From: Lachnospiraceae bacterium | GTDB taxonomy: Bacteria; Bacillota; Clostridia; Lachnospirales; Lachnospiraceae | DNA: 64,000 nt | Assembly: GCA_015057025.1 (NCBI GenBank) | Contig: SVFD01000002.1 | Span: 186,001 to 250,000, forward strand | Reading direction: 5' to 3' | In this document: positions 1-64,000 of the stretch, one piece after another | Layout of the letters: every line of letters begins with the position of its first letter | Numbering within the stretch: the stretch's first letter is position 1 | Notes under the pieces: generated by a model | What the model was told of the DNA's origin: nothing | Database searches by the model: none | Seen by the model: the letters and a program-made list of their open reading frames with translations, nothing else | Made by a program: the position numbers and the translations under genes

Positions 1-251
1 TGTTGTGCCAAAATTTCATCTCTTGGATTATATTCACTGTTAATGGCGTCATAACTGTCTTTTTCAACATAAACAGCTAAATTGATTATCATTGCAATAA
101 AAATAATACCAAATAAAACTGCCGACACCACAATCGGTTCGTTTTGACTCTTTTCCTTTTTTTCGTTTTGAATAATTATTTTAACAATATTTTTAAAGAA
201 AGCCGGAATTTCATGAATTAATTTTTTGATTTTTAATAATATTTCACTCAT
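1..251 (-). CDS. Penicillin-binding protein (transpeptidase), N-terminal fragment
   Basis: The frame starts at ATG 251-249 and runs off the left edge of the window, so only about 83 residues are visible. They comprise a charged cytoplasmic segment rich in Lys and Asn, one membrane-spanning helix (about residues 46-63, VSAVLFGIIFIAMIINLAV) and the start of an extracytoplasmic part with NSEYNPRDEILAQ. That last stretch resembles the N-Y-N-x-R segment preceding the RGxIxDRNG motif of class B penicillin-binding proteins. The ATG overlaps the stop of the FtsW/RodA gene (ATGAGTGA), implying translational coupling. SEDS glycosyltransferases work with such class B transpeptidases in septal or lateral wall synthesis. 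The transpeptidase domain lies outside the window, so the call rests on the short N-terminus and on context. Confidence 0.72.
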   Translation of the reverse strand, partial: MSEILLKIKKLIHEIPAFFKNIVKIIIQNEKKEKSQNEPIVVSAVLFGIIFIAMIINLAVYVEKDSYDAINSEYNPRDEILAQ

Positions 252-1662
252 AATCTTCCTCCTCTTCATCATATTCTACATATAATTCTTCATCATAATC
301 ATCTTCATCATAATCGTCTTCATCATAATCGTCTTCATCATAATCATCTTCATCTTCATCATAACAACCTATTTCATTAATATATATTCCCTGTACAACA
401 CCAAACATCAAAATTGTTGAAGTTAATGAACTTCCACCCATGCTGATAAGCGGCAATGTTACACCTGTCAAAGGAATAAAACGGGTTCCCCCGCCAATAG
501 TAAGAATAACCTGCGTCCCCAGAGATACCGCCAAACCCGATAATATCAATTTATGAAAAAATTCCTGTACCCTTGCGGACATTCTGAAAATATGTAAAAC
601 AGTAAGCAAATATAATAAAATCAGCAAGACAGCGAATAACACACCAAACTCTTCCGCAATGGCACTAAAAACAAAATCTTCATTTACATAGGGAATGGTT
701 GTCGGGTCACCTTGAAGCAGGCCCATACCTTCCCAACCACCTGTACCGATGGCAAAAAGAGACTGTGTAATCTGATATCCGGTATTAGTCATATCCATCC
801 ATGGATTTAACCAGTTTTGTACACGGATTTTTACATGAGAAAACATTTTTAATGCCAAAACAAATGCACCGGCTCCCAGCAACGCTCCCACTCCCAACGT
901 AATCATATTGCGATTTGAAATATAAAACAGAAATAAATATATCATGCAATAAATTCCTGCACCACCCAAATCTCTTGACAAAACAAGTATACCGATATGT
1001 ACTGCCACTAATGCAGCAGTAATTATATAACGATACTTATTTTTTGTATTTGATAAAAGAGCTGCCAAGAAAAAGACAAGTGTAATTTTAACAAACTCCG
1101 AAGGCTGAAACGACATTCCGTTAACAGTAAATGCAAGCTTAGAACCATTTGTAATTTCACCGGTAAGCCATACAGCCCCCAAAGACAGTATGCCTATTGC
1201 AGCATATATATAACCCATTTTATTTAAAAGCTTCGTATGTTTCATTATCCAGGGAATCATCATAGATACCGCAAGCGCAACCACGGTAATTACAAATTGA
1301 CGTACAGCATTCATAAACGCCAAACGTCCAAGGATAGTAAAACCAACAAACAAAAGCATAATAACATTATTTAACATTAATCTGCTGACAGAGTGATATA
1401 TAGTTCTAAAGACCAGAATCAGCGCAAACAGTATAAGTTCCTGAAACGCAAAGAAAAAGAAATATCTCGGATCTTCCGTGCGCATAAACAGAGTAATATA
1501 ACCTACCGCATGAAAAGCAATGGCCAATAAAGTCTGTAACATATAAAAATGTTTATGTTGTTCCGGATTCTTAAAAAAGAACACAGCAATATTGGTTGCA
1601 ACATAAACAGCCATAATGACTACAAATGCATAATTTGAAATTTCCGAAATAAAACTACCCAT
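244..1662 (-). CDS. FtsW/RodA/SpoVE-family SEDS peptidoglycan polymerase with acidic repeat tail
   Basis: A 472-residue polytopic membrane protein of the SEDS family, which polymerises lipid II into glycan strands together with a class B penicillin-binding protein. Visible family signatures are FQPSEFVKI, the RDLGGAG segment, a loop with NEDFVFSAIAEEFG (the usual TDFIF-x-x-x-x-EE region) and LPLISMGGSS near the last helix. Start ATG 1662 is preceded by AGGAG at 7 bases. The final ~40 residues are not family-typical: a cytoplasmic tail made almost only of Asp, Glu and Tyr, encoded by a 15-bp tandem repeat. The gene follows the U32-family gene by 27 bases and overlaps the penicillin-binding protein start, forming an operon. 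FtsW, RodA and SpoVE cannot be separated from sequence alone; the neighbouring partner gene fits a dedicated SEDS-PBP pair. Confidence 0.9.
   Translation of the reverse strand: MGSFISEISNYAFVVIMAVYVATNIAVFFFKNPEQHKHFYMLQTLLAIAFHAVGYITLFMRTEDPRYFFFFAFQELILFALILVFRTIYHSVSRLMLNNVIMLLFVGFTILGRLAFMNAVRQFVITVVALAVSMMIPWIMKHTKLLNKMGYIYAAIGILSLGAVWLTGEITNGSKLAFTVNGMSFQPSEFVKITLVFFLAALLSNTKNKYRYIITAALVAVHIGILVLSRDLGGAGIYCMIYLFLFYISNRNMITLGVGALLGAGAFVLALKMFSHVKIRVQNWLNPWMDMTNTGYQITQSLFAIGTGGWEGMGLLQGDPTTIPYVNEDFVFSAIAEEFGVLFAVLLILLYLLTVLHIFRMSARVQEFFHKLILSGLAVSLGTQVILTIGGGTRFIPLTGVTLPLISMGGSSLTSTILMFGVVQGIYINEIGCYDEDEDDYDEDDYDEDDYDEDDYDEELYVEYDEEEEDYE
291..350 (-). repeat. Four 15-bp tandem repeats encoding an EDDYD acidic tail
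   Basis: Four consecutive 15-base units, each catcataatcRtctt on the plus strand, lie at 291-305, 306-320, 321-335 and 336-350, differing only at one position (a or g). In the reading frame of the SEDS gene each unit encodes the pentapeptide EDDYD. It is a coding microsatellite able to expand or contract by five residues without a frame change. Confidence 0.9.
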
Positions 1663-1689
1663 ACTTTTTCTCCTAAGGTTTTGTATCGC

Positions 1690-3897
1690 TTATTGGATTC
1701 CTCGTAAAAAATGTCCGTTTGTATATGCAAACGGAACTTCTGTTATAACTTCATTCTTTGCATATTTTTGATACAAATCCAATACTGTCTTGGTTTCCTG
1801 AAAGTTTTCCGTAGTAAAACGTAACTGATAACCTTGACACATAAAAGAATCAATTATTGCTTTATGCTTATGCAACGAAGTAGGTACACTGTTATAAACT
1901 GTATTATAACATATACTCTCTTCACAATGCCCCCGATAAGGAAATTCTGCTTTTGTTTTATCTTTTAACTTACTCACTGCTTCCTTATGATTTTTATGAC
2001 ACTTTCCTGTTGTCAAAAAAATACAATTGGCGGTATGCATAAGAGGAGTTCTGCCATAAAGAATCATTTCACCGGACAAAAGATTCATATGTTTTAATTC
2101 ATCTTTGTTTAATTCAACAGAAACAGTAAAACCCTGTAAGTTTTGTGCTAAATAATCACTCGCTTCCCGGTTTGTTCCGTACATATGAAGATCACCTAAA
2201 CATTGCATACTGCTATAATGTTTTGCAATATGTGCCATACTGTCAATTTGATTTACATATACACCATCTCCAAAGGAAAGCAGAATACTCTTATTTATGC
2301 AATCATCAATCTGCTTCCATGAACCGTTTCTGCAAATTGCCGGCAAAGCAAAATATACAGATTTACAGGCTTCCTTACAAGCTTTTTGCAATGATATAAC
2401 ATCCTCTGTCTCAAGCCAATGCAACGGAAGAACTACACGATTTATATATTCAGCCTGTAAAACAGCCTGTAATTGTTCTTTCGTTTCAACAAAGCTGATA
2501 TATTGAGATGTTTTTATCATATGACTCTTAATTTGTTGATTATCCTTTACATTATAATTTGTATTAGTTTCTTTATCTAAGGCTACTCTGTCTCTTTTTA
2601 GTTCATTCTTTATACAAGCAAGCAACTTGTCCAGTACATTTCTACGCAATTCGTTTATTGCTTTTACGGGCATAAAAATATTGCCCTCTACATTGACTTG
2701 AATGTTTTCAATAAAAAAAGGATAATCACCGGTTTTACACAATCTGTCTTTTATTGCATCTTCGCTTAAAGGTGCTTTGATTGCCTCTTGAACAACCTCC
2801 CCTGTCGCGAAAACCTCATAAGCTTTATCTTCTGTTTCCAGTAAAACACTACATCCACAAGGTTTTCCTACTGAAAAATCCGCAATAAGAGTAATTGATT
2901 TCTTTGGTTTTGATAAAATCATTTCTTCCGTAATTTGAGTCACAAATGCCTCATCTGTTTTGGAATATGCCGGATTATCCAGGGTAATCATATCTTTTCC
3001 CCGATATTTATAATAATATCCGTCCTGAAGTTCACTTCTGATATAAAGGTTTTTTAGTTTTTCCAAGTCCCGCCTGTCCACTTTATATTCCTTATCAGGG
3101 TGATTCAGATACATATCCATATATTTCCGGTAAATCCCTGTTACCCAGGCAGCATAAGCAGGATTTTTCATTCTTCCTTCAATTTTAAAAGAAGTTATGC
3201 CTGCATCAATCAAATCAGGAATATGTTCTAAGGTGCACATATCTTTTAAGCTTAGACAGTATCCATCTTTGCCATTTGTTTGATAAGGAAGTCTGCAAGG
3301 CTGGGCGCATCTTCCGCGATTACCGCTTCTTCCGCCAATCAAGCTGCTAAAAAGACATTGTCCGGAATAACAATAACACATGGAGCCGTGAATAAAACAC
3401 TCCGTTTCAATTCCTGCCGCAGTAATTTCTTTTACTTCCTTTAAAGTAAGTTCCCTTGCAAGAACAACACGCTTTGCACCTGCTTCCTCTAAATATTTCG
3501 CACCTTCCAAACTTGTTACACTCATTTGGGTACTGGCATGCAGTTCAAGTCCGGGAAAATGGCGTTTTAAATATTCAAACACACCAAAATCCTGTATAAT
3601 TACACCGGTTAGTCCCATTTCATATAAAGGCTTGATGTAATCATACAGTTCATTCATTTCTTTATTCTTTAAAAGCGTATTAACCGTCAGATATATTTTA
3701 ACACCAAAAATCTTCCCTAAAAGAATCGCTTCTTCTATTTCTTCCCGGGTAAAATTATCTGCATACGCTCTTGCACCGAATCGCTCGCCTGCCAGATAAA
3801 CAGCATCTGCGCCGCCGTTTAATGCCCCAATAAAGCCTTGAAAGCTTCCCGCCGGAGCTAATAATTCAACCTTACGTCTATTTGTTTTCATGTACAA
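1690..3897 (-). CDS. U32 peptidase-family protein (RlhA/TrhP-like, with C-terminal DUF3656-type region)
   Basis: About 735 residues. The N-terminal half is a clear U32 domain: ELLAPAGS at the start, GADAVYLAG, HASTQMSV, ELTLKEV, and the signature ECFIHGSMCYCYSGQCLFSS followed by GRCAQPCRLPY. Known members of the family (RlhA, TrhP) take part in prephenate-dependent hydroxylation of rRNA or tRNA rather than proteolysis; which substrate applies here cannot be read from sequence. The longer C-terminal part matches the size of the two-domain RlhA-like form. Start choice: the longest frame begins at 3936 inside the terminator of the upstream gene, so it is unlikely. TTG at 3897 sits 7 bases after GGGAG (3905-3909); ATG at 3891 (MKTNRRK) is the alternative with a 13-base spacing. 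It is followed by the SEDS gene. Confidence 0.85.
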   Translation of the reverse strand: MYMKTNRRKVELLAPAGSFQGFIGALNGGADAVYLAGERFGARAYADNFTREEIEEAILLGKIFGVKIYLTVNTLLKNKEMNELYDYIKPLYEMGLTGVIIQDFGVFEYLKRHFPGLELHASTQMSVTSLEGAKYLEEAGAKRVVLARELTLKEVKEITAAGIETECFIHGSMCYCYSGQCLFSSLIGGRSGNRGRCAQPCRLPYQTNGKDGYCLSLKDMCTLEHIPDLIDAGITSFKIEGRMKNPAYAAWVTGIYRKYMDMYLNHPDKEYKVDRRDLEKLKNLYIRSELQDGYYYKYRGKDMITLDNPAYSKTDEAFVTQITEEMILSKPKKSITLIADFSVGKPCGCSVLLETEDKAYEVFATGEVVQEAIKAPLSEDAIKDRLCKTGDYPFFIENIQVNVEGNIFMPVKAINELRRNVLDKLLACIKNELKRDRVALDKETNTNYNVKDNQQIKSHMIKTSQYISFVETKEQLQAVLQAEYINRVVLPLHWLETEDVISLQKACKEACKSVYFALPAICRNGSWKQIDDCINKSILLSFGDGVYVNQIDSMAHIAKHYSSMQCLGDLHMYGTNREASDYLAQNLQGFTVSVELNKDELKHMNLLSGEMILYGRTPLMHTANCIFLTTGKCHKNHKEAVSKLKDKTKAEFPYRGHCEESICYNTVYNSVPTSLHKHKAIIDSFMCQGYQLRFTTENFQETKTVLDLYQKYAKNEVITEVPFAYTNGHFLRGIQ

Positions 3898-3917
3898 ATT
3901 TATACTCCCAAATAAGG

Positions 3918-3944
3918 TAAAAAGCTGACCCCGCAAGGTCAGCT
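3918..3944 (-). terminator. Intrinsic terminator after zapA
   Basis: An 8-bp perfect stem AGCTGACC/GGTCAGCT (3923-3930 with 3937-3944) and a six-base loop are followed on the minus strand by a run of five T. It lies just after the zapA stop and would end the metH-to-zapA transcription unit. It overlaps the longest frame of the U32 gene, which argues for a later start of that gene. Confidence 0.85.
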
Positions 3945-3966
3945 CTATTCTGATTTCTTATTAAAA

Positions 3967-4377
3967 CTATTTTCTCTCGCGTTCCTTTAACTCAGTTTCA
4001 AGACGGATTACCTTCTTTACATTTTCATCAGCTTCCTTCTTTGCTGCAAGATAATTCTTCTCAAGGGTATCCAGCTTAATCTGAGTCGCAATTAACTCAT
4101 GTTTAATATTGCAAAGTTCGTCTTCTCTCGCCTTTAATTCTTCTTCCAAAAGTGCCATTTGCTTCTTTGCCTTAAAATAATCATCTGCAATATTAAACTC
4201 TAATAATAGAGCCTGAAAATCATTGGTCTGTCTACGAAAGCTTTCAATCTTGTCATATTCGGAATGCTTGTTGTTAATATAAGAAGCAACCTTCTGTAAA
4301 TATTCCTCACTCTCGTATCCGCTTAATGTAAAAACCTTACCACCAACAATTACCTCTGCATCTGTTTTAGCTGACAT
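3967..4377 (-). CDS. zapA: Cell division protein ZapA
   Basis: 136 residues. The N-terminal ~90 residues match ZapA: a short beta segment (EVIVGGKVFTLSG), YLQKVASYIN, and the DFQALLLEFNIADDYFKAKK helix. A charged coiled coil to the C-terminus follows (EEELKAREDELCNIKHEL and beyond). ZapA binds and bundles FtsZ filaments at the division site through its coiled coil. It is somewhat longer than the ~85-110 residues common in the family because the coiled coil is extended. ATG 4377 follows GGGGAG. It is last in the ruvA-ruvB-zapA run and is followed by a strong terminator. Confidence 0.88.
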   Translation of the reverse strand: MSAKTDAEVIVGGKVFTLSGYESEEYLQKVASYINNKHSEYDKIESFRRQTNDFQALLLEFNIADDYFKAKKQMALLEEELKAREDELCNIKHELIATQIKLDTLEKNYLAAKKEADENVKKVIRLETELKERERK

Positions 4378-4473
4378 ATATGTATTTCTCCCCTTCTTAG
4401 GTAAATCAATCTGCTTATCTATTTTGACTCACACCTACAGTTCGTAAGTAAACCCATTCAAATTATAAAATAT

Positions 4474-5472
4474 TTATATAGGAATTTCAAGTCCCAAATG
4501 ACCGTATGCATGTTCCGTCACCATACGTCCTCTGGGCGTTCTGGCAATAAATCCGTTTTTAATTAAATACGGTTCGTACACATCCTCAATCGTGCCTGCA
4601 TCTTCCCCGATTGCCGCGGCTAAAGTATCCAATCCAACAGGTCCACCCTTAAACTTTTCAATCATAGTCATTAAAATATTACGGTCAATATGATCAAGTC
4701 CGAACTTATCCACTTCCATCATATCCAAAGCATAGGCTGCAATTTCATCGGTAATGACACCGTCACATTTTACCTGGGCAAAATCCCGGACACGTTTTAA
4801 CATACGGTTTGCAATTCTTGGTGTTCCTCTGCTTCTTCTTGCGATCTCCAAAGCGCCTCCTGTTTCAATTTCAACATTTAATTTCTTTGCAGAACCTAAT
4901 ACAATAAGTTGTAATTCTTCCGGTGTATAAAATTCAAGACGGTGTACCACACCAAAACGGTCACGCAAAGGTGCTGTAAGCATACCGGCCCTGGTTGTAG
5001 CACCTACCAATGTAAAATGAGGTAACTCAAGTCTTACGGAACGTGCCGTAGAGCCTTTTCCTATCATGATATCGATGGCATAGTCCTCCATAGCCGGATA
5101 CAAAACCTCTTCAACCTGTCGGTTTAATCGATGAATTTCATCAATAAAAAGAACATCACCCTCTGCAAGATTATTTAAAATTGCCGCCAGTTCACCGGGT
5201 TTCTCAATGGCAGGACCACTGGTAATTTTCATATGTCCACCCATTTCATTTGCAATAATCCCGGCCAGAGTGGTTTTACCAAGTCCGGGAGGTCCGTATA
5301 AAAGCACATGGTCCAAGCTCTCACCGCGCTGTTTTGCCGCATCCATATAAATCTGCAGACTTTCCTTAGCTTTTTCCTGACCTATATATTCTTTTAAAGT
5401 CTGAGGTCGCAACGAAAATTCAATGCTGATATCCTCCTGTGTAAATCCTGTTTCAATCATTCTTTTAGGCAT
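4474..5472 (-). CDS. ruvB: Holliday junction branch migration ATPase RuvB
   Basis: 332 residues, normal length. The AAA+ motor that drives Holliday-junction branch migration with RuvA. Walker A is [11 protein letters not shown] (around residue 61), Walker B is LFIDEIHRL, sensor 1 is [10 protein letters not shown], the arginine finger region is APLRDRFG, and the winged-helix C-terminus contains [12 protein letters not shown] 5472 follows AAGGAGG at 6 bases. The gene lies 24 bases after ruvA in the same transcript. Confidence 0.98.
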
Positions 5473-5496
5473 AACCCGCCTCCTTAATGATATATT

Positions 5497-6108
5497 CTAT
5501 AACGTCATAATAATTTTAAGTGACGCTTTTAAAATTTCCTCTGTATCTGCATCCGATGTATACTCCGCCTGATTCACGGCTTTAATGGCATCCGTTGCCG
5601 AATATCCCAAAGCTGTAAGTGCCTCAATTGCTTCCTTCTTTGCCGGAGTTTCCGTTCCGCTTGTGTTTATCGGCATATCCGGTGTATTCAATGCAAATAC
5701 TTCTTCTGCACTGATTTTGTCCTTTAAGTCAATAATCAATCGTTCTGCAGTCTTAGCACCGATTCCGGGAGACTTTGCAATGCTTTTGGCATCTCCGGAT
5801 AAAATAGCAAACCGCAAGGTATCTACCGACATGGTAGAAAGAATTGCCAATGCCCCTTTCGGTCCAATACCATTTACGGTAATCATTTTTTTAAACAATT
5901 CCAGTTCTTCTCTTGTTAAAAAGCCAAACAAAGACAGTGTATCCTCTTTTACATATGTATATGTATATAATTTCACATCGCCCGACATATGTCCAAGATT
6001 TTGAATGGTTTGTGCCGATACTTTGATGTTATAACCAATATTATTAACCTCCATTATAACACTATCCGTCTGTACATATGCAATTTTTCCGATAAAATAT
6101 GCGTACAT
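5497..6108 (-). CDS. ruvA: Holliday junction DNA helicase subunit RuvA
   Basis: 203 residues, normal length. It is the tetrameric junction-binding partner of RuvB. The N-terminal OB domain begins MYAYFIGKIAYV. Two helix-hairpin-helix motifs are visible, VNGIGPKGALAILS and SPGIGAKTAERLI. A flexible linker (about residues 140-155) precedes the small C-terminal RuvB-binding domain (EAIEALTALGYSATDAIKAV). ATG 6108 follows AAGGAG. It is located between the Gx transporter gene and ruvB. Confidence 0.98.
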   Translation of the reverse strand: MYAYFIGKIAYVQTDSVIMEVNNIGYNIKVSAQTIQNLGHMSGDVKLYTYTYVKEDTLSLFGFLTREELELFKKMITVNGIGPKGALAILSTMSVDTLRFAILSGDAKSIAKSPGIGAKTAERLIIDLKDKISAEEVFALNTPDMPINTSGTETPAKKEAIEALTALGYSATDAIKAVNQAEYTSDADTEEILKASLKIIMTL

Positions 6109-6158
6109 ATTTGATCTCCTTTATCGCTTTATAAAATGATTTTATCTTAATATGTATC

Positions 6159-6683
6159 TCAGGATTCAGGTTTCACAATATATTTATGAATCTTATCATA
6201 AATAATTTTAGCAAGTCCGCCGTTTATAAATCCCGTTATAGTTCCTATTATAATTAAAACAGGAATATAATACATTAAAACCGGCACCTCTGTAATGAGA
6301 AATGCAATCAAAAGTTGTCCGATATTATGAAAGACACCGCCTAAAACACTGATGCCAATCATACTGAAATTCTTTATTCTCTTGCATAATGCCATAATAA
6401 AAAAACTTAAAACAGCTCCGGCAAGGGAATACCAAAGACTATAGAGATTTGCAAACAGGAAACTGCATAATATTATTCTTAAAACATTTATTACCAAAGC
6501 AGGAAATGCCCCAAACAAATACAAGCATAGCACAATCGCCACATTTGCAAGTCCCAATTTAACACCCGGTATTCCGATAGGCATGGGAAACAGAACTTCT
6601 ACATACGAAACAATCATGGTAAAAGCCAACAGGCATCCATACTGTGCTATTTCTTTCACCGTAATTTTAGTAAACCGTCGCAT
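6159..6683 (-). CDS. Gx transporter family membrane protein (Hpre_diP_synt_I-like)
   Basis: 174 residues from ATG 6683, which lies 6 bases after GGAG; a longer in-frame start at 6755 lacks such a site. Five or six hydrophobic segments with Gly-rich turns (GIPGVKLGLANVA, SLAGAVLSFF, GVFHNIGQL) match the family annotated as heptaprenyl diphosphate synthase component I or Gx transporter, which resembles ECF-type substrate-binding subunits. The start overlaps the end of the NusG-II gene by 17 bases, so the two are probably co-translated. These two genes are found together in many Clostridia, often close to redox or quinone-related loci; the substrate is unknown. Confidence 0.82.
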   Translation of the reverse strand: MRRFTKITVKEIAQYGCLLAFTMIVSYVEVLFPMPIGIPGVKLGLANVAIVLCLYLFGAFPALVINVLRIILCSFLFANLYSLWYSLAGAVLSFFIMALCKRIKNFSMIGISVLGGVFHNIGQLLIAFLITEVPVLMYYIPVLIIIGTITGFINGGLAKIIYDKIHKYIVKPES

Positions 6684-7035
6684 CTGTTTCTCCAACTGTT
6701 TTTTCATTATATATGACAATTGCAAGTCTGTGCGGAAGACAAACGATACTTTCATTGTTGTCCGATATAGGGTTATGCATTACACAATCCTGATTTGGGC
6801 AGTTTGAGGATATCATATCCACAACACCATCTTTTATCACAAAAACATTTTCACCGCCATCTTCCGTTTTAATCACAAGTTCCCTATCTTTTGCAAGAGA
6901 ATACACACCCTGATTTTCGCCATCAATTGAAACTGCCACATACGCCCCGTCACGATTTAACAGTAAAAGTGCCACGCATCCGATAACACCTGCAACCAGC
7001 AATATCAATATCAGAATGATATCCCCTTTTTTCAT
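6667..7035 (-). CDS. NusG domain II-containing membrane-anchored protein
   Basis: 122 residues: an N-terminal membrane anchor (residues 6-26) followed by a small extracytoplasmic beta domain with CPNQDC and IVCLPHRLAI, the conserved cysteine signature of NusG domain II proteins that are not transcription factors. ATG 7035 follows GGGAG, 15 bases after the metH stop. It overlaps the Gx transporter start. The biochemical role is not established; conserved pairing suggests it serves the neighbouring transporter. Confidence 0.85.
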   Translation of the reverse strand: MKKGDIILILILLVAGVIGCVALLLLNRDGAYVAVSIDGENQGVYSLAKDRELVIKTEDGGENVFVIKDGVVDMISSNCPNQDCVMHNPISDNNESIVCLPHRLAIVIYNEKTVGETDATVY

Positions 7036-7050
7036 ACAAACTCCCTAATA

Positions 7051-9447
7051 CTATTTTGTTAATTCATCTGCTACCTTTACAGCTCCGGCAGCGTCTTTGG
7101 CATATCCGTTTGCACAGATTTCATCTGCATATTCTTGTGTAATAACCGCACCGCCAACCATTATCTTACAATTTAAGCCTTCTAATCTTACAGCTTCAAT
7201 CACATGTTTCATTTCTGTCATTGTTGTTGTCATCAACGCAGACAACGCAATAAGTTCAGCATTTGTCTCTTTGGCCTTTGCTATAATATCTTCCGTAGGA
7301 ACATCTTTACCCATATCTATTACATGATAACCATAATTTTTTAGCATTAAAGTAACTAAATTTTTACCAATATCATGAATATCTCCTTTTACGGTAGCAA
7401 TAATAACAGTCTTTGTCTTCTCATTGTCAGTCTTCTGTTGCAAATGCGGTTCGATACACTCAATAGATAATTTCATTGCATTCGCACTTGCAATTAATTG
7501 AGGTAAAAAGTACTTTCCGCAATTAAACAGTTCTCCGACTTCATTAATAGCCGGAAGAAGACATTCATTTAAAATATGTTCTGCTTCTAATTTCCCTTCC
7601 TGTAGGGCCTCTTCTGTTATTTTTACAATTCCGGAGGTATTTCCACGCAATACAGCGATACGAAGCTTTTCTTCATAGGATATCTCAGTCTTTTGGCCAG
7701 ACTTTGATTCTTCAATAACTCCGGTCATTTTTTCAATATAATGTATACTGGCATCTTTTTTATTTAAAAGCATATCCGTAGCATAAATTGCATTCATTAA
7801 TTCCCTCTGGGAAGGATTGGCAATTGCCATAGTTAACCCCTGAGTAATTGCCATTGTAAGAAATGCGGTATTCACATTACTGCGTTCGGGTAAACCAAAA
7901 GAAATGTTTGATAAACCACACACGGTAGCCAGACCTTTTTCTTTACAATAACGTATGGTCTCCAAAGTTTCCAAAGCAGCTTTTTCATTTGCAGAAACCG
8001 TAGTTACCAATCCGTCTACAACAATGTCTTTATTGGTTAATCCGTATGAATATGCTTTTTCAAGCAATGTATCAATAATTTGAATTTTTTCTTCCAAATC
8101 AGCCGGAAGACCTGCATCCGATAAAGGTAGTAAAATAAACATTGCACCATATTTTTTAATCAAAGGAAATAAGCGTTCTGCTTTACCCTCTTCCAAAGAT
8201 ACGGAATTCACCAAAGCTCTGCCCGGATATAAACGCAAGGCTTTTTCAATTACATCACAATCGGACGAATCTATAGATAGGGGCAGATGACTTACTCCCA
8301 TTACCTCATACATGGTTTTTATCAGCATTTCTTTCTCATCAATGCCCCCCATGCCTAAGTTAATATCTAAAATATTCGCACCCTTTTCTTCCTGTTCTAC
8401 GGCAAATTGGATTGCCATATCAAGGTTGCCTTCACGAAGCTGTGCCTGCAAAGCTTTTTTACCGGTAGGATTAATACGTTCCCCGATTACAAGAAATGAA
8501 TCTTCTAACCCGAAAGAAACCGTTTTATATTCGGATGTTAATATACGTTTTTGTCTTCTTATTGGTTCAGGTGCTTTATTGTTGCAGTAAGCATCATATA
8601 GCGATTTGATGTGCTCCGGTGTAGTTCCGCAACATCCGCCAATAATTCCGGCTCCGGCTTCAATCAGCGATTGACATTGTTCTGCAAATTCCTCAGCTGT
8701 CATGGGATAAACCGTCTTTCCATTTTCATCTAACACAGGCATTCCGGCATTAGGCTTTGCAATAATGGGAACAGAGACATTTTGATACATATCTGCCACC
8801 CAAGCACGCATTTTATCAGGGCCTGTGGAACAATTAACACCAATGGCATCCACACCCAATCCTTCTAAAACAAGAGCTGCAGTAACTGCATCTGTACCAT
8901 AAAGGGTTTTTCCGTCTGATTCAAAAGAAAGTGTAACCATAACCGGTAAATCACAGGTTTCCTTAACTGCCAAAACAGCGGCTCTGGTTTCCTGTAAACT
9001 CATCATAGTCTCTATAACAATCAAGTCACAGCCGGCTTTATTAAGTACTGCCACCTGCTCCTTATAGATATCAACTAATTCTTCAAACTGCATGGTTCCG
9101 ATGGGATATAACTGTTTTCCTGTCATAGTAATATCTCCGGCAACTAATACCTTATCATCTACAGCCCTGCGAGAAAGCTCGACAAGCCTTGTATTCATCT
9201 CTTCAAGTTTATCTTCCAAACCATATTCTGCAAGCTTAATACGATTACCGCCAAAAGTAGGCGCATAAACAATATTTGCACCGGCCGCCACATATTCTTT
9301 TTGCAAGCCAATCAAAACATCTTCGTGTTCCAAAATCCACTGTTCAGGGCAAACTCCGGCCGGCATTCCTCTTAAGGAAAGATTTGATCCCGTTGCACCA
9401 TCTAAAAATATTATCTTATTTTCAAATTTATCTCTAAAAAAATTCAT
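7051..9447 (-). CDS. metH: Cobalamin-dependent methionine synthase (three-domain, no reactivation domain)
   Basis: 798 residues from ATG 9447, which is preceded by GGAGAGG. Domains in order: homocysteine S-methyltransferase (about 1-300) with the zinc cysteines GVNCSTG and GGCCGTTPEH; pterin-binding domain (about 310-570; GERINPTGKK, DINLGMGG, LSIDSSD); B12 cap and B12-binding domain (about 600-798) with the histidine-ligand motif DIHDIGKNLV. It would transfer methyl from methyltetrahydrofolate via cobalamin to homocysteine. The C-terminal AdoMet-binding reactivation domain of E. coli MetH (1227 residues) is absent, as in several anaerobe homologues, so reactivation of oxidised cobalamin would need another protein. 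First gene of the run NusG-II, Gx, ruvA, ruvB, zapA. No SAM or cobalamin riboswitch is evident upstream. Confidence 0.92.
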   Translation of the reverse strand: MNFFRDKFENKIIFLDGATGSNLSLRGMPAGVCPEQWILEHEDVLIGLQKEYVAAGANIVYAPTFGGNRIKLAEYGLEDKLEEMNTRLVELSRRAVDDKVLVAGDITMTGKQLYPIGTMQFEELVDIYKEQVAVLNKAGCDLIVIETMMSLQETRAAVLAVKETCDLPVMVTLSFESDGKTLYGTDAVTAALVLEGLGVDAIGVNCSTGPDKMRAWVADMYQNVSVPIIAKPNAGMPVLDENGKTVYPMTAEEFAEQCQSLIEAGAGIIGGCCGTTPEHIKSLYDAYCNNKAPEPIRRQKRILTSEYKTVSFGLEDSFLVIGERINPTGKKALQAQLREGNLDMAIQFAVEQEEKGANILDINLGMGGIDEKEMLIKTMYEVMGVSHLPLSIDSSDCDVIEKALRLYPGRALVNSVSLEEGKAERLFPLIKKYGAMFILLPLSDAGLPADLEEKIQIIDTLLEKAYSYGLTNKDIVVDGLVTTVSANEKAALETLETIRYCKEKGLATVCGLSNISFGLPERSNVNTAFLTMAITQGLTMAIANPSQRELMNAIYATDMLLNKKDASIHYIEKMTGVIEESKSGQKTEISYEEKLRIAVLRGNTSGIVKITEEALQEGKLEAEHILNECLLPAINEVGELFNCGKYFLPQLIASANAMKLSIECIEPHLQQKTDNEKTKTVIIATVKGDIHDIGKNLVTLMLKNYGYHVIDMGKDVPTEDIIAKAKETNAELIALSALMTTTMTEMKHVIEAVRLEGLNCKIMVGGAVITQEYADEICANGYAKDAAGAVKVADELTK

Positions 9448-9574
9448 ATACTTCCCTCTCCGGATTGACATAATTTACACTTACAAAAATTACTTTATTT
9501 TAACATACTTACTTTTTTAAAGCAAATTTTATTAAAATACCTGTTAAAGCATTTATTCTTTTATATTTATTCTC

Positions 9575-9603
9575 TTGATTTCCCTAAATTACTATGTTAA
9601 ATT
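9575..9603 (+). promoter_or_regulatory. Possible sigma-A promoter for the 9665 lipoprotein gene
   Basis: TTGATT (9575-9580), a 17-base spacer and TAAATT (9598-9603). The spacing is ideal but the -10 element matches only moderately. It is the best candidate in the AT-rich interval between the divergent metH and lipoprotein genes; I see no riboswitch-like element there. Confidence 0.35.
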
Positions 9604-9664
9604 AGACTATAGTGACAATAATCACGATAAAAATTACATATTTAATGATTAATGGAGAAACAAA

Positions 9665-10144
9665 ATGAAAAAGAAATTTTTTGCGCTTACTCTTTCTGTT
9701 GTTTTAACTTTTTTCTTTGTCGGATGCGGTGCTGACAATGAGTTAGATAAGTACAGAAAATCTGTGGAAGAATTTTATGAAGATGTTGTTGAAATCAATG
9801 ATAATATCAATGCAATTGATGCCGAAAGTGCCAATGCCCCTCAAGAATTATTAGACGAATTGGATGACTTAAATGCACTCTTCCAAGATTTCGGCGAACT
9901 TGAAGTTCCCCAAGAATATATTGCGGTAGAATCTCTTGCCGACGAAGCTGCTTCTTTTATGGATGAAGCTGTTACTTTATATCATTCATCCTTTTCAGAT
10001 GGTACTTTTAATGATTTCAGTGTCGGAATGGCTTATGAGAAATATTGCAGAGCAATCTTAAGAATTAATTATATCGGCGACATTTTACAGGGAAAAACCT
10101 TGGAAGGCGAAAATATTAATATCTATTATGAAGAAGAGGAATAA
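9665..10144 (+). CDS. Small predicted lipoprotein of unknown function
   Basis: 159 residues. A lysine-start signal peptide (MKKKFFALTLSVVLTFFF) ends in a lipobox VGC, so Cys21 should be lipidated and the protein held on the outer face of the membrane. The mature part is acidic and largely helical (repeated Glu/Asp, ELLDELDDLNALF), ending in EEEE. I do not recognise a family. ATG 9665 follows GGAG. It is monocistronic, with a bidirectional terminator right after it, and divergent from metH. Confidence 0.75.
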   Translation: MKKKFFALTLSVVLTFFFVGCGADNELDKYRKSVEEFYEDVVEINDNINAIDAESANAPQELLDELDDLNALFQDFGELEVPQEYIAVESLADEAASFMDEAVTLYHSSFSDGTFNDFSVGMAYEKYCRAILRINYIGDILQGKTLEGENINIYYEEEE

Positions 10145-10157
10145 TACATAAAATAAA

Positions 10158-10186
10158 AGACAGGTTCTTTCGAACCTGTCTTTTTT
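10158..10186 (+). terminator. Bidirectional intrinsic terminator
   Basis: A 10-bp perfect stem AGACAGGTTC/GAACCTGTCT (10158-10167 with 10172-10181), a TTTC loop, six T on the plus strand and an A-rich stretch on the other flank. It sits between the convergent lipoprotein gene (+) and the DUF4190-like gene (-) and should stop both. Confidence 0.92.
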
Positions 10187-10194
10187 ATATCCTC

Positions 10195-10497
10195 TTAGCA
10201 GAAGAATGATAAACCAAATGTAAAAGGAATTAAAATAATGTCAACAATAAACTGACTCATTAATGATACACCACCACAAATAAGTCCGGTAATTGCAAAT
10301 CCTTTCTTGCTTGTATGTTTTGCCAATGCAACAATACCTAATACAACTGCCACAAGTGAAACTATGTATAAAGTATTAACGAAGAAAGCACAAATACCTA
10401 CAATCATAGAAGCAAGCGCAAGTCCTGCATATTGATTTGAGTTTTCAGGCATCGGTTCATAATTGTAAAGGTCGTTGTTCTGATTGTTATAATCCAT
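10195..10497 (-). CDS. Small membrane protein, DUF4190-like
   Basis: 100 residues: a hydrophilic Asn/Tyr-rich N-terminus (about 20 residues), then two hydrophobic segments (about 24-57 and 67-97) joined by a short basic loop (AKHTSKKGF) and the typical GLICGGVSL. This layout matches DUF4190 proteins of Firmicutes, whose role is unknown. ATG 10497 follows AAAGGAG at 7 bases. It is read away from the DUF2752 gene; genes for these two small membrane families are often neighbours. Confidence 0.72.
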   Translation of the reverse strand: MDYNNQNNDLYNYEPMPENSNQYAGLALASMIVGICAFFVNTLYIVSLVAVVLGIVALAKHTSKKGFAITGLICGGVSLMSQFIVDIILIPFTFGLSFFC

Positions 10498-10654
10498 AAT
10501 AATTCTCCTTTGTTAAAATAATATTTACATTGAATATGGGCCATTTTTCATTTTATGAAACTCAAGCCCTATAACGTAATTATTATATTATATAAAACCT
10601 TGATAAGCAAGTAATTTTCAATTACATTTCATTCTTTTTTATACAACTTCCATA

Positions 10655-10663
10655 TGTTATAAT
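10655..10663 (+). promoter_or_regulatory. Extended -10 promoter for the DUF2752 gene
   Basis: TGTTATAAT: a perfect TATAAT (10658-10663) with an upstream TG one base away, the extended -10 arrangement. No good -35 element is present at the expected distance, which fits an extended -10 promoter. It lies about 40 bases upstream of the start codon. Confidence 0.65.
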
Positions 10664-10702
10664 ATCTATACCATTATATAATTTAATTTGAAACGGATAA
10701 AA

Positions 10703-11164
10703 ATGAAAACACACAAACACACATTAACACAATCTGAAAAAATAATATTTATATGTTTTTCATTCTGTCTCCTTCTGTTTTTGATTTTTCTTGTTTATTA
10801 TCATATTACAGATATGAGTTTTTATAATACAAACGGTAGTTGCGGAATGAAATATCTTTTTCATTTATACTGTCCCGGTTGCGGCGGAACAAGAGCAATT
10901 GATATGCTTTTACATGGCAGAATTTTAAAATCTTTGATGTATCATCCGATTATTGTATATCTTGCCTTGTTTTTTCTCAGCTATTATATTCCCACATTTT
11001 TACAATTTGTAGGATTATATAAGAGAAAAATCAATTACATGACATATATTTATATTCTGATTGGAATGTTAATAGTCATAGTTGTTCATTTTATTGTAAG
11101 AAATGTATTATTAACCTGTTTCGGCATTGATTATATCGGCGAATGCATTTCTTATTGGTCTTAG
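10703..11164 (+). CDS. DUF2752 domain membrane protein
   Basis: 153 residues from ATG 10703 (a TTG at 10688 is the longer alternative; GGA five bases upstream favours the ATG). Three hydrophobic segments are visible. Between the first and second is the family signature CPGCGGTRAIDMLLHGRI, with a Cys-x-x-Cys pair and a GGTRA turn. DUF2752 proteins are small membrane proteins of unknown function, common in Bacteroidetes and Firmicutes. It is monocistronic, bracketed by an extended -10 promoter and a terminator. Confidence 0.82.
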   Translation: MKTHKHTLTQSEKIIFICFSFCLLLFLIFLVYYHITDMSFYNTNGSCGMKYLFHLYCPGCGGTRAIDMLLHGRILKSLMYHPIIVYLALFFLSYYIPTFLQFVGLYKRKINYMTYIYILIGMLIVIVVHFIVRNVLLTCFGIDYIGECISYWS

Positions 11165-11202
11165 AGTAAGTAAATCGCAAAAATCAGTCTGAATTTTCTC
11201 AT

Positions 11203-11236
11203 AAAAAAGCACCGTACAATTTGTACGATGCTTTTC
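11203..11236 (-). terminator. Bidirectional intrinsic terminator
   Basis: Inverted repeat AAAAGCACCGTACAA/TTGTACGATGCTTTT (11205-11219 with 11221-11235) with one internal mismatch. A T-run follows on both strands (TTTTTT on the minus strand, TTTTCTTT on the plus). It separates the convergent DUF2752 gene (+) and GGGtGRT gene (-). Confidence 0.85.
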
Positions 11237-11292
11237 TTTATCATATTAATTCTAACATATATCATATCCACTGATAATTCATCGGAAAATAC

Positions 11293-12303
11293 TTAGAACT
11301 TACCGTTATCAGCTGCTTCCTGGATAGCAACCGCAACAGCTACTGTCATACCAACCATAGGGTTGTTACCAGCACCGATAAGCCCCATCATTTCTACGTG
11401 AGCAGGAACTGATGAAGAACCTGCAAACTGAGCGTCTGAGTGCATACGACCCATAGTATCTGTCATACCGTAAGAAGCAGGACCTGCAGCCATGTTGTCA
11501 GGATGAAGTGTACGGCCTGTACCACCACCTGAAGCAACTGAGAAATATTTCTTGCCCTGTTCATTACATTCTTTCTTATAAGTACCTGCAACGGGATGCT
11601 GGAATCTTGTAGGGTTGGTTGAGTTACCTGTGATAGATACGTCAACACCTTCCTTGTGCATGATAGCAACACCTTCGCAAACATCGTTTGCACCATAGCA
11701 GTTAACCTTTGCACGAAGTCCTTCTGAGTAAGACTTACGGAAAACTTCTTTTACAGTGTTTGTATAAGGATCATATTCTGTTTCAACAAATGTGAAACCG
11801 TTAATACGAGCGATAATCTGAGCAGCATCCTTACCAAGACCGTTCAAAATAACTCTTAAGGGTTTTTTACGAACCTTGTTAGCCTTTTCTGCAATACCGA
11901 TAGCACCTTCAGCAGCTGCGAATGATTCATGACCTGCAAGGAATGCGAAACATTCTGTTTCTTCTTCCAATAACATCTTACCTAAGTTACCATGTCCAAG
12001 ACCTACCTTACGTGTATCAGCAACAGATCCGGGAATACAGAAAGCCTGAAGACCTTCACCGATTGCTGCTGCAGCATCAGCTGCTCTTCTGCAGTCCTTT
12101 TTAATTGCGATTGCTGCACCTACGATGTATGCCCAGCAAGCATTTTCAAAGCAGATAGGCTGAATGCCTTTGATCTGATTGTAAACATCAAGACCTGCAT
12201 CCTTTGTGATTTTTTCTGCTTCTTCGATAGAAGCGATTCCATAGCTATTTAATACGGAATTGATTTTGTCAATTCGTCTTTCATATGATTCAAATAATGC
12301 CAT
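11293..12303 (-). CDS. GGGtGRT-motif protein
   Basis: 336 residues. The family is named after the motif seen here as ASGGGTGRTLHPDN (around residue 267). Other conserved stretches are GLGKDAAQIIARINGF, SITGNSTNPTRFQHP and GNNPMVGMTVAVAVA. No transmembrane segment or signal peptide. Function is not established. The gene lies 17 bases downstream of a NifU-like scaffold gene, a pairing I recognise from other Clostridia, which suggests a role in iron-sulfur or other metallocluster biogenesis or an enzyme that needs a dedicated cluster. ATG 12303 is preceded by AGGAGG. A terminator follows the gene. Confidence 0.9.
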   Translation of the reverse strand: MALFESYERRIDKINSVLNSYGIASIEEAEKITKDAGLDVYNQIKGIQPICFENACWAYIVGAAIAIKKDCRRAADAAAAIGEGLQAFCIPGSVADTRKVGLGHGNLGKMLLEEETECFAFLAGHESFAAAEGAIGIAEKANKVRKKPLRVILNGLGKDAAQIIARINGFTFVETEYDPYTNTVKEVFRKSYSEGLRAKVNCYGANDVCEGVAIMHKEGVDVSITGNSTNPTRFQHPVAGTYKKECNEQGKKYFSVASGGGTGRTLHPDNMAAGPASYGMTDTMGRMHSDAQFAGSSSVPAHVEMMGLIGAGNNPMVGMTVAVAVAIQEAADNGKF

Positions 12304-12320
12304 TTTTCAGTCCTCCTATC

Positions 12321-13013
12321 CTATTCATTTCTGGGATCGATAATCTTAACAGCATCAGCCACACGACCATACTGGCCTTTTGCCTTTTCCCAAGCTGTTG
12401 TAGGATCATCACCCTTTTTGATAAAGTCAGTCATCTTGCCAAGGCTTACGAACTGGTAACCGATGATCTGGTCATCTGCATCAAGTGCGATACCTGTTAC
12501 ATAACCTTCAGCCATTTCAAGGTAACGGGGACCCTTAGCCAATGTACCATACATTGTACCAACCTGTGAACGAAGTCCCTTACCAAGGTCTTCAAGACCT
12601 GCACCAACAGGAAGACCGTCTTCAGAGAATGCACTCTGTGTACGACCGTAAACAACCTGAAGGAATAACTCTCTCATAGCTGTATTAATAGCATCACATA
12701 CAAGATCAGTATTTAATGCTTCTAACAAAGTTCTTCCGGGTAAGATTTCAGAAGCCATAGCTGCTGAATGAGTCATACCTGAACATCCAATGGTTTCAAC
12801 CAATGCTTCCTGGATGATACCTTCCTTGATGTTAAGGGTTAACTTACAAGCACCCTGCTGGGGAGCACACCAGCCAATACCGTGTGTTAAACCGGAAATG
12901 TCTTTGATTTCTTTTGCTTTTACCCATTTTGCTTCTTCAGGGATAGGAGCACAACCGTGATTAACGCCCTGTGCTACTGTACACATTTTCTGTACTTCAT
13001 GTGAATAAATCAT
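12321..13013 (-). CDS. NifU/IscU-like iron-sulfur cluster assembly scaffold protein
   Basis: 230 residues from ATG 13013, which lies 8 bases after AAAGGAG (the longer frame at 13031 covers that site). Scaffold-like cysteine positions are GWCAPQQGACK, ETIGCSGMTH and DLVCDAIN, in the order of the three cysteines of IscU/NifU N-terminal domains. It is longer than classical IscU (~130) because of an extra C-terminal region (about 150-230; YVTGIALDADDQIIGYQFVS, WEKAKGQYGRVADAVKI). Known members are annotated as scaffold proteins by similarity. It precedes and is probably co-expressed with the GGGtGRT gene, so the pair may act together. Confidence 0.85.
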   Translation of the reverse strand: MIYSHEVQKMCTVAQGVNHGCAPIPEEAKWVKAKEIKDISGLTHGIGWCAPQQGACKLTLNIKEGIIQEALVETIGCSGMTHSAAMASEILPGRTLLEALNTDLVCDAINTAMRELFLQVVYGRTQSAFSEDGLPVGAGLEDLGKGLRSQVGTMYGTLAKGPRYLEMAEGYVTGIALDADDQIIGYQFVSLGKMTDFIKKGDDPTTAWEKAKGQYGRVADAVKIIDPRNE

Positions 13014-13043
13014 GTGAAAATCTCCTTTCAAACATAATATACT

Positions 13044-13178
13044 TTAACAAACAGGCTTCTCCTGTGTGTCGTCATGATTTAATCGATTATGTAAGCAACT
13101 CATAACCGCTTCTTCTATTTTCGCATAAAACAGCGAAAAAATCCAGTGTTTTTTAGCTTTTTCGACAGAATATTTCAT
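13044..13178 (-). CDS. Possible 44-residue leader or small protein upstream of the NifU-like gene
   Basis: An uninterrupted frame from ATG 13178 to TAA 13044 fills most of the ~200-base interval upstream of the scaffold gene, ending 30 bases before its start. The product starts MKYSVEKAKKHWIF, has a short amphipathic or aromatic stretch, and ends TQEKPVC, with two cysteines in the last 20 residues. No convincing Shine-Dalgarno sequence precedes the ATG, and the frame includes a hairpin-forming pair TTTTCGC/GCGAAAA near 13118-13142. It may be an unrecognised small protein, a translated leader, or chance. Confidence 0.25.
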   Translation of the reverse strand: MKYSVEKAKKHWIFSLFYAKIEEAVMSCLHNRLNHDDTQEKPVC

Positions 13179-13233
13179 ATAAAAGCACATTTTGGTTATA
13201 ATATAAAAAATATGTCATTTTATGTTTAAAAAC

Positions 13234-13902
13234 TTATTGTTTTTTTACAATATCATCGGATCTCTTATATATACTTTCCGCAGGTACAAAACCTCTTACA
13301 CAGGATGTCGGATAAATATTGGAATTCTTGCCCACTACAGTCCCGGGATTCAATACGGAATTACAACCAACTTCCACACAGTCACCAAGCATAGCACCAA
13401 ACTTTTTCAGACCTGTTTCAATATTCTCTTCAGTTGATTTTACAACAACAAGGGTCTTGTCGCTCTTTACGTTGGATGTAATAGAACCGGCACCCATGTG
13501 TGCCTTATAACCCAAAACACTGTCACCAACATAATTGTAATGCGGAACCTGTACCCGATCAAAAAGAACTACATTTTTTAATTCCGTAGAGTTACCTACC
13601 ACAGCATTTTTACCTACGATAGCGTTGCCACGGATAAAAGCACAATGGCGGACTTCTGCTTCCTCATCAATGATAAGCGGTCCGTTCAAGTATGCTGACG
13701 GGAATACTTTAGCACTTTTTGCAACCCAAATATTTTCGCCTCTTTTTTCGTACTTTTCTTCCGAAAGTGTTTCACCAAGTTCCACGATAAACTTTCCAAT
13801 CTCAGGTAAAACTTCCCATGGATACTCTTTGCCGTCAAACAACTTCGCAGCAATTGTATTCTCTAGGGACATAAGGTTTGAAATTTTCATTGCTTCTGAC
13901 AT
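13234..13902 (-). CDS. Left-handed beta-helix (hexapeptide) protein, GlmU C-terminal/acyltransferase-like
   Basis: 222 residues. After a helical N-terminus (~50 residues), the rest shows hexapeptide-type repeats (FPSAYLNGPLIIDEEAEV, AIVGKNAVVGNST, GAGSITSN, VEVGCNSVLNPGTVVGKNS). This is typical of left-handed beta-helix acyltransferases. Such stand-alone proteins are commonly annotated as UDP-N-acetylglucosamine pyrophosphorylase-like, but the nucleotidyltransferase domain is absent, so that name overstates it. The real acyl acceptor is unknown. ATG 13902 is preceded by a GAGGTGA-type site; the gene lies 24 bases after topB. Confidence 0.75.
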   Translation of the reverse strand: MSEAMKISNLMSLENTIAAKLFDGKEYPWEVLPEIGKFIVELGETLSEEKYEKRGENIWVAKSAKVFPSAYLNGPLIIDEEAEVRHCAFIRGNAIVGKNAVVGNSTELKNVVLFDRVQVPHYNYVGDSVLGYKAHMGAGSITSNVKSDKTLVVVKSTEENIETGLKKFGAMLGDCVEVGCNSVLNPGTVVGKNSNIYPTSCVRGFVPAESIYKRSDDIVKKQ

Positions 13903-13926
13903 AAGGTCACCTCGCTATATAAAATT

Positions 13927-16044
13927 TTATTTTCTGTAAAACTGCGCCGCATAATCAAAACACTGTTTTAACTGATTCTGATTCTTTAAATTCTTCACAT
14001 TATTAGTATGCTTCGTCACAAAGTCCGTAAGCTTCGTCATATACTCATCTTCCGTAATACTGCCATCCGCCACGCCGGTTAATCCTTTTTCCCAACTTGC
14101 GGTTAACGCAGGATTCAGCAGTGATCCGATAGACAAACGTACCACATCATGAATCATTTCACCCATCTGTGTCGGAGTGATTATCTGAGTCTTTGAATTC
14201 AAGGCAAGATATTTATTATTGACTAATTTGGTCAAAATTGCCGCTCTTGTTGCACTGGTGCCAATGCCGCTACCTTTAATCTGAGCACGCAAATCTTCAT
14301 CTTCAATAAATTGTCCGGCATTTTCCATGGCAAGAATTATGCTACCGGAATTATAACGCTTCGGAGGCTGTGTTTCGCCTTCTTTAATTTCAAAGGCCTT
14401 TAAAGGTAATTCATCACCTTTTTTCAGACCGGATAAAATCTTTAAGAAAGACTCATCACATTTTACTTCTTCCGCTTCGTTCTCAGCACCGGATTTGTAA
14501 GTATTTTCTTTCTCAACATCCTCTTTGCCGGAATCCTTATCCGTATCCTTCTTCTTGGCAAAAGAATACTGCATCACCTTACGGAAGCCTTCTTCTTTTA
14601 ATACCTTAAAAGAACAGTAAAACTTCTCGTCTCTGCGTTCCGTTACCAAAGATACCTTCTCATATACGGCAGCAGGATAAAAGATTCCAAGGAACCTTCT
14701 TGCAATGATTTCATACACCAGTCTTGCGGTAGGACTGACACTGCCTAAGGCATTAAAACCTTGTCCCGTAGGAATAATTGCATAGTGGTCCGTAATCTGC
14801 TTATCGTTTACGTACTTGGTCGAGGCAATCTTTTTATATGACCCAAGAGCCAGTACTTCCTTGGCATTGTCTTGTAAAACCGCATAATTCTGCAGGCCTG
14901 CAATGTTTTTATAGATTTCTTTGGCAACCGCCGTAGACAATACTCTCGCATCAGTACGTGGATAGGTCACAAGCTTCTTTTCATACAATTCCTGAACAAT
15001 GGACAGGGTCTGGTCCGGATTGATTTTAAAATATTTGGAGCAGTCATTCTGCAATTCCGCCAAATTATATAAAAGCGGTGCATTTTTACGTTCTTTTTTA
15101 TTCTCCATAGAGAATACATGCATATTACCGAAATCTTCCCCGGCAACAATCTGCTTTTCGCCATCAAGAGGCGGTGTAAACATCGTATCCGCCTGTGCTT
15201 CACGAGCTAACGTATAGGCAATACACTCCTGTGCAGTTTCTCTGTCTAAAAAGCCGTTTTCTTTATATAATTTCGGAGACTGGAAGTATTTACTGTCTTC
15301 TGTCACACGCCATTCGCCTTCAATCTCAGATTCGGCAATCTGCATTTTCGCCCAAACCTTATAAAAGGGGGTCTTAACAAAATTTCGGATTTCGCGCTCG
15401 CGATTTACTACCATACCGAGTACACAAGTCATAACGCGACCTACGGAAACCACACCTTTGTGAGCGTTCAAATAAGATTTCACCTGATAACCATACTTTA
15501 AAGTCAACGCACGGGAAAAATTAATACCCATCAGATAATCTTCTTTGGCACGTAAATAAGCAGAGGCTGACAAATTATCATACTCCGATAAATCCTTAGC
15601 TTCCTTGATGCCACGAATAATTTCTTCTTCTGTCTGGGAATCAATCCAGACACGCAGACGTTTCTTGCCCGTAACGCCGGCTTCCTGCTCCACCAGACGA
15701 TAAATATACTCTCCTTCACGTCCGGAGTCGGTGCAGACATAAATAGTATCCACATCCTCACGGGTCAAAAGACCTTTTACGGTGTTAAACTGCTTTCTGA
15801 CATCATCGATAACTTGATATTTATAATCCGTCGGAATAAAAGGAATGGTGTCAAAAGACCATCTTTTTAGTGCTTCATCGTAACTTTCAGGATAACACAT
15901 ATTTACAAGATGACCGACACACCAGGTAATAATGGTGTTCTCGGACTCTAAATATCCGTCATGGGACTTCGTATTCAATTTTAAGGCTTTGGCAAACTCG
16001 CGGGCAACAGAAGGTTTCTCCGCGATAAAAACCGCTTTTCCCAT
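13927..16044 (-). CDS. topB: DNA topoisomerase III (type IA)
   Basis: 705 residues. The Toprim domain is at the N-terminus (FIAEKPSVAREFA; CTDSGREGEYIYR). The catalytic tyrosine is in LVTYPRTDA (about residue 361). SGIGTSATRAAIL and the C-terminal lobe are also recognisable. It relaxes or decatenates DNA by single-strand passage. It lacks the zinc-ribbon extension of TopA, as expected for TopB, and carries a short charged insert rich in Lys/Glu/Asp (about residues 512-545). ATG 16044 follows AAAGGA. The downstream beta-helix gene is probably co-transcribed. Confidence 0.95.
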   Translation of the reverse strand: MGKAVFIAEKPSVAREFAKALKLNTKSHDGYLESENTIITWCVGHLVNMCYPESYDEALKRWSFDTIPFIPTDYKYQVIDDVRKQFNTVKGLLTREDVDTIYVCTDSGREGEYIYRLVEQEAGVTGKKRLRVWIDSQTEEEIIRGIKEAKDLSEYDNLSASAYLRAKEDYLMGINFSRALTLKYGYQVKSYLNAHKGVVSVGRVMTCVLGMVVNREREIRNFVKTPFYKVWAKMQIAESEIEGEWRVTEDSKYFQSPKLYKENGFLDRETAQECIAYTLAREAQADTMFTPPLDGEKQIVAGEDFGNMHVFSMENKKERKNAPLLYNLAELQNDCSKYFKINPDQTLSIVQELYEKKLVTYPRTDARVLSTAVAKEIYKNIAGLQNYAVLQDNAKEVLALGSYKKIASTKYVNDKQITDHYAIIPTGQGFNALGSVSPTARLVYEIIARRFLGIFYPAAVYEKVSLVTERRDEKFYCSFKVLKEEGFRKVMQYSFAKKKDTDKDSGKEDVEKENTYKSGAENEAEEVKCDESFLKILSGLKKGDELPLKAFEIKEGETQPPKRYNSGSIILAMENAGQFIEDEDLRAQIKGSGIGTSATRAAILTKLVNNKYLALNSKTQIITPTQMGEMIHDVVRLSIGSLLNPALTASWEKGLTGVADGSITEDEYMTKLTDFVTKHTNNVKNLKNQNQLKQCFDYAAQFYRK

Positions 16045-16101
16045 GGTGGTTATCCTTTCTACATTATCCTATCATTTATTTTAACTATAATTTTATAATA
16101 T

Positions 16102-16929
16102 TCAAAACTGCTCTAATCTATAATACCAGTCAGCTCCTGCCAGGGATGGCATAGGAAGGTATACATATAATACTCCGTCAACACCAATATACATGGGCAA
16201 ATCAACCGTTGTTGCATCAGCAGCAGATTGTATAAAATAATCAACATCTTCTGCTGTCATATCCGAATACATATCACTGATTTGACTTTCAAAATGTTCT
16301 TTTTCTCTCCGACAAGCTTCTTCAACAAATGCCTCTTCTGTCCAGCCATGCATTGTAAGCATTTCTGGATTGCTAATCTCCTTATCCTGTTCAAAATCAT
16401 ATGTGTAAGCATAATAATCTACACAATCATTGGGATAAGGAACAGAAACAAGAATAGCAACAACCTCTCCGTTTTCCACCACTTCATAAGTGATGTTGTA
16501 ACAAAACAAGGAGTATCCTTCGTCCATGCTGAAAAACTCATCTTGGATTATATCAACAATATCATACATTATTCTTTCATTTAAAGCTTTAGCGCTTTCC
16601 GAATCGGCATTAAACTGAGGAATCTGATAATGATAATTGTCCACATTTCCCACACTGTCCGTATAGGTTCCGGAAACATTCAATAACTCTGCAATTCTAG
16701 GATTATCCGTAACCTTTAATTCCAAATCAAAATATTCTTCCGATTCAAGATTATCCATTACTTCTTGACCTTCATTATTATCTGTTAAATCCATGGAAGA
16801 AGCATGACTTTCTTCTTGATTTATCGTTTCGCTAACCGATTCAGACACTTCTGAAGATAAATTGGTTTTGTTACACGCAAATAAAAGCATTGTTGAAAAA
16901 ATAAGGCCACATAATATCACTTTTTTCAT
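16102..16929 (-). CDS. Predicted lipoprotein with DUF3298-like C-terminal region
   Basis: 275 residues. The signal peptide MKKVILCGLIFSTMLLFAC ends in a lipobox (LFAC; lipidated Cys19). A Ser/Glu-rich linker (about 22-65) suits an extracytoplasmic spacer. The rest resembles the DUF4163/DUF3298 fold of some Firmicute surface proteins (paired beta segments, ALNERIMYDIVDIIQDEF, TYDFEQDKEISNPEML, and a C-terminal strand with VLYVYLPMPS); this assignment is tentative. ATG 16929 follows TAGGAG. It is third in a run with the upstream membrane protein and ATPase genes. Confidence 0.65.
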   Translation of the reverse strand: MKKVILCGLIFSTMLLFACNKTNLSSEVSESVSETINQEESHASSMDLTDNNEGQEVMDNLESEEYFDLELKVTDNPRIAELLNVSGTYTDSVGNVDNYHYQIPQFNADSESAKALNERIMYDIVDIIQDEFFSMDEGYSLFCYNITYEVVENGEVVAILVSVPYPNDCVDYYAYTYDFEQDKEISNPEMLTMHGWTEEAFVEEACRREKEHFESQISDMYSDMTAEDVDYFIQSAADATTVDLPMYIGVDGVLYVYLPMPSLAGADWYYRLEQF

Positions 16930-16956
16930 TTCTTTTTCTCCTAAAACAACCGTTAT

Positions 16957-17673
16957 TTAGTCGTTATTCAATTGAATACTTATTGACGATACATCAGTTC
17001 CCAATCCTCCGTCTTCCATATATCCAATAGTAACTTCAAACTCATTAGCCCATTTTTGTTCTACATATCGATCACTATATATAGAGCTTGAACCTTTATC
17101 CGGTTTTCCCATAACAGACTTAACATTACTAACGCTCATTCCTAATGTCACACCATTAGATATTTGAATATCCGTTCCATACTCTTTTTCAATATATACC
17201 GACACCACATCGCACTCTGTTATTACTTTGTCTTCTTTTCCTCTGTTTCCAAATCTGATTAATATCTTTTCACCATCTGCATTTATTACCGTATAGGAAA
17301 GGGACATTTTACCCGCCATTAATATTTCCGACTTCTCATTGGGTTCTAATTGATATCCCAATGCTTCTAAATCTGTATAAGCACAGGGAATTCCAATTTC
17401 TTCTCCTTCAATCACAATATCATAGGTCGCATTATTACCCCATATAAGATCAGCTGTACCTGCAACCATTAAAATTGGTCCTGCTATCATAAAAAAAATT
17501 GAAAATATTTTTTTACTTGAATAATGGAAATCGGTTGGTTTACCATCTTTTACATGCAAAATTCTTGACAATGAATATTCCCAACTTAAATTCGGATATT
17601 TATAATCAACAATGCCAATTATGGTCATTAATAATCCAAATATGATTAAAAAAATTATAATTAATTTATCCAT
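16957..17673 (-). CDS. Two-helix membrane protein of unknown function (DUF6199-like N-terminus)
   Basis: 238 residues. Hydrophobic helices at about 4-22 and 57-75 flank a basic loop containing SWEYSLSRILHV, reminiscent of the DUF6199 type of small membrane domain. The C-terminal ~150 residues are hydrophilic and beta-rich (DIVIEGEEIGIPCAYTDLE, SLSYTVINADGEK), with a late MGKPDKGSSS segment as in SmpA/OmlA-like or lipoprotein-associated repeats. I cannot assign a function. ATG 17673 follows AGGGAG; spacing to the flanking genes (about 28 bases each side) suggests one transcript with the ATPase and the lipoprotein. Confidence 0.6.
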   Translation of the reverse strand: MDKLIIIFLIIFGLLMTIIGIVDYKYPNLSWEYSLSRILHVKDGKPTDFHYSSKKIFSIFFMIAGPILMVAGTADLIWGNNATYDIVIEGEEIGIPCAYTDLEALGYQLEPNEKSEILMAGKMSLSYTVINADGEKILIRFGNRGKEDKVITECDVVSVYIEKEYGTDIQISNGVTLGMSVSNVKSVMGKPDKGSSSIYSDRYVEQKWANEFEVTIGYMEDGGLGTDVSSISIQLNND

Positions 17674-17701
17674 CTTTTCTCCCTATTACAAGTAATATGA
17701 C

Positions 17702-19081
17702 CTATAAATCATTCATATCCACAAGATACACGCCTTCTTTTTTCTTGGCAAGTTCCTTTACTTCTTCTGTAAAACCATCTGCGGAGAAAAAGAAACAATG
17801 TTCCGGACGAAGATGAGCTTCTTTTGCAAGTCCTACATTAAATTCTACCATATCTAAATCAAGGGCCCGGCCGCTTGTATTACAGAATCCAAGTAATGTA
17901 TTACGTTTTGCATCCTGTCCAACTACATCAATTCGCCCGTTTTTACCAACCCACTCACCATGGCGGGTATATTGGACAGGCAATTTACCTCTTTCATTCA
18001 GAATATCCAAATATTCCGCACAAATTTTACCATAACCGGCACTGATATAATCCGAAATTTCATCCGCTATGTATATATCATAAAATTCTGCAGCACTTAA
18101 AACACCTAACTCATCATAATGAGGGAAGATAAAATGATACCAGAACTGCACCAACGGATCGCAAATACGGTATACACCCTTCTTAGAATTACGATTATCA
18201 GCAGTTTCATAGGAAAATACCTTTTCAACCAGCTCCAGTGCCATTAAATTCTTCAAATATACGCTGATTTTGGCTCTTGAAAAACCTGTATGGGCATATA
18301 AATCATTTAATTTTTCCCTGCCTTCCGCCAATGCCGCAAGAATCGTGCCATACACACTTAATTCACGAAGTTCATCACTGATACGGTTTAACCCTTCCGT
18401 TGCCAATACAGCTTTTTTATTTAAAAAGAGCTTACATATATTCTCTTTTAGGTCTGATTTAATATCAAAGCACGTCCAATAACCGGGATTTCCGCCTGCA
18501 ATACTGTAAATTTGTATACACTTCTTGGTATCATTTGTATCATAAAAACAAACCATATCAAGAAAACTCATGGATTTTACTTTTAAAAAGCCTGAAATCG
18601 CAAACGCATTACGACCAATTTTTGAAATAAACGTATTTTCCACCCAGCCAATGGCATTAGACGCCAATACAATCATAAAACGACCGCGATACTCCTCATT
18701 TACAAGAAAAGCCGTCAACGCATTCATAAAATCATCGCTGTTTCTTACCGCCCAATGAAAATCTTCAATGATGAGTAACGACTTACCTTCTTCATTGTCC
18801 TTATGACACAACAATCCAAGCGCCTCAAAAAGCGCAGAAAAATCAGGATATTCCGCGAGAGAAATACCCTGATTTCTTATTTTCTTTGACCAGACATAAC
18901 ACTGCTGTCTCGGACTGCACTGTCCTGCACAAAGATGAATGACATGTTTATCCTTTGCAAATTCCTGCAAAAGTGAACTAACGCCTAAGCCTTTCTGCCC
19001 ATACAGTACAATAAGACTGTTATCAGCCTGATTATAATATTGTGTTAAATAGTCCAATTCCTGCGAACGTCCGATTAACAT
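17702..19081 (-). CDS. MNS/archaeal-type STAND ATPase homologue with degenerate P-loop and DUF234-like C-terminus
   Basis: 459 residues. The start IGRSQELDYL and the following LYGQKGLGVSSLL align with the xxYGRRRVGKTxLL start of the ATPases that carry a C-terminal DUF234 domain, but the P-loop Lys is Val34. The Walker B-like LLIIEDFHWA (about 102-111) keeps acidic residues. A winged-helix segment (SRAKISVYLKNLMALELVEK) and a C-terminal segment GRIDVVGQDAKRN follow. The usual GExK of the nuclease-like DUF234 part reads GFCN, so that site also looks degraded. Hence it is probably not a normal ATPase; a regulatory or toxin-antitoxin-like binding role is possible but unproven. ATG 19081 follows AAAGGA. 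Confidence 0.7.
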   Translation of the reverse strand: MLIGRSQELDYLTQYYNQADNSLIVLYGQKGLGVSSLLQEFAKDKHVIHLCAGQCSPRQQCYVWSKKIRNQGISLAEYPDFSALFEALGLLCHKDNEEGKSLLIIEDFHWAVRNSDDFMNALTAFLVNEEYRGRFMIVLASNAIGWVENTFISKIGRNAFAISGFLKVKSMSFLDMVCFYDTNDTKKCIQIYSIAGGNPGYWTCFDIKSDLKENICKLFLNKKAVLATEGLNRISDELRELSVYGTILAALAEGREKLNDLYAHTGFSRAKISVYLKNLMALELVEKVFSYETADNRNSKKGVYRICDPLVQFWYHFIFPHYDELGVLSAAEFYDIYIADEISDYISAGYGKICAEYLDILNERGKLPVQYTRHGEWVGKNGRIDVVGQDAKRNTLLGFCNTSGRALDLDMVEFNVGLAKEAHLRPEHCFFFSADGFTEEVKELAKKKEGVYLVDMNDL

Positions 19082-19104
19082 ATGTTTTCCTTTTTATTCA
19101 AACC

Positions 19105-20190
19105 TTATTTCTTGGTAATATATCCCTGAGCTTTTAACAATTCAGCACAAAGTACAGCACCGCCTGCAGCGCCTCTTACGGTATTATGCGAAAGGCCTAC
19201 AAACTTCCAGTCATAGATACTGTCTTCACGGATACGGCCAACACTGATACCCATACCCTTTTCATAATCAACATCCAAAGTTACCTGAGGTCTGTTGTCT
19301 TCCTCTAAATACTGGATAAACTGCTTGGGAGCACTGGGAAGCTCTAATTCCTGAGGTACACCCTTGAAGTTCACAAGCTTTTCAATTAACTGCTCTTTGG
19401 TAGGCTGCTTTTTAAACTTTACAAATACAGATGCTGTATGTCCGTTTAATACCGGCACACGGATACACTGGCTTGTAATCTTAATATGGTCAGCAGGTGC
19501 AATTACACCATCCTTAATTTCGCCCCAGATTCTAAGAGGTTCTTTTTCACTCTTTTCTTCTTCGCCACCAATGTAAGGAATGATATTTTCAACCATTTCA
19601 GGCCAATCCTTGAAGGTCTTTCCGGCACCGGAAATTGCCTGATATGTAGAAACAACCACTTCGTAAGGCTCAAACTCTGCCCATGCTGTTAAAACAGGCG
19701 CATAACTCTGAATAGAGCAATTAGGTTTTACAGCAATGAAACCTCTCTTTGTTCCGAGACGCTTCTTCTGGAACTCAATTACGTTCATATGATCAGGATT
19801 AATCTCGGGCACAACCATAGGAACATCAGGAGTCCATCTGTGAGCTGAATTGTTACTTACAACGGGCACTTCAGCCTTGGCATAAGCTTCTTCAATTGCC
19901 TTAATTTCGTCCTTTGTCATATCTACAGCGCTGAATACAAAATCAACTTCTGCCGCAATTTTATCAATTTCATTTACATCAAGAACTACAAGGTTCTTAA
20001 CTGCTTCAGGCATAGGTGTAGTCATTTTCCAACGTCCGCCAACTGCCTCTTCATATGTTTTACCTGCAGAACGGGGACTTGCTGCGATTAAAACCACTTC
20101 AAACCAAGGATGATTTTCAAGAAGTGAGATAAATCTCTGTCCTACCATACCTGTTCCGCCTAAAATACCAACTCTTAATTTGTCGCTCAT
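19105..20190 (-). CDS. asd: Aspartate-semialdehyde dehydrogenase, archaeal/fungal type
   Basis: 361 residues. NADPH-dependent reductive dephosphorylation of aspartyl phosphate, the branch point to lysine/diaminopimelate, threonine and methionine. GILGGTGMVGQRF forms the nucleotide-binding loop; KPNCSIQ holds the catalytic Cys; ISGAGKTF and HTASVFVKF carry further active-site positions. Sequence style is that of the archaeal/yeast branch rather than the usual bacterial Asd. ATG 20190 follows AGGAG. The preceding 110-base interval to argH shows no obvious riboswitch. Confidence 0.95.
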   Translation of the reverse strand: MSDKLRVGILGGTGMVGQRFISLLENHPWFEVVLIAASPRSAGKTYEEAVGGRWKMTTPMPEAVKNLVVLDVNEIDKIAAEVDFVFSAVDMTKDEIKAIEEAYAKAEVPVVSNNSAHRWTPDVPMVVPEINPDHMNVIEFQKKRLGTKRGFIAVKPNCSIQSYAPVLTAWAEFEPYEVVVSTYQAISGAGKTFKDWPEMVENIIPYIGGEEEKSEKEPLRIWGEIKDGVIAPADHIKITSQCIRVPVLNGHTASVFVKFKKQPTKEQLIEKLVNFKGVPQELELPSAPKQFIQYLEEDNRPQVTLDVDYEKGMGISVGRIREDSIYDWKFVGLSHNTVRGAAGGAVLCAELLKAQGYITKK

Positions 20191-20300
20191 AACTTTTTAC
20201 TCCTCTTGTTTTCAATTTTGCGATATAAAATCTAAATCCAAATGCAATAGATATTATATTCTTTATCGCTTTTATAATAAATCTTACGATTCATTCACAA

Positions 20301-21689
20301 TTATAATGACTTACTGTCTTTCAAATATGCTTCATACATTGCAATCACTTTGTCCATAGCTTCCCGCCCCGGCGCACCAAGAGTCAATCTCTTATTTACA
20401 CAGGTTTCCAAGCTGATTGCATCATAGATATCTTCTTCAAAAGCAGGACAAAGTTCCTTAAATTCATCTATAGACAAATCTTCGATCGCACAATTTTTAT
20501 CAATACATAAAAGAACCATGCGACCAATAATTCCATGAGCATCACGGAAAGGAACCCCTTTATTTACAAGATAATCCGCAGCATCTGTTGCATTGGTAAA
20601 ACCATTCATGGCACTCTTAGCCATTACATCCTTGCGGAATGAAATGGTGGACAGCATACCGGTAAAAAGATACAGACAATCACCGACGGTCTCAAATGCA
20701 TCAAAGGCCATTTCTTTATCTTCCTGCATATCTTTGTTATATGCCAAAGGTAATCCCTTCATAGTGGTAAGAATTGAAATAAGCGCTCCATAAACGCGAC
20801 CTGTTTTTCCTCTTACCAATTCTGCAATATCAGGATTCTTTTTCTGGGGCATAATGCTGCTTCCTGTAGAATATGCATCATCCATCTCCACAAAACGATA
20901 CTCATTGGAATTCCAAAGAATCAATTCTTCCGAAAATCTGCTTAAATGCATCATTACAGTAGAAAATGCAGATAAAAGTTCAATTACGTAATCTCTATCG
21001 GATACAGAATCCATACTGTTTCTGGTAGGGCCATCAAATCCAAGTAATTCAGCAGTATAAGCTCTATCCAGAGGATATGTGGTTCCTGCCATTGCCCCTG
21101 AACCTAAAGGACATAAGTTCATACGTTTTCTGATATCTGCAAGACGCTGTCTGTCTCTTACAAACATTTCAAAATATGCACTCATATAATGAGCCAATGT
21201 TGTAGGCTGTGCCTTCTGTAAATGGGTAAATCCGGGCATATATGTATCTGTATTATTTCTAATAATATCAAGAAGCACCATTAATAAATCTTTTAACAAG
21301 ACATCTGTATGGTCAATGACATTTCTGGTATAAAGCTTCATATCAAGCGCTACCTGGTCATTACGGCTTCTTCCTGTATGAAGTCTCTTTCCCGCATCTC
21401 CGATTCTGTCGATCAAATTTGCTTCCACAAAACTGTGTATATCTTCATAACGGCTTGAAATTTCTAACTTACCGCTTTCAATATCAGCTAAAATACTTTC
21501 CAAGCCTGCGATAATCGCATCTACATCTTCCTGTGAGATAATCCCCTGCTTACCCAGCATTTTACTGTGTGCAATACTACCTTCAATATCCTGACGATAC
21601 ATTTTTTGATCAAATCCAATAGATGCATTAAACTGATATACGGCTTCATCGGTTTCTTTTGTGAATCTGCCGCCCCAAAGCTGTGCCAT
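20301..21689 (-). CDS. argH: Argininosuccinate lyase
   Basis: 462 residues from ATG 21689 (MAQLWGGRF), preceded by GGAG at about 7 bases; the 15-residue longer frame has no site. It cleaves argininosuccinate to arginine and fumarate, the last step of arginine synthesis. Family signatures: MAQLWGGRFTKETD, TGRSRNDQVALDMKLY, THLQKAQPTTLAHY, and the fumarase-superfamily signature GSSIMPQKKNPD. argG is not in the window. It lies between tRNA-Thr and asd, on the same strand as both; a terminator separates it from the tRNA. Confidence 0.96.
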   Translation of the reverse strand: MAQLWGGRFTKETDEAVYQFNASIGFDQKMYRQDIEGSIAHSKMLGKQGIISQEDVDAIIAGLESILADIESGKLEISSRYEDIHSFVEANLIDRIGDAGKRLHTGRSRNDQVALDMKLYTRNVIDHTDVLLKDLLMVLLDIIRNNTDTYMPGFTHLQKAQPTTLAHYMSAYFEMFVRDRQRLADIRKRMNLCPLGSGAMAGTTYPLDRAYTAELLGFDGPTRNSMDSVSDRDYVIELLSAFSTVMMHLSRFSEELILWNSNEYRFVEMDDAYSTGSSIMPQKKNPDIAELVRGKTGRVYGALISILTTMKGLPLAYNKDMQEDKEMAFDAFETVGDCLYLFTGMLSTISFRKDVMAKSAMNGFTNATDAADYLVNKGVPFRDAHGIIGRMVLLCIDKNCAIEDLSIDEFKELCPAFEEDIYDAISLETCVNKRLTLGAPGREAMDKVIAMYEAYLKDSKSL

Positions 21690-21755
21690 AGTACTCTCCG
21701 TTCTAATTTCCACATGTGTTGTATGCGGAAACATATCAACTAGTATATTCTTGTG

Positions 21756-21787
21756 AAAAAACCATACCCGTAACGGATATGGTTTTT
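21756..21787 (-). terminator. Intrinsic terminator of tRNA-Thr
   Basis: Stem AAAAACCATA/TATGGTTTTT (21757-21766 with 21778-21787), with an inner CCG/CGG pair, followed on the minus strand by six T. It begins two bases after the 3' end of the tRNA. Confidence 0.85.
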
Positions 21788-21788
21788 A

Positions 21789-21861
21789 AGCTGGAAATCG
21801 GATTCGAACCGACGACCCCTTCATTACGAGTGAAGTGCTCTACCGACTGAGCTATTCCAGC
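21789..21861 (-). tRNA. tRNA-Thr, anticodon CGU
   Basis: Minus-strand cloverleaf of 73 bases without an encoded CCA: acceptor GCTGGAA/TTCCAGC, D arm GCTC...GAGC, anticodon stem CTTCA/TGAAG with loop CTCGTAA (anticodon CGT, reading ACG), variable GGGTC, T arm GTCGG-TTCGAAT-CCGAT, discriminator T. All stems pair. A consensus-like promoter lies upstream and a terminator follows at once, so it is a single-gene unit. Confidence 0.97.
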
Positions 21862-21882
21862 AGAACAAAACAGTCCTGTGTT

Positions 21883-21911
21883 ATTATATCCGTTACGGAA
21901 CTATTTTGCAA
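21883..21911 (-). promoter_or_regulatory. Sigma-A promoter of tRNA-Thr
   Basis: On the minus strand TTGCAA (21906-21911), a 17-base spacer and TATAAT (21883-21888), about 20 bases upstream of the tRNA. The spacer holds the palindrome CCGTAACGG. Confidence 0.85.
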
Positions 21912-21925
21912 GATAAAAATATCTC

Positions 21926-22765
21926 TTATTTATTTTCCTTCTCAGGCTCTAAAACAACAAGTTTCTGATAAGGAATTTCAATGCCCTCTTCATTAAAACG
22001 CGCAAGAACGTTTTCAAGAATTCTCTGCTTTGCAAAACGGAACGCTTCATTCTTTACATAACAGCGTCCGCCGATTACAATTGCCGAGGAACCCAGTTCA
22101 TCCAAATACACTTCCACATCAGATGCGTTAATGCATGCATCATCTGTTTTGAATGCTTCAGCAACAATACCCATTGCACCCTTCCAATCTGCTTCATATG
22201 CCACACCAAACTTAAGCTCTAACAAGCGATTAGGCGTCTTCGTCACATTGGTAAGGCTTGTATTGGCAAGAGTTCCGTTAGGCAAAACTACCGTTCTATC
22301 ATCTATAGTCTGCAATTTGGTATAAAACAAAGATATTTCGGTTACAGTACCTGCATTTCCTTTATTGTCTTCAATTATATAATCGCCAACTTTAAACGGT
22401 TTCAACAGGATAATCAAAATGCCTCCGGCAAAGTTTGACAAACTTCCTTGAATTGCAAGACCGACTGCAACACCGGCAGAACCCAAAATTGCAACAATAC
22501 TTGCAGCATCCACTCCAAAAGTACCTGCAATGATGAAGCCCAACACAATATATAAAGCAACTGTAATAATAGAAGCAAGAAAACCTGCCGTTCCTTCTTC
22601 CACATCAAACTTGGTAAACGTACGTTTAAGGAGTTTCTTTACCCATTTAATCAGCCAATATCCGATAAATAAAGTAAGCACAACAAAAAGAATTCTTCCG
22701 CCGAGGTTCAATACTCCTTCGGAAAGGTTTCCTAATAATTGATTAAAAATCTGTTCAATATCCAT
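21926..22765 (-). CDS. MscS-family mechanosensitive ion channel
   Basis: 279 residues. Three N-terminal helices (about 20-40, 62-84, 88-110). The third carries the Gly/Ala-rich pore sequence VAILGSAGVAVGLAIQGSLSN, followed by FAGGILIILLKPFKVGDYI, the MscS signature. The soluble beta and C-terminal domains follow (RTVVLPNGTLAN; NEEGIEIPYQ). It opens under membrane tension to release solutes on osmotic downshock. Length is that of E. coli MscS (286). ATG 22765 is preceded by GGGGAGG with a short spacer. It is 59 bases downstream of the branching-enzyme homologue. Confidence 0.93.
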   Translation of the reverse strand: MDIEQIFNQLLGNLSEGVLNLGGRILFVVLTLFIGYWLIKWVKKLLKRTFTKFDVEEGTAGFLASIITVALYIVLGFIIAGTFGVDAASIVAILGSAGVAVGLAIQGSLSNFAGGILIILLKPFKVGDYIIEDNKGNAGTVTEISLFYTKLQTIDDRTVVLPNGTLANTSLTNVTKTPNRLLELKFGVAYEADWKGAMGIVAEAFKTDDACINASDVEVYLDELGSSAIVIGGRCYVKNEAFRFAKQRILENVLARFNEEGIEIPYQKLVVLEPEKENK

Positions 22766-22824
22766 ACATCCTCCCCAAATGTATTATTCAAATTATGCAT
22801 CACACATTTTCAAAACTCTATTTT

Positions 22825-25149
22825 TTATTTTTCTTCCAGAAGTTTTTCTAATTCCTTAATTCTGGTTTCTGCATCTTTAATTGCTTCCGCAATTACTTCA
22901 TCACGGCGTTTTTCAATTTTGGCGCGTTCTGCTTTAACATAAGCAATTCTTAACTGTCTCTTATGCTCCGCAATCTCAGCAAGTTCTTTAGCCGTAAAAG
23001 GCTTATATGCGAATACTGAAACGCTCATAGAAGCAGCTTTTACCGTTAATATATTGACGTTCTCATCATAAGGTGCTTCCTCTGTTACAATGGTTTTAGC
23101 ATTCACAATTCCACTGCCGCCGAACGCCTCATTTTCAGTAGTGAAAATTTCGCTATATTTACCGCCAAAAGGCACAATTAATTTTAACGCATCATACTCT
23201 TCATTAGAGAAATTAGCCACAACATAAAGCATTTCATTCTTTTTGCCACTCTTACGGATAAAAGTAACTACATTTGCCACATCTGCCTTATGGTCAATCC
23301 ACTGAAGACTTCCCTTTATTTCATCAAAACCATATAAAAGTTTATCACCTGCATATAACTTATTTAATTCTCCAGCAAAAACATCAAACCCGACAGCAAA
23401 CTCATTGCGTTTTTCTTTCTTAGATACCGATTCTACCAATGCTCTGATATCAGGGCAGAATAATTTTTTACCGGGATATAACATGGTATATGCATAAAGA
23501 ACACGCATAGCAGCATAATTATCTTCCATAATTCCCGGGAAATTCTTAAGCATACCATTCTTTATTATATTGGCAGATAATGGAAGAACAAAATTCTCAT
23601 TATATGCATAGTCCAGACCCGAAAGCATCGTAAGAAGTTTTTTTGCTCTCTGCGAAGGCTCTGTCTTTATATAATCATACAATTCCTTTGTAAACCCATT
23701 GTTTCGCACAAAATCAAAACCGAGAGAATTTTTATTCTTATCGGATGCTTCAGCCCAAACTGCATCAATGTCACCAACCGTAATACTTCCCGGAAAATCT
23801 GTCTTAATTTGCTTATTTAAACTTTTAATAAAATCAATAAATTCCAGATTTTCCTTACCGCCATAGGCATTTGATACCCATTCGCTTCTGCCGTAATCAA
23901 GATACAAAACAGAAGCTAAATTATTAAAGCACATACCATCAAAATGATATTTTTTCATCCAGTAATATGCATTTGAAATCAAAAAACTCTTAACTTCCGG
24001 GCGCTGATATTGAAAAACATTTGCATCAAAAACAGGCTGATATCCCTGTCTCTTATCTGCATGTTCATACAGATTACTTCCGTCAAACCATTCCAAACCA
24101 TTGGAATCCTTAGCAAAATACGCAACTGACCAATCAATAAGCACAGACAATCCGGCTTTATGACACTCATTTACAAACTCCTTAACAACAGCACCTTCTT
24201 CTAAGGTTGCATCAGGTGCGTAGTAGAAAAGTGTTTGATATACATCCATTTTATCCTTCGAAAAACCTGCAACCGGTGCCAATTCAATATGGGTATATCC
24301 GAATTTCACAAGCTTTGTCACTACTTCTTTTAAAACAGTTGTAAGCTTCTTTTTGCCTTTTCCAGCTTCATTTACAATATCAATCAAGGAAACCTGACCG
24401 ATATGTACAGGCTGTGACACTAATTTATTGCCGGAGGTCTTTATCCATTCTTTATCCGTCCATGAAAAAGTACTGTCTTCACTAACGACAGCATATCCGT
24501 CCTCATTTAGAACAGTCGCATAAGGATCATCTTTTAATAAAATTTCATTGCCTCTTACCTTAAGTTCAAAACGGTATACATCTCCTGCTTTTACGCCGGG
24601 AATAAATAGTGTGAAAATACCGTATTCATCTAATTTTTCCATCGAATGAACTCTGCCATCCCAATGATTCCACTCGCCAATAACACTGACTCGCAAGGCG
24701 TTAGGTGCCCAAACAGCAAAATTCACACCTTCTTTACCGTTTAAGGTCATAAAATGAGCGCCTAAAATTCTATACGCATCTGTGCAATTTCCATTTATAA
24801 ACTCTTCAAAAGAATCTTTAGGAATAACAGGTGCGTAATCATAGGCATTCTCTATGATTACATTTTTATCCTCTTTGGTAAGTACTTTATAACAATATGT
24901 TTTTTTAGCAGTGCCTGCTACAAAAGCCGCAAAGAATCCTTCTTCATCAACCATTTCCATTTGAACGGTATCAGCTTCTTTTCCTTCCAAAACTACCCAG
25001 GCTTCCTTTGCAAAGGGCAAAAAAGCCTGAATCAAAGTTTCTTTTCCGCTCTTCTGCGGTGCTAAAATCTCAAAAGGATGTGCATTATCAGAATACACGA
25101 TAGATTCAATTGCTTCCCAGTCCATTTTGGCATACTGTTTTTTGGTCAT
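22825..25149 (-). CDS. 1,4-alpha-glucan branching enzyme (GlgB) homologue lacking all catalytic residues
   Basis: 774 residues. Order: N1-type region (about 15-105), CBM48 (about 128-212; GVNFAVWAPNALRVSVIGEW), GH13 barrel (about 250-610), C-terminal beta domain, and an unusual ~60-residue charged helical tail of Lys/Glu/Ala (715-774). The GH13 scaffold is recognisable (ISNAYYWMKKYHFDG; LASVLYLDYGR; YGGKENLE), but the active site is gone. Region I DWVPxHF reads DWSVAYF (His to Tyr344). Region II DGLRVD reads DGMCFN (Arg to Cys407, nucleophile to Asn409). Region III acid/base Glu is Asp460. Region IV SHDE reads SANI (His to Ala526, Asp to Asn527). It should bind but not branch glucan. The frame is intact, with AAAGGA before ATG 25149. 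Neighbours are DUF1015 upstream and mscS downstream. Confidence 0.88.
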   Translation of the reverse strand: MTKKQYAKMDWEAIESIVYSDNAHPFEILAPQKSGKETLIQAFLPFAKEAWVVLEGKEADTVQMEMVDEEGFFAAFVAGTAKKTYCYKVLTKEDKNVIIENAYDYAPVIPKDSFEEFINGNCTDAYRILGAHFMTLNGKEGVNFAVWAPNALRVSVIGEWNHWDGRVHSMEKLDEYGIFTLFIPGVKAGDVYRFELKVRGNEILLKDDPYATVLNEDGYAVVSEDSTFSWTDKEWIKTSGNKLVSQPVHIGQVSLIDIVNEAGKGKKKLTTVLKEVVTKLVKFGYTHIELAPVAGFSKDKMDVYQTLFYYAPDATLEEGAVVKEFVNECHKAGLSVLIDWSVAYFAKDSNGLEWFDGSNLYEHADKRQGYQPVFDANVFQYQRPEVKSFLISNAYYWMKKYHFDGMCFNNLASVLYLDYGRSEWVSNAYGGKENLEFIDFIKSLNKQIKTDFPGSITVGDIDAVWAEASDKNKNSLGFDFVRNNGFTKELYDYIKTEPSQRAKKLLTMLSGLDYAYNENFVLPLSANIIKNGMLKNFPGIMEDNYAAMRVLYAYTMLYPGKKLFCPDIRALVESVSKKEKRNEFAVGFDVFAGELNKLYAGDKLLYGFDEIKGSLQWIDHKADVANVVTFIRKSGKKNEMLYVVANFSNEEYDALKLIVPFGGKYSEIFTTENEAFGGSGIVNAKTIVTEEAPYDENVNILTVKAASMSVSVFAYKPFTAKELAEIAEHKRQLRIAYVKAERAKIEKRRDEVIAEAIKDAETRIKELEKLLEEK

Positions 25150-25192
25150 ATTGTTATTTCCTTTCTGCTAATCGTTTGTATAGTTACTATTC

Positions 25193-26440
25193 TTATTTGT
25201 CAGTACGAATACTGTGAATAAACAAACCGCTTCTCAATTTCGGTTCAAACCATGTGGATTTCGGAGGCATTAAAAGACCTGCATCTGCTACATCAAACAA
25301 TTCATTGATTGATGTAGGATACATGGCAAATGCCACCTTACAATCCTCTGAAACGCGACGCTCTAACTCTTTTAATCCTCTGATACCGCCTACAAAATCA
25401 ATTCTTTTATCTGTTTTGGGATCATCTATGCCTAAAATAGGACCCAATACGTTATTTTGCAAAATAGACACATCCAAACCGTCAATAGGATCATTACTTG
25501 TAAATTCTTTTTTTACAGTCAGACGATACCATTCACCAAACAAATACATACTGATTTCGCCTTTGCGGTTAGGATACTGTGCCTGATTACCAATGTTTGC
25601 CACATCATAGATTTCTTCTAATTTAGAAATAAACTCTTCCTCAGTATTACCATTTAAATCTTTTACAACACGATTATAATCCATAATCATCAACTGGTCG
25701 TCCGGAAATAATACAGACAAGAAGTAATTAAATTCCTCGCTTCCGTCGTATCCGGGATTTTCATCTCTCATCTTAAGACCAACCTTCACCGCAGAGGCAC
25801 ATCGATGGTGTCCGTCTGCAATATAGATTTCATTCATGCCTGCAAAAGCTTCTTCAATCTTAGCAAGGCTATCAGCCTCATTAATAACCCACACCTTATG
25901 TGCAATGCCGTCATCTGCGACAAAATCATATAAAGGTGCTTCTGTACGCTTGTCAGCAACCACTTTATTGATAACATCATTTGAACGGTATGCAAGGAAA
26001 ATGGGACCCGTCTGCGCTTCACAGGTTGAGACATGACGGATACGGTCTACTTCCTTATCTGCTCTGGTATTTTCATGTTTTTTAATAATATTATTCTGAT
26101 AATCATCAATACTTGCACAGGCTACGATACCCACCTGCGAACGGCCATTCATGACAAGTTCATAAACATAATAACATTTTTCATTTTCCTGAATATATTC
26201 ACCTTTATCAACGCGATTCCAAAGCATTTCTTTTGCTTTATCATAGACACAATCTGCGTAAGTATCCACATCATCGGAAAACTGTGTTTCTGCTCTGTCA
26301 ATTGCAAGAAAAGACAAGGGATTCTTTTCCACAACTACTTTAGCTTCTGCCCTATTATATACATCATAGGGAAGAGCTGCCATCTGCTCTTCTAATCCTT
26401 TCTTCGGTCTGATTGCCTGAAACGGTTTTAAAACTGCCAT
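25193..26440 (-). CDS. DUF1015 family protein
   Basis: 415 residues, soluble. Conserved DUF1015 features: MAVLKPFQAIRP at the start, AALPYDVYN, NPLSFLAIDRAE, and the most conserved IADGHHRCASA (about residue 207). The C-terminus ends with AMYPTSINELFDVADAG and a FEPKLRSGLF segment. The function is uncharacterised; in many Clostridia it lies beside serC-serA, and here it is separated from them only by two membrane-protein genes. ATG 26440 follows AGGAGG. Confidence 0.9.
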   Translation of the reverse strand: MAVLKPFQAIRPKKGLEEQMAALPYDVYNRAEAKVVVEKNPLSFLAIDRAETQFSDDVDTYADCVYDKAKEMLWNRVDKGEYIQENEKCYYVYELVMNGRSQVGIVACASIDDYQNNIIKKHENTRADKEVDRIRHVSTCEAQTGPIFLAYRSNDVINKVVADKRTEAPLYDFVADDGIAHKVWVINEADSLAKIEEAFAGMNEIYIADGHHRCASAVKVGLKMRDENPGYDGSEEFNYFLSVLFPDDQLMIMDYNRVVKDLNGNTEEEFISKLEEIYDVANIGNQAQYPNRKGEISMYLFGEWYRLTVKKEFTSNDPIDGLDVSILQNNVLGPILGIDDPKTDKRIDFVGGIRGLKELERRVSEDCKVAFAMYPTSINELFDVADAGLLMPPKSTWFEPKLRSGLFIHSIRTDK

Positions 26441-26467
26441 TTTTTATCCTCCTGTTGGGTCAATAAT

Positions 26468-27865
26468 TTATTGTATTGCAGCATAAAATGCTTTATTTTC
26501 CTGTTCAATATAATGTTTTCTTTCTTCAGTAAGCCTTGCTTTTAACGCATTGTAGTCCACTGCATGCATGTTTGCGGTAATATCCTTAAAAATCACTTCA
26601 TATTCCCTGCTTACCGCAAAAGAAAGCTCGCGCTCCGGTTTTTTAAATAATTTAATAATATTTTCATCCGGTCCGTTTAAATCAAATAATTCAAGATATC
26701 GCCAATTATCCTTGTAATACCATTTTTTTTCTTCCTTAGCCAAAGAAAAGCTCTCTACTTTTTTTGAAAAGACTCTCTTACGATAAAAATACAAGTTATC
26801 TTCCGTAATTTCCAACCACCATTTTTCGTGACTCGCAACCTCTATGCCTTTTATATTAAATTTATCAATGGAAAATACCGGAACTATAATACCATCCGAA
26901 TTTTTACATCTTTTACGAATCTCCGTAGGAACATCTTTGTACAAAAGCTTATGACTCCCCTTAAAACGGTAGTAAGGCAATAACAATGTTTCAACATAAA
27001 TTACTCTAAAATATTCAACACTGCTACTGGTCTGCGCTAATAAAATACATCCCACCACCACTGCAGCACAGTTAAATGCAAATCCAACCTTCGGAAATAA
27101 AAGATTAAATACCGCAACTGCTATGGTAATACTGCTCCGTAATGTTTCAAAAAGCATGGATGTAAAAGGAAAGAATGATATAGAAAGCTGCATAATCTGC
27201 AAGCCCAATACCAAAGTTTTGGTAATATAGAAAAACAAAATTCCGGCAAACGAAGTAATAATCCCGATTGCAAATACAAATCCTCCGATAATCATTTCTA
27301 ACGGTATCCCTTTAAATATACCCCCCAGTGTAGTTTTATGTTTTTCGAAAACATACATTACTTTTATAACATTTTGGCATGCAATATGTACCATAAGCGC
27401 ATAACCAAAGATACGCTCAAATTCACCATAAGTTAACATAGCAAAAGAACGAGTACATTCAAAACATTGCATAAGTTTACCTATTCCATATACAATTACG
27501 GCAATGAAAAGAATGTGCGGCACGGAAAACATTGTTGCCTCGATATCGAAAGGCAAACCAATCATGGCATTAATTAAGCCTGCAAAACCATGTACAATCA
27601 CAGCAAGAAACGGTTCGATTCCAATTGCAATCACTTGTGAATACGATTGAATAATTGTATCAAACACTTCTTCCCCAAACAATAAAACTGCTTCAGCGGA
27701 AATATCTTCCGACACATTGGATATCTGAGAAATATCCGTATTTTCGTAATTAGCAAGAGCATAAATAATAATTCCGGCACACAAACATAAGCATGCCAAT
27801 AAACTCAGCATGCACAACGGATGTGCGATTCCGTATTTTGTTTTCAGTCGCCTGAAAAATTTCAT
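26468..27865 (-). CDS. Polytopic membrane protein of unknown function (paralogue B)
   Basis: 465 residues. About six to seven hydrophobic segments occupy residues 15-300. A cytoplasmic, aromatic- and lysine-rich domain (about 300-465) follows, with HEKWWLEITEDNLYFYRKR, RELSFAVSREYEVIFKDI and a charged end. It is a clear, diverged paralogue of the upstream gene: SLSFFPFTSMLFETLRS here corresponds to TLSFIPGSAFFFETLKS there, and the WW-x-x-x-x-x-N-x-x-Y-F segment is shared. I recognise no named family. ATG 27865 abuts the stop of paralogue A, with AGGAG upstream. Confidence 0.7.
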   Translation of the reverse strand: MKFFRRLKTKYGIAHPLCMLSLLACLCLCAGIIIYALANYENTDISQISNVSEDISAEAVLLFGEEVFDTIIQSYSQVIAIGIEPFLAVIVHGFAGLINAMIGLPFDIEATMFSVPHILFIAVIVYGIGKLMQCFECTRSFAMLTYGEFERIFGYALMVHIACQNVIKVMYVFEKHKTTLGGIFKGIPLEMIIGGFVFAIGIITSFAGILFFYITKTLVLGLQIMQLSISFFPFTSMLFETLRSSITIAVAVFNLLFPKVGFAFNCAAVVVGCILLAQTSSSVEYFRVIYVETLLLPYYRFKGSHKLLYKDVPTEIRKRCKNSDGIIVPVFSIDKFNIKGIEVASHEKWWLEITEDNLYFYRKRVFSKKVESFSLAKEEKKWYYKDNWRYLELFDLNGPDENIIKLFKKPERELSFAVSREYEVIFKDITANMHAVDYNALKARLTEERKHYIEQENKAFYAAIQ

Positions 27866-29338
27866 TTAATACTCCTGTTTATTATCTTTTTTCTCTTCTA
27901 TTTTCATTTTCCATGAGTCAATTTTATTTAACAAAGCTTCCTTACGTTGCATTCTTTTTTCTTCACGTTGCTGTCTTTTGGTAAGCTTTTGTGCTTGTGC
28001 AATAAGACTGTAATCCTGATATCTTGTTATTTCCAAAATATCATTGAAACGATAAAAATATTCCAAGCTAAACACAAAAGAAAATTCTTTTTTCGGAAAC
28101 TTCTTTGAAAGATTTTTTTCATCAGGTAAAAATGAAAATACTTCATAGTACCAAAGACCTTTACGAATATATACCGGTTGCTGATATGTATCCTTCCAAC
28201 TAAGCTTACGTACACGCTTCTTGCCCATACGTTTTTTCATAAAATACACTGAATTATCATCTGCAATCATCCACCAACGGTCATATTTGCGTAACTTTTC
28301 TTCTCCAACATATCGTAAAGGATATACCGGTATGGCAAGTTTACAATTAATCTGCTCTGATTCGTTATACTTTCTGATTTTCTTCGGAAGTTTCTTCGAT
28401 ACCAAAGAAATATGCGGATCAAATCCTTTTATACGTTTAAAAATAGGTCTGATATAAACATTATGAAAATATCTGGTTGCATTGTAACAGGTTTTAAACA
28501 GAAAACAACCAATAATAAAAATGATAATGTTTAAAGCAATCCCAAGAGGCGGACAAATTACATTTACAACCACAAGAAAGATTGCAAACAAACTCTTTAA
28601 TGTTTCAAAAAAGAATGCAGACCCCGGAATAAAGGATAAAGTCATCTGAATAACATCCAAGCCTGACATAACCGTTTTTATAATAAAATATACCGCAACC
28701 GATAAAACAGCTAAAAATACTGACCAAATGATAGAAATAACCGTAATCCAAGCCGCAGCCCGAGGTTCAGCTACGCTTTCCGGCGAAGCCGCAGAAAGAA
28801 CAGCATCCATAACACCTGTCGAAATGCCGGTTACGTTCAAAACGCCAAGCACCAAAATAAAAACCAAACCAAGATACTTTTCTAATTCACCCAAGGTCAC
28901 CATGCCGAAAACCTGAGTTGTTTCATTGGATTTCATCAGTTTGCTTGCTGCCCAAAAAATCGCAATCACAAGCAAAACAATTGGATTTCCTGCCGGTGTA
29001 GACATCATATCCAAAGGATAGCCGCACCAACGGTTCACAGTTTCAATAATACCAAGAAATAACAGTGCGGTAAAAGGCTCGCAGGAAATTGCCACCACAC
29101 TGGCATAGCCGCCTGCAATAGACGAAATGGAATTTCCAAGAATTTGTTCTGTAAGCGTGGACAAAGTCTCTGCTTCGGTAAGCGTTGTTACTTCTGCATC
29201 CGTTGTCGCCATAGCAACCCCCGGCATATAGTCACTTAAAAACGGACCGCAAAACACTGATAAGAAAACACAAAGACATACATATAGCAAAATAATTGCT
29301 TTATGCTTCTTATACTCCTCAAATAAAATTTTAAACAA
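27866..29338 (-). CDS. Polytopic membrane protein of unknown function (paralogue A)
   Basis: 490 residues. An N-terminal helix (13-35) is followed by an extracytoplasmic segment rich in Thr/Glu/Ala (VTTLTEAETLSTLTEQ), several further helices to about residue 300, and a basic cytoplasmic C-terminus (LRKYDRWWMIADDNSVYFMKKR; KRQQREEKRMQRKE). The start is TTG at 29338, preceded by GAGG and GGAG, with no better in-frame ATG nearby. Its paralogue follows directly. The two genes stand between serA and DUF1015. No enzymatic motif is seen; a transport or envelope role is possible. Confidence 0.7.
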   Translation of the reverse strand: MFKILFEEYKKHKAIILLYVCLCVFLSVFCGPFLSDYMPGVAMATTDAEVTTLTEAETLSTLTEQILGNSISSIAGGYASVVAISCEPFTALLFLGIIETVNRWCGYPLDMMSTPAGNPIVLLVIAIFWAASKLMKSNETTQVFGMVTLGELEKYLGLVFILVLGVLNVTGISTGVMDAVLSAASPESVAEPRAAAWITVISIIWSVFLAVLSVAVYFIIKTVMSGLDVIQMTLSFIPGSAFFFETLKSLFAIFLVVVNVICPPLGIALNIIIFIIGCFLFKTCYNATRYFHNVYIRPIFKRIKGFDPHISLVSKKLPKKIRKYNESEQINCKLAIPVYPLRYVGEEKLRKYDRWWMIADDNSVYFMKKRMGKKRVRKLSWKDTYQQPVYIRKGLWYYEVFSFLPDEKNLSKKFPKKEFSFVFSLEYFYRFNDILEITRYQDYSLIAQAQKLTKRQQREEKRMQRKEALLNKIDSWKMKIEEKKDNKQEY

Positions 29339-29422
29339 TTTTCCTCACTCCTCATACACCAAAACACAATTTTGGGTGCACAATACAATCAATTTGGACA
29401 ACAAAAGTCCATTTAATATTAT

Positions 29423-29453
29423 AAGCCCCTTGATAAAGATTATCAAGGGGCTT
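29423..29453 (-). terminator. Strong hairpin downstream of serA
   Basis: A 14-bp perfect stem AAGCCCCTTGATAA/TTATCAAGGGGCTT (29423-29436 with 29440-29453) with an AGA loop. It is placed after the serA stop in the minus direction. The clear T-run (TTTTTC) is on the plus-strand side; on the minus strand the stem is followed by ATAATATT, so termination of the serCA transcript may be incomplete. Confidence 0.6.
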
Positions 29454-29501
29454 TTTCTTAAGCTCATATATAAAATATATTCTTCCAACGGTGTCAGTTA
29501 A

Positions 29502-30665
29502 TTATTTAACCTTTCTCACACGGAACACACCGTCAATTTCAGAAAGTTTCTTAATAATTTCTTCTGTTGCAGGGCTTTCAATATCCATCATGGTATATGC
29601 ATATTCGCCTCTGGACTTATTAGTCATTTCCACGATATTGATACCTTCATCGCCAAAGCAAGCTGTAAACTTAGTAATCATATTTGCAATATTCTTATGG
29701 AAAATTGCCACACGGCCTGCCTTAGTACAGATACCCATATCACATGCAGGATAGTTAACACTGTTTACAATGTTACCGTTTTCAAGGTATTCAATCATCT
29801 GCTTAACAGCCATCTTTGCACAGTTGTCTTCTGACTCTTCTGTGGATGCACCAAGATGAGGAATTACAATACATCCTTCCTGTCCGGCTGTTGTGGGATT
29901 GGGGAAGTCAGATACATACTTACGCACTTTACCGCTCTTTAATGCATCTAACATATCATTTTCATTTACAAGAATATCTCTTGCAAAGTTAAGAATAATA
30001 ACACCATCCTTCATCATTCCGATGGTTTCTGCATTAATCATACCCTTGGTAGAATCCAAAGCAGGTACGTGAATTGTAATATAATCACATTCCTGATATA
30101 TTTCTTCAACTGCAAATACATGCTTAACGCCACGGCTTAAGTTCCATGCTGCATTTACGGAAACATAAGGGTCATAGCCGTAAACTTCCATACCAAGTGT
30201 CTGCGCTGCATTTGCAACCTTAACACCGATTGCACCAAGACCGATTACACCAATCTTTTTGCCTTCAATTTCAGTACCTGCAAAAAGTTTCTTTTCTTTT
30301 TCAGCAGACTTGGCAATATTTTCATCAGAAGTATTCGCTTTTACCCATTCAATACCGCCAACAACATCTCTGGAAGCAAGCAACATACCACAAAGAACCA
30401 ATTCCTTAACACCGTTTGCATTAGCACCGGGTGTGTTGAATACAACGATACCCTTTTCTGCACACTTATCCAAAGGAATATTGTTTACACCTGCACCTGC
30501 TCTTGCTACTGCAAGCAAGTTATCCGAAAAATCCATTTCATGCATAGATGCACTTCTTACAAGCACACCTTCTGCTTCAGCGATTTCGTATGTCTTTTCA
30601 TAATTGGAATCAAAATAATCCAAGCCTACCTGGGCAATGGGATTTAAGCAATGATATTTAAACAT
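29502..30665 (-). CDS. serA: D-3-phosphoglycerate dehydrogenase
   Basis: 387 residues. Catalyses the first step of serine synthesis, NAD-dependent oxidation of 3-phosphoglycerate. Rossmann motif GVIGLGAIGVKVANAA (about 140-155), GVNNIPLDKCAEKGIVVFNTPG, and the catalytic His region IVIPHLGASTEESE. A C-terminal ACT-type domain (about 315-387, FGDEGINIVEMTNKSRG) suggests serine feedback. The start overlaps the serC stop (TAATG), so the two are translationally coupled. Confidence 0.95.
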   Translation of the reverse strand: MFKYHCLNPIAQVGLDYFDSNYEKTYEIAEAEGVLVRSASMHEMDFSDNLLAVARAGAGVNNIPLDKCAEKGIVVFNTPGANANGVKELVLCGMLLASRDVVGGIEWVKANTSDENIAKSAEKEKKLFAGTEIEGKKIGVIGLGAIGVKVANAAQTLGMEVYGYDPYVSVNAAWNLSRGVKHVFAVEEIYQECDYITIHVPALDSTKGMINAETIGMMKDGVIILNFARDILVNENDMLDALKSGKVRKYVSDFPNPTTAGQEGCIVIPHLGASTEESEDNCAKMAVKQMIEYLENGNIVNSVNYPACDMGICTKAGRVAIFHKNIANMITKFTACFGDEGINIVEMTNKSRGEYAYTMMDIESPATEEIIKKLSEIDGVFRVRKVK

Positions 30666-31747
30666 TACGCATTCTCCTCTTCAAACTTCTTCATAAATTC
30701 AACTAATTTCTCAACACCTTCAATAGGCATAGCATTATAAATACTTGCACGCATACCGCCTACGCTTCTGTGACCTTTTAAGTTAGTAAAGCCTGCTTCT
30801 GTAGCTTCTTTTACAAACTTAGCATCTAAATCCGCATCGCCGGTTACGAAAGGTACATTCATAAGCGAACGGTCTTCCTTACGTACAGTTCCCTTGAACA
30901 TCTTACTTTCATCAAGGTAATCGTAAAGAATCTTAGCCTTCTTCTCATTGTATTCTTTCATAGCTTCAAGACCGCCCTGCTTTTTGAGCCACTTGAAAAC
31001 CTTACCGCACATATAAATGCCGTATGCAGGCGGTGTATTGTAAAGTGATTCTGCATCAGCATGAATCTTATACTGTAACATGGTAGGTGTTCCTTCAAGA
31101 ACATCTTCGGTAATCAAATCTTCACGAATAATTACGATAACAACACCTGCGGGTCCGATATTCTTCTGTGCACCACCGTAGATAATACCATATTTAGATA
31201 CATCCATCGGCTCTGATAAGAAACAGCTTGATACGTCAGAAACAAGTGTCTTGCCTTTTGTATTAGGTAAAGTTTTGAACTTTGTACCGTAAATTGTGTT
31301 GTTTTCGCAAATATAAACATAGTCAGCATCTTCAGAAATAGGAAGATCTGAGCAGTCAGGTATGTATGAGAAGTTATCATCTTCAGAAGTAGCAATCTTA
31401 TTTGCTGTACCAAACTTCTGAGCTTCTTTATGTGCTTTCTTAGCCCACATACCGGTTACAATGTAATCGGCAACCTTGTTTTTCATAAGGTTCATGGGAA
31501 TCATAGCAAACTGAAGATGTGCTCCGCCCTGCAAAAATAAAACCTTGTAATTATCAGGAATATTCATCAAATCCCTTAAGTCAGCTTCTGCTTCCTTAAT
31601 AATTGTATCATAAGCTTTGGAACGATGACTCATTTCCATAACCGACATACCGGTTCCTTTGTAATCAAGCATCTCCTCTGCCGCTTCTTTTAATACTTCT
31701 TCCGGTAACACAGCCGGACCTGCCGAGAAATTATATACTCTAGCCAT
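30665..31747 (-). CDS. serC: Phosphoserine aminotransferase
   Basis: 360 residues, the standard length. A PLP enzyme that converts 3-phosphohydroxypyruvate to phosphoserine. Start MARVYNFSAGPAVLPEEVL, the PLP-lysine segment GGAQKNIGPAGV (about residue 196), and TPPAYGIYM in the middle are all typical. ATG 31747 follows AAGGAGG. First gene of the serCA operon, under a near-consensus promoter; phosphoserine phosphatase is not in the window. Confidence 0.96.
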   Translation of the reverse strand: MARVYNFSAGPAVLPEEVLKEAAEEMLDYKGTGMSVMEMSHRSKAYDTIIKEAEADLRDLMNIPDNYKVLFLQGGAHLQFAMIPMNLMKNKVADYIVTGMWAKKAHKEAQKFGTANKIATSEDDNFSYIPDCSDLPISEDADYVYICENNTIYGTKFKTLPNTKGKTLVSDVSSCFLSEPMDVSKYGIIYGGAQKNIGPAGVVIVIIREDLITEDVLEGTPTMLQYKIHADAESLYNTPPAYGIYMCGKVFKWLKKQGGLEAMKEYNEKKAKILYDYLDESKMFKGTVRKEDRSLMNVPFVTGDADLDAKFVKEATEAGFTNLKGHRSVGGMRASIYNAMPIEGVEKLVEFMKKFEEENA

Positions 31748-31786
31748 TTTCTTTCCTCCTTAAGGTTGGTAATCACCATAAAATTC

Positions 31787-31815
31787 ATTTTACAATTATG
31801 CACAATATTCGTCAA
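31787..31815 (-). promoter_or_regulatory. Sigma-A promoter of serC-serA
   Basis: On the minus strand TTGACG (31810-31815), a 17-base spacer and TAAAAT (31787-31792), about 40 bases upstream of the serC start codon. No T-box or serine-responsive element is visible in the short leader. Confidence 0.75.
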
Positions 31816-31858
31816 CTATAAAAATCATAAAATGACAAAAAAATAACAAGCTAATATT

Positions 31859-33268
31859 TTAATAAAACAAAATTACAGGCGTATCAATTTCTAACATGCC
31901 ATATAGTTCTCCGGCTTTATCCTTTGGCATATTAATACAACCATGAGAACCGTCAGTCATATAAATATCATCGCCAAATTCTTTACGCCATGTAGCATCA
32001 TGCAAACCGATATTGCCATAAACAGGCATCCAATAATATACAAAAGTCGCATAAGTCGCGCCTCTGAGAATACGATTTTTTGCTTTGCCGTAAACAGAAC
32101 AAACCACTGCCGGTGTATCCCAGCCTCTGCGCATATTACCTGTTACAACCGCGGTTTCAAGTACTATTTCACCATCCACATAGTAATATAACATTTGCTC
32201 CGTCATATCTACTTCAATATAAGTATCTCCTATATCATCCTCATTTTGGCTGATTGCTTTCTGTGCATATACCGGCTCTCTTACTATTCCATCACGATTT
32301 TCACAAAAATCTTCTATCAACAAAGCACATTCATCTTCTTCGTCAATATCATTACCATATACACTTTTTTCAATGGTAATCAAATCGCCTCTGGTAGACA
32401 TGAACTCTCTTTCTTTACCATAGGTATCATATTTTTCACCCAAAGCAATCACGTATTCCATCACTTTAGCTTCATTAAGTACAAATTTTCCTTCTTCATC
32501 ACGAACAAATTCACCGGTTTCTTCATCAACTGTAATCCATTGTGCCACAACCGATGCATCAACGTATTCTTTTCTGTTACCTAAAACATATGTAAGATTA
32601 AAATCCTGAAAATCGGAAATTTCATCCCACAAGCTATACACAGCTTTGGTTTTGGCATTTTGTTCCATGCTCAAATAGCAACCTTCTATATCTGCTATAT
32701 TCACTTCATCCTGCATTTCATACAATGAATCAGCCACCGCAATACATACCTGTTCCGGTACTATCTGATTAATCGTATGATCCATCAAACAATATCCTTC
32801 ATCGGTTAAAACGATTTCGGCAATATTATTTTCACTGTATACTTCCGTATTCATAAAATCAGCTTCCATTAACAATGCATTTAGCTTTTCTTCCGAAAAT
32901 ACAACATCAGGCATAATTTCAAAATTCTGTGTTTTAAAATAATATTGAATCCAATTTAACCATATCTGTTCTTCCTTAATTTTGTCTAAGGCTGTTGTAT
33001 AGTCCATTTTATAATCAATATCTGCAACATTCACTTCAAAACAATTATTATTCCTATCAATCACCGTAATTTTGTCGTATGTAACTAGAGAAAGCAATTC
33101 TTCATTAACTTCCTCAACACTTTTGCCGGTACAATACACTCCATTAATCCACGTTCCATAGCAAAAACGCTCCGAATAATACCATGCCAGGCCAAAATAT
33201 ATTCCGCTAATTGTAAGAATAACTATCAAAGCAGTTATGCCTATCAGCAAACTCTTTTTTTGTTTCAT
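31859..33268 (-). CDS. L,D-transpeptidase (YkuD domain), membrane-anchored
   Basis: 469 residues. A single N-terminal anchor (about 8-30) is followed by a long extracytoplasmic part with a VanW-type peptidoglycan-binding region (about 40-330). The C-terminal YkuD domain (about 348-469) has GLHDATW and the catalytic SHGCINMP (nucleophile Cys about 447). It would form 3-3 cross-links or attach proteins to peptidoglycan. ATG 33268 is preceded by GGAG with a 10-base gap. It lies just after the yajC terminator, so it is probably transcribed separately. Confidence 0.93.
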   Translation of the reverse strand: MKQKKSLLIGITALIVILTISGIYFGLAWYYSERFCYGTWINGVYCTGKSVEEVNEELLSLVTYDKITVIDRNNNCFEVNVADIDYKMDYTTALDKIKEEQIWLNWIQYYFKTQNFEIMPDVVFSEEKLNALLMEADFMNTEVYSENNIAEIVLTDEGYCLMDHTINQIVPEQVCIAVADSLYEMQDEVNIADIEGCYLSMEQNAKTKAVYSLWDEISDFQDFNLTYVLGNRKEYVDASVVAQWITVDEETGEFVRDEEGKFVLNEAKVMEYVIALGEKYDTYGKEREFMSTRGDLITIEKSVYGNDIDEEDECALLIEDFCENRDGIVREPVYAQKAISQNEDDIGDTYIEVDMTEQMLYYYVDGEIVLETAVVTGNMRRGWDTPAVVCSVYGKAKNRILRGATYATFVYYWMPVYGNIGLHDATWRKEFGDDIYMTDGSHGCINMPKDKAGELYGMLEIDTPVILFY

Positions 33269-33285
33269 CTCTTTTGTACTCCGTT

Positions 33286-33317
33286 CAAAAAAACAATAAG
33301 GGCGTTAAAAAACGCCC
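33286..33317 (-). terminator. Intrinsic terminator after yajC
   Basis: Stem GGGCGTT/AACGCCC (33300-33306 with 33311-33317) with a four-base loop; on the minus strand it is followed by TTATTG and seven T. It is positioned 10 bases after the yajC stop. Confidence 0.88.
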
Positions 33318-33326
33318 CTAAATATA

Positions 33327-33677
33327 TTATACATCAGCATTTGCCTTTTCAATCTGTGCGATTGCAGCTTTTTTCATCGGAATTCTGCAATTCTTATTGT
33401 TACCAAATTCAACGATAACATCTTCTTCTGTAATGTCAATCAACACACCATAAAAACCACTTGTTGTTACAACAATATCACCGATTTCCATAGATGAAAG
33501 CATGGCATTCATCTTCTTTTGTTCTTTCTTTTGAGGTCTGTAAAGCATAAAATAAAAGAAAGCAACGATAATTACAATATAAACTACTGTTACCCAAATA
33601 CTTCCTCCAAACATCCCGCCTGTCTGGGTTGCATCTGCGGCAGCAGCCGCGGTTTCACCTGTTAAAAATAAATTCAT
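33327..33677 (-). CDS. yajC: Preprotein translocase subunit YajC
   Basis: 116 residues. An Ala/Gly-rich N-terminus, one membrane helix (about 27-45), then the conserved FYFMLYRPQKKEQKKMNAML and the soluble SH3-like part (EIGDIVVTTSGFYGVLIDI; VIVEFGNNKNCRIPM). It is an accessory membrane protein of the SecDF/SecYEG complex. ATG 33677 follows GGAGG. tgt and yajC are neighbours in many bacteria; here they are about 150 bases apart. Confidence 0.93.
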   Translation of the reverse strand: MNLFLTGETAAAAADATQTGGMFGGSIWVTVVYIVIIVAFFYFMLYRPQKKEQKKMNAMLSSMEIGDIVVTTSGFYGVLIDITEEDVIVEFGNNKNCRIPMKKAAIAQIEKANADV

Positions 33678-33826
33678 TTCTTACCTCCAAACAATTACAA
33701 TATATTTTCGCATCTAAAAGATATCTATATCATATCCATTAATTCGCAATGCAATCTTAACTAGAATACACAATTTTCACTTTGTAAGCAAGCACTTTTT
33801 AAGACTTCATAGGCTTTTCACAAATT

Positions 33827-34960
33827 TTACTCTTCTTTCCGCTCCATGCCCTCTAACTTACGCGCTTTATATGCTTTAAATTCACCTGCATCCAAAGAAT
33901 CCCTGATTTCTTCCATCATCTTATTATAAAAATAAAGATTATGGATAACACACATACGCATACCAAGCATTTCTTTTGCTTTTAAAAGATGTCTGATATA
34001 AGCTCTGGAATATCTCTGACAGGTAGGACACATGCACCCTTCTTCAATAGGTCTGCTGTCTTTTTCATATTTTGCATTAAAAAGATTAATTTTACCATGA
34101 TTTGTATACAAATGAGCGTGTCGTCCGTTCCTGGTAGGATATACACAATCATAGAAATCAACACCTCGTTCCACAGCTTCCAAAATATTGGCCGGTGTTC
34201 CCACACCCATTAAATAAGTAGGCTTATCTTTAGGCAAATAAGGAACTGTGTGGTCTAATACATCATACATTTCTTCATGACTTTCACCCACGGCAAGTCC
34301 ACCCAATGCATAACCATCCAAATCAAATTCACTGATGCGTTTGGCATGTTCAATACGGATATCATTAAAAATAGCCCCCTGATTAATACCAAACAAAAGT
34401 TGATTCTTATTTATGGTATCTTCTCTGCTGTTTAATTCCGCCATCTTTACTTTACAACGCTCCAACCATCTTGTGGTTCTGTCTACAGATGCCTGTACAT
34501 AATTACGGTCTGCACGGCTGGAAGGACATTCATCAAACGCCATTGCAATAGTAGATGCAAGATTCGATTGAATTTGCATGCTTTCTTCCGGCCCCATAAA
34601 AATCTTTTTACCATCTATATGCGACTGAAAATAAACACCTTCTTCTTTTATTTTGCGAAGACCTGATAAAGAAAAAACCTGAAATCCGCCGGAATCTGTA
34701 AGAATCGGCTTATTCCACGACATAAATTTATGAAGGCCGCCCAAATCCCTCACAACTTCATCTCCGGGTCTTACATGCAAATGATAGGTATTTGATAACT
34801 GCACCTGTGTTCCGATTTCTTCCAGATCAGCAGTGGATACAGCTCCCTTAATTGCCGCTACAGTACCAACATTCATAAAAACCGGTGTCTGTATTGTACC
34901 ATGCACCGTTTCCATAACGGCACGTTTGGCATTTCCTTCTGTTTTCAGTACTTTATACAT
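33827..34960 (-). CDS. tgt: tRNA-guanine transglycosylase (queuosine pathway)
   Basis: 377 residues. Exchanges guanine-34 of GUN-anticodon tRNAs for preQ1. Nucleophile and base-binding segments are LTDSGGFQVFSL and ALGGLAVGE; zinc ligands are CMCPTCQ with the later CVIHNLYFY. VPVFMN-like PVFMNVGT marks the N-terminus. Length is as expected. ATG 34960 follows GGCGGAG. The other queuosine genes are not in the window. Confidence 0.97.
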   Translation of the reverse strand: MYKVLKTEGNAKRAVMETVHGTIQTPVFMNVGTVAAIKGAVSTADLEEIGTQVQLSNTYHLHVRPGDEVVRDLGGLHKFMSWNKPILTDSGGFQVFSLSGLRKIKEEGVYFQSHIDGKKIFMGPEESMQIQSNLASTIAMAFDECPSSRADRNYVQASVDRTTRWLERCKVKMAELNSREDTINKNQLLFGINQGAIFNDIRIEHAKRISEFDLDGYALGGLAVGESHEEMYDVLDHTVPYLPKDKPTYLMGVGTPANILEAVERGVDFYDCVYPTRNGRHAHLYTNHGKINLFNAKYEKDSRPIEEGCMCPTCQRYSRAYIRHLLKAKEMLGMRMCVIHNLYFYNKMMEEIRDSLDAGEFKAYKARKLEGMERKEE

Positions 34961-34978
34961 TCAAAATACTCCGCCTTC

Positions 34979-36031
34979 TTATTTTAGTTCGTAAAAGATA
35001 ATGCAGTTAGGTTTCTCAATTTTGATTTCCTTACTGCTCATTGCAATAATATGCTTGTCCAAATCTGCCGTAAAAAATGTCATGGTATTGGATTCATGAT
35101 TTAAACTTACCAAATGCTTTAAATCCGGAAACATTGCCGCATCCTTTGGATAAGAACCGCTGATTGGGAGGCAGAAATTCTTTGTAAGAAATCCCGTGTT
35201 TACATCTAAATCAAACACAATCACACTGTTATCACCTGCATTGGAACTAATAATATGTCTGCCATCCAAAGTTAATTTTACCATGCTCGTAATGGTTCTT
35301 CCCGCATGGTACTCATTTACGGTAGAAATTGTCTGAATCTTCTCAAATTCAGGATATTTTTCAACAAAACTGTATTTATATACATCAATATAATTTTTTA
35401 TCTCATGCACAATGTAAAGAAATTGTCCGTCCTTTGAGAATACCATATGCTTCGGACCGCTTCCTACATCACTTCGAATAATATCAATCTGCTTTAATTT
35501 ACCTGTAGTATGATTTAATTCATAAACATTAACATGATCCATGCCGCTGTCTGCAGCCAAAAGATAACGGTTATCCCTGGACATTTTGACACAGTTTACA
35601 TGGGGATGGAAACTTCTTTCCATAACATCACCCATACCAACTACATAAATTTCTTCTGTGATTTCACCGATACTGCCATCCTCAGCAAGTCTCAAAACAG
35701 TAATTTTACCATCATGATATCCTGCTACAAAAAGAAACTTATCGTCATAATCCGTAGACAAATAACATCCCCGCATACCATTAATGGAGGCATAATTAAT
35801 TTCCTCAAGCATACCGTCTGCAAGAATTCGATATCCTTTTACACCCATATCTGTAATGGAATATAAATATTTTCCGTTGTGGGAACATGTTAAATAGGAA
35901 GAATTTGTAATTTCAACATCTCCCTTTTCTTTCATGGTTCCGTTTTCTACATCTACATCGTATATTGTAATACCGTTTTTATTTTTCATGGTATACGTCG
36001 AAACATATGCGACATATTTCTGATTTACCAT
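34979..36031 (-). CDS. Lactonase-family seven-bladed beta-propeller protein
   Basis: 350 residues with no signal peptide, hence cytoplasmic. Repeated blades show HVNCVKMSRDNRYLLAADSG, GSGPKHMVFSKDGQFLYIVHE and HIISSNAGDNSVIVFDLD, typical of PF10282 (YbhE/6-phosphogluconolactonase-like). Family members hydrolyse 6-phosphogluconolactone or cyclise muconates; the specific substrate cannot be told. ATG 36031 follows GGAGGG. tgt begins 18 bases after its stop, so the two are probably co-transcribed. Confidence 0.85.
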   Translation of the reverse strand: MVNQKYVAYVSTYTMKNKNGITIYDVDVENGTMKEKGDVEITNSSYLTCSHNGKYLYSITDMGVKGYRILADGMLEEINYASINGMRGCYLSTDYDDKFLFVAGYHDGKITVLRLAEDGSIGEITEEIYVVGMGDVMERSFHPHVNCVKMSRDNRYLLAADSGMDHVNVYELNHTTGKLKQIDIIRSDVGSGPKHMVFSKDGQFLYIVHEIKNYIDVYKYSFVEKYPEFEKIQTISTVNEYHAGRTITSMVKLTLDGRHIISSNAGDNSVIVFDLDVNTGFLTKNFCLPISGSYPKDAAMFPDLKHLVSLNHESNTMTFFTADLDKHIIAMSSKEIKIEKPNCIIFYELK

Positions 36032-36065
36032 CTTCTATCCCTCCGTAACAGTGCCATATGAATAA

Positions 36066-36094
36066 ATGATACCACAGCTTAAAATATTTGTTAA
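36066..36094 (-). promoter_or_regulatory. Sigma-A promoter of the lactonase-tgt unit
   Basis: On the minus strand TTAACA (36089-36094), a 17-base spacer and TATCAT (36066-36071); each hexamer has one mismatch to consensus. It lies about 35 bases upstream of the lactonase start codon. Confidence 0.65.
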
Positions 36095-36226
36095 TTGTTT
36101 TTTTGTTTTAATATTATTTTCTGCTTTTTATTATGGTAATTTCTTTAGATAATAAGTGTTTGTATCTATATTTTTACTATTAATTTATTTTTTTATATAT
36201 TTTTCTTAAAATATATCATATTTTAA

Positions 36227-36254
36227 TTGACATTTGAATCTTAGTGCGTATAAT
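36227..36254 (+). promoter_or_regulatory. Consensus sigma-A promoter of the xre-potABCD operon
   Basis: TTGACA (36227-36232), a 16-base spacer and TATAAT (36249-36254). Both hexamers are perfect. It is preceded by about 130 bases of very AT-rich DNA in the divergent interval, which holds no other feature I can name. Such a strong core promoter fits control by repression. Confidence 0.88.
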
Positions 36255-36263
36255 GAATCTTGA

Positions 36264-36286
36264 TTTGTTTAGTAAAAGTAAACAAA
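36264..36286 (+). promoter_or_regulatory. Palindromic operator candidate 1 (xre-pot leader)
   Basis: TTTGTTTA (36264-36271) and its exact inverse TAAACAAA (36279-36286) are separated by 7 bases, beginning about 10 bases after the -10 element and so covering the expected transcription start. The symmetry and position suit a dimeric HTH repressor, most simply the Xre/cupin protein encoded next. Confidence 0.6.
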
Positions 36287-36299
36287 AAGTTTAAAATTG

Positions 36300-36314
36300 T
36301 TGTTTTTGAAACAA
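36300..36314 (+). promoter_or_regulatory. Palindromic operator candidate 2 (xre-pot leader)
   Basis: TTGTTT (36300-36305) and AAACAA (36309-36314) with a 3-base centre, just ahead of the GAGG ribosome site of the regulator gene. It shares the TTGTTT/AAACAA core with the first palindrome. Confidence 0.45.
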
Positions 36315-36325
36315 AGAGGCGCATT

Positions 36326-36865
36326 ATGAATATCGGATTAAAAATCAAAGAACTGCGAGTCCAAAAAGGGCTGACGCAGGAAGAACTGGCAGACCGCTGT
36401 GAATTATCCAAGGGTTTTATATCACAGTTGGAAAGAGATTTAACTTCTCCTTCCATTACTTCCTTAATGGACATCTTACAATGTCTGGGTACTGATTTGA
36501 AAGAATTCTTTAGCGATGAAGAAGATACCCAGATTGTCTTTCATGACAAAGATTATTTCGAAAAAGAAGATGATAAGCTTGGAAATAAAATTGAATGGAT
36601 TATTCCCAATGCCCAGAAAAACATGATGGAGCCTATACGTGTCACACTACAGCCCGGCGGAAGCACTTATCCTGACAATCCCCATGAAGGTGATGAATTC
36701 GGTTATGTCTTATCCGGCAGCATACGTATTCATATAGGTAAAAAGACTTACAAAGCCTCAAAAGGCGAATCCTTTTACTTTACCTCTTCTTCTTCTCATT
36801 ATATAGAAGCAGCAGGTAAATCCGGGGCCACTTTCCTTTGGATAAGCACCCCTCCTACATTTTAA
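36326..36865 (+). CDS. Xre-family regulator with cupin sensor domain (PuuR-like)
   Basis: 179 residues from ATG 36326 (GAGG 7 bases upstream; the longer frame from 36260 starts inside the operator region). N-terminal helix-turn-helix, about residues 5-60 (KELRVQKGLTQEELADRCELS; GFISQLERDLTSPS). C-terminal cupin barrel (about 105-175; VTLQPGGSTYPDNPHEGDEF; KGESFYFTS). This architecture is shared with PuuR and other regulators of polyamine and amino-acid genes. It is the first gene of an operon with the polyamine transporter potABCD, 25 bases before potA, so it most likely senses a polyamine and represses its own operon. Confidence 0.88.
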   Translation: MNIGLKIKELRVQKGLTQEELADRCELSKGFISQLERDLTSPSITSLMDILQCLGTDLKEFFSDEEDTQIVFHDKDYFEKEDDKLGNKIEWIIPNAQKNMMEPIRVTLQPGGSTYPDNPHEGDEFGYVLSGSIRIHIGKKTYKASKGESFYFTSSSSHYIEAAGKSGATFLWISTPPTF

Positions 36866-36890
36866 TAAATGACACTAAGGAGAGCAAATC

Positions 36891-37964
36891 ATGAGCAACA
36901 GACTGATTAATTTAGAGAATATCACAAAATCATACGGAAGCCAGATGGTTTTGGATGACATGAACTTATATATCCGCGAAAATGAGTTTTTAACACTTTT
37001 AGGCCCCAGCGGATGCGGAAAAACCACTACATTAAGAATCATCGGCGGTTTTGAAACCCCGGACAAAGGCCGCGTTATCTTTGACGGTGCCGATATCACC
37101 AATCTTCCGCCCCATAAAAGACAATTAAATACCGTATTTCAGAAATACGCATTGTTTACACATATGAATATTGCAGAAAACATTGCTTTTGGTCTTAAAA
37201 TCAAAGGTAAAAGCAAAGCATACATTGATGATAAAATTAAGTATGCTTTAAAACTGGTTAATTTAGATGGCTACGAAAAAAGAATGCCCGATTCCTTAAG
37301 CGGCGGTCAGCAACAACGAATTGCCATCGCCCGCGCCATTGTTAATGAGCCCAAAGTACTGCTTCTTGACGAACCCCTTGGCGCATTAGATTTAAAACTC
37401 CGCCAGGATATGCAATATGAATTAATCCGTTTAAAAAACGAATTAGGCATTACTTTTATTTATGTAACACATGATCAGGAAGAAGCATTGACCATGTCAG
37501 ATACCATAGTTGTAATGAATCAGGGTTATATCCAGCAAATCGGAACTCCGGAAATGATTTACAACGAACCCGAAAATGCTTTCGTGGCAGATTTTATCGG
37601 CGACAGTAATATTATCGGTTCCACCATGATTCAGGATGAATTGGTAGAAATCTTAGGCGCACGTTTTGCCTGTGTTGATAAGGGCTTCGGCAATAACAAA
37701 CCTGTCGACGTTGTAATCCGTCCTGAAGACGTGGAATTAGTAAAACCTGAAGAAGGAACAATCAAAGGTGTTGTTTCACATCTTATCTTTAAGGGTGTAC
37801 ATTATGAAATGGAAGTCATGGCAAACGGTTTTGAATGGCTTGTTCACTCTACTTCCCTTTTCCCCGTTGGCACCGAAGTTGGTATTAAGGTAGACCCTTT
37901 TAATATCCAGATTATGAACAAACCGGAATCTGAAGATGAGGAGGCGGCACCCATTGAAGAATAA
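36891..37964 (+). CDS. potA: Spermidine/putrescine ABC transporter ATP-binding protein
   Basis: 357 residues. ATPase that drives polyamine uptake. Walker [13 protein letters not shown] (about 36-47), Q-loop TVFQKYALF, signature LSGGQQQR, Walker [13 protein letters not shown], switch [13 protein letters not shown], and a C-terminal TOBE domain (about 275-345). ATG 36891 follows AAGGAG. Its stop overlaps the potB start. Confidence 0.96.
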
Positions 37965-38778
37965 AAAACTGAATTCTCTTATGGCGTCCCCTTATCTTAT
38001 TTGGTCCATTGCTTTTATTATTATTCCTTTACTTATGGTATTTTATTATGGACTGACTGACAAGGATGGCTCATTTACATTTGAAAACATAACTGCTATC
38101 ACTACACCGGAGCATATGAAGGCATTAGGTATTGCTCTCCTTTTATCGCTGATAAGTACCGTTATTTGCCTTTTACTTGCTTATCCGCTTGCAATGATAC
38201 TGGCTAATATGAATGGTAACAAGGATCGCTTCATTGTTTTAATTTTTATTCTTCCCATGTGGATGAATTTCCTCCTTCGTACCCTTGCTTGGCAGACTCT
38301 CTTAGAGCGTTCCGGCGTAATTAATCAGGTATTGGAATTTCTGCATTTACCTGCATTGGAAATTATTAATACTCCCTATGCCATTATTTTAGGTATGGTA
38401 TATAATTTCCTTCCTTTTATGATTTTACCGATTTATAATGTTTTAAATAAAATTGACAGAAACGTAATAAACGCAGCAAAGGATTTAGGTGCAAATAATG
38501 TAAGAACATTTTTAAGCATTACACTTCCTTTAAGCGTTCCCGGTATTATCAGTGGTATAACCATGGTTTTCGTACCGGCACTTACCACATTTATTATCAG
38601 TAATTTATTAGGTGGAAGCAAAATCCTCTTAATCGGTAATGTAATTGAACAAGAATTTTTACAGACCAGCAACTGGCATTTAGGCAGTGGTCTTTCCATG
38701 GTACTGATGCTGTTCATTATAATCAGCATGATTATCACTGCAATATTTGATAAAGACGGGGAGGGTTCAGCATTATGA
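37954..38778 (+). CDS. potB: Spermidine/putrescine ABC transporter permease PotB
   Basis: 274 residues. Polytopic inner-membrane permease with the EAA loop [20 protein letters not shown]. Start choice: TTG 37954 follows GAGGAGG by 9 bases; the in-frame ATG 37936 would overlap that ribosome site, so TTG ([13 protein letters not shown]) is preferred. It overlaps the end of potA by 11 bases, and its stop overlaps the potC start (ATGA). Confidence 0.93.
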
Positions 38779-39566
38779 CAAATATTCTCCGTAAAATTTA
38801 CGTAGCTCTTATTTTTGTATTTTTATACGCTCCCATTGTCACACTAATGGTATTAAGCTTTAATGAAAGTAAATCCAGAGCAAAATGGGGTGGTTTTACT
38901 TTTAAATGGTACATTGAATTGTTCCAAAATGAAGCAATTATGCAAGCTCTGTTAAATACCTTGATGTTGGCAATACTGTCTTCCGTAATTGCAACAATTA
39001 TAGGTACAATTGCTTCCCTGGCAATTAACAAAATGAATCGTGCCGGCAAAACAATTATGATGGGAATCACTAACATCCCCATGCTAAACGCCGAAATCGT
39101 AACCGGTATCTCACTTATGTTGCTTTTTATTACGGTAGGAATCAGATTTGGTTTTATGACGATTCTACTCTCTCATATAACTTTTAATATTCCTTATGTT
39201 ATATTAAGTGTAATGCCGCGATTAAAACAGTTAAATCCTTCTACCTACGAGGCTGCTCTTGATTTGGGAGCTCCTCCTTTAAAAGCTTTTTTCAAGGTGG
39301 TTTTACCGGATTTGGCTCCCGGTATTTTTTCAGGTTTTTTGATGGCATTTACCATGTCACTGGATGATTTTATTATCACACACTTTACAAAAGGTCCCGG
39401 TGTAGATACTCTTTCAACTAAAATTTACTCAGAAGTACGTAAAGGTATTAAACCGGAAATGTACGCTTTATCAACGCTTATTTTTGTTAGTGTTCTGATT
39501 CTCCTTTTATTGATAAACAGAACACCCAAAGATAAAACAAAAAAAGAAATTTCAGGAGGAAAATAA
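38775..39566 (+). CDS. potC: Spermidine/putrescine ABC transporter permease PotC
   Basis: 263 residues, second permease with six membrane segments. EAA motif EAALDLGAPPLKAFFKVVLP and the following MSLDDFIITHF are typical of PotC. Starts in the ATGA overlap with potB and ends in a TAATG overlap with potD. Confidence 0.95.
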   Translation: MTNILRKIYVALIFVFLYAPIVTLMVLSFNESKSRAKWGGFTFKWYIELFQNEAIMQALLNTLMLAILSSVIATIIGTIASLAINKMNRAGKTIMMGITNIPMLNAEIVTGISLMLLFITVGIRFGFMTILLSHITFNIPYVILSVMPRLKQLNPSTYEAALDLGAPPLKAFFKVVLPDLAPGIFSGFLMAFTMSLDDFIITHFTKGPGVDTLSTKIYSEVRKGIKPEMYALSTLIFVSVLILLLLINRTPKDKTKKEISGGK

Positions 39567-40621
39567 TGAAAAAAATTGTCTCACTTTTATTATCCGTTGC
39601 CATTTGTGCAATGGTACTTTCTGCCTGCGGAAGTTCCGGCGGCGAAAATGGTGTTGTATATGTTTACAACTGGGGAGAATATATTGATCCCGAAACAATT
39701 GAAATGTTTGAAGAAGAAACAGGTATTGATGTAATTTACGAAGAATATGAAACAAATGAAATCATGTATCCTAAGATTGAAGCCGGTGCTGCTAACTATG
39801 ATGTTGTCTGCCCTTCCGATTACATGATTCAGAAAATGATTGAAAACGATTTATTACAGGAACTTAACTGGGACAATATTCCCAATGCATCCAACATCGG
39901 CGATCAGTATTATGAACAGTCTGAACAGTTTGATCCCGGAAATAAGTACAGCGTACCCTACTGCTGGGGAACCGTAGGTATCCTTTATAATAAAACCATG
40001 GTTGATGAACCTATTACTTCCTGGTCTGTACTTTGGGATGAAAAATACGAAAATAATATTCTTATGCAGGATTCCGTAAGAGATGCTTTTATGGTTGCTT
40101 TAAAATTAAACGGTCATTCCATGAATACTCTTGATGAAACAGAGTTACAGGAAGCTAAAGATCTTTTAATCGAACAAAAACCTCTTGTTCAGGCATATGT
40201 TGTAGATCAGGTTCGTGATAAAATGATTGGTGGCGAAGCTGCAATCGGTGTTATTTATTCCGGCGAAGCAATTTATACCCAGCGTGAAAATCCCGATTTG
40301 GTTTATGTAATTCCTGACGAAGGTACCAACGTATGGATTGATTCATGGTGTATCTTAAAAGATGCTGAAAATGTGGAAAATGCTGAAAAATTCATTGATT
40401 TTATGTGCAGACCTGAAATTGCACTTATGAACTTTGAATATATTACTTACTCTACTCCCAATGATGCTGCAAAAGAATTAATTGAGGATGAAGACATTCG
40501 TAATTCTGATATTGCATTCCCTGATCTTTCGCAATATAACAATCTGGAAACTTTCCAGTACCTTGGGGATAAAGGTGATGAAGTATATAATAATCTTTGG
40601 AAAGAAATCAAAGCAGAATAA
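39566..40621 (+). CDS. potD: Spermidine/putrescine-binding lipoprotein PotD
   Basis: 351 residues. Signal peptide with lipobox LSAC (Cys21 region), then the binding-protein fold: YVYNWGEYIDPETIEMFEEE at the start, DVVCPSDYMIQKM, CWGTVGILYNK and WIDSWCILKDAENVENAEKF, all typical of PotD. As a lipoprotein it would capture polyamines at the outer membrane face. ATG 39566 overlaps the potC stop, with AGGAGG upstream. It is the last gene before a strong terminator. Confidence 0.96.
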   Translation: MKKIVSLLLSVAICAMVLSACGSSGGENGVVYVYNWGEYIDPETIEMFEEETGIDVIYEEYETNEIMYPKIEAGAANYDVVCPSDYMIQKMIENDLLQELNWDNIPNASNIGDQYYEQSEQFDPGNKYSVPYCWGTVGILYNKTMVDEPITSWSVLWDEKYENNILMQDSVRDAFMVALKLNGHSMNTLDETELQEAKDLLIEQKPLVQAYVVDQVRDKMIGGEAAIGVIYSGEAIYTQRENPDLVYVIPDEGTNVWIDSWCILKDAENVENAEKFIDFMCRPEIALMNFEYITYSTPNDAAKELIEDEDIRNSDIAFPDLSQYNNLETFQYLGDKGDEVYNNLWKEIKAE

Positions 40622-40642
40622 TTTATTTATAATTACTAATAT

Positions 40643-40671
40643 AAAAACCGGTTCCTTGTGAACCGGTTTTT
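40643..40671 (+). terminator. Bidirectional terminator between potD and trpS
   Basis: A 12-bp perfect stem AAAAACCGGTTC/GAACCGGTTTTT (40643-40654 with 40660-40671) with a five-base loop. The stem arms provide T-runs on both strands, serving convergent potD (+) and trpS (-). Confidence 0.92.
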
Positions 40672-40708
40672 ATTATGATATATTGTTTGTCCAATTTACC
40701 ACTCTACA

Positions 40709-41713
40709 TTATCTTATTCTTTCAGGAAAACCCACTTTTTTCTGTACCTTACGTAAAGTCTTGGTTGCATAATAATTGGCTTTTTCTGCGTTTTCTTTAA
40801 TAATTCCGTCAATATATGCCTTATCCTTGCAAAGTTCATCAAATCTTGTCTGAACAGGTTTTAAGGTATCTGCTACCGTTTCACCGACTGCAAGCTTAAA
40901 ATCGCCATAGCCTTTGCCTTCAAATTCTGCTTCAACCTCAGCAAAACTCTTACCGCTGCATGCGCTGTATATTTCAATCAAATTACTGATACCGGGCTGT
41001 TCGGGACAATATTTAATTCTAGCCTCCGAATCGGTAACCGCACGTTTAAACTTACGGATAATGGTATCTGTATCATCTGTAAGATAAATACTTGCATTGG
41101 GATTCTCATCAGACTTAGACATTTTCTTTGTTGGATCCTGCAAACTCATAATCTTAGCTCCGCTTTTACCCAAATAAGGCTCAGGAACCACAAACACATC
41201 CCCATAAATTGAATTAAAACGCTGTGCAAGATCTCTGGTAAGCTCTAAATGCTGCAACTGATCCTTACCAACAGGCACCACATCTGCCTGATATAAAAGA
41301 ATATCTGCAGCCATTAAAACAGGATATGTAAACAAACCTGCATTGATATTATCTGCATGTTTTGCCGATTTATCTTTAAACTGAGTCATTCTGTTCAATT
41401 CACCCATATAAGTAAAACAGTTTAAAATCCAAGCAAGCTCAGCATGTCCGGAAACATGTGACTGATAATAAATACAGTTCTTTTTCGGGTCTAAACCTGC
41501 AGCAATATAAAGCGTCAATAAATTTCTAGCCTTCTTACGAAGTTCTGCCGGGTCCTGACGCACTGTAATGGAATGCATGTCCACTACCGAATAAAAACAT
41601 TCATAATCATCACTTAAAGTAACCCAGTTTTTTAACGCTCCTAAATAATTTCCCAAAGTTAATGAGCCCGTAGACTGCATACCGCTAAAAAGTACTTTCT
41701 TTCCGTCAATCAT
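40709..41713 (-). CDS. trpS: Tryptophanyl-tRNA synthetase
   Basis: 334 residues. Class Ic synthetase with the HIGH-like TGSLTLGNYLGALKN at the N-terminus, the KMSKS loop KKMSKSDENPNA (about residue 218) and the Trp-pocket region VDMHSIT. Length is usual. ATG 41713 follows GGAGGAG. Monocistronic, with no visible T-box leader in the 80-base upstream interval, which holds the terminator of the Cys-rich gene. Confidence 0.97.
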   Translation of the reverse strand: MIDGKKVLFSGMQSTGSLTLGNYLGALKNWVTLSDDYECFYSVVDMHSITVRQDPAELRKKARNLLTLYIAAGLDPKKNCIYYQSHVSGHAELAWILNCFTYMGELNRMTQFKDKSAKHADNINAGLFTYPVLMAADILLYQADVVPVGKDQLQHLELTRDLAQRFNSIYGDVFVVPEPYLGKSGAKIMSLQDPTKKMSKSDENPNASIYLTDDTDTIIRKFKRAVTDSEARIKYCPEQPGISNLIEIYSACSGKSFAEVEAEFEGKGYGDFKLAVGETVADTLKPVQTRFDELCKDKAYIDGIIKENAEKANYYATKTLRKVQKKVGFPERIR

Positions 41714-41751
41714 TATTTACTCCTCCGTCATTTCGCTTTAAAAGCATTATC

Positions 41752-41786
41752 ATTAAAAGGAAAGGCATAGAATCATCTATGCCTTT
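41752..41786 (-). terminator. Intrinsic terminator of the Cys/His-rich gene
   Basis: An 11-bp perfect stem AAAGGCATAGA/TCTATGCCTTT (41761-41771 with 41776-41786) with an ATCA loop; on the minus strand it is followed by CCTTTTAATG. Confidence 0.82.
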
Positions 41787-41796
41787 CGGCATTTCC

Positions 41797-42093
41797 TTAG
41801 TTTCTGTCACATCCGCAACCTGAATTTCCACCAAAATTCGGGAAGGGAGTTACTTCCTGACATCCACAATCACTATGTGATACAACGCAATCATTACAGT
41901 TTAAAACAGCCTGATGAACATTATTGCAACCACAATGATTCTCACATTCCGAATGGCAACCACATGATTCATTTACTGTCACATGATTACATCCACATCC
42001 CTGATGATTGTGTTGACTACATCCGCAAGAATTGTGATTATGGTTTGAACCTTTGCAACAGCATAAAAGTAATAAAATCAAAAAACAACTCAT
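41797..42093 (-). CDS. Small Cys/His-rich protein with Cys-Gly-Cys repeats
   Basis: 98 residues from ATG 42093, which lies 7 bases after GGGAG. A short hydrophobic N-terminus (FLILLLLCCC) could be a membrane anchor or lipoprotein-type signal. The rest contains 19 Cys in total and 9 His, with repeated CGC dipeptide-Cys units (SCGC, GCGC, SCGC, HCGC, DCGC, GCGC) and HNH clusters. Proteins of this composition are annotated as chorion-class high-cysteine proteins in Clostridia. Metal binding or disulfide cross-linking (for example in a spore or surface layer) is plausible but unproven. Own terminator; divergent from nothing and likely monocistronic. Confidence 0.72.
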   Translation of the reverse strand: MSCFLILLLLCCCKGSNHNHNSCGCSQHNHQGCGCNHVTVNESCGCHSECENHCGCNNVHQAVLNCNDCVVSHSDCGCQEVTPFPNFGGNSGCGCDRN

Positions 42094-42172
42094 TGTTTTT
42101 CTCCCAAAAATACTTTTATCATATTTTATGCTATACAATATAAAAGGTTACTCACTTCAAAAGAACACTTAT

Positions 42173-43996
42173 TTATGCTTCAAAAATGGTAATACTACGC
42201 TCCTCCACTTCAAAAGTGGATGATTTTTTGGCTTCCGGTATTTCTTTTACCCTTTCACCTGTTGTCATAACAACTTTCCATTTTTGTTCTTTCATTAACT
42301 TAGGTAATGAAAACTGTTTCTTCTCCCAATGCATATTATACGCTACATACCACAGTTTTACACCTTTACCATTTTCATCCGGACAACTGTACATAATTCC
42401 AACATGGTGATTATAATTTTCAAGTTCTGCTTTCCACGCCTGCAGTCCATGATATGACATATCAGGATAACCACAATGATGAATATCCAACATGGTAAAT
42501 TCTTTTTTTACATGTAAAAATGCTGCTGTTTTGCGATAAGCAATCAAATCCTTTGTAAATTCAAGCATTTCCTTGCCGGTTTTAGATAGATTCCAATTCA
42601 GCCAAGAGACTTCATTATCCTGACAATATGGATTGTTATTGCCGTTTTGTGTATTACAAAATTCATCGCCGGCCAATAGCACAGGGGTTCCCTGAGAAAG
42701 CATAACAAGTATTAATGCGTTTCGCATCATCTTTTTTCGTAAGGCCATAACAGCATTTTTGCGACTCTTTCCTTCTACGCCGCAATTCCAGCTATAATTA
42801 TAATCTGCCCCATCATGATTATTTTCACCGTTATCTTCATTATGCTTCTTATCGTAAGATACAAGGTCATTCAATGTAAAACCATAATAGTTAGTGATAA
42901 AATTAACACTGCCTACACGCTCCGGCTTATGTTTGGTAAGAGACAACATTGTAGAAAGCATATCATCATCACCTTTAAGAAATTTACGCATATTATACAT
43001 AAATCCGTCGGAATAAATACACATATTCTTATATGCCGGAATTTCATGAATACCATATATTTCCTGTTCGGGAATATATTGATAAAAAATCTTTGTATTT
43101 GCAAATAAAGGCTCTGTTCCCATAAAAGAAATAGGAACCTTACCTCCTTTTACATGTACACCGTCAATATGATATTCTGTTACCCAATAGCGGATAGAAT
43201 CAAAAATATATCCTTGTTTTACATTATCAGGGAAATAAAATTGCATAATTACTTCAATACCATTTTTATGAAGATGCTTTACCATGTCCTTAAATTCACT
43301 ACCCGCATCTTCACCGTAAGCATAAGATGCCTTCGGTGCAAAATAATAACCTTCTTTATATCCCCAGTAATTAATAGGCATTACAGATTTTTCTTCAAAA
43401 AAAGACATAATGTCTTTCTTTTCTTCTTTTTTGGTTGGATTATATTCTTCAAATTCATAAGCCGGCATCAATTCTATTGCCGTCACTCCTAACGATTTCA
43501 AATACTCCGTTTTGGCTATGATACCCTGATAAGTACCTGCTCCTTTTACCTTTGAAGAAGGATGAATTGTAAATCCACGTACATGTAAACAATAAATCAC
43601 ACTGTCCTCATAAGGAATACACAGCGGTTCATCACCCTCCCAGTTATCATACGGCTTTTCAAAACCGGAACGAAGAATTATTTCTTCCTCTTTGATTCCC
43701 CATTTTTCATTACCAATGATGCGTTTTGCATGAGGATCCACATATTCTTTCTCATCACAATAAAAATTATAATCATAGGCATCAATATCAAGACCTTTTA
43801 CAACCACAGAAGAAATATTACCGATTCTTTTACCGTCCGAAAAGGGAATTCTTGTTTTTTGCCCTGTTTTCTTTTCTATCAGAACAACACCACAGTTACC
43901 TTCTTTATGAAGAACTGCTGCAAACTGAACGCCATCCTTAGTAATTGTTGCGCCCAGAGGATAGGTTGTACCTTTTGTAATGGTTAAATCCGTCAT
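42173..43996 (-). CDS. Glycogen-debranching (GlgX/isoamylase-like) GH13 homologue lacking all catalytic residues
   Basis: 607 residues. Begins with a CBM48-like domain (about 8-90; GATITKDGVQFAAVLH), then a GH13 barrel with strong GlgX hallmarks: SWNCGVEGKSRKNAV, LSQGTPVLLAGDEF, NNNPYCQDNEVSWLNWN, GENNHDG. Yet every catalytic site is changed. Region I DVVYNH reads QFYFPD (Asp to Gln252, His to Asp257). Region II DGFRFD reads DGVHVK (Arg to His281, nucleophile to Lys283). Region III Glu is Gln306. Region IV TAHDG reads TNYYG (His to Tyr370, Asp to Tyr371). So it should not hydrolyse glucan. The frame is uninterrupted, GAGG lies 7 bases before ATG 43996, and it has its own promoter, indicating a maintained protein. 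Confidence 0.87.
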   Translation of the reverse strand: MTDLTITKGTTYPLGATITKDGVQFAAVLHKEGNCGVVLIEKKTGQKTRIPFSDGKRIGNISSVVVKGLDIDAYDYNFYCDEKEYVDPHAKRIIGNEKWGIKEEEIILRSGFEKPYDNWEGDEPLCIPYEDSVIYCLHVRGFTIHPSSKVKGAGTYQGIIAKTEYLKSLGVTAIELMPAYEFEEYNPTKKEEKKDIMSFFEEKSVMPINYWGYKEGYYFAPKASYAYGEDAGSEFKDMVKHLHKNGIEVIMQFYFPDNVKQGYIFDSIRYWVTEYHIDGVHVKGGKVPISFMGTEPLFANTKIFYQYIPEQEIYGIHEIPAYKNMCIYSDGFMYNMRKFLKGDDDMLSTMLSLTKHKPERVGSVNFITNYYGFTLNDLVSYDKKHNEDNGENNHDGADYNYSWNCGVEGKSRKNAVMALRKKMMRNALILVMLSQGTPVLLAGDEFCNTQNGNNNPYCQDNEVSWLNWNLSKTGKEMLEFTKDLIAYRKTAAFLHVKKEFTMLDIHHCGYPDMSYHGLQAWKAELENYNHHVGIMYSCPDENGKGVKLWYVAYNMHWEKKQFSLPKLMKEQKWKVVMTTGERVKEIPEAKKSSTFEVEERSITIFEA

Positions 43997-44029
43997 TCCT
44001 ATACCTCATTTCTTTTCATAAGCCCTTAT

Positions 44030-44058
44030 ATTTTATCACAAAATGCTGTTCTATGCAA
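44030..44058 (-). promoter_or_regulatory. Sigma-A promoter of the debranching-enzyme homologue
   Basis: On the minus strand TTGCAT (44053-44058), a 17-base spacer and TAAAAT (44030-44035), about 35 bases upstream of the start codon. It stands back to back with the plus-strand promoter at 44072-44100. Confidence 0.7.
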
Positions 44059-44071
44059 TTCAGAATATAAC

Positions 44072-44100
44072 TTGCATTTTATGTATTATACTGATAAAAT
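44072..44100 (+). promoter_or_regulatory. Sigma-A promoter of the DUF1292 gene
   Basis: TTGCAT (44072-44077), a 17-base spacer and TAAAAT (44095-44100), identical hexamers and spacing to the divergent minus-strand promoter. Confidence 0.7.
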
Positions 44101-44138
44101 ATACCTATAAATTTTACATCCTGACGGAGGAACAAACT

Positions 44139-44477
44139 ATGGCAGATTTAATAAATAACATTCCTGATGAAGAAGCAGAGGATATTACAGTAGAATTAGA
44201 ACTGGAAGACGGCAAAATTGTTAATTGTGCAATTATCACTATTTTAGAGGTTGACGGCAAGGATTATATTGCTCTTCTTCCTATGGTAGATGAAGATGAC
44301 GAAAACTACGGCGATGTCTGGTTCTATGAGTATGAGGAGGACGACGACGATCCTGATGATGAGCCTCAGTTAAAATATATTGAAGATGATAGTGTGTATG
44401 AAGCTGTGGCTGATGCTTTTGATGAATTTTTAGATAAACAGGAATATGACGAACTGATTCCTGATGATGAAGAATAA
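44139..44477 (+). CDS. DUF1292 family acidic protein
   Basis: 112 residues from ATG 44139, which follows GGAGG by 8 bases; the longer frame at 44043 runs through the promoter. Very acidic, with conserved DUF1292 elements: ITVELELEDGKIVNCAI, VDGKDYIALLP, a stretch of Glu/Asp (EYEEDDDDPDDEP) and EAVADAFDEFLD. The family is widespread in Firmicutes, usually in the yrrK-yrzB area, with no known function. Single gene with its own promoter and terminator. Confidence 0.88.
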   Translation: MADLINNIPDEEAEDITVELELEDGKIVNCAIITILEVDGKDYIALLPMVDEDDENYGDVWFYEYEEDDDDPDDEPQLKYIEDDSVYEAVADAFDEFLDKQEYDELIPDDEE

Positions 44478-44484
44478 AAGAAAT

Positions 44485-46305
44485 TTACTCCCCTTTCAAT
44501 TCTTTTAAGAAGATGGAAGGGGATTTTTTATGCTTTTCATCTTTATAAAGGCTATACAGATAAACCTTTTCTTTCGCTCTCGTTAATGCCACATAAAACA
44601 TTCTACGCTCCTCTTCTAATTCATCCTTATTCCCGGCACGCTTATAAGGTGTAATTCCTTCTATAACATCCGGCAAAAATACAACAGGCCATTCCAAACC
44701 TTTAGCTCCATGATATGTCATAATATCCACTGCCTCTTCTACATTGTTTATTTCACTATCTTTACCTATATTTTCTAACATTTCCAGCAATTCTTCCAGT
44801 GTATCACACTCTCTGGCCAGAATTCTTATCGTTTCCAACACCTCCATTCCTTCTATTAGTATTTTACCTCCCTGCTCTTTTAACCATTTTTCATAACCGA
44901 TTCCCCGCCTTATATATCCAAACGCCGCAAAAAGCGGCAATTTATGAATATACTCCAAATCTCTATGTAATTTTTGGATATTATCTAAGACTGAAAAATG
45001 ACCCTTTGCATTATTTTCTAATATATCCCATGTCATTCTATCCTCAGATAACATATCTCTCGAGATATACCTTACGGGTTTATTCATAATCCTGAAAAAA
45101 TGTTTTCGGCTTAAATCACCTTCTGCCATTGAAAGATATGCCAAAATATCTTTTACGACTGTATTTTCCTGCCAATCTTTGCAGGTATTTTTTATTCTAT
45201 ATGGAATTTTATTTTTCTTTAATTCCATAAAAAATAATGGGGATATTATATTTGTGCGAAAAAGAATTACACATTGATTCAAACAGCCCTTATTCCTGTA
45301 TTCTTTTAATTTTTTTGCAATTGCTTCATATTCTTCCTGTTCATAATTATACTGATAAACAGCGATACCGGACTCTTCATCTTCTTTAGGTTTAATTGCA
45401 TGAATCTCTTTATAAAAACGATTTTTATTGTGACTTATAAGCTTCTTCGATGCTTCAACAATATCCTTATGACATCTATAGTTTTCAGTAAGATAAAGTT
45501 GCTTCGCTTCAGGATAATCTTCTAAAAACTGAAAACAAATGCGTGGGTCTGCACCGCGAAAAGAATACAAAGACTGATCCTCATCTCCAACAACAAAAAT
45601 ATTATGGTGTTTTTCTGCAAGCATTTTTACAATCTCATACTGCTGCGGATTAATATCCTGGAATTCGTCTACCAAAATAAAACGAAAACGCTCCTGCCAT
45701 TTTCTCAATGTCAAAGAATCCTTTGATAATAATTCATAGCAATAAGTAACCATATCGTCAAAATCTATTTTTTGAATAGATTCTTTTCTTCTTTGATATT
45801 CCTGATAAGTATAATAAAATTCCTTTTTATCCAATATATCTGACTCAAATTGGTCTAAATTATTTTTGTTTTTTACCTGACTGATTTCTCCTAACAAATC
45901 TTCCAAAAAAGAATTTTCATAAAAATGTATCTTTTGTACTTTAAGGATATCTCTTAAGAGATTTATTTTCTCTTTTTCTTTTAAAATGCTGCTATTATGA
46001 AAGCCGCCTGACTGACGCAGTATTTGATAAAAAAACGCATGAAAAGTACCAAAAACAACCTGTGTATCATTTTCTTGCAAAAGAGATAAAAACCGCTCTT
46101 TCATTTCTGCAGCTGCCGATTTAGTAAATGTTATAACAAGGATTTCTTTGGGTGAAATACCCAGATTATCAATTAAGTATTTGATGTGATGTGTGATGAC
46201 TGTTGTTTTTCCGGAGCCAGGACCCGCTGTTACAAGTAACGGGCCCGCTCCATGAGTTACAGCTTTCTGCTGTATTTTATCAAGATTCTGCTTCAAGCTT
46301 TGCAA
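44485..46305 (-). CDS. UvrD/PcrA-type ATP-dependent DNA helicase
   Basis: 606 residues, shorter than PcrA (~740). Superfamily 1 motifs in order: [14 protein letters not shown] (I), [12 protein letters not shown] (Ia), [13 protein letters not shown] (II), [15 protein letters not shown] (III), LTENYRC (IV), [16 protein letters not shown] (V), [14 protein letters not shown] (VI). It likely acts in repair or recombination-intermediate processing. The start is TTG 46305, overlapping the end of gltX by 26 bases, with AGGCGA just before it. The last codons coincide with the terminator of the convergent DUF1292 gene. Confidence 0.9.
44489..44529 (+). terminator. Terminator of the DUF1292 gene, inside the helicase 3' end
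   Basis: Stem TCCCCTTTC/GGAAGGGGA (44489-44497 with 44515-44523, one G-T) with a shorter inner TTCTT/AAGAA helix, then six T. It serves the plus strand although it is coding sequence of the minus-strand helicase. Confidence 0.78.
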
Positions 46306-47737
46306 TCGCCTGATTAATACGTTTCAGGGATTCTTCCTTTCCAAGAATCTCAAGAATTTCCGTAGCACCTGCCGGTGTCATCTGCTTACCGGATAAAGCA
46401 GTACGTACAGGCCATAAAACATAACCGTTTTTATAACCTTTTTCCTGAGAGAAGTTTACCAAAGTCTGGTACAGATTATCATTGGAATAGTCATCCACAG
46501 CTTCCAATACAGGAAGAATTTCTTTTAAAACCGTTAATGAAGAAACCGCATCTGTCTTCATTTTCTTATGTGTGTACATTTCAATGTCGTAATCTAAAAC
46601 ATTCTCAAAGAAGTCAACAAGTCCGGGAATATCAGGAAAGACTTCAATTCTTGTTTTAACCATTGCCGCAATCTTCTTTAAATCTACATCTCTGGTTAAC
46701 GTGTCTTTTAAGAACGGCTCTGCTTTTTCATAAAAGGCATCAAAATCCATTGCTTTGATGTATTCGCTGTTCATCCATTTTAACTTGGTATAATCGAATA
46801 CAGCCGGAGATTTGGACATATGCGTATAGTCAAAAGCTTCTACTAATTCATCCAAGGTAAAAATTTCTTTGTTTTCAGAAGGAGACCAGCCAAGCAATGC
46901 CACAAAATTAACCACGGCTTCAGTTAAAAATCCCTGTTCAATCAAATCTTCATAAGAACTGTGTCCGCATCTCTTGGATAATTTATTGTGTTCTTCATCC
47001 GTAATTAAGGGACAATGAATATATACAGGAACTTCCCATCCGAAAGCTTCGTATAATCGGTTATACTTGGGAGAGGAAGAAAGATATTCATTACCTCTTA
47101 CCACATGGGTAATGCCCATCAAATGGTCATCTACTACATTAGCAAAATTATAAGTCGGAAAACCGTCTGATTTAATCAGAATCATATCATCCAATTCATC
47201 ATTATTAACGGTAATATCACCATAAATGTCATCATGAAAGGTAGTTGTTCCTTCAGTAGGATTATTTTGGCGAATTACATAAGGTACGCCTGCCGCAAGC
47301 TTTGCTTCCACTTCCTCTTTGGATAAATGAAGACAATGCTTATCATATACATTAATGGTCTTACCACCTTCTTCTCTTTCCAAAGTAGCAAGTCTTTCCT
47401 TATCGCAGAAGCAATAATATGCTTCGCCTTTTTCAATTAATTTCTTGGCATATTCCAAATATATACCGCTTGCCTGACGTTCGCTTTGAACATAGGGCCC
47501 AACACCGCCATCCTTATCAGGACCTTCATCATGGTGAAGACCGGTTTTATCTAAAGTACGATAAATAATATCTACTGCACCTTCTACATATCTTTCCTGG
47601 TCTGTGTCCTCGATTCGAAGAATAAAATCACCATTCTCATGTTTTGATACCAAATATGCATACAACGCCGTACGCAAATTACCTACGTGCATTCTTCCTG
47701 TAGGGGAAGGTGCAAAACGTGTTCTTATTTTAGCCAT
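46280..47737 (-). CDS. gltX: Glutamyl-tRNA synthetase
   Basis: 485 residues. Class Ib synthetase: [18 protein letters not shown] (HIGH-like motif HVGN), RIEDTDQER, and [14 protein letters not shown] for the KMSKS loop. A zinc-binding Cys pair is not obvious; YCFCDKERL is present in the usual region. Length is normal. ATG 47737 follows GAGG. It is downstream of the ABC/GldG operon and overlaps the helicase start. Confidence 0.96.
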
Positions 47738-47757
47738 TTTAATGCCTCACTTTTAAA

Positions 47758-49881
47758 CTATTTCTTTCTTCTGATTACTACAATAACAATTCCCGCAACA
47801 CCTAACGCAAGAGGCAATACCAAGATAATAATTGCCATATATACCAAAGCAAGGGTTGAATTAATCATAATATAATCAGGATTTACACTTTTAGCCGGAA
47901 TTGTAGTAATAAGTTCACAATCCGAACCATAATTTACTGCTGCAAAGAATACATCGGAATTGGCATTTGCAACAATCATATCCAATTCTTCATAAAGAAA
48001 TCCGTTACAACCAATCATGGTAACAGTTGCTTCTTCACCGTTATCCAAATAAATTTCCGTACATACACCTAATGCAAAGGGTCCAACATCATTTCCTTCT
48101 TCAAATTCCAATGTAGCGTCAGAACTTAACACCTTTGCATATGCGCTATCAGAAGTTGTAAACAGGGGATATACTTCCATATTTGCATCTGTATCTTCTT
48201 TTACCGTAAAACCACGTGATTGTAAAAGGAAAGCATATCTCTCCTGATAAATAGGATCAGTAATCTCATGATATACGTTATCGGGAAGAATTGCAAAAGG
48301 AATTTGATTATATACATAATAATAATCTCCCTCAACAACAGAGCCTTCTGTCATTTCAACACCATATTCCTCCATTAAAGCATCATAATTAGGTGTTTCA
48401 GAAATATCAACAGATGCCATCATAATTAAATTACCACCGCGTTCCACGTAACGTTTGACAGCCGCTACTTCTTCCGCAGAAAGATCATTTTCCGGACCGT
48501 TAATTACCAAAGTAACCGCATCTTCCGGAACCTCAGTTTCTTTCAACAAAGAAAGTGTTCTTACAGTATATCCGCCTTTAATAAATCTTTCAATCAAAGA
48601 CTGTGATATATCAATTTCATTATGTCCTTCGAGGAAATATACCAGTCGGTCTTCACCGGCCATCATAGAACCGATAGCCGCAGTAATCTGTCCTTCTACA
48701 TCAATACCGGTAATGGTACTTGTCATCTGATAATTTGCATCATATCCGTATTCCACAATATAACAATTTATATAAGGGATTACCCGGAATTTATCTCCCA
48801 TAACCACAACCATACTGGAAGGTTCCAAATATGTGCTTGTATAATCAAGATAAAAGGTTGGATACAAGTCCAATGATTTATACTCAATATTAATCTTATC
48901 AGAATATTTATGGTAAGAATTTAAGTACATATTAACTATATCATCTACTTCATCTTCTTCACCGATAACATAAATCGTTGCCTCTTCTTCCATAGTATCA
49001 AGAAGGTCTTTCGTTTCTTGCGTAATAGAATACCATCCTTGCTTTGTCATATCAAACTGCATATATTCTAACGGTAAAAATCTCACCCCAATGTTTAATG
49101 CAACAATGGCAACAATTATAACAGCGGTTCCGATAGCACCGGTAAGAAGACGTTTCTTTCCTTCTTTTCCGGGCTGAAAACTGTTACGACCAACCATAAA
49201 ATATGTCAATAACAGAAAAATAAAGATTGCAGAAAAAATATAAGTCACATCGCTTACAACAATAATTCCCGAAAATAACATATCAAATGGTGTGATAAAA
49301 TCAAACACATTAATGATCTTAGTTATTAAACTGTCACTTCCAAACCAGATATTACAGTAGGAAGGCACCAATAACATAAAAATAAACACACCATAAGTTG
49401 ATATAGCAGCAATAAACTGATGTTCCGTTACAGAAGATAAGAACATACCTACTGCTATACAGATACATCCGTACAAGAAAAATCCAACCAACGAAAGAAT
49501 TGTCTCTCCCACAGGAATACTACCATAAATCACCAACAAAATGATTCCCAAAGAAAAAATGAGGGTGGCAATGAGCATTACAGTTGCCATTGCTAAAAAT
49601 TTAGCCAATACAATGGAACTTACCCTAATAGGCGCCGTTAAAAGTAACTGATCGGTTTTTAACTTCTTTTCTTCCGAAAACGAACGCATGGTTAACAAAG
49701 GAACCAAAAACAATAATACGATCAGTAAGCTTACTAATGTATTTGAAATATATGGACTTCCGTAAAAAATATTATATAATGAAAAATACAACCCGCCGAA
49801 GAAAGTAAACACTGCCAAAAACAGCCAACCGGAAAAGGATTTAAAATAACTTTTCAACTCTTTTATATAAATTGCAGACAT
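47758..49881 (-). CDS. ABC permease fused to GldG-like substrate/auxiliary domain
   Basis: 707 residues. The N-terminal half is an ABC-2 type permease with six segments (about 15-250; FSEEKKLKTDQLLLTAPIRV). It is followed by a large extracytoplasmic region of the GldG/ABC-transporter auxiliary type (YSITQETKDLLDTME; VYFLEGHNEIDIS; VTLVINGPENDLSAEE) and a final helix (about 675-700). In Bacteroidetes GldF and GldG are separate gliding-motility proteins; a fused form occurs widely in Clostridia with unknown cargo. ATG 49881 overlaps the ATPase stop (TAATG), so the pair is co-translated. Confidence 0.88.
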   Translation of the reverse strand: MSAIYIKELKSYFKSFSGWLFLAVFTFFGGLYFSLYNIFYGSPYISNTLVSLLIVLLFLVPLLTMRSFSEEKKLKTDQLLLTAPIRVSSIVLAKFLAMATVMLIATLIFSLGIILLVIYGSIPVGETILSLVGFFLYGCICIAVGMFLSSVTEHQFIAAISTYGVFIFMLLVPSYCNIWFGSDSLITKIINVFDFITPFDMLFSGIIVVSDVTYIFSAIFIFLLLTYFMVGRNSFQPGKEGKKRLLTGAIGTAVIIVAIVALNIGVRFLPLEYMQFDMTKQGWYSITQETKDLLDTMEEEATIYVIGEEDEVDDIVNMYLNSYHKYSDKINIEYKSLDLYPTFYLDYTSTYLEPSSMVVVMGDKFRVIPYINCYIVEYGYDANYQMTSTITGIDVEGQITAAIGSMMAGEDRLVYFLEGHNEIDISQSLIERFIKGGYTVRTLSLLKETEVPEDAVTLVINGPENDLSAEEVAAVKRYVERGGNLIMMASVDISETPNYDALMEEYGVEMTEGSVVEGDYYYVYNQIPFAILPDNVYHEITDPIYQERYAFLLQSRGFTVKEDTDANMEVYPLFTTSDSAYAKVLSSDATLEFEEGNDVGPFALGVCTEIYLDNGEEATVTMIGCNGFLYEELDMIVANANSDVFFAAVNYGSDCELITTIPAKSVNPDYIMINSTLALVYMAIIILVLPLALGVAGIVIVVIRRKK

Positions 49882-50948
49882 TATTCTTCTCCTCCTTCCT
49901 CAACATCATCGTCTTCAGACTCGCTCCAAACAATGCTATCCATTTCCTCCGCATCATCTGCCTTATCATCATTATCAGCCTCAACCGCTTCCGCCTCTGC
50001 TTCCTCTTCTTCACGACAGTCCTGCAAAATATCAAGGTAAACGTCTTCTAAGGAAGCCTTGGAAGCATTCATTTCAATAATGAGAATTCTTGCATCTGAC
50101 AAGGCAAAAGAAATTTCTTCTCGAATATCTTCTTCTGAATCTTTTGCAATTATATTAAATGATGCCTGACCGTCTTTTTCAGAAACCAGCTCATATGATT
50201 CAATACATTTTAAATTCTTTAATACTTCAGAGGCCTTGGATGCATTACCTTTTACAGTAATTGCAAGATTCTGACCACTTTTATTCATCTTAAGAATGTT
50301 TTCAGTGGTGTCCATAGCTACCACTTTACCTTTAGCTATCATCAAAACATCATCACATACTGCACTGATTTCAGAAAGAATATGCGAACTTAAAATAATC
50401 GTATGATCTTTTTTCAAGCTTTTGATTAAAGTTCTGATTTCAATAATCTGCTCCGGGTCAAGTCCCACCGTAGGCTCATCTAAAATAATAATCTGAGGAT
50501 TGCCAAGAAGTGCCTGAGCAATTCCGACTCTTTGTTTATATCCTTTGGAAAGATTTTTAATCAAACGGTTCGCAACATCCGTAAGTCCTGTGCGCTCCAT
50601 AACATCTTCGATTTCTTTAACTCTTCCCTCTTTTGCTGTCTTTTTCAGTTTTGCAACAAAATCCAAATACTCTTTTACGAACATATCCGGATAAAGCGGC
50701 GGAATTTCAGATAAATATCCAATACATTTTTTTGCCTCTAATGTATCCTGCCCCATAATATGTCCATCAATTGTAACACTGCCGGATGTGGGAGCAATAT
50801 ATCCGGTTATAATATTCATTGTAGTACTTTTTCCGGCACCGTTTGGTCCCAACAAACCATAAATATGTCCTTTTTTAACCTGAAAAGAAATATCGTCAAC
50901 CGCAAGGTGATTTCCGTATTTTTTTGTCAGATTTTTAACCTGAATCAT
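49881..50948 (-). CDS. ABC transporter ATP-binding protein (partner of the GldG fusion) with acidic tail
   Basis: 355 residues. Walker A GPNGAGKSTTMN (about 36-47), signature LSKGYKQRVGIAQALL, Walker B IIILDEPTVGLDP, switch ILSSHILSE; GldA/CcmA-like ABC-2 ATPase. Beyond about residue 305 lies a tail of almost pure Glu/Asp/Ala (REEEEAEAEAVEAD and on), which is not part of the nucleotide-binding domain. ATG 50948 follows AAGGAGG. First gene of the two-gene operon, with a palindrome at its promoter. Confidence 0.92.
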   Translation of the reverse strand: MIQVKNLTKKYGNHLAVDDISFQVKKGHIYGLLGPNGAGKSTTMNIITGYIAPTSGSVTIDGHIMGQDTLEAKKCIGYLSEIPPLYPDMFVKEYLDFVAKLKKTAKEGRVKEIEDVMERTGLTDVANRLIKNLSKGYKQRVGIAQALLGNPQIIILDEPTVGLDPEQIIEIRTLIKSLKKDHTIILSSHILSEISAVCDDVLMIAKGKVVAMDTTENILKMNKSGQNLAITVKGNASKASEVLKNLKCIESYELVSEKDGQASFNIIAKDSEEDIREEISFALSDARILIIEMNASKASLEDVYLDILQDCREEEEAEAEAVEADNDDKADDAEEMDSIVWSESEDDDVEEGGEE

Positions 50949-50970
50949 ATCTGTTCCTCCTTAAAACACC

Positions 50971-51015
50971 AATGAAAACGTTTCATTATACATATTTTGA
51001 TGAATCTTTTGTAAA
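50971..51015 (-). promoter_or_regulatory. Promoter with palindromic operator for the ABC/GldG operon
   Basis: On the minus strand TTTACA (51010-51015), a 19-base spacer and TATAAT (50985-50990). Overlapping and following the -10 element is the palindrome AATGAAA-ACG-TTTCATT (50971-50987), placed over the expected start site. Its central CG and A/T arms recall a cre (CcpA) site but do not match it fully. Confidence 0.5.
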
Positions 51016-51023
51016 CAGAGAGA

Positions 51024-51058
51024 AAAACACTGTACTTTTTGATAAAATACAGTGTTTT
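51024..51058 (-). terminator. Intrinsic terminator after the 51079 membrane gene
   Basis: An 11-bp perfect stem AAAACACTGTA/TACAGTGTTTT (51024-51034 with 51048-51058); on the minus strand the second arm ends in TTTTT followed by CTCTC. It isolates the small membrane gene from the ABC operon. Confidence 0.8.
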
Positions 51059-51078
51059 CTGTCAATCATTCTCAAAAA

Positions 51079-51534
51079 TTAAACTTCTTCAGCTTCTGCT
51101 TCGTCAAAGTGCTTATTAACGAGTTTTGTAACAACGGGAATCTTGATGTTTTTACCCTTGAAACTCTTAATAACAAAGATAATCATCAATACAAGTTCCA
51201 AAAGACCCCAGATACTATTTAAGAAGCCCATAATATCAAGCTTAGAAAGAATATCATATGCATTATACCAGCTGAACCAATCCATGAACCAACCGCTTAA
51301 TGTACTAATCATATCTAAGTATGTTCCTGAAAGCCAACCTAAAACAGTTGCAATCAATGAGAACAATACAGACAATACAAGTGCCTGTGAAGCATTTTTC
51401 TTAGCAGCAACTGATTCTGAACAAGCTAAAATTACAGCAAATAAAATCACACATGATGTGAAACTGAAGTAGCCTGTAAAATAGCAAAGAGCGCTTAGAA
51501 GTCCAACTGATACACCAAATTTTGTTTTTTCCAT
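51079..51534 (-). CDS. Small multi-pass membrane protein of unknown function
   Basis: 151 residues from ATG 51534 (GGTGG 8 bases before it; a GTG at 51546 would lie inside that site). Three to four hydrophobic segments (about 8-40, 50-72, 105-122) and a C-terminal basic-then-acidic tail ending FDEAEAEEV. No family recognised. Single gene between dut and the ABC operon, with a terminator after it. Confidence 0.65.
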   Translation of the reverse strand: MEKTKFGVSVGLLSALCYFTGYFSFTSCVILFAVILACSESVAAKKNASQALVLSVLFSLIATVLGWLSGTYLDMISTLSGWFMDWFSWYNAYDILSKLDIMGFLNSIWGLLELVLMIIFVIKSFKGKNIKIPVVTKLVNKHFDEAEAEEV

Positions 51535-51638
51535 TTTGTAATCCACCTTTCAAAATATGTATAAATTAACTACCTTGGTATTATATCATTTGTATATTAC
51601 TTTCGCAATAAAAAACACCATTTTTACACAAGTTATCT

Positions 51639-52085
51639 TTATTTTGTTCCGGTGCTGCCATGTCCGCCACGATCTTTTCCTTCCAAAACAGCCACCTCAG
51701 TAAACTGAATTTTCGGTTGATTTTCCATTATTCTAAACTGACAGATACGGTCATTTTTATGAATTTCAGTATCACGCACTGCTAAAACCGGCATAAACCA
51801 CTGGTCATTATCTCCGCAATAGGAGCAGTCGATTACACCCTGATGATTTGTCTGTATAATACCGAAATTTTTAAATGTAGAACTTCTGGGCACTACATGA
51901 GCTTCATATCCTTCCGGCAACTGCATTGCTATACCCAAAGGAATCAACGCAAAATCACCCTTCTTTAACTCCACATCCTTTGCCGCGCGCAAATCAATCC
52001 AGTCAGATTTTCCGTCAATATAGCAAAGCTTTTCAATCTCTTCATCAAAATATTTAATTTTAATTTCTTTTATGATATCGTTCAT
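51639..52085 (-). CDS. dut: dUTP diphosphatase (trimeric)
   Basis: 148 residues. Hydrolyses dUTP to dUMP. Motifs: [10 protein letters not shown] (I), [11 protein letters not shown] (II), [11 protein letters not shown] (III), RICQFRI (IV), RGGHGSTG (V; the usual Phe of GGFGSTG is His). Length is typical of the homotrimeric type. ATG 52085 has a weak site (AAGGGA). It follows nrdG by about 55 bases, linking deoxynucleotide production and dUTP clean-up. Confidence 0.92.
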
Positions 52086-52140
52086 TTTGTTTCCCTTTTC
52101 GTTATAGTTTTTATTGTATCAAAAGAGTATAAAGAACTTT

Positions 52141-52689
52141 TTATGCCTCGCACATTCTTGTATTGGTGCCGAAAGCATCCTTTGCATAATTTTCGCAATG
52201 AAGCACAGGTACATAAGGTGCTTCTTTTTCCAATGTAGCTTTCACATCGATTACGCGCTGATTAGAACTGCCTTTCCACATTAATTTGGTATCTTTTTTA
52301 TCAATGCGAAACTCTCCGTCTACGCAGACATCCACATACTGCATATAATCTTCCATGTAAATTTCATCCCACAGAGAACCGGTATAAAGCCAGATGGTTT
52401 TATGAGGATACTTTTCTTTAATCTCTTTCATTAAATCCGCCACATCTAAACGATTGGCAAAATGCAAAGGGTCTCCTCCGGAAAAAGTAATTCCCGAAAT
52501 ATAATCCTTATCCAATTGTTCAAAAATCTCTTGCTTAGCCGCATCATCAAAAGGCAGTCCGGAATTCGGGTCCCACGTTATGGGATTATGGCACTCTTTA
52601 CAACAATGACTGCATCCCGCTACCCAAAGAACCACACGAAGACCGTCACCGTTAAGCATGTCATCCTTAGTTATATTATGATATCTCAT
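52141..52689 (-). CDS. nrdG: Anaerobic ribonucleoside-triphosphate reductase activating protein
   Basis: 182 residues. Radical SAM activase with the cluster motif GCSHCCKECHN (Cys-x3-Cys-x2-Cys), GLRVVLWVAGC before it, and ITFSGGDPLHF as the SAM-binding GGE-like motif. It installs the glycyl radical of NrdD. ATG 52689 lies 20 bases after the nrdD stop on the same transcript. Confidence 0.96.
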   Translation of the reverse strand: MRYHNITKDDMLNGDGLRVVLWVAGCSHCCKECHNPITWDPNSGLPFDDAAKQEIFEQLDKDYISGITFSGGDPLHFANRLDVADLMKEIKEKYPHKTIWLYTGSLWDEIYMEDYMQYVDVCVDGEFRIDKKDTKLMWKGSSNQRVIDVKATLEKEAPYVPVLHCENYAKDAFGTNTRMCEA

Positions 52690-52709
52690 TTTACTTCATT
52701 CCCTTCCCC

Positions 52710-54875
52710 TTACATCGACTTACGTTCTTTAATTTCTACCATTTTAGCTTCATTCAGACGTGAATCCCCATGAACACGTGAATATGCCAAGTAGCCGTTC
52801 ATACGGTCAATCTTTGTTAAATTGCTGCTTCCGCACTTAGGACAAACATCCATTTCCAGCTCCTGATGACCGCAATCGTCACAATATGCCAAAGACATAT
52901 TTAAGCCCTCATAAAAGCCCATATCCATAGCACGGCGAATCAGGGTTTTAATTGCCTCCAAATTATAGTCAATCGGATATCTTACATACTGGATTTTACC
53001 GCCGTTGCATAAATCCCAGAAACGGGCCTCCAAATCCTGCTTCTGAATCGGTGTAATATCTTCCGCCACATGGCAGTGGAAACTGTTGGAAACATATTCA
53101 CGATCAGAAACGCCTTCGATAATACCGTATTTCTTACGGAACTGCTTAATCTGCAAACCGCAAAGGTTTTCTGCAGGAGTACCGTAGATTGCATAAAGAT
53201 TTCCGTCCGCTTCCTTAAATTCCGTTACTTTTTTATTGATATATTCCATAACTTCCACAGCAAACTTGCCGTCTTCCACAAGAGACTTACCGTTATGAAG
53301 TTGCTGTAATTCATTCAATGCGGTAATACCGAAGGACGCGGTTGCCGCCTTAAGCAAAGGTTTGATTTTATCAGTAAGCTGTAAATGTCCGCCTAAAAAA
53401 CCACCTTCACAATAAGCCAAAGGATTGGTTGAGGCCCGCATTTCACCTAAATATGCATAGGTACGAATATGCAGCTGACGGATAAGCTCCAAATAATAAT
53501 CTAATACTTCATAAAAATCTCTGCTTTCATGCTTTGCTTTGGCATAAATCATAGGTAAATGAAGAGATACCGCACCGATATTAAATCTGCCCACAAAAAT
53601 AGGCTGATCATTTTCATCTGCCGGATTCATACCGCCTCTTTCATACCAGGGAGATAAAAAGGCACGACAACCCATAGGTGAAATAACCTTCTTATACTGC
53701 TTGTAAATACTTGCCACATATCCTTTACCTGTCATACTTAACCAGTCCGGGTACATGGTTTTGGCAGAACATTCTACACCTGCATTAAATACATCTTCCA
53801 TTTCCTTACCGGGACCGTGCAATTCCTCATCATAAAGAAACACAATTTTAGGGAATAAAACAGGTTTTTTGCATTCAGGCTTACCCTGTCCTCTTTTACG
53901 TACATTTAACATAGAAATACAAGCCTGACGTGCAAACTTTCCGGTACCAAGACCTGCAGTAACAGTAATAAAAGGATAATCACCGCGACTGCTTGCTACA
54001 GTATTAAACTTGTACTCCCAGCCTTGATAACCCTGTTCAAAATCACGGATAATGTCTTCATCTGCTTCTTTTCTTGCCACTTCTTCGCTTACACCCATAG
54101 CAAGATATTTTTTTACATATTTTTCATAAGATTTCTCTGCGTAAGGTTCTAAAATCTTATCCACCTCAGGCACGGTAAAACCACCATACTGCTGACTTGC
54201 GGCACTTAATACAATATCACCAATAACGTCAAAGGCAGTATCCAATGACTTGGGTTCATTATAAAAGATGTTACCCATTTCAAATCCGCCTTTTAATACG
54301 TTTGCCACGTCAAAAAGACAACAGTTCATGGTATCACGGCGGGCAGACATATCATGCACGTAAATATAACCGTCGCGACATGCCTGAATTTCTTCCGTAG
54401 TCATGAAAAATTTCTGATAAAGTTCTTTATTTAACTGGTTAAATACAAGACTTCTCTTAGTAGAAACAAGCGCAGAGTCTGTATTCGCATTTTCTTTATC
54501 ACCGATGTACATAATGGACTGGCTTTTTTTATAAACATCGTCAAGCATACGGACAAATTCCTGCTTATAGTTACGATAATCACGATAACTCTTTGCAACA
54601 ATGGGCTTTACACCTTCCAATGCACGCTCTACAATATTATGCATTTTCGCAATAGGAATTAATTCCTCACCCATTTCATCAATACTTTCCACTACACTTT
54701 TACAGATCTGCGCTTCATCCTCCGGCGTAAATTTGGTTAATGCACGATAAGCAGACTTATTTACCGCATCAATAACCTTCTGGACATTAAATTCTTCCTT
54801 ACTGCCATCCTTTTTAACAACTTTAACAGCTTTCTGCGGAATATAAATTTTACCATAATCTGTTTTTGTTTCCAT
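52710..54875 (-). CDS. nrdD: Anaerobic ribonucleoside-triphosphate reductase (class III)
   Basis: 721 residues from ATG 54875 (GGAGGGGGAG upstream). N-terminal ATP-cone (about 12-100; KVVKKDGSKEEFNVQKVIDAV), then the ten-stranded barrel, a zinc site near the C-terminus (YCDDCGHQ; VCPKCGSSN) and the glycyl-radical motif RMNGYLAYSR. It reduces ribonucleotides to deoxyribonucleotides without oxygen; the radical glycine is oxygen-labile, which fits a strict anaerobe. Two NrdR-like boxes and a consensus-like promoter precede it. Confidence 0.97.
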   Translation of the reverse strand: METKTDYGKIYIPQKAVKVVKKDGSKEEFNVQKVIDAVNKSAYRALTKFTPEDEAQICKSVVESIDEMGEELIPIAKMHNIVERALEGVKPIVAKSYRDYRNYKQEFVRMLDDVYKKSQSIMYIGDKENANTDSALVSTKRSLVFNQLNKELYQKFFMTTEEIQACRDGYIYVHDMSARRDTMNCCLFDVANVLKGGFEMGNIFYNEPKSLDTAFDVIGDIVLSAASQQYGGFTVPEVDKILEPYAEKSYEKYVKKYLAMGVSEEVARKEADEDIIRDFEQGYQGWEYKFNTVASSRGDYPFITVTAGLGTGKFARQACISMLNVRKRGQGKPECKKPVLFPKIVFLYDEELHGPGKEMEDVFNAGVECSAKTMYPDWLSMTGKGYVASIYKQYKKVISPMGCRAFLSPWYERGGMNPADENDQPIFVGRFNIGAVSLHLPMIYAKAKHESRDFYEVLDYYLELIRQLHIRTYAYLGEMRASTNPLAYCEGGFLGGHLQLTDKIKPLLKAATASFGITALNELQQLHNGKSLVEDGKFAVEVMEYINKKVTEFKEADGNLYAIYGTPAENLCGLQIKQFRKKYGIIEGVSDREYVSNSFHCHVAEDITPIQKQDLEARFWDLCNGGKIQYVRYPIDYNLEAIKTLIRRAMDMGFYEGLNMSLAYCDDCGHQELEMDVCPKCGSSNLTKIDRMNGYLAYSRVHGDSRLNEAKMVEIKERKSM

Positions 54876-54908
54876 ACACTTCTCCCCCTCCAAATTGATT
54901 TACATAAA

Positions 54909-54924
54909 ACTCTATATATTGTAC
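54909..54924 (-). promoter_or_regulatory. NrdR-like box 1 (nrdD leader)
   Basis: ACTCTATATATTGTAC fits the NrdR consensus ACACWATATATWGTGT at 13 of 16 positions. It lies downstream of the promoter, 34 bases before the nrdD start codon and about four helical turns from box 2. Confidence 0.6.
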
Positions 54925-54951
54925 CCAAAATTTATTATTTTTAAAAAGGCG

Positions 54952-54967
54952 ATACAAGATATAGTAT
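54952..54967 (-). promoter_or_regulatory. NrdR-like box 2, overlapping the nrdD -10 element
   Basis: On the minus strand ATACTATATCTTGTAT, 14 of 16 to ACACTATATCTTGTGT. Its first bases are part of the -10 hexamer TATACT, so occupation would block RNA polymerase. Confidence 0.68.
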
Positions 54968-54991
54968 AGATGTTGTGTTTGTCTATGTCAA
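54963..54991 (-). promoter_or_regulatory. Sigma-A promoter of nrdD-nrdG
   Basis: On the minus strand a perfect TTGACA (54986-54991), a 17-base spacer and TATACT (54963-54968). Confidence 0.85.
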
Positions 54992-55030
54992 TAAGCGATG
55001 TATGCATTTTATAAAAAAATTTGATAAAAC

Positions 55031-55060
55031 AAAAAAACAGCGTAAGAAATTCTCTTACGC
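55031..55060 (-). terminator. Intrinsic terminator of the WYL regulator gene
   Basis: An 8-bp perfect stem GCGTAAGA/TCTTACGC (55040-55047 with 55053-55060); on the minus strand it is followed by TG and seven T. It is about 20 bases after the stop codon. Confidence 0.85.
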
Positions 55061-55082
55061 CGATTTTATATTGCCGGAATAA

Positions 55083-56066
55083 TCAATATTGCTTAAATAT
55101 GCTCATCAAATATTCTTTATATTCTTCCACCACATACTCAGGACTGATAATTTGCACTTCAGAACCCAATCCTGTTATCCAACCAAACAACTGCGGACTG
55201 ACAGCCACCGGAATACGCGCTGTAAAAGAAGTTTCATCCTTCACATGCACTGTAATATCTTTACCAAACCGGTCAATTACAACACTCATCAAAGTATTCG
55301 GAAAACATACCGTTAATACTTCTTTTCTTCCTGAATACATTCCGAAGAATTGATTACAATATTCCGCCACATCAAAATGTTTATTCCTGTCAGCCGTTAA
55401 TCGTATTTCATTTAATATCTTAATTTCTTTGATTTTATCCACACGATAGTGTTTCATCACCTTAGATTCGGTATCATAGGCAATCAGATAATACTTTTCT
55501 TCGTTCCATGTCAGCGCCCAAGGGCTTACGTGATATGTCTTACCACTCTTTCTGTACCGAACCTCTTTATTAATAGAATATTCCAGATATTTAAATGAAA
55601 TCTGTCGATTCTCATCAATGGCACGATGTATTTCATCCACATTATAAAAAATGGATTCATTATCGGATTTTACGCGATTTACAACATAAACTTCACGTTT
55701 CAAATTTTTTGCTTCATGGTCATCTGCCAATTTTGTAATCTTAGTAATCAATTCCTTTGATTTCTTTGCAGTAATAAAACGGGATGCCGAAACGGCATCC
55801 ACCAACACTTTCAGTTCTGCCGCTTCAAAATCTCTGGATGCCAAAAAATATCCGCCGTTCTTTCCTTTGGTAAGTACAATATCATAACCAAAATCACGTA
55901 GTGTATCCATATCATTATAAATACTCTTACGTTCCGCTTTAATTCCTTCTTTATCCAGCATGGCAAGAATGGCATCCATTTTAATCGGATGTTCTTCATT
56001 GCTCTTTTCATGCAGCATTTTTAAAATATATAAGAGCTTTTGTTTTTGTTTTTCTGCTTTAGGCAT
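55083..56066 (-). CDS. WYL-domain transcriptional regulator
   Basis: 327 residues from ATG 56066, which follows GGGGAG by 7 bases. N-terminal winged helix (about 5-75; ILAMLDKEGIKAERKSIYNDM, with a DLRDFGYDI-like recognition region), WYL domain (about 140-215; ISFKYLEY, YHVSPWALTWNEEKYYLIAYD) and a C-terminal WCX region. WYL domains bind nucleic acids or nucleotides and often control DNA-damage or defence genes. The target is unknown; the nearest candidates are its own operon and the divergently placed nrdDG region downstream. Single gene with a terminator. Confidence 0.85.
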   Translation of the reverse strand: MPKAEKQKQKLLYILKMLHEKSNEEHPIKMDAILAMLDKEGIKAERKSIYNDMDTLRDFGYDIVLTKGKNGGYFLASRDFEAAELKVLVDAVSASRFITAKKSKELITKITKLADDHEAKNLKREVYVVNRVKSDNESIFYNVDEIHRAIDENRQISFKYLEYSINKEVRYRKSGKTYHVSPWALTWNEEKYYLIAYDTESKVMKHYRVDKIKEIKILNEIRLTADRNKHFDVAEYCNQFFGMYSGRKEVLTVCFPNTLMSVVIDRFGKDITVHVKDETSFTARIPVAVSPQLFGWITGLGSEVQIISPEYVVEEYKEYLMSIFKQY

Positions 56067-56117
56067 AAACAATCTCCCCAAAACATTTATCTGTTAATGG
56101 TATTCTTATACTGTAGT

Positions 56118-56288
56118 CTAATTAGTAGCCTCTGCCACTTCATTCTCTGCTTCCGCTTGAAGTTTCTTTTTATGTGTTAATTTATATAAACTAATACCTA
56201 AAAAGATTGCAAGTGCAATCGCAACCACAAATACTATAAATACCAATAAATAGCTTGATAATGATGAAAGAAAAGCCATAAATTCCAT
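56118..56288 (-). CDS. 56-residue single-pass membrane peptide
   Basis: ATG 56288 is preceded by AAGGAG at a good distance, and the frame ends at TAG 56118. The product starts MEFMAFLSSLSSYL, has one strongly hydrophobic helix (about residues 13-34, rich in Val, Ile, Phe, Ala), a basic patch (YKLTHKKKLQ) and an acidic end (EAENEVAEATN). This is a textbook small membrane protein: Nout-Cin by the positive-inside rule. It is unrelated to its neighbours, rnhA and the WYL gene, and I do not recognise a family. Confidence 0.72.
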   Translation of the reverse strand: MEFMAFLSSLSSYLLVFIVFVVAIALAIFLGISLYKLTHKKKLQAEAENEVAEATN

Positions 56289-56349
56289 TTTTATTCTCCT
56301 TATAATCTATTTCAAATAATTATTTTATTCAAAAAAACATTTCGTTAAA

Positions 56350-56835
56350 TCATTGTAGCATTGCACCATTCGCATCGTCAAGCAGATTATCTCCGTCTGC
56401 CGCTTTGGTAGCAAGTTCATCACAGCGTTCGTTTTCCGGATGTCCGGCATGTCCTTTTACCCAGATAAATTCTGCCGTGTGAGGCTTCATCGCTTCCAAA
56501 AGACGCTGCCACAAATCGATGTTCTTAACATCCTTTTTTCCTGCCGTACGCCAATTATTACGAACCCATGAATCGATCCACTTTTGGTTAAATGCATCCG
56601 TAACATATTTGGAATCCGAAACCACTGTTACTTCGCAGGGCTTAGTCAGGGCTTCAAAACCGGTAATAACACCCATTAACTCCATGCGATTATTGGTTGT
56701 CTGTTTGTAACCCGCACTGTATTCCCTTACATGTAATTCTCCCTTAGAATCCGTATAATGTAAAACACAGCCATATCCGCCGGGACCATTGGGATTACCT
56801 CTCGCCGAACCGTCACTGTAAAGCGTTACTTTCAT
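56350..56835 (-). CDS. rnhA: Ribonuclease HI
   Basis: 161 residues. Cleaves RNA in RNA-DNA hybrids. Active-site acids: SDGSARGNPNGPGG (Asp10 type), TTNNRMELMGVI (Glu), VVSDSKYV (Asp) and the C-terminal GHAGHPENERCDELA (His/Asp). Proteobacterial-type HI with the basic handle (NQKWIDSWVRNNWRTAGKK). ATG 56835 overlaps the stop of the MutS-like gene (TAATG), so the two are translationally coupled. Confidence 0.97.
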   Translation of the reverse strand: MKVTLYSDGSARGNPNGPGGYGCVLHYTDSKGELHVREYSAGYKQTTNNRMELMGVITGFEALTKPCEVTVVSDSKYVTDAFNQKWIDSWVRNNWRTAGKKDVKNIDLWQRLLEAMKPHTAEFIWVKGHAGHPENERCDELATKAADGDNLLDDANGAMLQ

Positions 56836-58538
56836 TATGCTCTATTCTCCTTATTTCTCCATTCGCCTTCCTGCATAAAACAGCCCGCCATCCATTCCGC
56901 ATTCTCAATTAAAGAATCAGGATATCCCATTAAGCTTAACAATTTAATGGCATTACGCGTATTTGCCGGACCTTTTAATAATTTATACGGGAATAAAATG
57001 TCGTTATTTTCAATCTCTTCCTCAAAATGATAATTATCATATACATCCGCAAGAAGCTGTGTCAATTCAATATCATGGGTTGCTGCAAAGCATAACATAT
57101 TCTCTCCGGAGAATGAGCGCATAATCTCTGATGCAGCCGCAATTCGCTCTACAGTATTGGTGCCGCGAAGAACCTCATCAACAAAACACAATACCTTAAC
57201 GTCATCTTCCTCCACTGCTTCCAAAATACGTTTAATGGAACGAATTTCAACCATATAATAACTTTCTCCGCTTTCCAAATCATCCCTAAGAGACATGGAT
57301 GAAAAAATACGATACCGTTCTGCCACATATTCTCTTGCCGGAACCGTCTGAATAGTCTGGGCAAGCAAAGCACAAATTGCCACCGTCTTTAAAAATGTTG
57401 ACTTGCCGGATGCATTGGAACCGGTAAGAAGCATTCCTTTGCTTATTTCAAAAGAATTCGCAACAGGTTCAGAAATCAGAGGATGAATTGCTTCTTCAAT
57501 CTTCATACCTTTATCCGTAAATACAGGAACTGCATAATAATCAAGAGCCTGTCTGAATGCACTGACAGAAATATCTGTTTCCATTTTACCTAATATCATA
57601 TTCATTCTGTCAATCTCATCAGTATGGGTAGACACAGTGCCCAGCATACGATAAAAAATAAACAAGTCAACATGTGTAAGCATCTTAAAAAACATTAAAA
57701 TGCCGGAAACAATATCTGTGGCTGCATTCGCTGAGTAATCAGAAGATACAAACCAAATATTTGAACCGGATATATCTTTTAAACTTTTACGTAGCGACTT
57801 CAGTTCTTCCCCTTCTGCCTTCCATACCTCCGGTACAACTTTAGCAACTTTCTCTGCTGTATCCAACATTCGAAGAATATATTGAAAACTAACTAAATAC
57901 GGCTCTATATCCTTCTTTTTCTTCATATAAGTGACATTCTGATAAACTATAACAAAAGCAAGAATAATCAGGCCTATATGCACATTTATAAATAACATAA
58001 TAATACCAAGAATTGTTAATATCCATGGCCAAATAAATACAATTGCTTTCTTTCCCGGAAGTTCACACAAATACTCCAGATAACGATACAAAGAAAACTT
58101 GCCCGTTCTACCCATTCTTGCAAATAAAAGCTGGAATTTGATACGTTCCTCTTCATGCTCTTTCATATATGCATAAATTTCTTCGTTTTTACAAAAATCA
58201 TCCCTATTCTCTGTCAAAACAGGAGTACGCATTCTATAATAGAAATATTCGTCCCCTGCTGAAGAATAGCAATGATTAATTGATTTGTATAAACGGTCAC
58301 CGTCTATGTCGTTCCATGTAATATCATCAATATTAAAAGACTCCCCCTTATGCCATTCATACATTCCGGTTGCTGCTTTCATGCGTTCACTGCTGTACTC
58401 AGCATCATTTAACCGGTTATATTCTTTTTTTAAACGTGTAATAAAATACTTTTTTATCTTCCGTTCACTAAACTTTCCCTGTATAACCACAAAAAGATAA
58501 AAAGCAATCAACGCACCAAACAGTATCAAATATTCCAT
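56835..58538 (-). CDS. Membrane-anchored MutS-family ATPase homologue
   Basis: 567 residues. The C-terminal part is a MutS ATPase domain: Walker A LTGSNASGKST (373-381), SYYMVEIRSIKRIL, Walker B-like VLCFVDEVLRGTNTVERIAA, and ATHDIELTQL. The N-terminal half is not mismatch-binding: it has one hydrophobic helix at the start (about 3-19) and two near 165-200, then a helical lever region. It therefore resembles the short, membrane-associated MutS homologues found in Firmicutes and Bacteroidetes whose function is unknown, rather than MutS1/MutS2. It overlaps rnhA by one base, so DNA or RNA-hybrid metabolism is a reasonable guess. Confidence 0.85.
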   Translation of the reverse strand: MEYLILFGALIAFYLFVVIQGKFSERKIKKYFITRLKKEYNRLNDAEYSSERMKAATGMYEWHKGESFNIDDITWNDIDGDRLYKSINHCYSSAGDEYFYYRMRTPVLTENRDDFCKNEEIYAYMKEHEEERIKFQLLFARMGRTGKFSLYRYLEYLCELPGKKAIVFIWPWILTILGIIMLFINVHIGLIILAFVIVYQNVTYMKKKKDIEPYLVSFQYILRMLDTAEKVAKVVPEVWKAEGEELKSLRKSLKDISGSNIWFVSSDYSANAATDIVSGILMFFKMLTHVDLFIFYRMLGTVSTHTDEIDRMNMILGKMETDISVSAFRQALDYYAVPVFTDKGMKIEEAIHPLISEPVANSFEISKGMLLTGSNASGKSTFLKTVAICALLAQTIQTVPAREYVAERYRIFSSMSLRDDLESGESYYMVEIRSIKRILEAVEEDDVKVLCFVDEVLRGTNTVERIAAASEIMRSFSGENMLCFAATHDIELTQLLADVYDNYHFEEEIENNDILFPYKLLKGPANTRNAIKLLSLMGYPDSLIENAEWMAGCFMQEGEWRNKENRA

Positions 58539-58560
58539 AAAACTAAAGAATTCCTTTCAA

Positions 58561-59844
58561 TCAAAAAATTCTTTCTATAATACGATTTGCTTCTGTATAT
58601 ATTTCTTCTTTGGAAACACCCACACAAAACTCACCGTTATCATATAAAATCTTACCGTTAACCATAGTAAAAATTACATTATTTTTACTTCCGGCATAAA
58701 CAACATTTTTGCCAATATTATGAAGCGGTTGCATATTAGGCTGTGATAAATCAAGCAAAATCAAATCCGCATTTTTCCCTTCTGCTATACTGTCACTTTC
58801 AGGTATGCACATAGCATGGGCTCCGGTATGACATGCCATTTTTAATACTTCCATTGCCGGTAGTGCTGCCGCATCTTCATCCCTTATTTTAGCTAAAACA
58901 GAAGTTAAATACATTTCCCGGAAGAAATCTAACGCATTATTACTTGCCGGTCCGTCAGTACCGATTGCAACCGGAATTCCTTCCTTTAATAATTTGGTTA
59001 TCGGCGCAATACCGCTGGCAAGTTTACAATTTGAGCCCGGGTTGGTAATCACATATAATCCTCTTCTTCGGATGATTTCATAATCCTCATCCTCAAGATA
59101 CACCATATGATATCCGCCACCACCATTTTCAAACATACCAAGGCTGTCCAAAAAAGCTACAGGAGTCATACCATAGCGTTCTTTACATTCTGCAACCTCT
59201 TTTGCAGTTTCAGAAATATGAGCATACACCGGCATTTTATACTGTTTTGAAAGGTCTGCAATATCATGTAATAATTCTTTTGAACACGTGTATTCTGCAT
59301 GAAATCCGGGTACAAACCGTACCAAATCGCCGGCTGGATTAAATTCATTCATCCACTTTTCCAATAATACTACCGACTGCGAAAAATTATTCACACCTCC
59401 GGTCATGGTAATACGCATTCCGCATTCCCTACACGCCTTTGCAATGCTTTCCGGAGTCAGATACATTTCAAAAATTCCGGTAATTCCGCTTTGCAGATAT
59501 TCAAGAATTGCAAGTTTTGTAAACGTATAAATATCCCCTGCCGTAAGCTTCGCTTCTGCCGGAAATACTGTATTATTCAGCCACTCCTGCAAGGGTAAAT
59601 CATCTGCCTTGGAACGTAAAAAAGTCATGGCTGAATGAGTATGACAATTTTTAAATCCGGGCAATAAAAGATTGCCTTTACAGTCTCTTTCTTCATCCCA
59701 AACATAAGCTTCATTTCTTTTATCTGTATCCGGGCAGACAAAAAGAATCTTCCCATCTTCAATTCCCACCTGCATATTCTCTTTTATATCAGTATCACCG
59801 TCTGCAAAGCTTAATAATCTTGCGTGATATAAACGAATTTTCAT
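58561..59844 (-). CDS. Amidohydrolase of the chlorohydrolase/deaminase type
   Basis: 427 residues. TIM-barrel metal hydrolase: metal ligands NCHTHSAM (about 67-74), AHISETAKE (His), and GTDGPASNNALDFF (Asp). Resembles 5-methylthioadenosine/S-adenosylhomocysteine deaminases and related TRZ/ATZ proteins. Genome context with cytidine deaminase and purine nucleoside phosphorylase supports a nucleoside or purine-salvage deaminase, but the substrate is not proven. ATG 59844 follows AGGAG; cdd ends 11 bases upstream. Confidence 0.85.
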   Translation of the reverse strand: MKIRLYHARLLSFADGDTDIKENMQVGIEDGKILFVCPDTDKRNEAYVWDEERDCKGNLLLPGFKNCHTHSAMTFLRSKADDLPLQEWLNNTVFPAEAKLTAGDIYTFTKLAILEYLQSGITGIFEMYLTPESIAKACRECGMRITMTGGVNNFSQSVVLLEKWMNEFNPAGDLVRFVPGFHAEYTCSKELLHDIADLSKQYKMPVYAHISETAKEVAECKERYGMTPVAFLDSLGMFENGGGGYHMVYLEDEDYEIIRRRGLYVITNPGSNCKLASGIAPITKLLKEGIPVAIGTDGPASNNALDFFREMYLTSVLAKIRDEDAAALPAMEVLKMACHTGAHAMCIPESDSIAEGKNADLILLDLSQPNMQPLHNIGKNVVYAGSKNNVIFTMVNGKILYDNGEFCVGVSKEEIYTEANRIIERIF

Positions 59845-59854
59845 ATTCTGACTC

Positions 59855-60259
59855 CTATAAAAGACTGAAACTCTCAGGTAATAAATCTTTTAATACATAT
59901 GTTTTATATTCAGATACAGATTTTGCAACTAAAATACGGAATTCTTCCGGATTGCCAAACTCTGACATAACCTGACGGCACACCCCACAGGGATAAGTAT
60001 AATCTACCGGTGGAGCATCTTTCTGTCCACCCACAACGGCAATGGCAATAAATTCTTTTTCACCCTCGCTTACCGCCTTAAAAATTGCAGTACGCTCCGC
60101 ACAATTTGCTACAGAATAAGACGCATTCTCTATATTACATCCGTGATAAATTTTACCACTTCCTGTCAAAAGTGCAGCCCCCACCGCAAAGTTTGAATAG
60201 GGACAATACGACTGCTCTCTTGCCAAAAGAGCTTCTTCAATTAACAATTGATCTTTCAT
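59855..60259 (-). CDS. cdd: Cytidine deaminase
   Basis: 134 residues, the small tetrameric type. Zinc site CAERTAIF (Cys-Ala-Glu) and PCGVCRQVM, with HGCNIENASY for substrate contact. Deaminates cytidine or deoxycytidine to uridine. ATG 60259; a moderately placed AAAGG lies upstream. Located between the purine nucleoside phosphorylase and the amidohydrolase. Confidence 0.96.
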   Translation of the reverse strand: MKDQLLIEEALLAREQSYCPYSNFAVGAALLTGSGKIYHGCNIENASYSVANCAERTAIFKAVSEGEKEFIAIAVVGGQKDAPPVDYTYPCGVCRQVMSEFGNPEEFRILVAKSVSEYKTYVLKDLLPESFSLL

Positions 60260-60329
60260 CTCATCATACCTTTCAATTCAAGTACAAAATATACAGATTT
60301 GCTTACATAATATACTCTGTTTTTAAATT

Positions 60330-61160
60330 TTACAGTTTACCAAATTTCTTAACAGACTCGGTAACAAGCTTCTTAAATAAAGGTGCTGCCTTATTTGCAG
60401 CTTCCTGCACCTCATCATGAGTCAACGGATTCTCAGTCATACCGGCTGCAAGATTACATACGCATGAAATACCGCAGATTTTCATGCCCATATGATTTGC
60501 CGCAATAGCTTCCACTACAGTACTCATACCAACTGCATCGCCACCTAAAGTACGAAGCATTTTAATTTCAGTAGGTGACTCAAAAGAAGGTCCTGTAAGC
60601 TGGATATAAATCCCCTTCTGTATTGCAATACTATTCTCAGATGCCGCCTGACGAATCAGAACTTTTAATTCTTCATCATATACATGAGTCATGTCCGGAA
60701 AACGAACTCCTAATTCGTCAATATTGGGACCAATCAAGGGATTGGGTGCGAAACATGAAATATGATCTTCAATCAACATAAAATCACCGGCATGGAATTC
60801 CGGATTAATACCACCGGATGCATTAGTTAAGAAAAGAATTTCTGCACCTAACAATTTCATTAAACGTATGGGTAATACTACATCTGAAATAGGATATCCT
60901 TCATAATAGTGTACACGGCCTTTCATACAAACTATAGGCACACTTCCCACATAACCAAAAATAAATTTACCGGCATGTCCCGGAACCGTAGACACCGGAA
61001 AACCTTCAATTTCTGAATAATCAATCTCTGCCTTAACTTCAATATCTTTTGCATAGTCTCCCAAACCGGAACCCAAAACAATTGCCACCTTCGGAACAAA
61101 ATCTGTTTTTGCTCTGACACAGGCAACACAAGATTGTAATTTTTCATAAATCGGATTCAT
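60330..61160 (-). CDS. Purine nucleoside phosphorylase (trimeric type)
   Basis: 276 residues from ATG 61160, which follows GGGGAGGG by 6 bases; the 31-residue longer frame reads through the spoIVA terminator and is discarded. Phosphorolyses inosine/guanosine. Motifs: VLGSGLGDYA, HAGKFIFGYVG, FLTNASGGINPEFHAGDFMLIEDHI, GDAVGMSTVVEAI and CNLAAG. First gene of a nucleoside-salvage run with cdd and the amidohydrolase. Confidence 0.95.
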   Translation of the reverse strand: MNPIYEKLQSCVACVRAKTDFVPKVAIVLGSGLGDYAKDIEVKAEIDYSEIEGFPVSTVPGHAGKFIFGYVGSVPIVCMKGRVHYYEGYPISDVVLPIRLMKLLGAEILFLTNASGGINPEFHAGDFMLIEDHISCFAPNPLIGPNIDELGVRFPDMTHVYDEELKVLIRQAASENSIAIQKGIYIQLTGPSFESPTEIKMLRTLGGDAVGMSTVVEAIAANHMGMKICGISCVCNLAAGMTENPLTHDEVQEAANKAAPLFKKLVTESVKKFGKL

Positions 61161-61185
61161 ATAAAACCCTCCCCACAATTTTAAT

Positions 61186-61220
61186 ATAAAAAGAAGCGGA
61201 AATAAAATTTCCACTTCTTT
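61186..61220 (-). terminator. Intrinsic terminator of spoIVA
   Basis: A 14-bp stem AAAGAAGCGGAAAT/ATTTCCACTTCTTT (61190-61203 with 61207-61220). The single C-A mismatch on the plus strand is a G-U pair in the minus-strand RNA, so the hairpin is tighter in that direction. It is followed by TTTAT. Confidence 0.8.
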
Positions 61221-61268
61221 ATTGTACCATAATAAGGTCTGTTTAAAAAGCAAATCTTGCGATTTCTT

Positions 61269-62756
61269 TTAAATTATAATGCATACCATACCACCGTTGG
61301 ATTCGTTTACAATCTTTTGCATGGTTTCCTGTAATTTTACCTGACTTTCTTCCCCAATGGAAGTTACTTTCTGATTAATCCCATCCTGAACAAGCTGTTC
61401 GACTGTTTTTCCGAAAATATTTGTTTCCCAAATTCCTTCCGTCTTTTCACCTTCTGCATTGATAAAATTAATCAGATCATTGGCTTGTTCCTGTGTTCCC
61501 ACAATCGGAGAAATTTCACTTTCAATATCTGCCTTAATCATATGTATACTGGGACTGTGAGCAATGATTTTCACGCCATACTTATTGCCGTGGCGTATAA
61601 GTTCGGGCTTCTCCAACCTGATTTCTGCTTTTTCCGGAGTAACTACACCATACCCTTTAATGCGGACTGCATCTACTGCATTTTCAACCTTGGAATAATC
61701 CTGCATCTTGGCGCCAACCTGTTTTAATGTATCAATCAACTGCCATTCATTTGTGATTTCTTTACCTAAAATGTCACTTAGCATCTCATAATAAAAGCTG
61801 TCATCTACAGCTAAACTCATTAATACTTTTCCTGTTGCCATATCAATAGCGTCCATTTTACATGAAATTATGTATTCGCTTCCTAAATTTAAGGAACTAT
61901 TTGCTACATCACGCATAGTATTCAAATTCATTGCATAATCAGCAACTTTTAATGCCATATCTGTTTTTACTTTATGATTGCTCTCAAGAAGTTCCACCCA
62001 TTTAGGCATATAAAACTCCAATCTTGTAATAGGAAATTCATATAAAACCTCTTCTAAAAGTTTATTAATATCATCCTTTTTTAGCTGGGCACAATTTACA
62101 GGAATTGCTTTCACATCATATTTTGTCATGATTTCATTCGCCACAGTCACCGCTTCCTCGCTATAAGGTCTGGAAGAATTTACAATAACAAGAAATGGCT
62201 TATTTAAGTTTTTTAATTCTGTAATTGTACGTTCCTCTGCCGCCAAATAACTTTCTCTTGGCAGATCCGAAAAAGAGCCGTCACAAGTCACCACAAAGCC
62301 TATGGTTGAATGATCATTAATAACCTTCTGTGTACCGGTTTCTGCCGCCTTGGTAAAAGGTATCGGCTGTTCAAACCAAGGTGTTTTTACCATACGTTCC
62401 ATATCATTTTCCATATGTCCGCTGGCACCTTCTACCATAAAACCTACGCAGTCAATTAACCTGACTTTAATTTTTACATCATCCGATAAAGAAACCTCTG
62501 CCGCCTCCTTAGGAATAAATTTGGGTTCTGTTGTTGTAATGGTTTTTCCTCCACTGCTTTGCGGTAATTCATCCTGCGCGCGCATTCTCTCATTATTATC
62601 CGTCATATTAGGCAAAACAAGTAAATCCATAAAACGCTTAATAAACGTGGATTTTCCCGTTCTTACAGGTCCTACTACGCCGATATAAATTTCTCCTGCA
62701 CATCTTTCCTGTATATCATGATAAAGATCAAATGTATCTGTATTATTTCTGTCCAT
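61269..62756 (-). CDS. spoIVA: Stage IV sporulation protein A (spore coat ATPase)
   Basis: 495 residues from ATG 62756, which follows AGGAGG by 6 bases. N-terminal P-loop GPVRTGKST (29-37), then VVTCDGSFSDLPRE and FLVIVNSSRPYSEEA as in the TRAFAC-like ATPase domain; the C-terminus ends GGMVCIII, typical of the clostridial protein. SpoIVA polymerises by ATP hydrolysis on the forespore surface and forms the basement layer of the coat. Preceded by a sigma-E-like promoter. Gene order gpsA - small gene - spoIVA matches that of B. subtilis. Confidence 0.97.
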   Translation of the reverse strand: MDRNNTDTFDLYHDIQERCAGEIYIGVVGPVRTGKSTFIKRFMDLLVLPNMTDNNERMRAQDELPQSSGGKTITTTEPKFIPKEAAEVSLSDDVKIKVRLIDCVGFMVEGASGHMENDMERMVKTPWFEQPIPFTKAAETGTQKVINDHSTIGFVVTCDGSFSDLPRESYLAAEERTITELKNLNKPFLVIVNSSRPYSEEAVTVANEIMTKYDVKAIPVNCAQLKKDDINKLLEEVLYEFPITRLEFYMPKWVELLESNHKVKTDMALKVADYAMNLNTMRDVANSSLNLGSEYIISCKMDAIDMATGKVLMSLAVDDSFYYEMLSDILGKEITNEWQLIDTLKQVGAKMQDYSKVENAVDAVRIKGYGVVTPEKAEIRLEKPELIRHGNKYGVKIIAHSPSIHMIKADIESEISPIVGTQEQANDLINFINAEGEKTEGIWETNIFGKTVEQLVQDGINQKVTSIGEESQVKLQETMQKIVNESNGGMVCIII

Positions 62757-62782
62757 AACCAACCTCCTGACGTTTCTGTTAC

Positions 62783-62812
62783 AATATATGTCTTAGATTA
62801 GTTGTATATGAC
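62783..62812 (-). promoter_or_regulatory. Sigma-E-type promoter of spoIVA
   Basis: On the minus strand GTCATAT (62806-62812), a 15-base spacer and CATATATT (62783-62790; consensus CATACANT, 7 of 8). It is about 27 bases upstream of the start codon. Sigma-E control of spoIVA is established in B. subtilis. Confidence 0.75.
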
Positions 62813-62814
62813 AC

Positions 62815-62852
62815 GTAAAAAAGATACTTCTACAATTTGTAAAAGTATCTTT
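62815..62852 (-). terminator. Intrinsic terminator of the HAD gene
   Basis: Stem AAAGATACTTCTACAA/TTGTAAAAGTATCTTT (62820-62835 with 62837-62852), one mismatch; on the minus strand it ends in six T and ACG. It lies just upstream of the spoIVA promoter. Confidence 0.8.
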
Positions 62853-62885
62853 TAAATGCATCATTATAAATTTTTATATATTCGT

Positions 62886-63569
62886 CTAATATAAAACATC
62901 ATATAGTTCCTTTAAGGAATGAATTGTATAAGTCGGCACAATCTCACCATACTCCGGCATTTCAGGCACAATATGACAGGTATCAATACCAAAATCATGT
63001 CCGCCTTTAATATCCGAGCTCATAGAGTCGCCCACAATTATCATACTGCTTTTATCGGGACAACCAAGCTTTTCATAAACATATTGAAAAAATTCCCGAC
63101 TCGGCTTATTATAACCGATATCCTCTGATACAAAAACATTCTGAAAAAAAGGAAGCAACGTACTCTCCTGCAAACGAGGATGCTGAACAGCTGCAGTTCC
63201 GTTTGTTACCAGGCTTAAACGAAAATGTCTTCCAAGACGGGCACATACTTCATAAGCATCCGGCATTAAATCGTGGCCTTTCGATAATTCATTCTGATAA
63301 AACATTTCCATAGTATCATCTCCGGGATGTTTCACCCCAAAATGCTCACACATAATCTTGAAACGGCAATCTATTAACTCCGGCTTGGTTATTTCCTTAC
63401 GCTCCAGTCTTTTCCACAAACTATCATTTAATTTATCATAAAAATCAATACTCTCTTCATTTACCGGAAAACCATATTTTTTATATGTAACAATCAATGC
63501 ATTACGCTGTGCCGCCTTAAAATCAATTAAGGTCATATCCGCATCCATGAGAACATGTAAATACTTCAT
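62886..63569 (-). CDS. HAD-family hydrolase, YjjG-like pyrimidine nucleotidase
   Basis: 227 residues. HAD motif I LMDADMTLIDF (Asp nucleophile, DxDxT), motif II LVTNGT, motif III Lys region (NKPSREFF), motif IV IVGDSMSSDIKGG. The cap helix (NDSLWKRLERKEITKPEL) matches the YjjG/YfnB group of non-canonical pyrimidine nucleotidases. ATG 63569 follows AAGGAG. It is preceded by a hairpin (63589-63620) that may limit read-through. Confidence 0.85.
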   Translation of the reverse strand: MKYLHVLMDADMTLIDFKAAQRNALIVTYKKYGFPVNEESIDFYDKLNDSLWKRLERKEITKPELIDCRFKIMCEHFGVKHPGDDTMEMFYQNELSKGHDLMPDAYEVCARLGRHFRLSLVTNGTAAVQHPRLQESTLLPFFQNVFVSEDIGYNKPSREFFQYVYEKLGCPDKSSMIIVGDSMSSDIKGGHDFGIDTCHIVPEMPEYGEIVPTYTIHSLKELYDVLY

Positions 63570-63588
63570 TTATTTTCTCCTTATAAAC

Positions 63589-63620
63589 ATATAGTGCACT
63601 CTCGAAAGATTGCACTATAT
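63589..63620 (-). promoter_or_regulatory. Hairpin between the 82-residue gene and the HAD gene
   Basis: A perfect 10-bp inverted repeat ATATAGTGCA (63589-63598) and TGCACTATAT (63611-63620), with an inner TCT/AGA pair around CGAA. There is no T-run after it on the minus strand (GTTTATAAG), so it is more likely an operator or a weak attenuator than a strong terminator. Confidence 0.5.
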
Positions 63621-63630
63621 ACATTACATA

Positions 63631-63879
63631 TTACCGTTTAGGAGGTTCATCCTCATCAAATTCAATTTGAAGAAAGAAGCCTCTGGGTGTATCCAAAATA
63701 TCACGTACAACACCTTCTCTGCTTTTTAAACGCTCATAATAAGCATAATTACCGGACATTGCTATTGCCGGTTCTGCCGTATAGTAATAGCTGGATGGCA
63801 GAACACCTTCTGTAATTTTAACCGTATCTCCTATGGAAACCAAATTTTCACGTTCCATTTTAAATTCCATTGTACGCAT
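63631..63879 (-). CDS. Small hypothetical protein next to gpsA
   Basis: 82 residues, soluble, with no hydrophobic segment. Contains SIGDTVKITEGVLPSSYYY and an acidic C-terminus (IEFDEDEPPKR). The frame is sound: GGAGG precedes ATG 63879 by 7 bases and the gene follows gpsA by about 15 bases. I recognise no domain. It occupies the position of the small yphE-type gene between gpsA and spoIVA in B. subtilis, but shows no similarity I can see. Confidence 0.7.
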   Translation of the reverse strand: MRTMEFKMERENLVSIGDTVKITEGVLPSSYYYTAEPAIAMSGNYAYYERLKSREGVVRDILDTPRGFFLQIEFDEDEPPKR

Positions 63880-63894
63880 CCGGTTACCTCCGTT

Positions 63895-64000
63895 TTATTT
63901 CCAAGCACCATCCATAATTTCAATTTTCTTATCACGAAGCATCAACTCTTTTACAGCCTGATCAGCTGACTGCCCCTCAAAAAGAACCGCATTTACCTGT
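63895..64000 (-). CDS. gpsA: NAD(P)H-dependent glycerol-3-phosphate dehydrogenase, C-terminal fragment
   Basis: The last 34 residues of a frame that enters from the right edge. QVNAVLFEGQSADQAVKELM followed by LRDKKIE matches the conserved GpsA C-terminus (consensus NaiLfegkspeeAi-eLm-R-lK-E). The stop is TAA at 63897-63895. The gene order with spoIVA supports the call. The body of the gene lies outside the window. Confidence 0.75.
   Translation of the reverse strand, partial: QVNAVLFEGQSADQAVKELMLRDKKIEIMDGAWK

Follow-up and report, generated by a model that had tools for sequence, protein, structure and literature searches.

A GlgX/isoamylase-type protein with a lost catalytic site is widely retained in Lachnospiraceae

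The gene at 42173..43996 on the minus strand of a 64,000-nucleotide stretch of Lachnospiraceae DNA (assembly GCA_015057025.1, contig SVFD01000002.1, positions 186,001 to 250,000; hereafter the window) was identified from its open reading frame and homology. It encodes P0001, a GlgX/isoamylase-type protein of 607 aa in an open frame of 607 codons, whose catalytic site has been lost. Sequence comparisons support its assignment to one old clade of catalytically dead GlgX-type proteins, marked by a loop deletion of its own. The protein is widely retained in the family, keeps most outer sugar contacts of the active enzymes, and is associated in its occurrence with a long branching enzyme.

The gene and its catalytic site

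An earlier note on this DNA had given the open reading frame, its strand and length, and a set of residues and motifs, all of which proved correct against the sequence and the alignments. It had also ascribed to the gene its own promoter and ribosome site. A ribosome-binding-like GAGG can be read directly at 44004..44007 (minus strand), 7 nt 5' of the ATG, whereas the promoter is unsupported: between 43997 and 44230 the minus strand shows no sigma-70-like site in the consensus scan, and the region scanned for such sites held 9, compared with 12.4 in shuffles. Directly 3' of the P0001 gene lies a Cys/His-rich ORF of 113 aa with a TTG start (41797-42138, minus strand) and no Pfam match. Both are followed by a terminator-like hairpin of 12 pairs (41760..41787, minus strand).

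The claim that every GH13 catalytic residue of P0001 is replaced agrees with alignment to plant ISA1 and E. coli GlgX, from which the following minus-strand codons were assigned. In region I, MQFYFPD stands in place of D-V-V-F-N-H, with Gln252 at the Asp position (43241..43243); the nucleophile segment reads GVHVK rather than GFRFD, giving Lys283 (43148..43150); the acid/base segment IFYQYI, against LIAEAW, carries Gln306 (43079..43081); and TNYYGF replaces AHDGF in region IV, where His and Asp have become Tyr370-Tyr371 (42884..42889). The region II Arg is also gone, its position being occupied by His281 (43154..43156). The domain order bears out the description of the protein as full-length, except that a 44-residue stretch is absent between regions I and II, where a stub of 11 residues (258-268; 43193..43225, minus strand, by alignment) corresponds to 55. 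With the nucleophile, the acid/base, the region I and IV residues and the adjoining loop all lost, P0001 is predicted to be unable to hydrolyse branch points.

Conservation of the site across Lachnospiraceae was followed in an alignment of 60 dead proteins and 36 intact family GlgX; omitted from the 60 were four dead members that are partial or contain a stop (L109, L122, L123, L124), near-identical refetches, the duplicate L128, the active rows L126 and L127, and the dead-type loci of a class-wide scan. The four-residue catalytic set is complete in none of the 60 dead rows, compared with 35 of the 36 active ones. The nucleophile column holds Asp in a single dead row, and nucleophile and acid/base never occur there together (0/60); the two positions vary, being mainly N, K, M, L and Y, H, E, D, respectively. 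The loop between regions I and II spans 10-11 residues in 60/60 dead rows and 55 in 36/36 active ones. The motif AE[AP]W served to separate dead from active rows, and the acid/base column is therefore tied to the sorting; loop length and the remaining columns are independent of it, which makes the loop deletion a clean marker of the clade. Judged by the contacts of Streptomyces GlgX, the -1 pocket is mostly lost in the dead clade. In a shorter group of 564-592 aa (L106-L108, L113, L114, L116-L119, L121), additional residues are missing between regions II and IV: the measured stretch comes to 55 residues, where P0001 has 77 and E. coli GlgX has 96.

Clade membership and distribution

In a quickly built tree of 68 rows, with flags on several long branches and no ISA2 sequence included, all 41 dead rows fell on one side of a branch with an SH-aLRT of 100; GlgX of Lachnospiraceae and of other families of the class lay interleaved on the opposite side. 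Records named as Lachnospiraceae or Butyrivibrio (L016-L019, L025) also contain the dead type, as do further genomes of the family. A profile built from 34 dead proteins (A1) matched 273 of 397 sampled family genomes at E<=1e-130, a minority of them residue-checked, and the match was single in 271 of the 273. With 12 genomes added by a P0001 match at E<=1e-100 (G057, G231 and G317 residue-checked) and 14 by the residues of the fetched part (three partial, one with a stop), the dead protein is estimated to occur in 299 of the 397.

A scan of 381 genomes of the class gave 21 with E<=1e-60. Among the matches listed, the 13 near-full-length single-piece ones, the window's own genome included, all belong to Lachnospiraceae. 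The eight outside the family are partial and start at profile position 262-263, five of them with a second piece before; six bear all four active motifs, and L155 and L156, which miss two motif patterns but contain HDGF and DIVFNH, group with the active rows. At the level of loci, gathered through P0001 hits and mostly the best-scoring ones, the dead type was found in 26 of 27; the other, L023, has an intact GlgX in a different neighbourhood. The outcome that the earlier note had named as refuting, intact catalytic residues in relatives at this locus, was not encountered in this set.

We found no description of these proteins as pseudoenzymes in the literature searched, many subscription papers lying outside the search, and the portions of PMC11046441 and PMC4236520 that were covered hold nothing on a dead GlgX clade. 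The glgX2 of B. hungatei MB2003 (bhn_I1315; 648 aa), given in the accessible text of PMC5716241 as a debranching enzyme of GH13 without CBM48, is perhaps a member, judged by length and missing CBM48 from its description only. Blautia obeum has two glgX homologues (PMC10395257, in part). In the portion of text covered on a Butyrivibrio cytosolic proteome, which extends to the proteome text alone, glycogen phosphorylase, amylase and pullulanase are given and no GlgX-type protein (PMC5217386). We take the clade for a dead isoamylase in bacteria, a kind already known from plant ISA2.

Retained contacts, neighbourhood and glycogen enzymes

Fold matching finds the isoamylase fold in P0001, with rice ISA2 among the best matches. 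Its score against TIGR02100 (GlgX) is 318.2 bits, about half the curated cut-off of 640.9, and Pfam returns a partial alpha-amylase match and nothing else; there is no CBM48 hit, the N-terminus having diverged, yet the N-terminus aligns with the N-terminal part of ISA1. P0001 shares with the GlgX/isoamylase group of GH13 (E. coli GlgX, S. venezuelae GlgX, TreX) the fold, the domain order and the non-catalytic motifs, along with most outer contacts, and differs from it in this low score and in the missing catalytic set and loop residues.

The sugar contacts were taken from S. venezuelae GlgX (PMC9530166, in part), with the chain set 3 residues ahead of the published numbering, an offset that the catalytic residues fit. 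The contacting Trp, Glu, Asn and Tyr are kept in 59-60 of the 60 dead rows: Trp211 in all (codon 43364..43366), Glu391, an outer-sugar contact, likewise in all (42824..42826), and, within Asn455-Pro456-Tyr457 (42626..42634), the outer-sugar contacts Asn455 in 60/60 and Tyr457 in 59/60, all on the minus strand. Another contact, Arg212 of S. venezuelae, is conserved in neither dead nor active rows. The Glu391 position, that of E. coli GlgX Glu463, is Glu in E. coli, S. venezuelae and 60/60 dead rows, and Trp in 31 of the 36 active family GlgX (among L020-L024, L056-L085 and others).

Within the dead clade, the glucan-contact residues and GlgX loops form the most conserved part, and regions I and IV with the first strands are fairly conserved (1.4-1.7 bits). 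Ninety-nine columns are identical in the dead and active groups. The long loops are shared with active GlgX, and since they are conserved there as well, the retained residues could be structural. The AlphaFold model of P0001 has a pLDDT of 67.1, falling below 50 at residues 370-410 and 443-470, and pocket geometry was therefore left uninterpreted. Binding of c-di-GMP as in Streptomyces GlgX was considered and rejected: by eye, the ExR(X)6R motif is absent from P0001, and within the first 90 aa it occurs in two of the 60 dead rows and none of the 36 active ones.

The gene does not stand among glycogen genes. Its frequent neighbours are gltX, uvrD, DUF1292, DUF5662, trpS and the pot operon, and across 27 loci, 26 of them carrying a dead copy, DUF1292 was counted in 15, UvrD-like proteins in 14, TrpS-like in 13, and GltX-like and DUF5662 in 12 each. 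The DUF5662-type protein (e.g., L019:9992-10636), which adjoins or lies near the dead gene in its 12 loci, is absent from the window. Such a recurrent neighbourhood would suit a fold reused outside glucan metabolism, whether to bind another ligand or in a translation- or nucleic-acid-linked role. We consider this unlikely, given that the conservation in the clade is concentrated on glucan contacts and GlgX loops and that presence of the protein tracks the branching enzyme.

Among the 397 genomes, the dead protein and a long branching enzyme resembling P0002, the branching homologue in the window, occur together in 208, the dead protein alone in 91, the enzyme alone in 24 and neither in 74, an odds ratio of 7.0 that ignores phylogeny and completeness and depends on an arbitrary E-value cut. 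At least 33 pairs, selected by eye, share a contig, 24 of the 33 lying within 65 kb. In the window, the two genes are 17.0 kb apart between gene ends, as the earlier note had estimated (about 17 kb), and P0002 itself (774 aa; 22825-25149, minus strand) has lost its catalytic residues. That P0001 is a second dead glycogen enzyme, independent of the branching homologue, is borne out in that its loss and that of P0002 have different ages and extents: 26 of the 29 best-scoring P0002 relatives keep all seven checked residues (L186, L193 and L195 are altered), whereas the dead state of GlgX is clade-wide. Judged from these relatives, the P0002 loss is a separate, narrower event, and inheritance of the two dead enzymes as a pair was rejected on the same count.

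The window's genome, 97.9% complete, encodes GlgA and GlgD, both above the cut-off. GlgD has a nucleotidyltransferase fold, and the related gene adjoining it presumably encodes GlgC. Two phosphorylases and an intact 664-aa GlgB are also present, together with three other intact-looking GH13 proteins that match amylase/maltodextrinase models best, two of them below the cut-off. A search of this genome for an active GlgX paralogue found no intact GlgX, though at 623.7 bits, short of the curated cut-off, a protein of the congener G120 scores as one. Across the 397 genomes, dead and intact GlgX co-occur in 111, the dead form is alone in 188, the intact form in 24, and 74 have neither; the association is weak (odds ratio 1.8; Fisher p 0.027, uncorrected, with phylogeny and completeness ignored). 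The 135 genomes counted as active are those with a best TIGR02100 E <1e-100, above a score gap; 87 of 397 pass the curated cut-off, and 30 active proteins were motif-checked as loci.

These counts bear on whether P0001 is an obligate subunit, functional solely in a heteromer in which an active GlgX supplies the catalysis. The precedent is ISA2, a dead isoamylase that is conserved and forms a complex with ISA1 (PMC12510319, in part), and the fold match to rice ISA2 and the 111 genomes with both forms speak for it, as do L104 and L105, in which a few kb separate the dead gene from the intact one (two and one genes apart, respectively). Yet by the TIGR02100 score gap 188 of the 299 carriers have no active GlgX, the window's genome yielded none, and the association is weak; an obligate partner is thus not supported as the rule, and we regard a subunit of this type as distinctly improbable.

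ISA2 is the nearest analogue nonetheless, its catalytic residues being likewise replaced within an isoamylase fold. It has an extra N-terminal beta-sandwich domain, for which P0001 has no room, since residue 5 of P0001 aligns with residue 144 of rice ISA2. The P0001 type is bacterial, was found in one family alone in the samples searched, and usually occurs, by score, without an active isoamylase partner; as most carriers have none, it does not seem to depend on one.

Selection and proposed role

Several replaced positions are themselves conserved: of the 60 dead rows, 56 have Gln or Glu at 252, 43 have His at 281, and 52 have Tyr or His at 370, with Q252 paired with Y370 in 29/29 and E252 with H370 in 19/27. 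Conserved within subclades, they might belong to a rebuilt site in a protein that is still an enzyme, but we think this very improbable, the nucleophile and acid/base positions being variable and the loop deleted. The coupled 252/370 replacement was rejected as a sign of rebuilding, as the 29 Q-Y and 19 E-H rows need one change on the tree and the split is therefore not independent evidence of coupling.

The dN/dS of P0001 is 0.050 against L016 and 0.061 against L017, and a third pair gives 0.082; these are rough values from three close sequences with dS of 1.0-1.7, near saturation. For trpS, gltX and uvrD against L016 the ratio is 0.027, 0.017 and 0.156, respectively. Over residues 245-345, its dead catalytic half, P0001 shares 92% identity with L016. 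The gene is under purifying selection among close relatives. Decay as a functionless pseudogene, to which the lost residues and a few split, partial or stop-bearing members (e.g., G327, with one internal TAG) might point, was rejected on dN/dS of about 0.05 and on retention, and is scarcely credible beside the long intact frames, recurrent neighbours, identity across the dead half and one copy in most sampled family genomes.

We propose, at about an even chance, that P0001 is a non-catalytic scaffold or regulator that binds branched alpha-glucan in glycogen turnover. A non-catalytic GlgX paralogue would have been established at an early stage of the Lachnospiraceae radiation, or before it. The GlgX fold, the aromatic platform, most outer glucan contacts and the two long conserved loops would form a glucan-binding face, through which the protein could hold branched alpha-glucan without cutting it. 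It might then occupy branch regions, recruit or restrain the branching enzyme, or report the glycogen state. Against this scaffold reading count the 91 dead-positive genomes without a match to a P0002-like long branching enzyme, the lack of glycogen genes around the locus, the diverged N-terminus, the unconserved Arg212, the chance that the retained residues are structural, and the Butyrivibrio proteome text, which gives no GlgX-type protein.

Comparable non-catalytic roles have been proposed for ISA complexes, namely polymer masking, enzyme recruitment and bringing chains together (PMC12510319, in part). Within the glycogen pathway, GlgD is a regulatory paralogue of GlgC and acts as a regulatory subunit (PMC10395257, in part); it serves its catalytic paralogue, a pairing that is not the rule for dead GlgX. 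BAM9, a non-enzymatic beta-amylase that regulates leaf starch breakdown (PMC8774843, in part), is likewise a relative of alpha-glucan hydrolases kept in non-enzymatic form, and differs in enzyme family and organism.

On a wider and decidedly tentative view, this major family of gut bacteria may rely on a debranching-enzyme derivative, devoid of catalysis and dedicated to glucan binding, to organise its glycogen metabolism; the protein would have arisen independently of plant ISA2 and would need no active isoamylase, acting together with the long branching enzyme. In the window's species, where that branching enzyme also appears non-catalytic, the two proteins might form a glucan-handling module without an enzyme.

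By our estimate, three quarters of the sampled family genomes carry a GlgX-type gene that apparently cannot encode a debranching enzyme. Pathway reconstructions that score the dead gene as GlgX would err, and by score many such genomes have no GlgX. The clade offers a bacterial parallel to plant ISA2, making the purpose of a dead isoamylase testable in fast-growing organisms. That so many relatives keep the dead version suggests that it serves in the handling or sensing of glycogen, not in its cutting.
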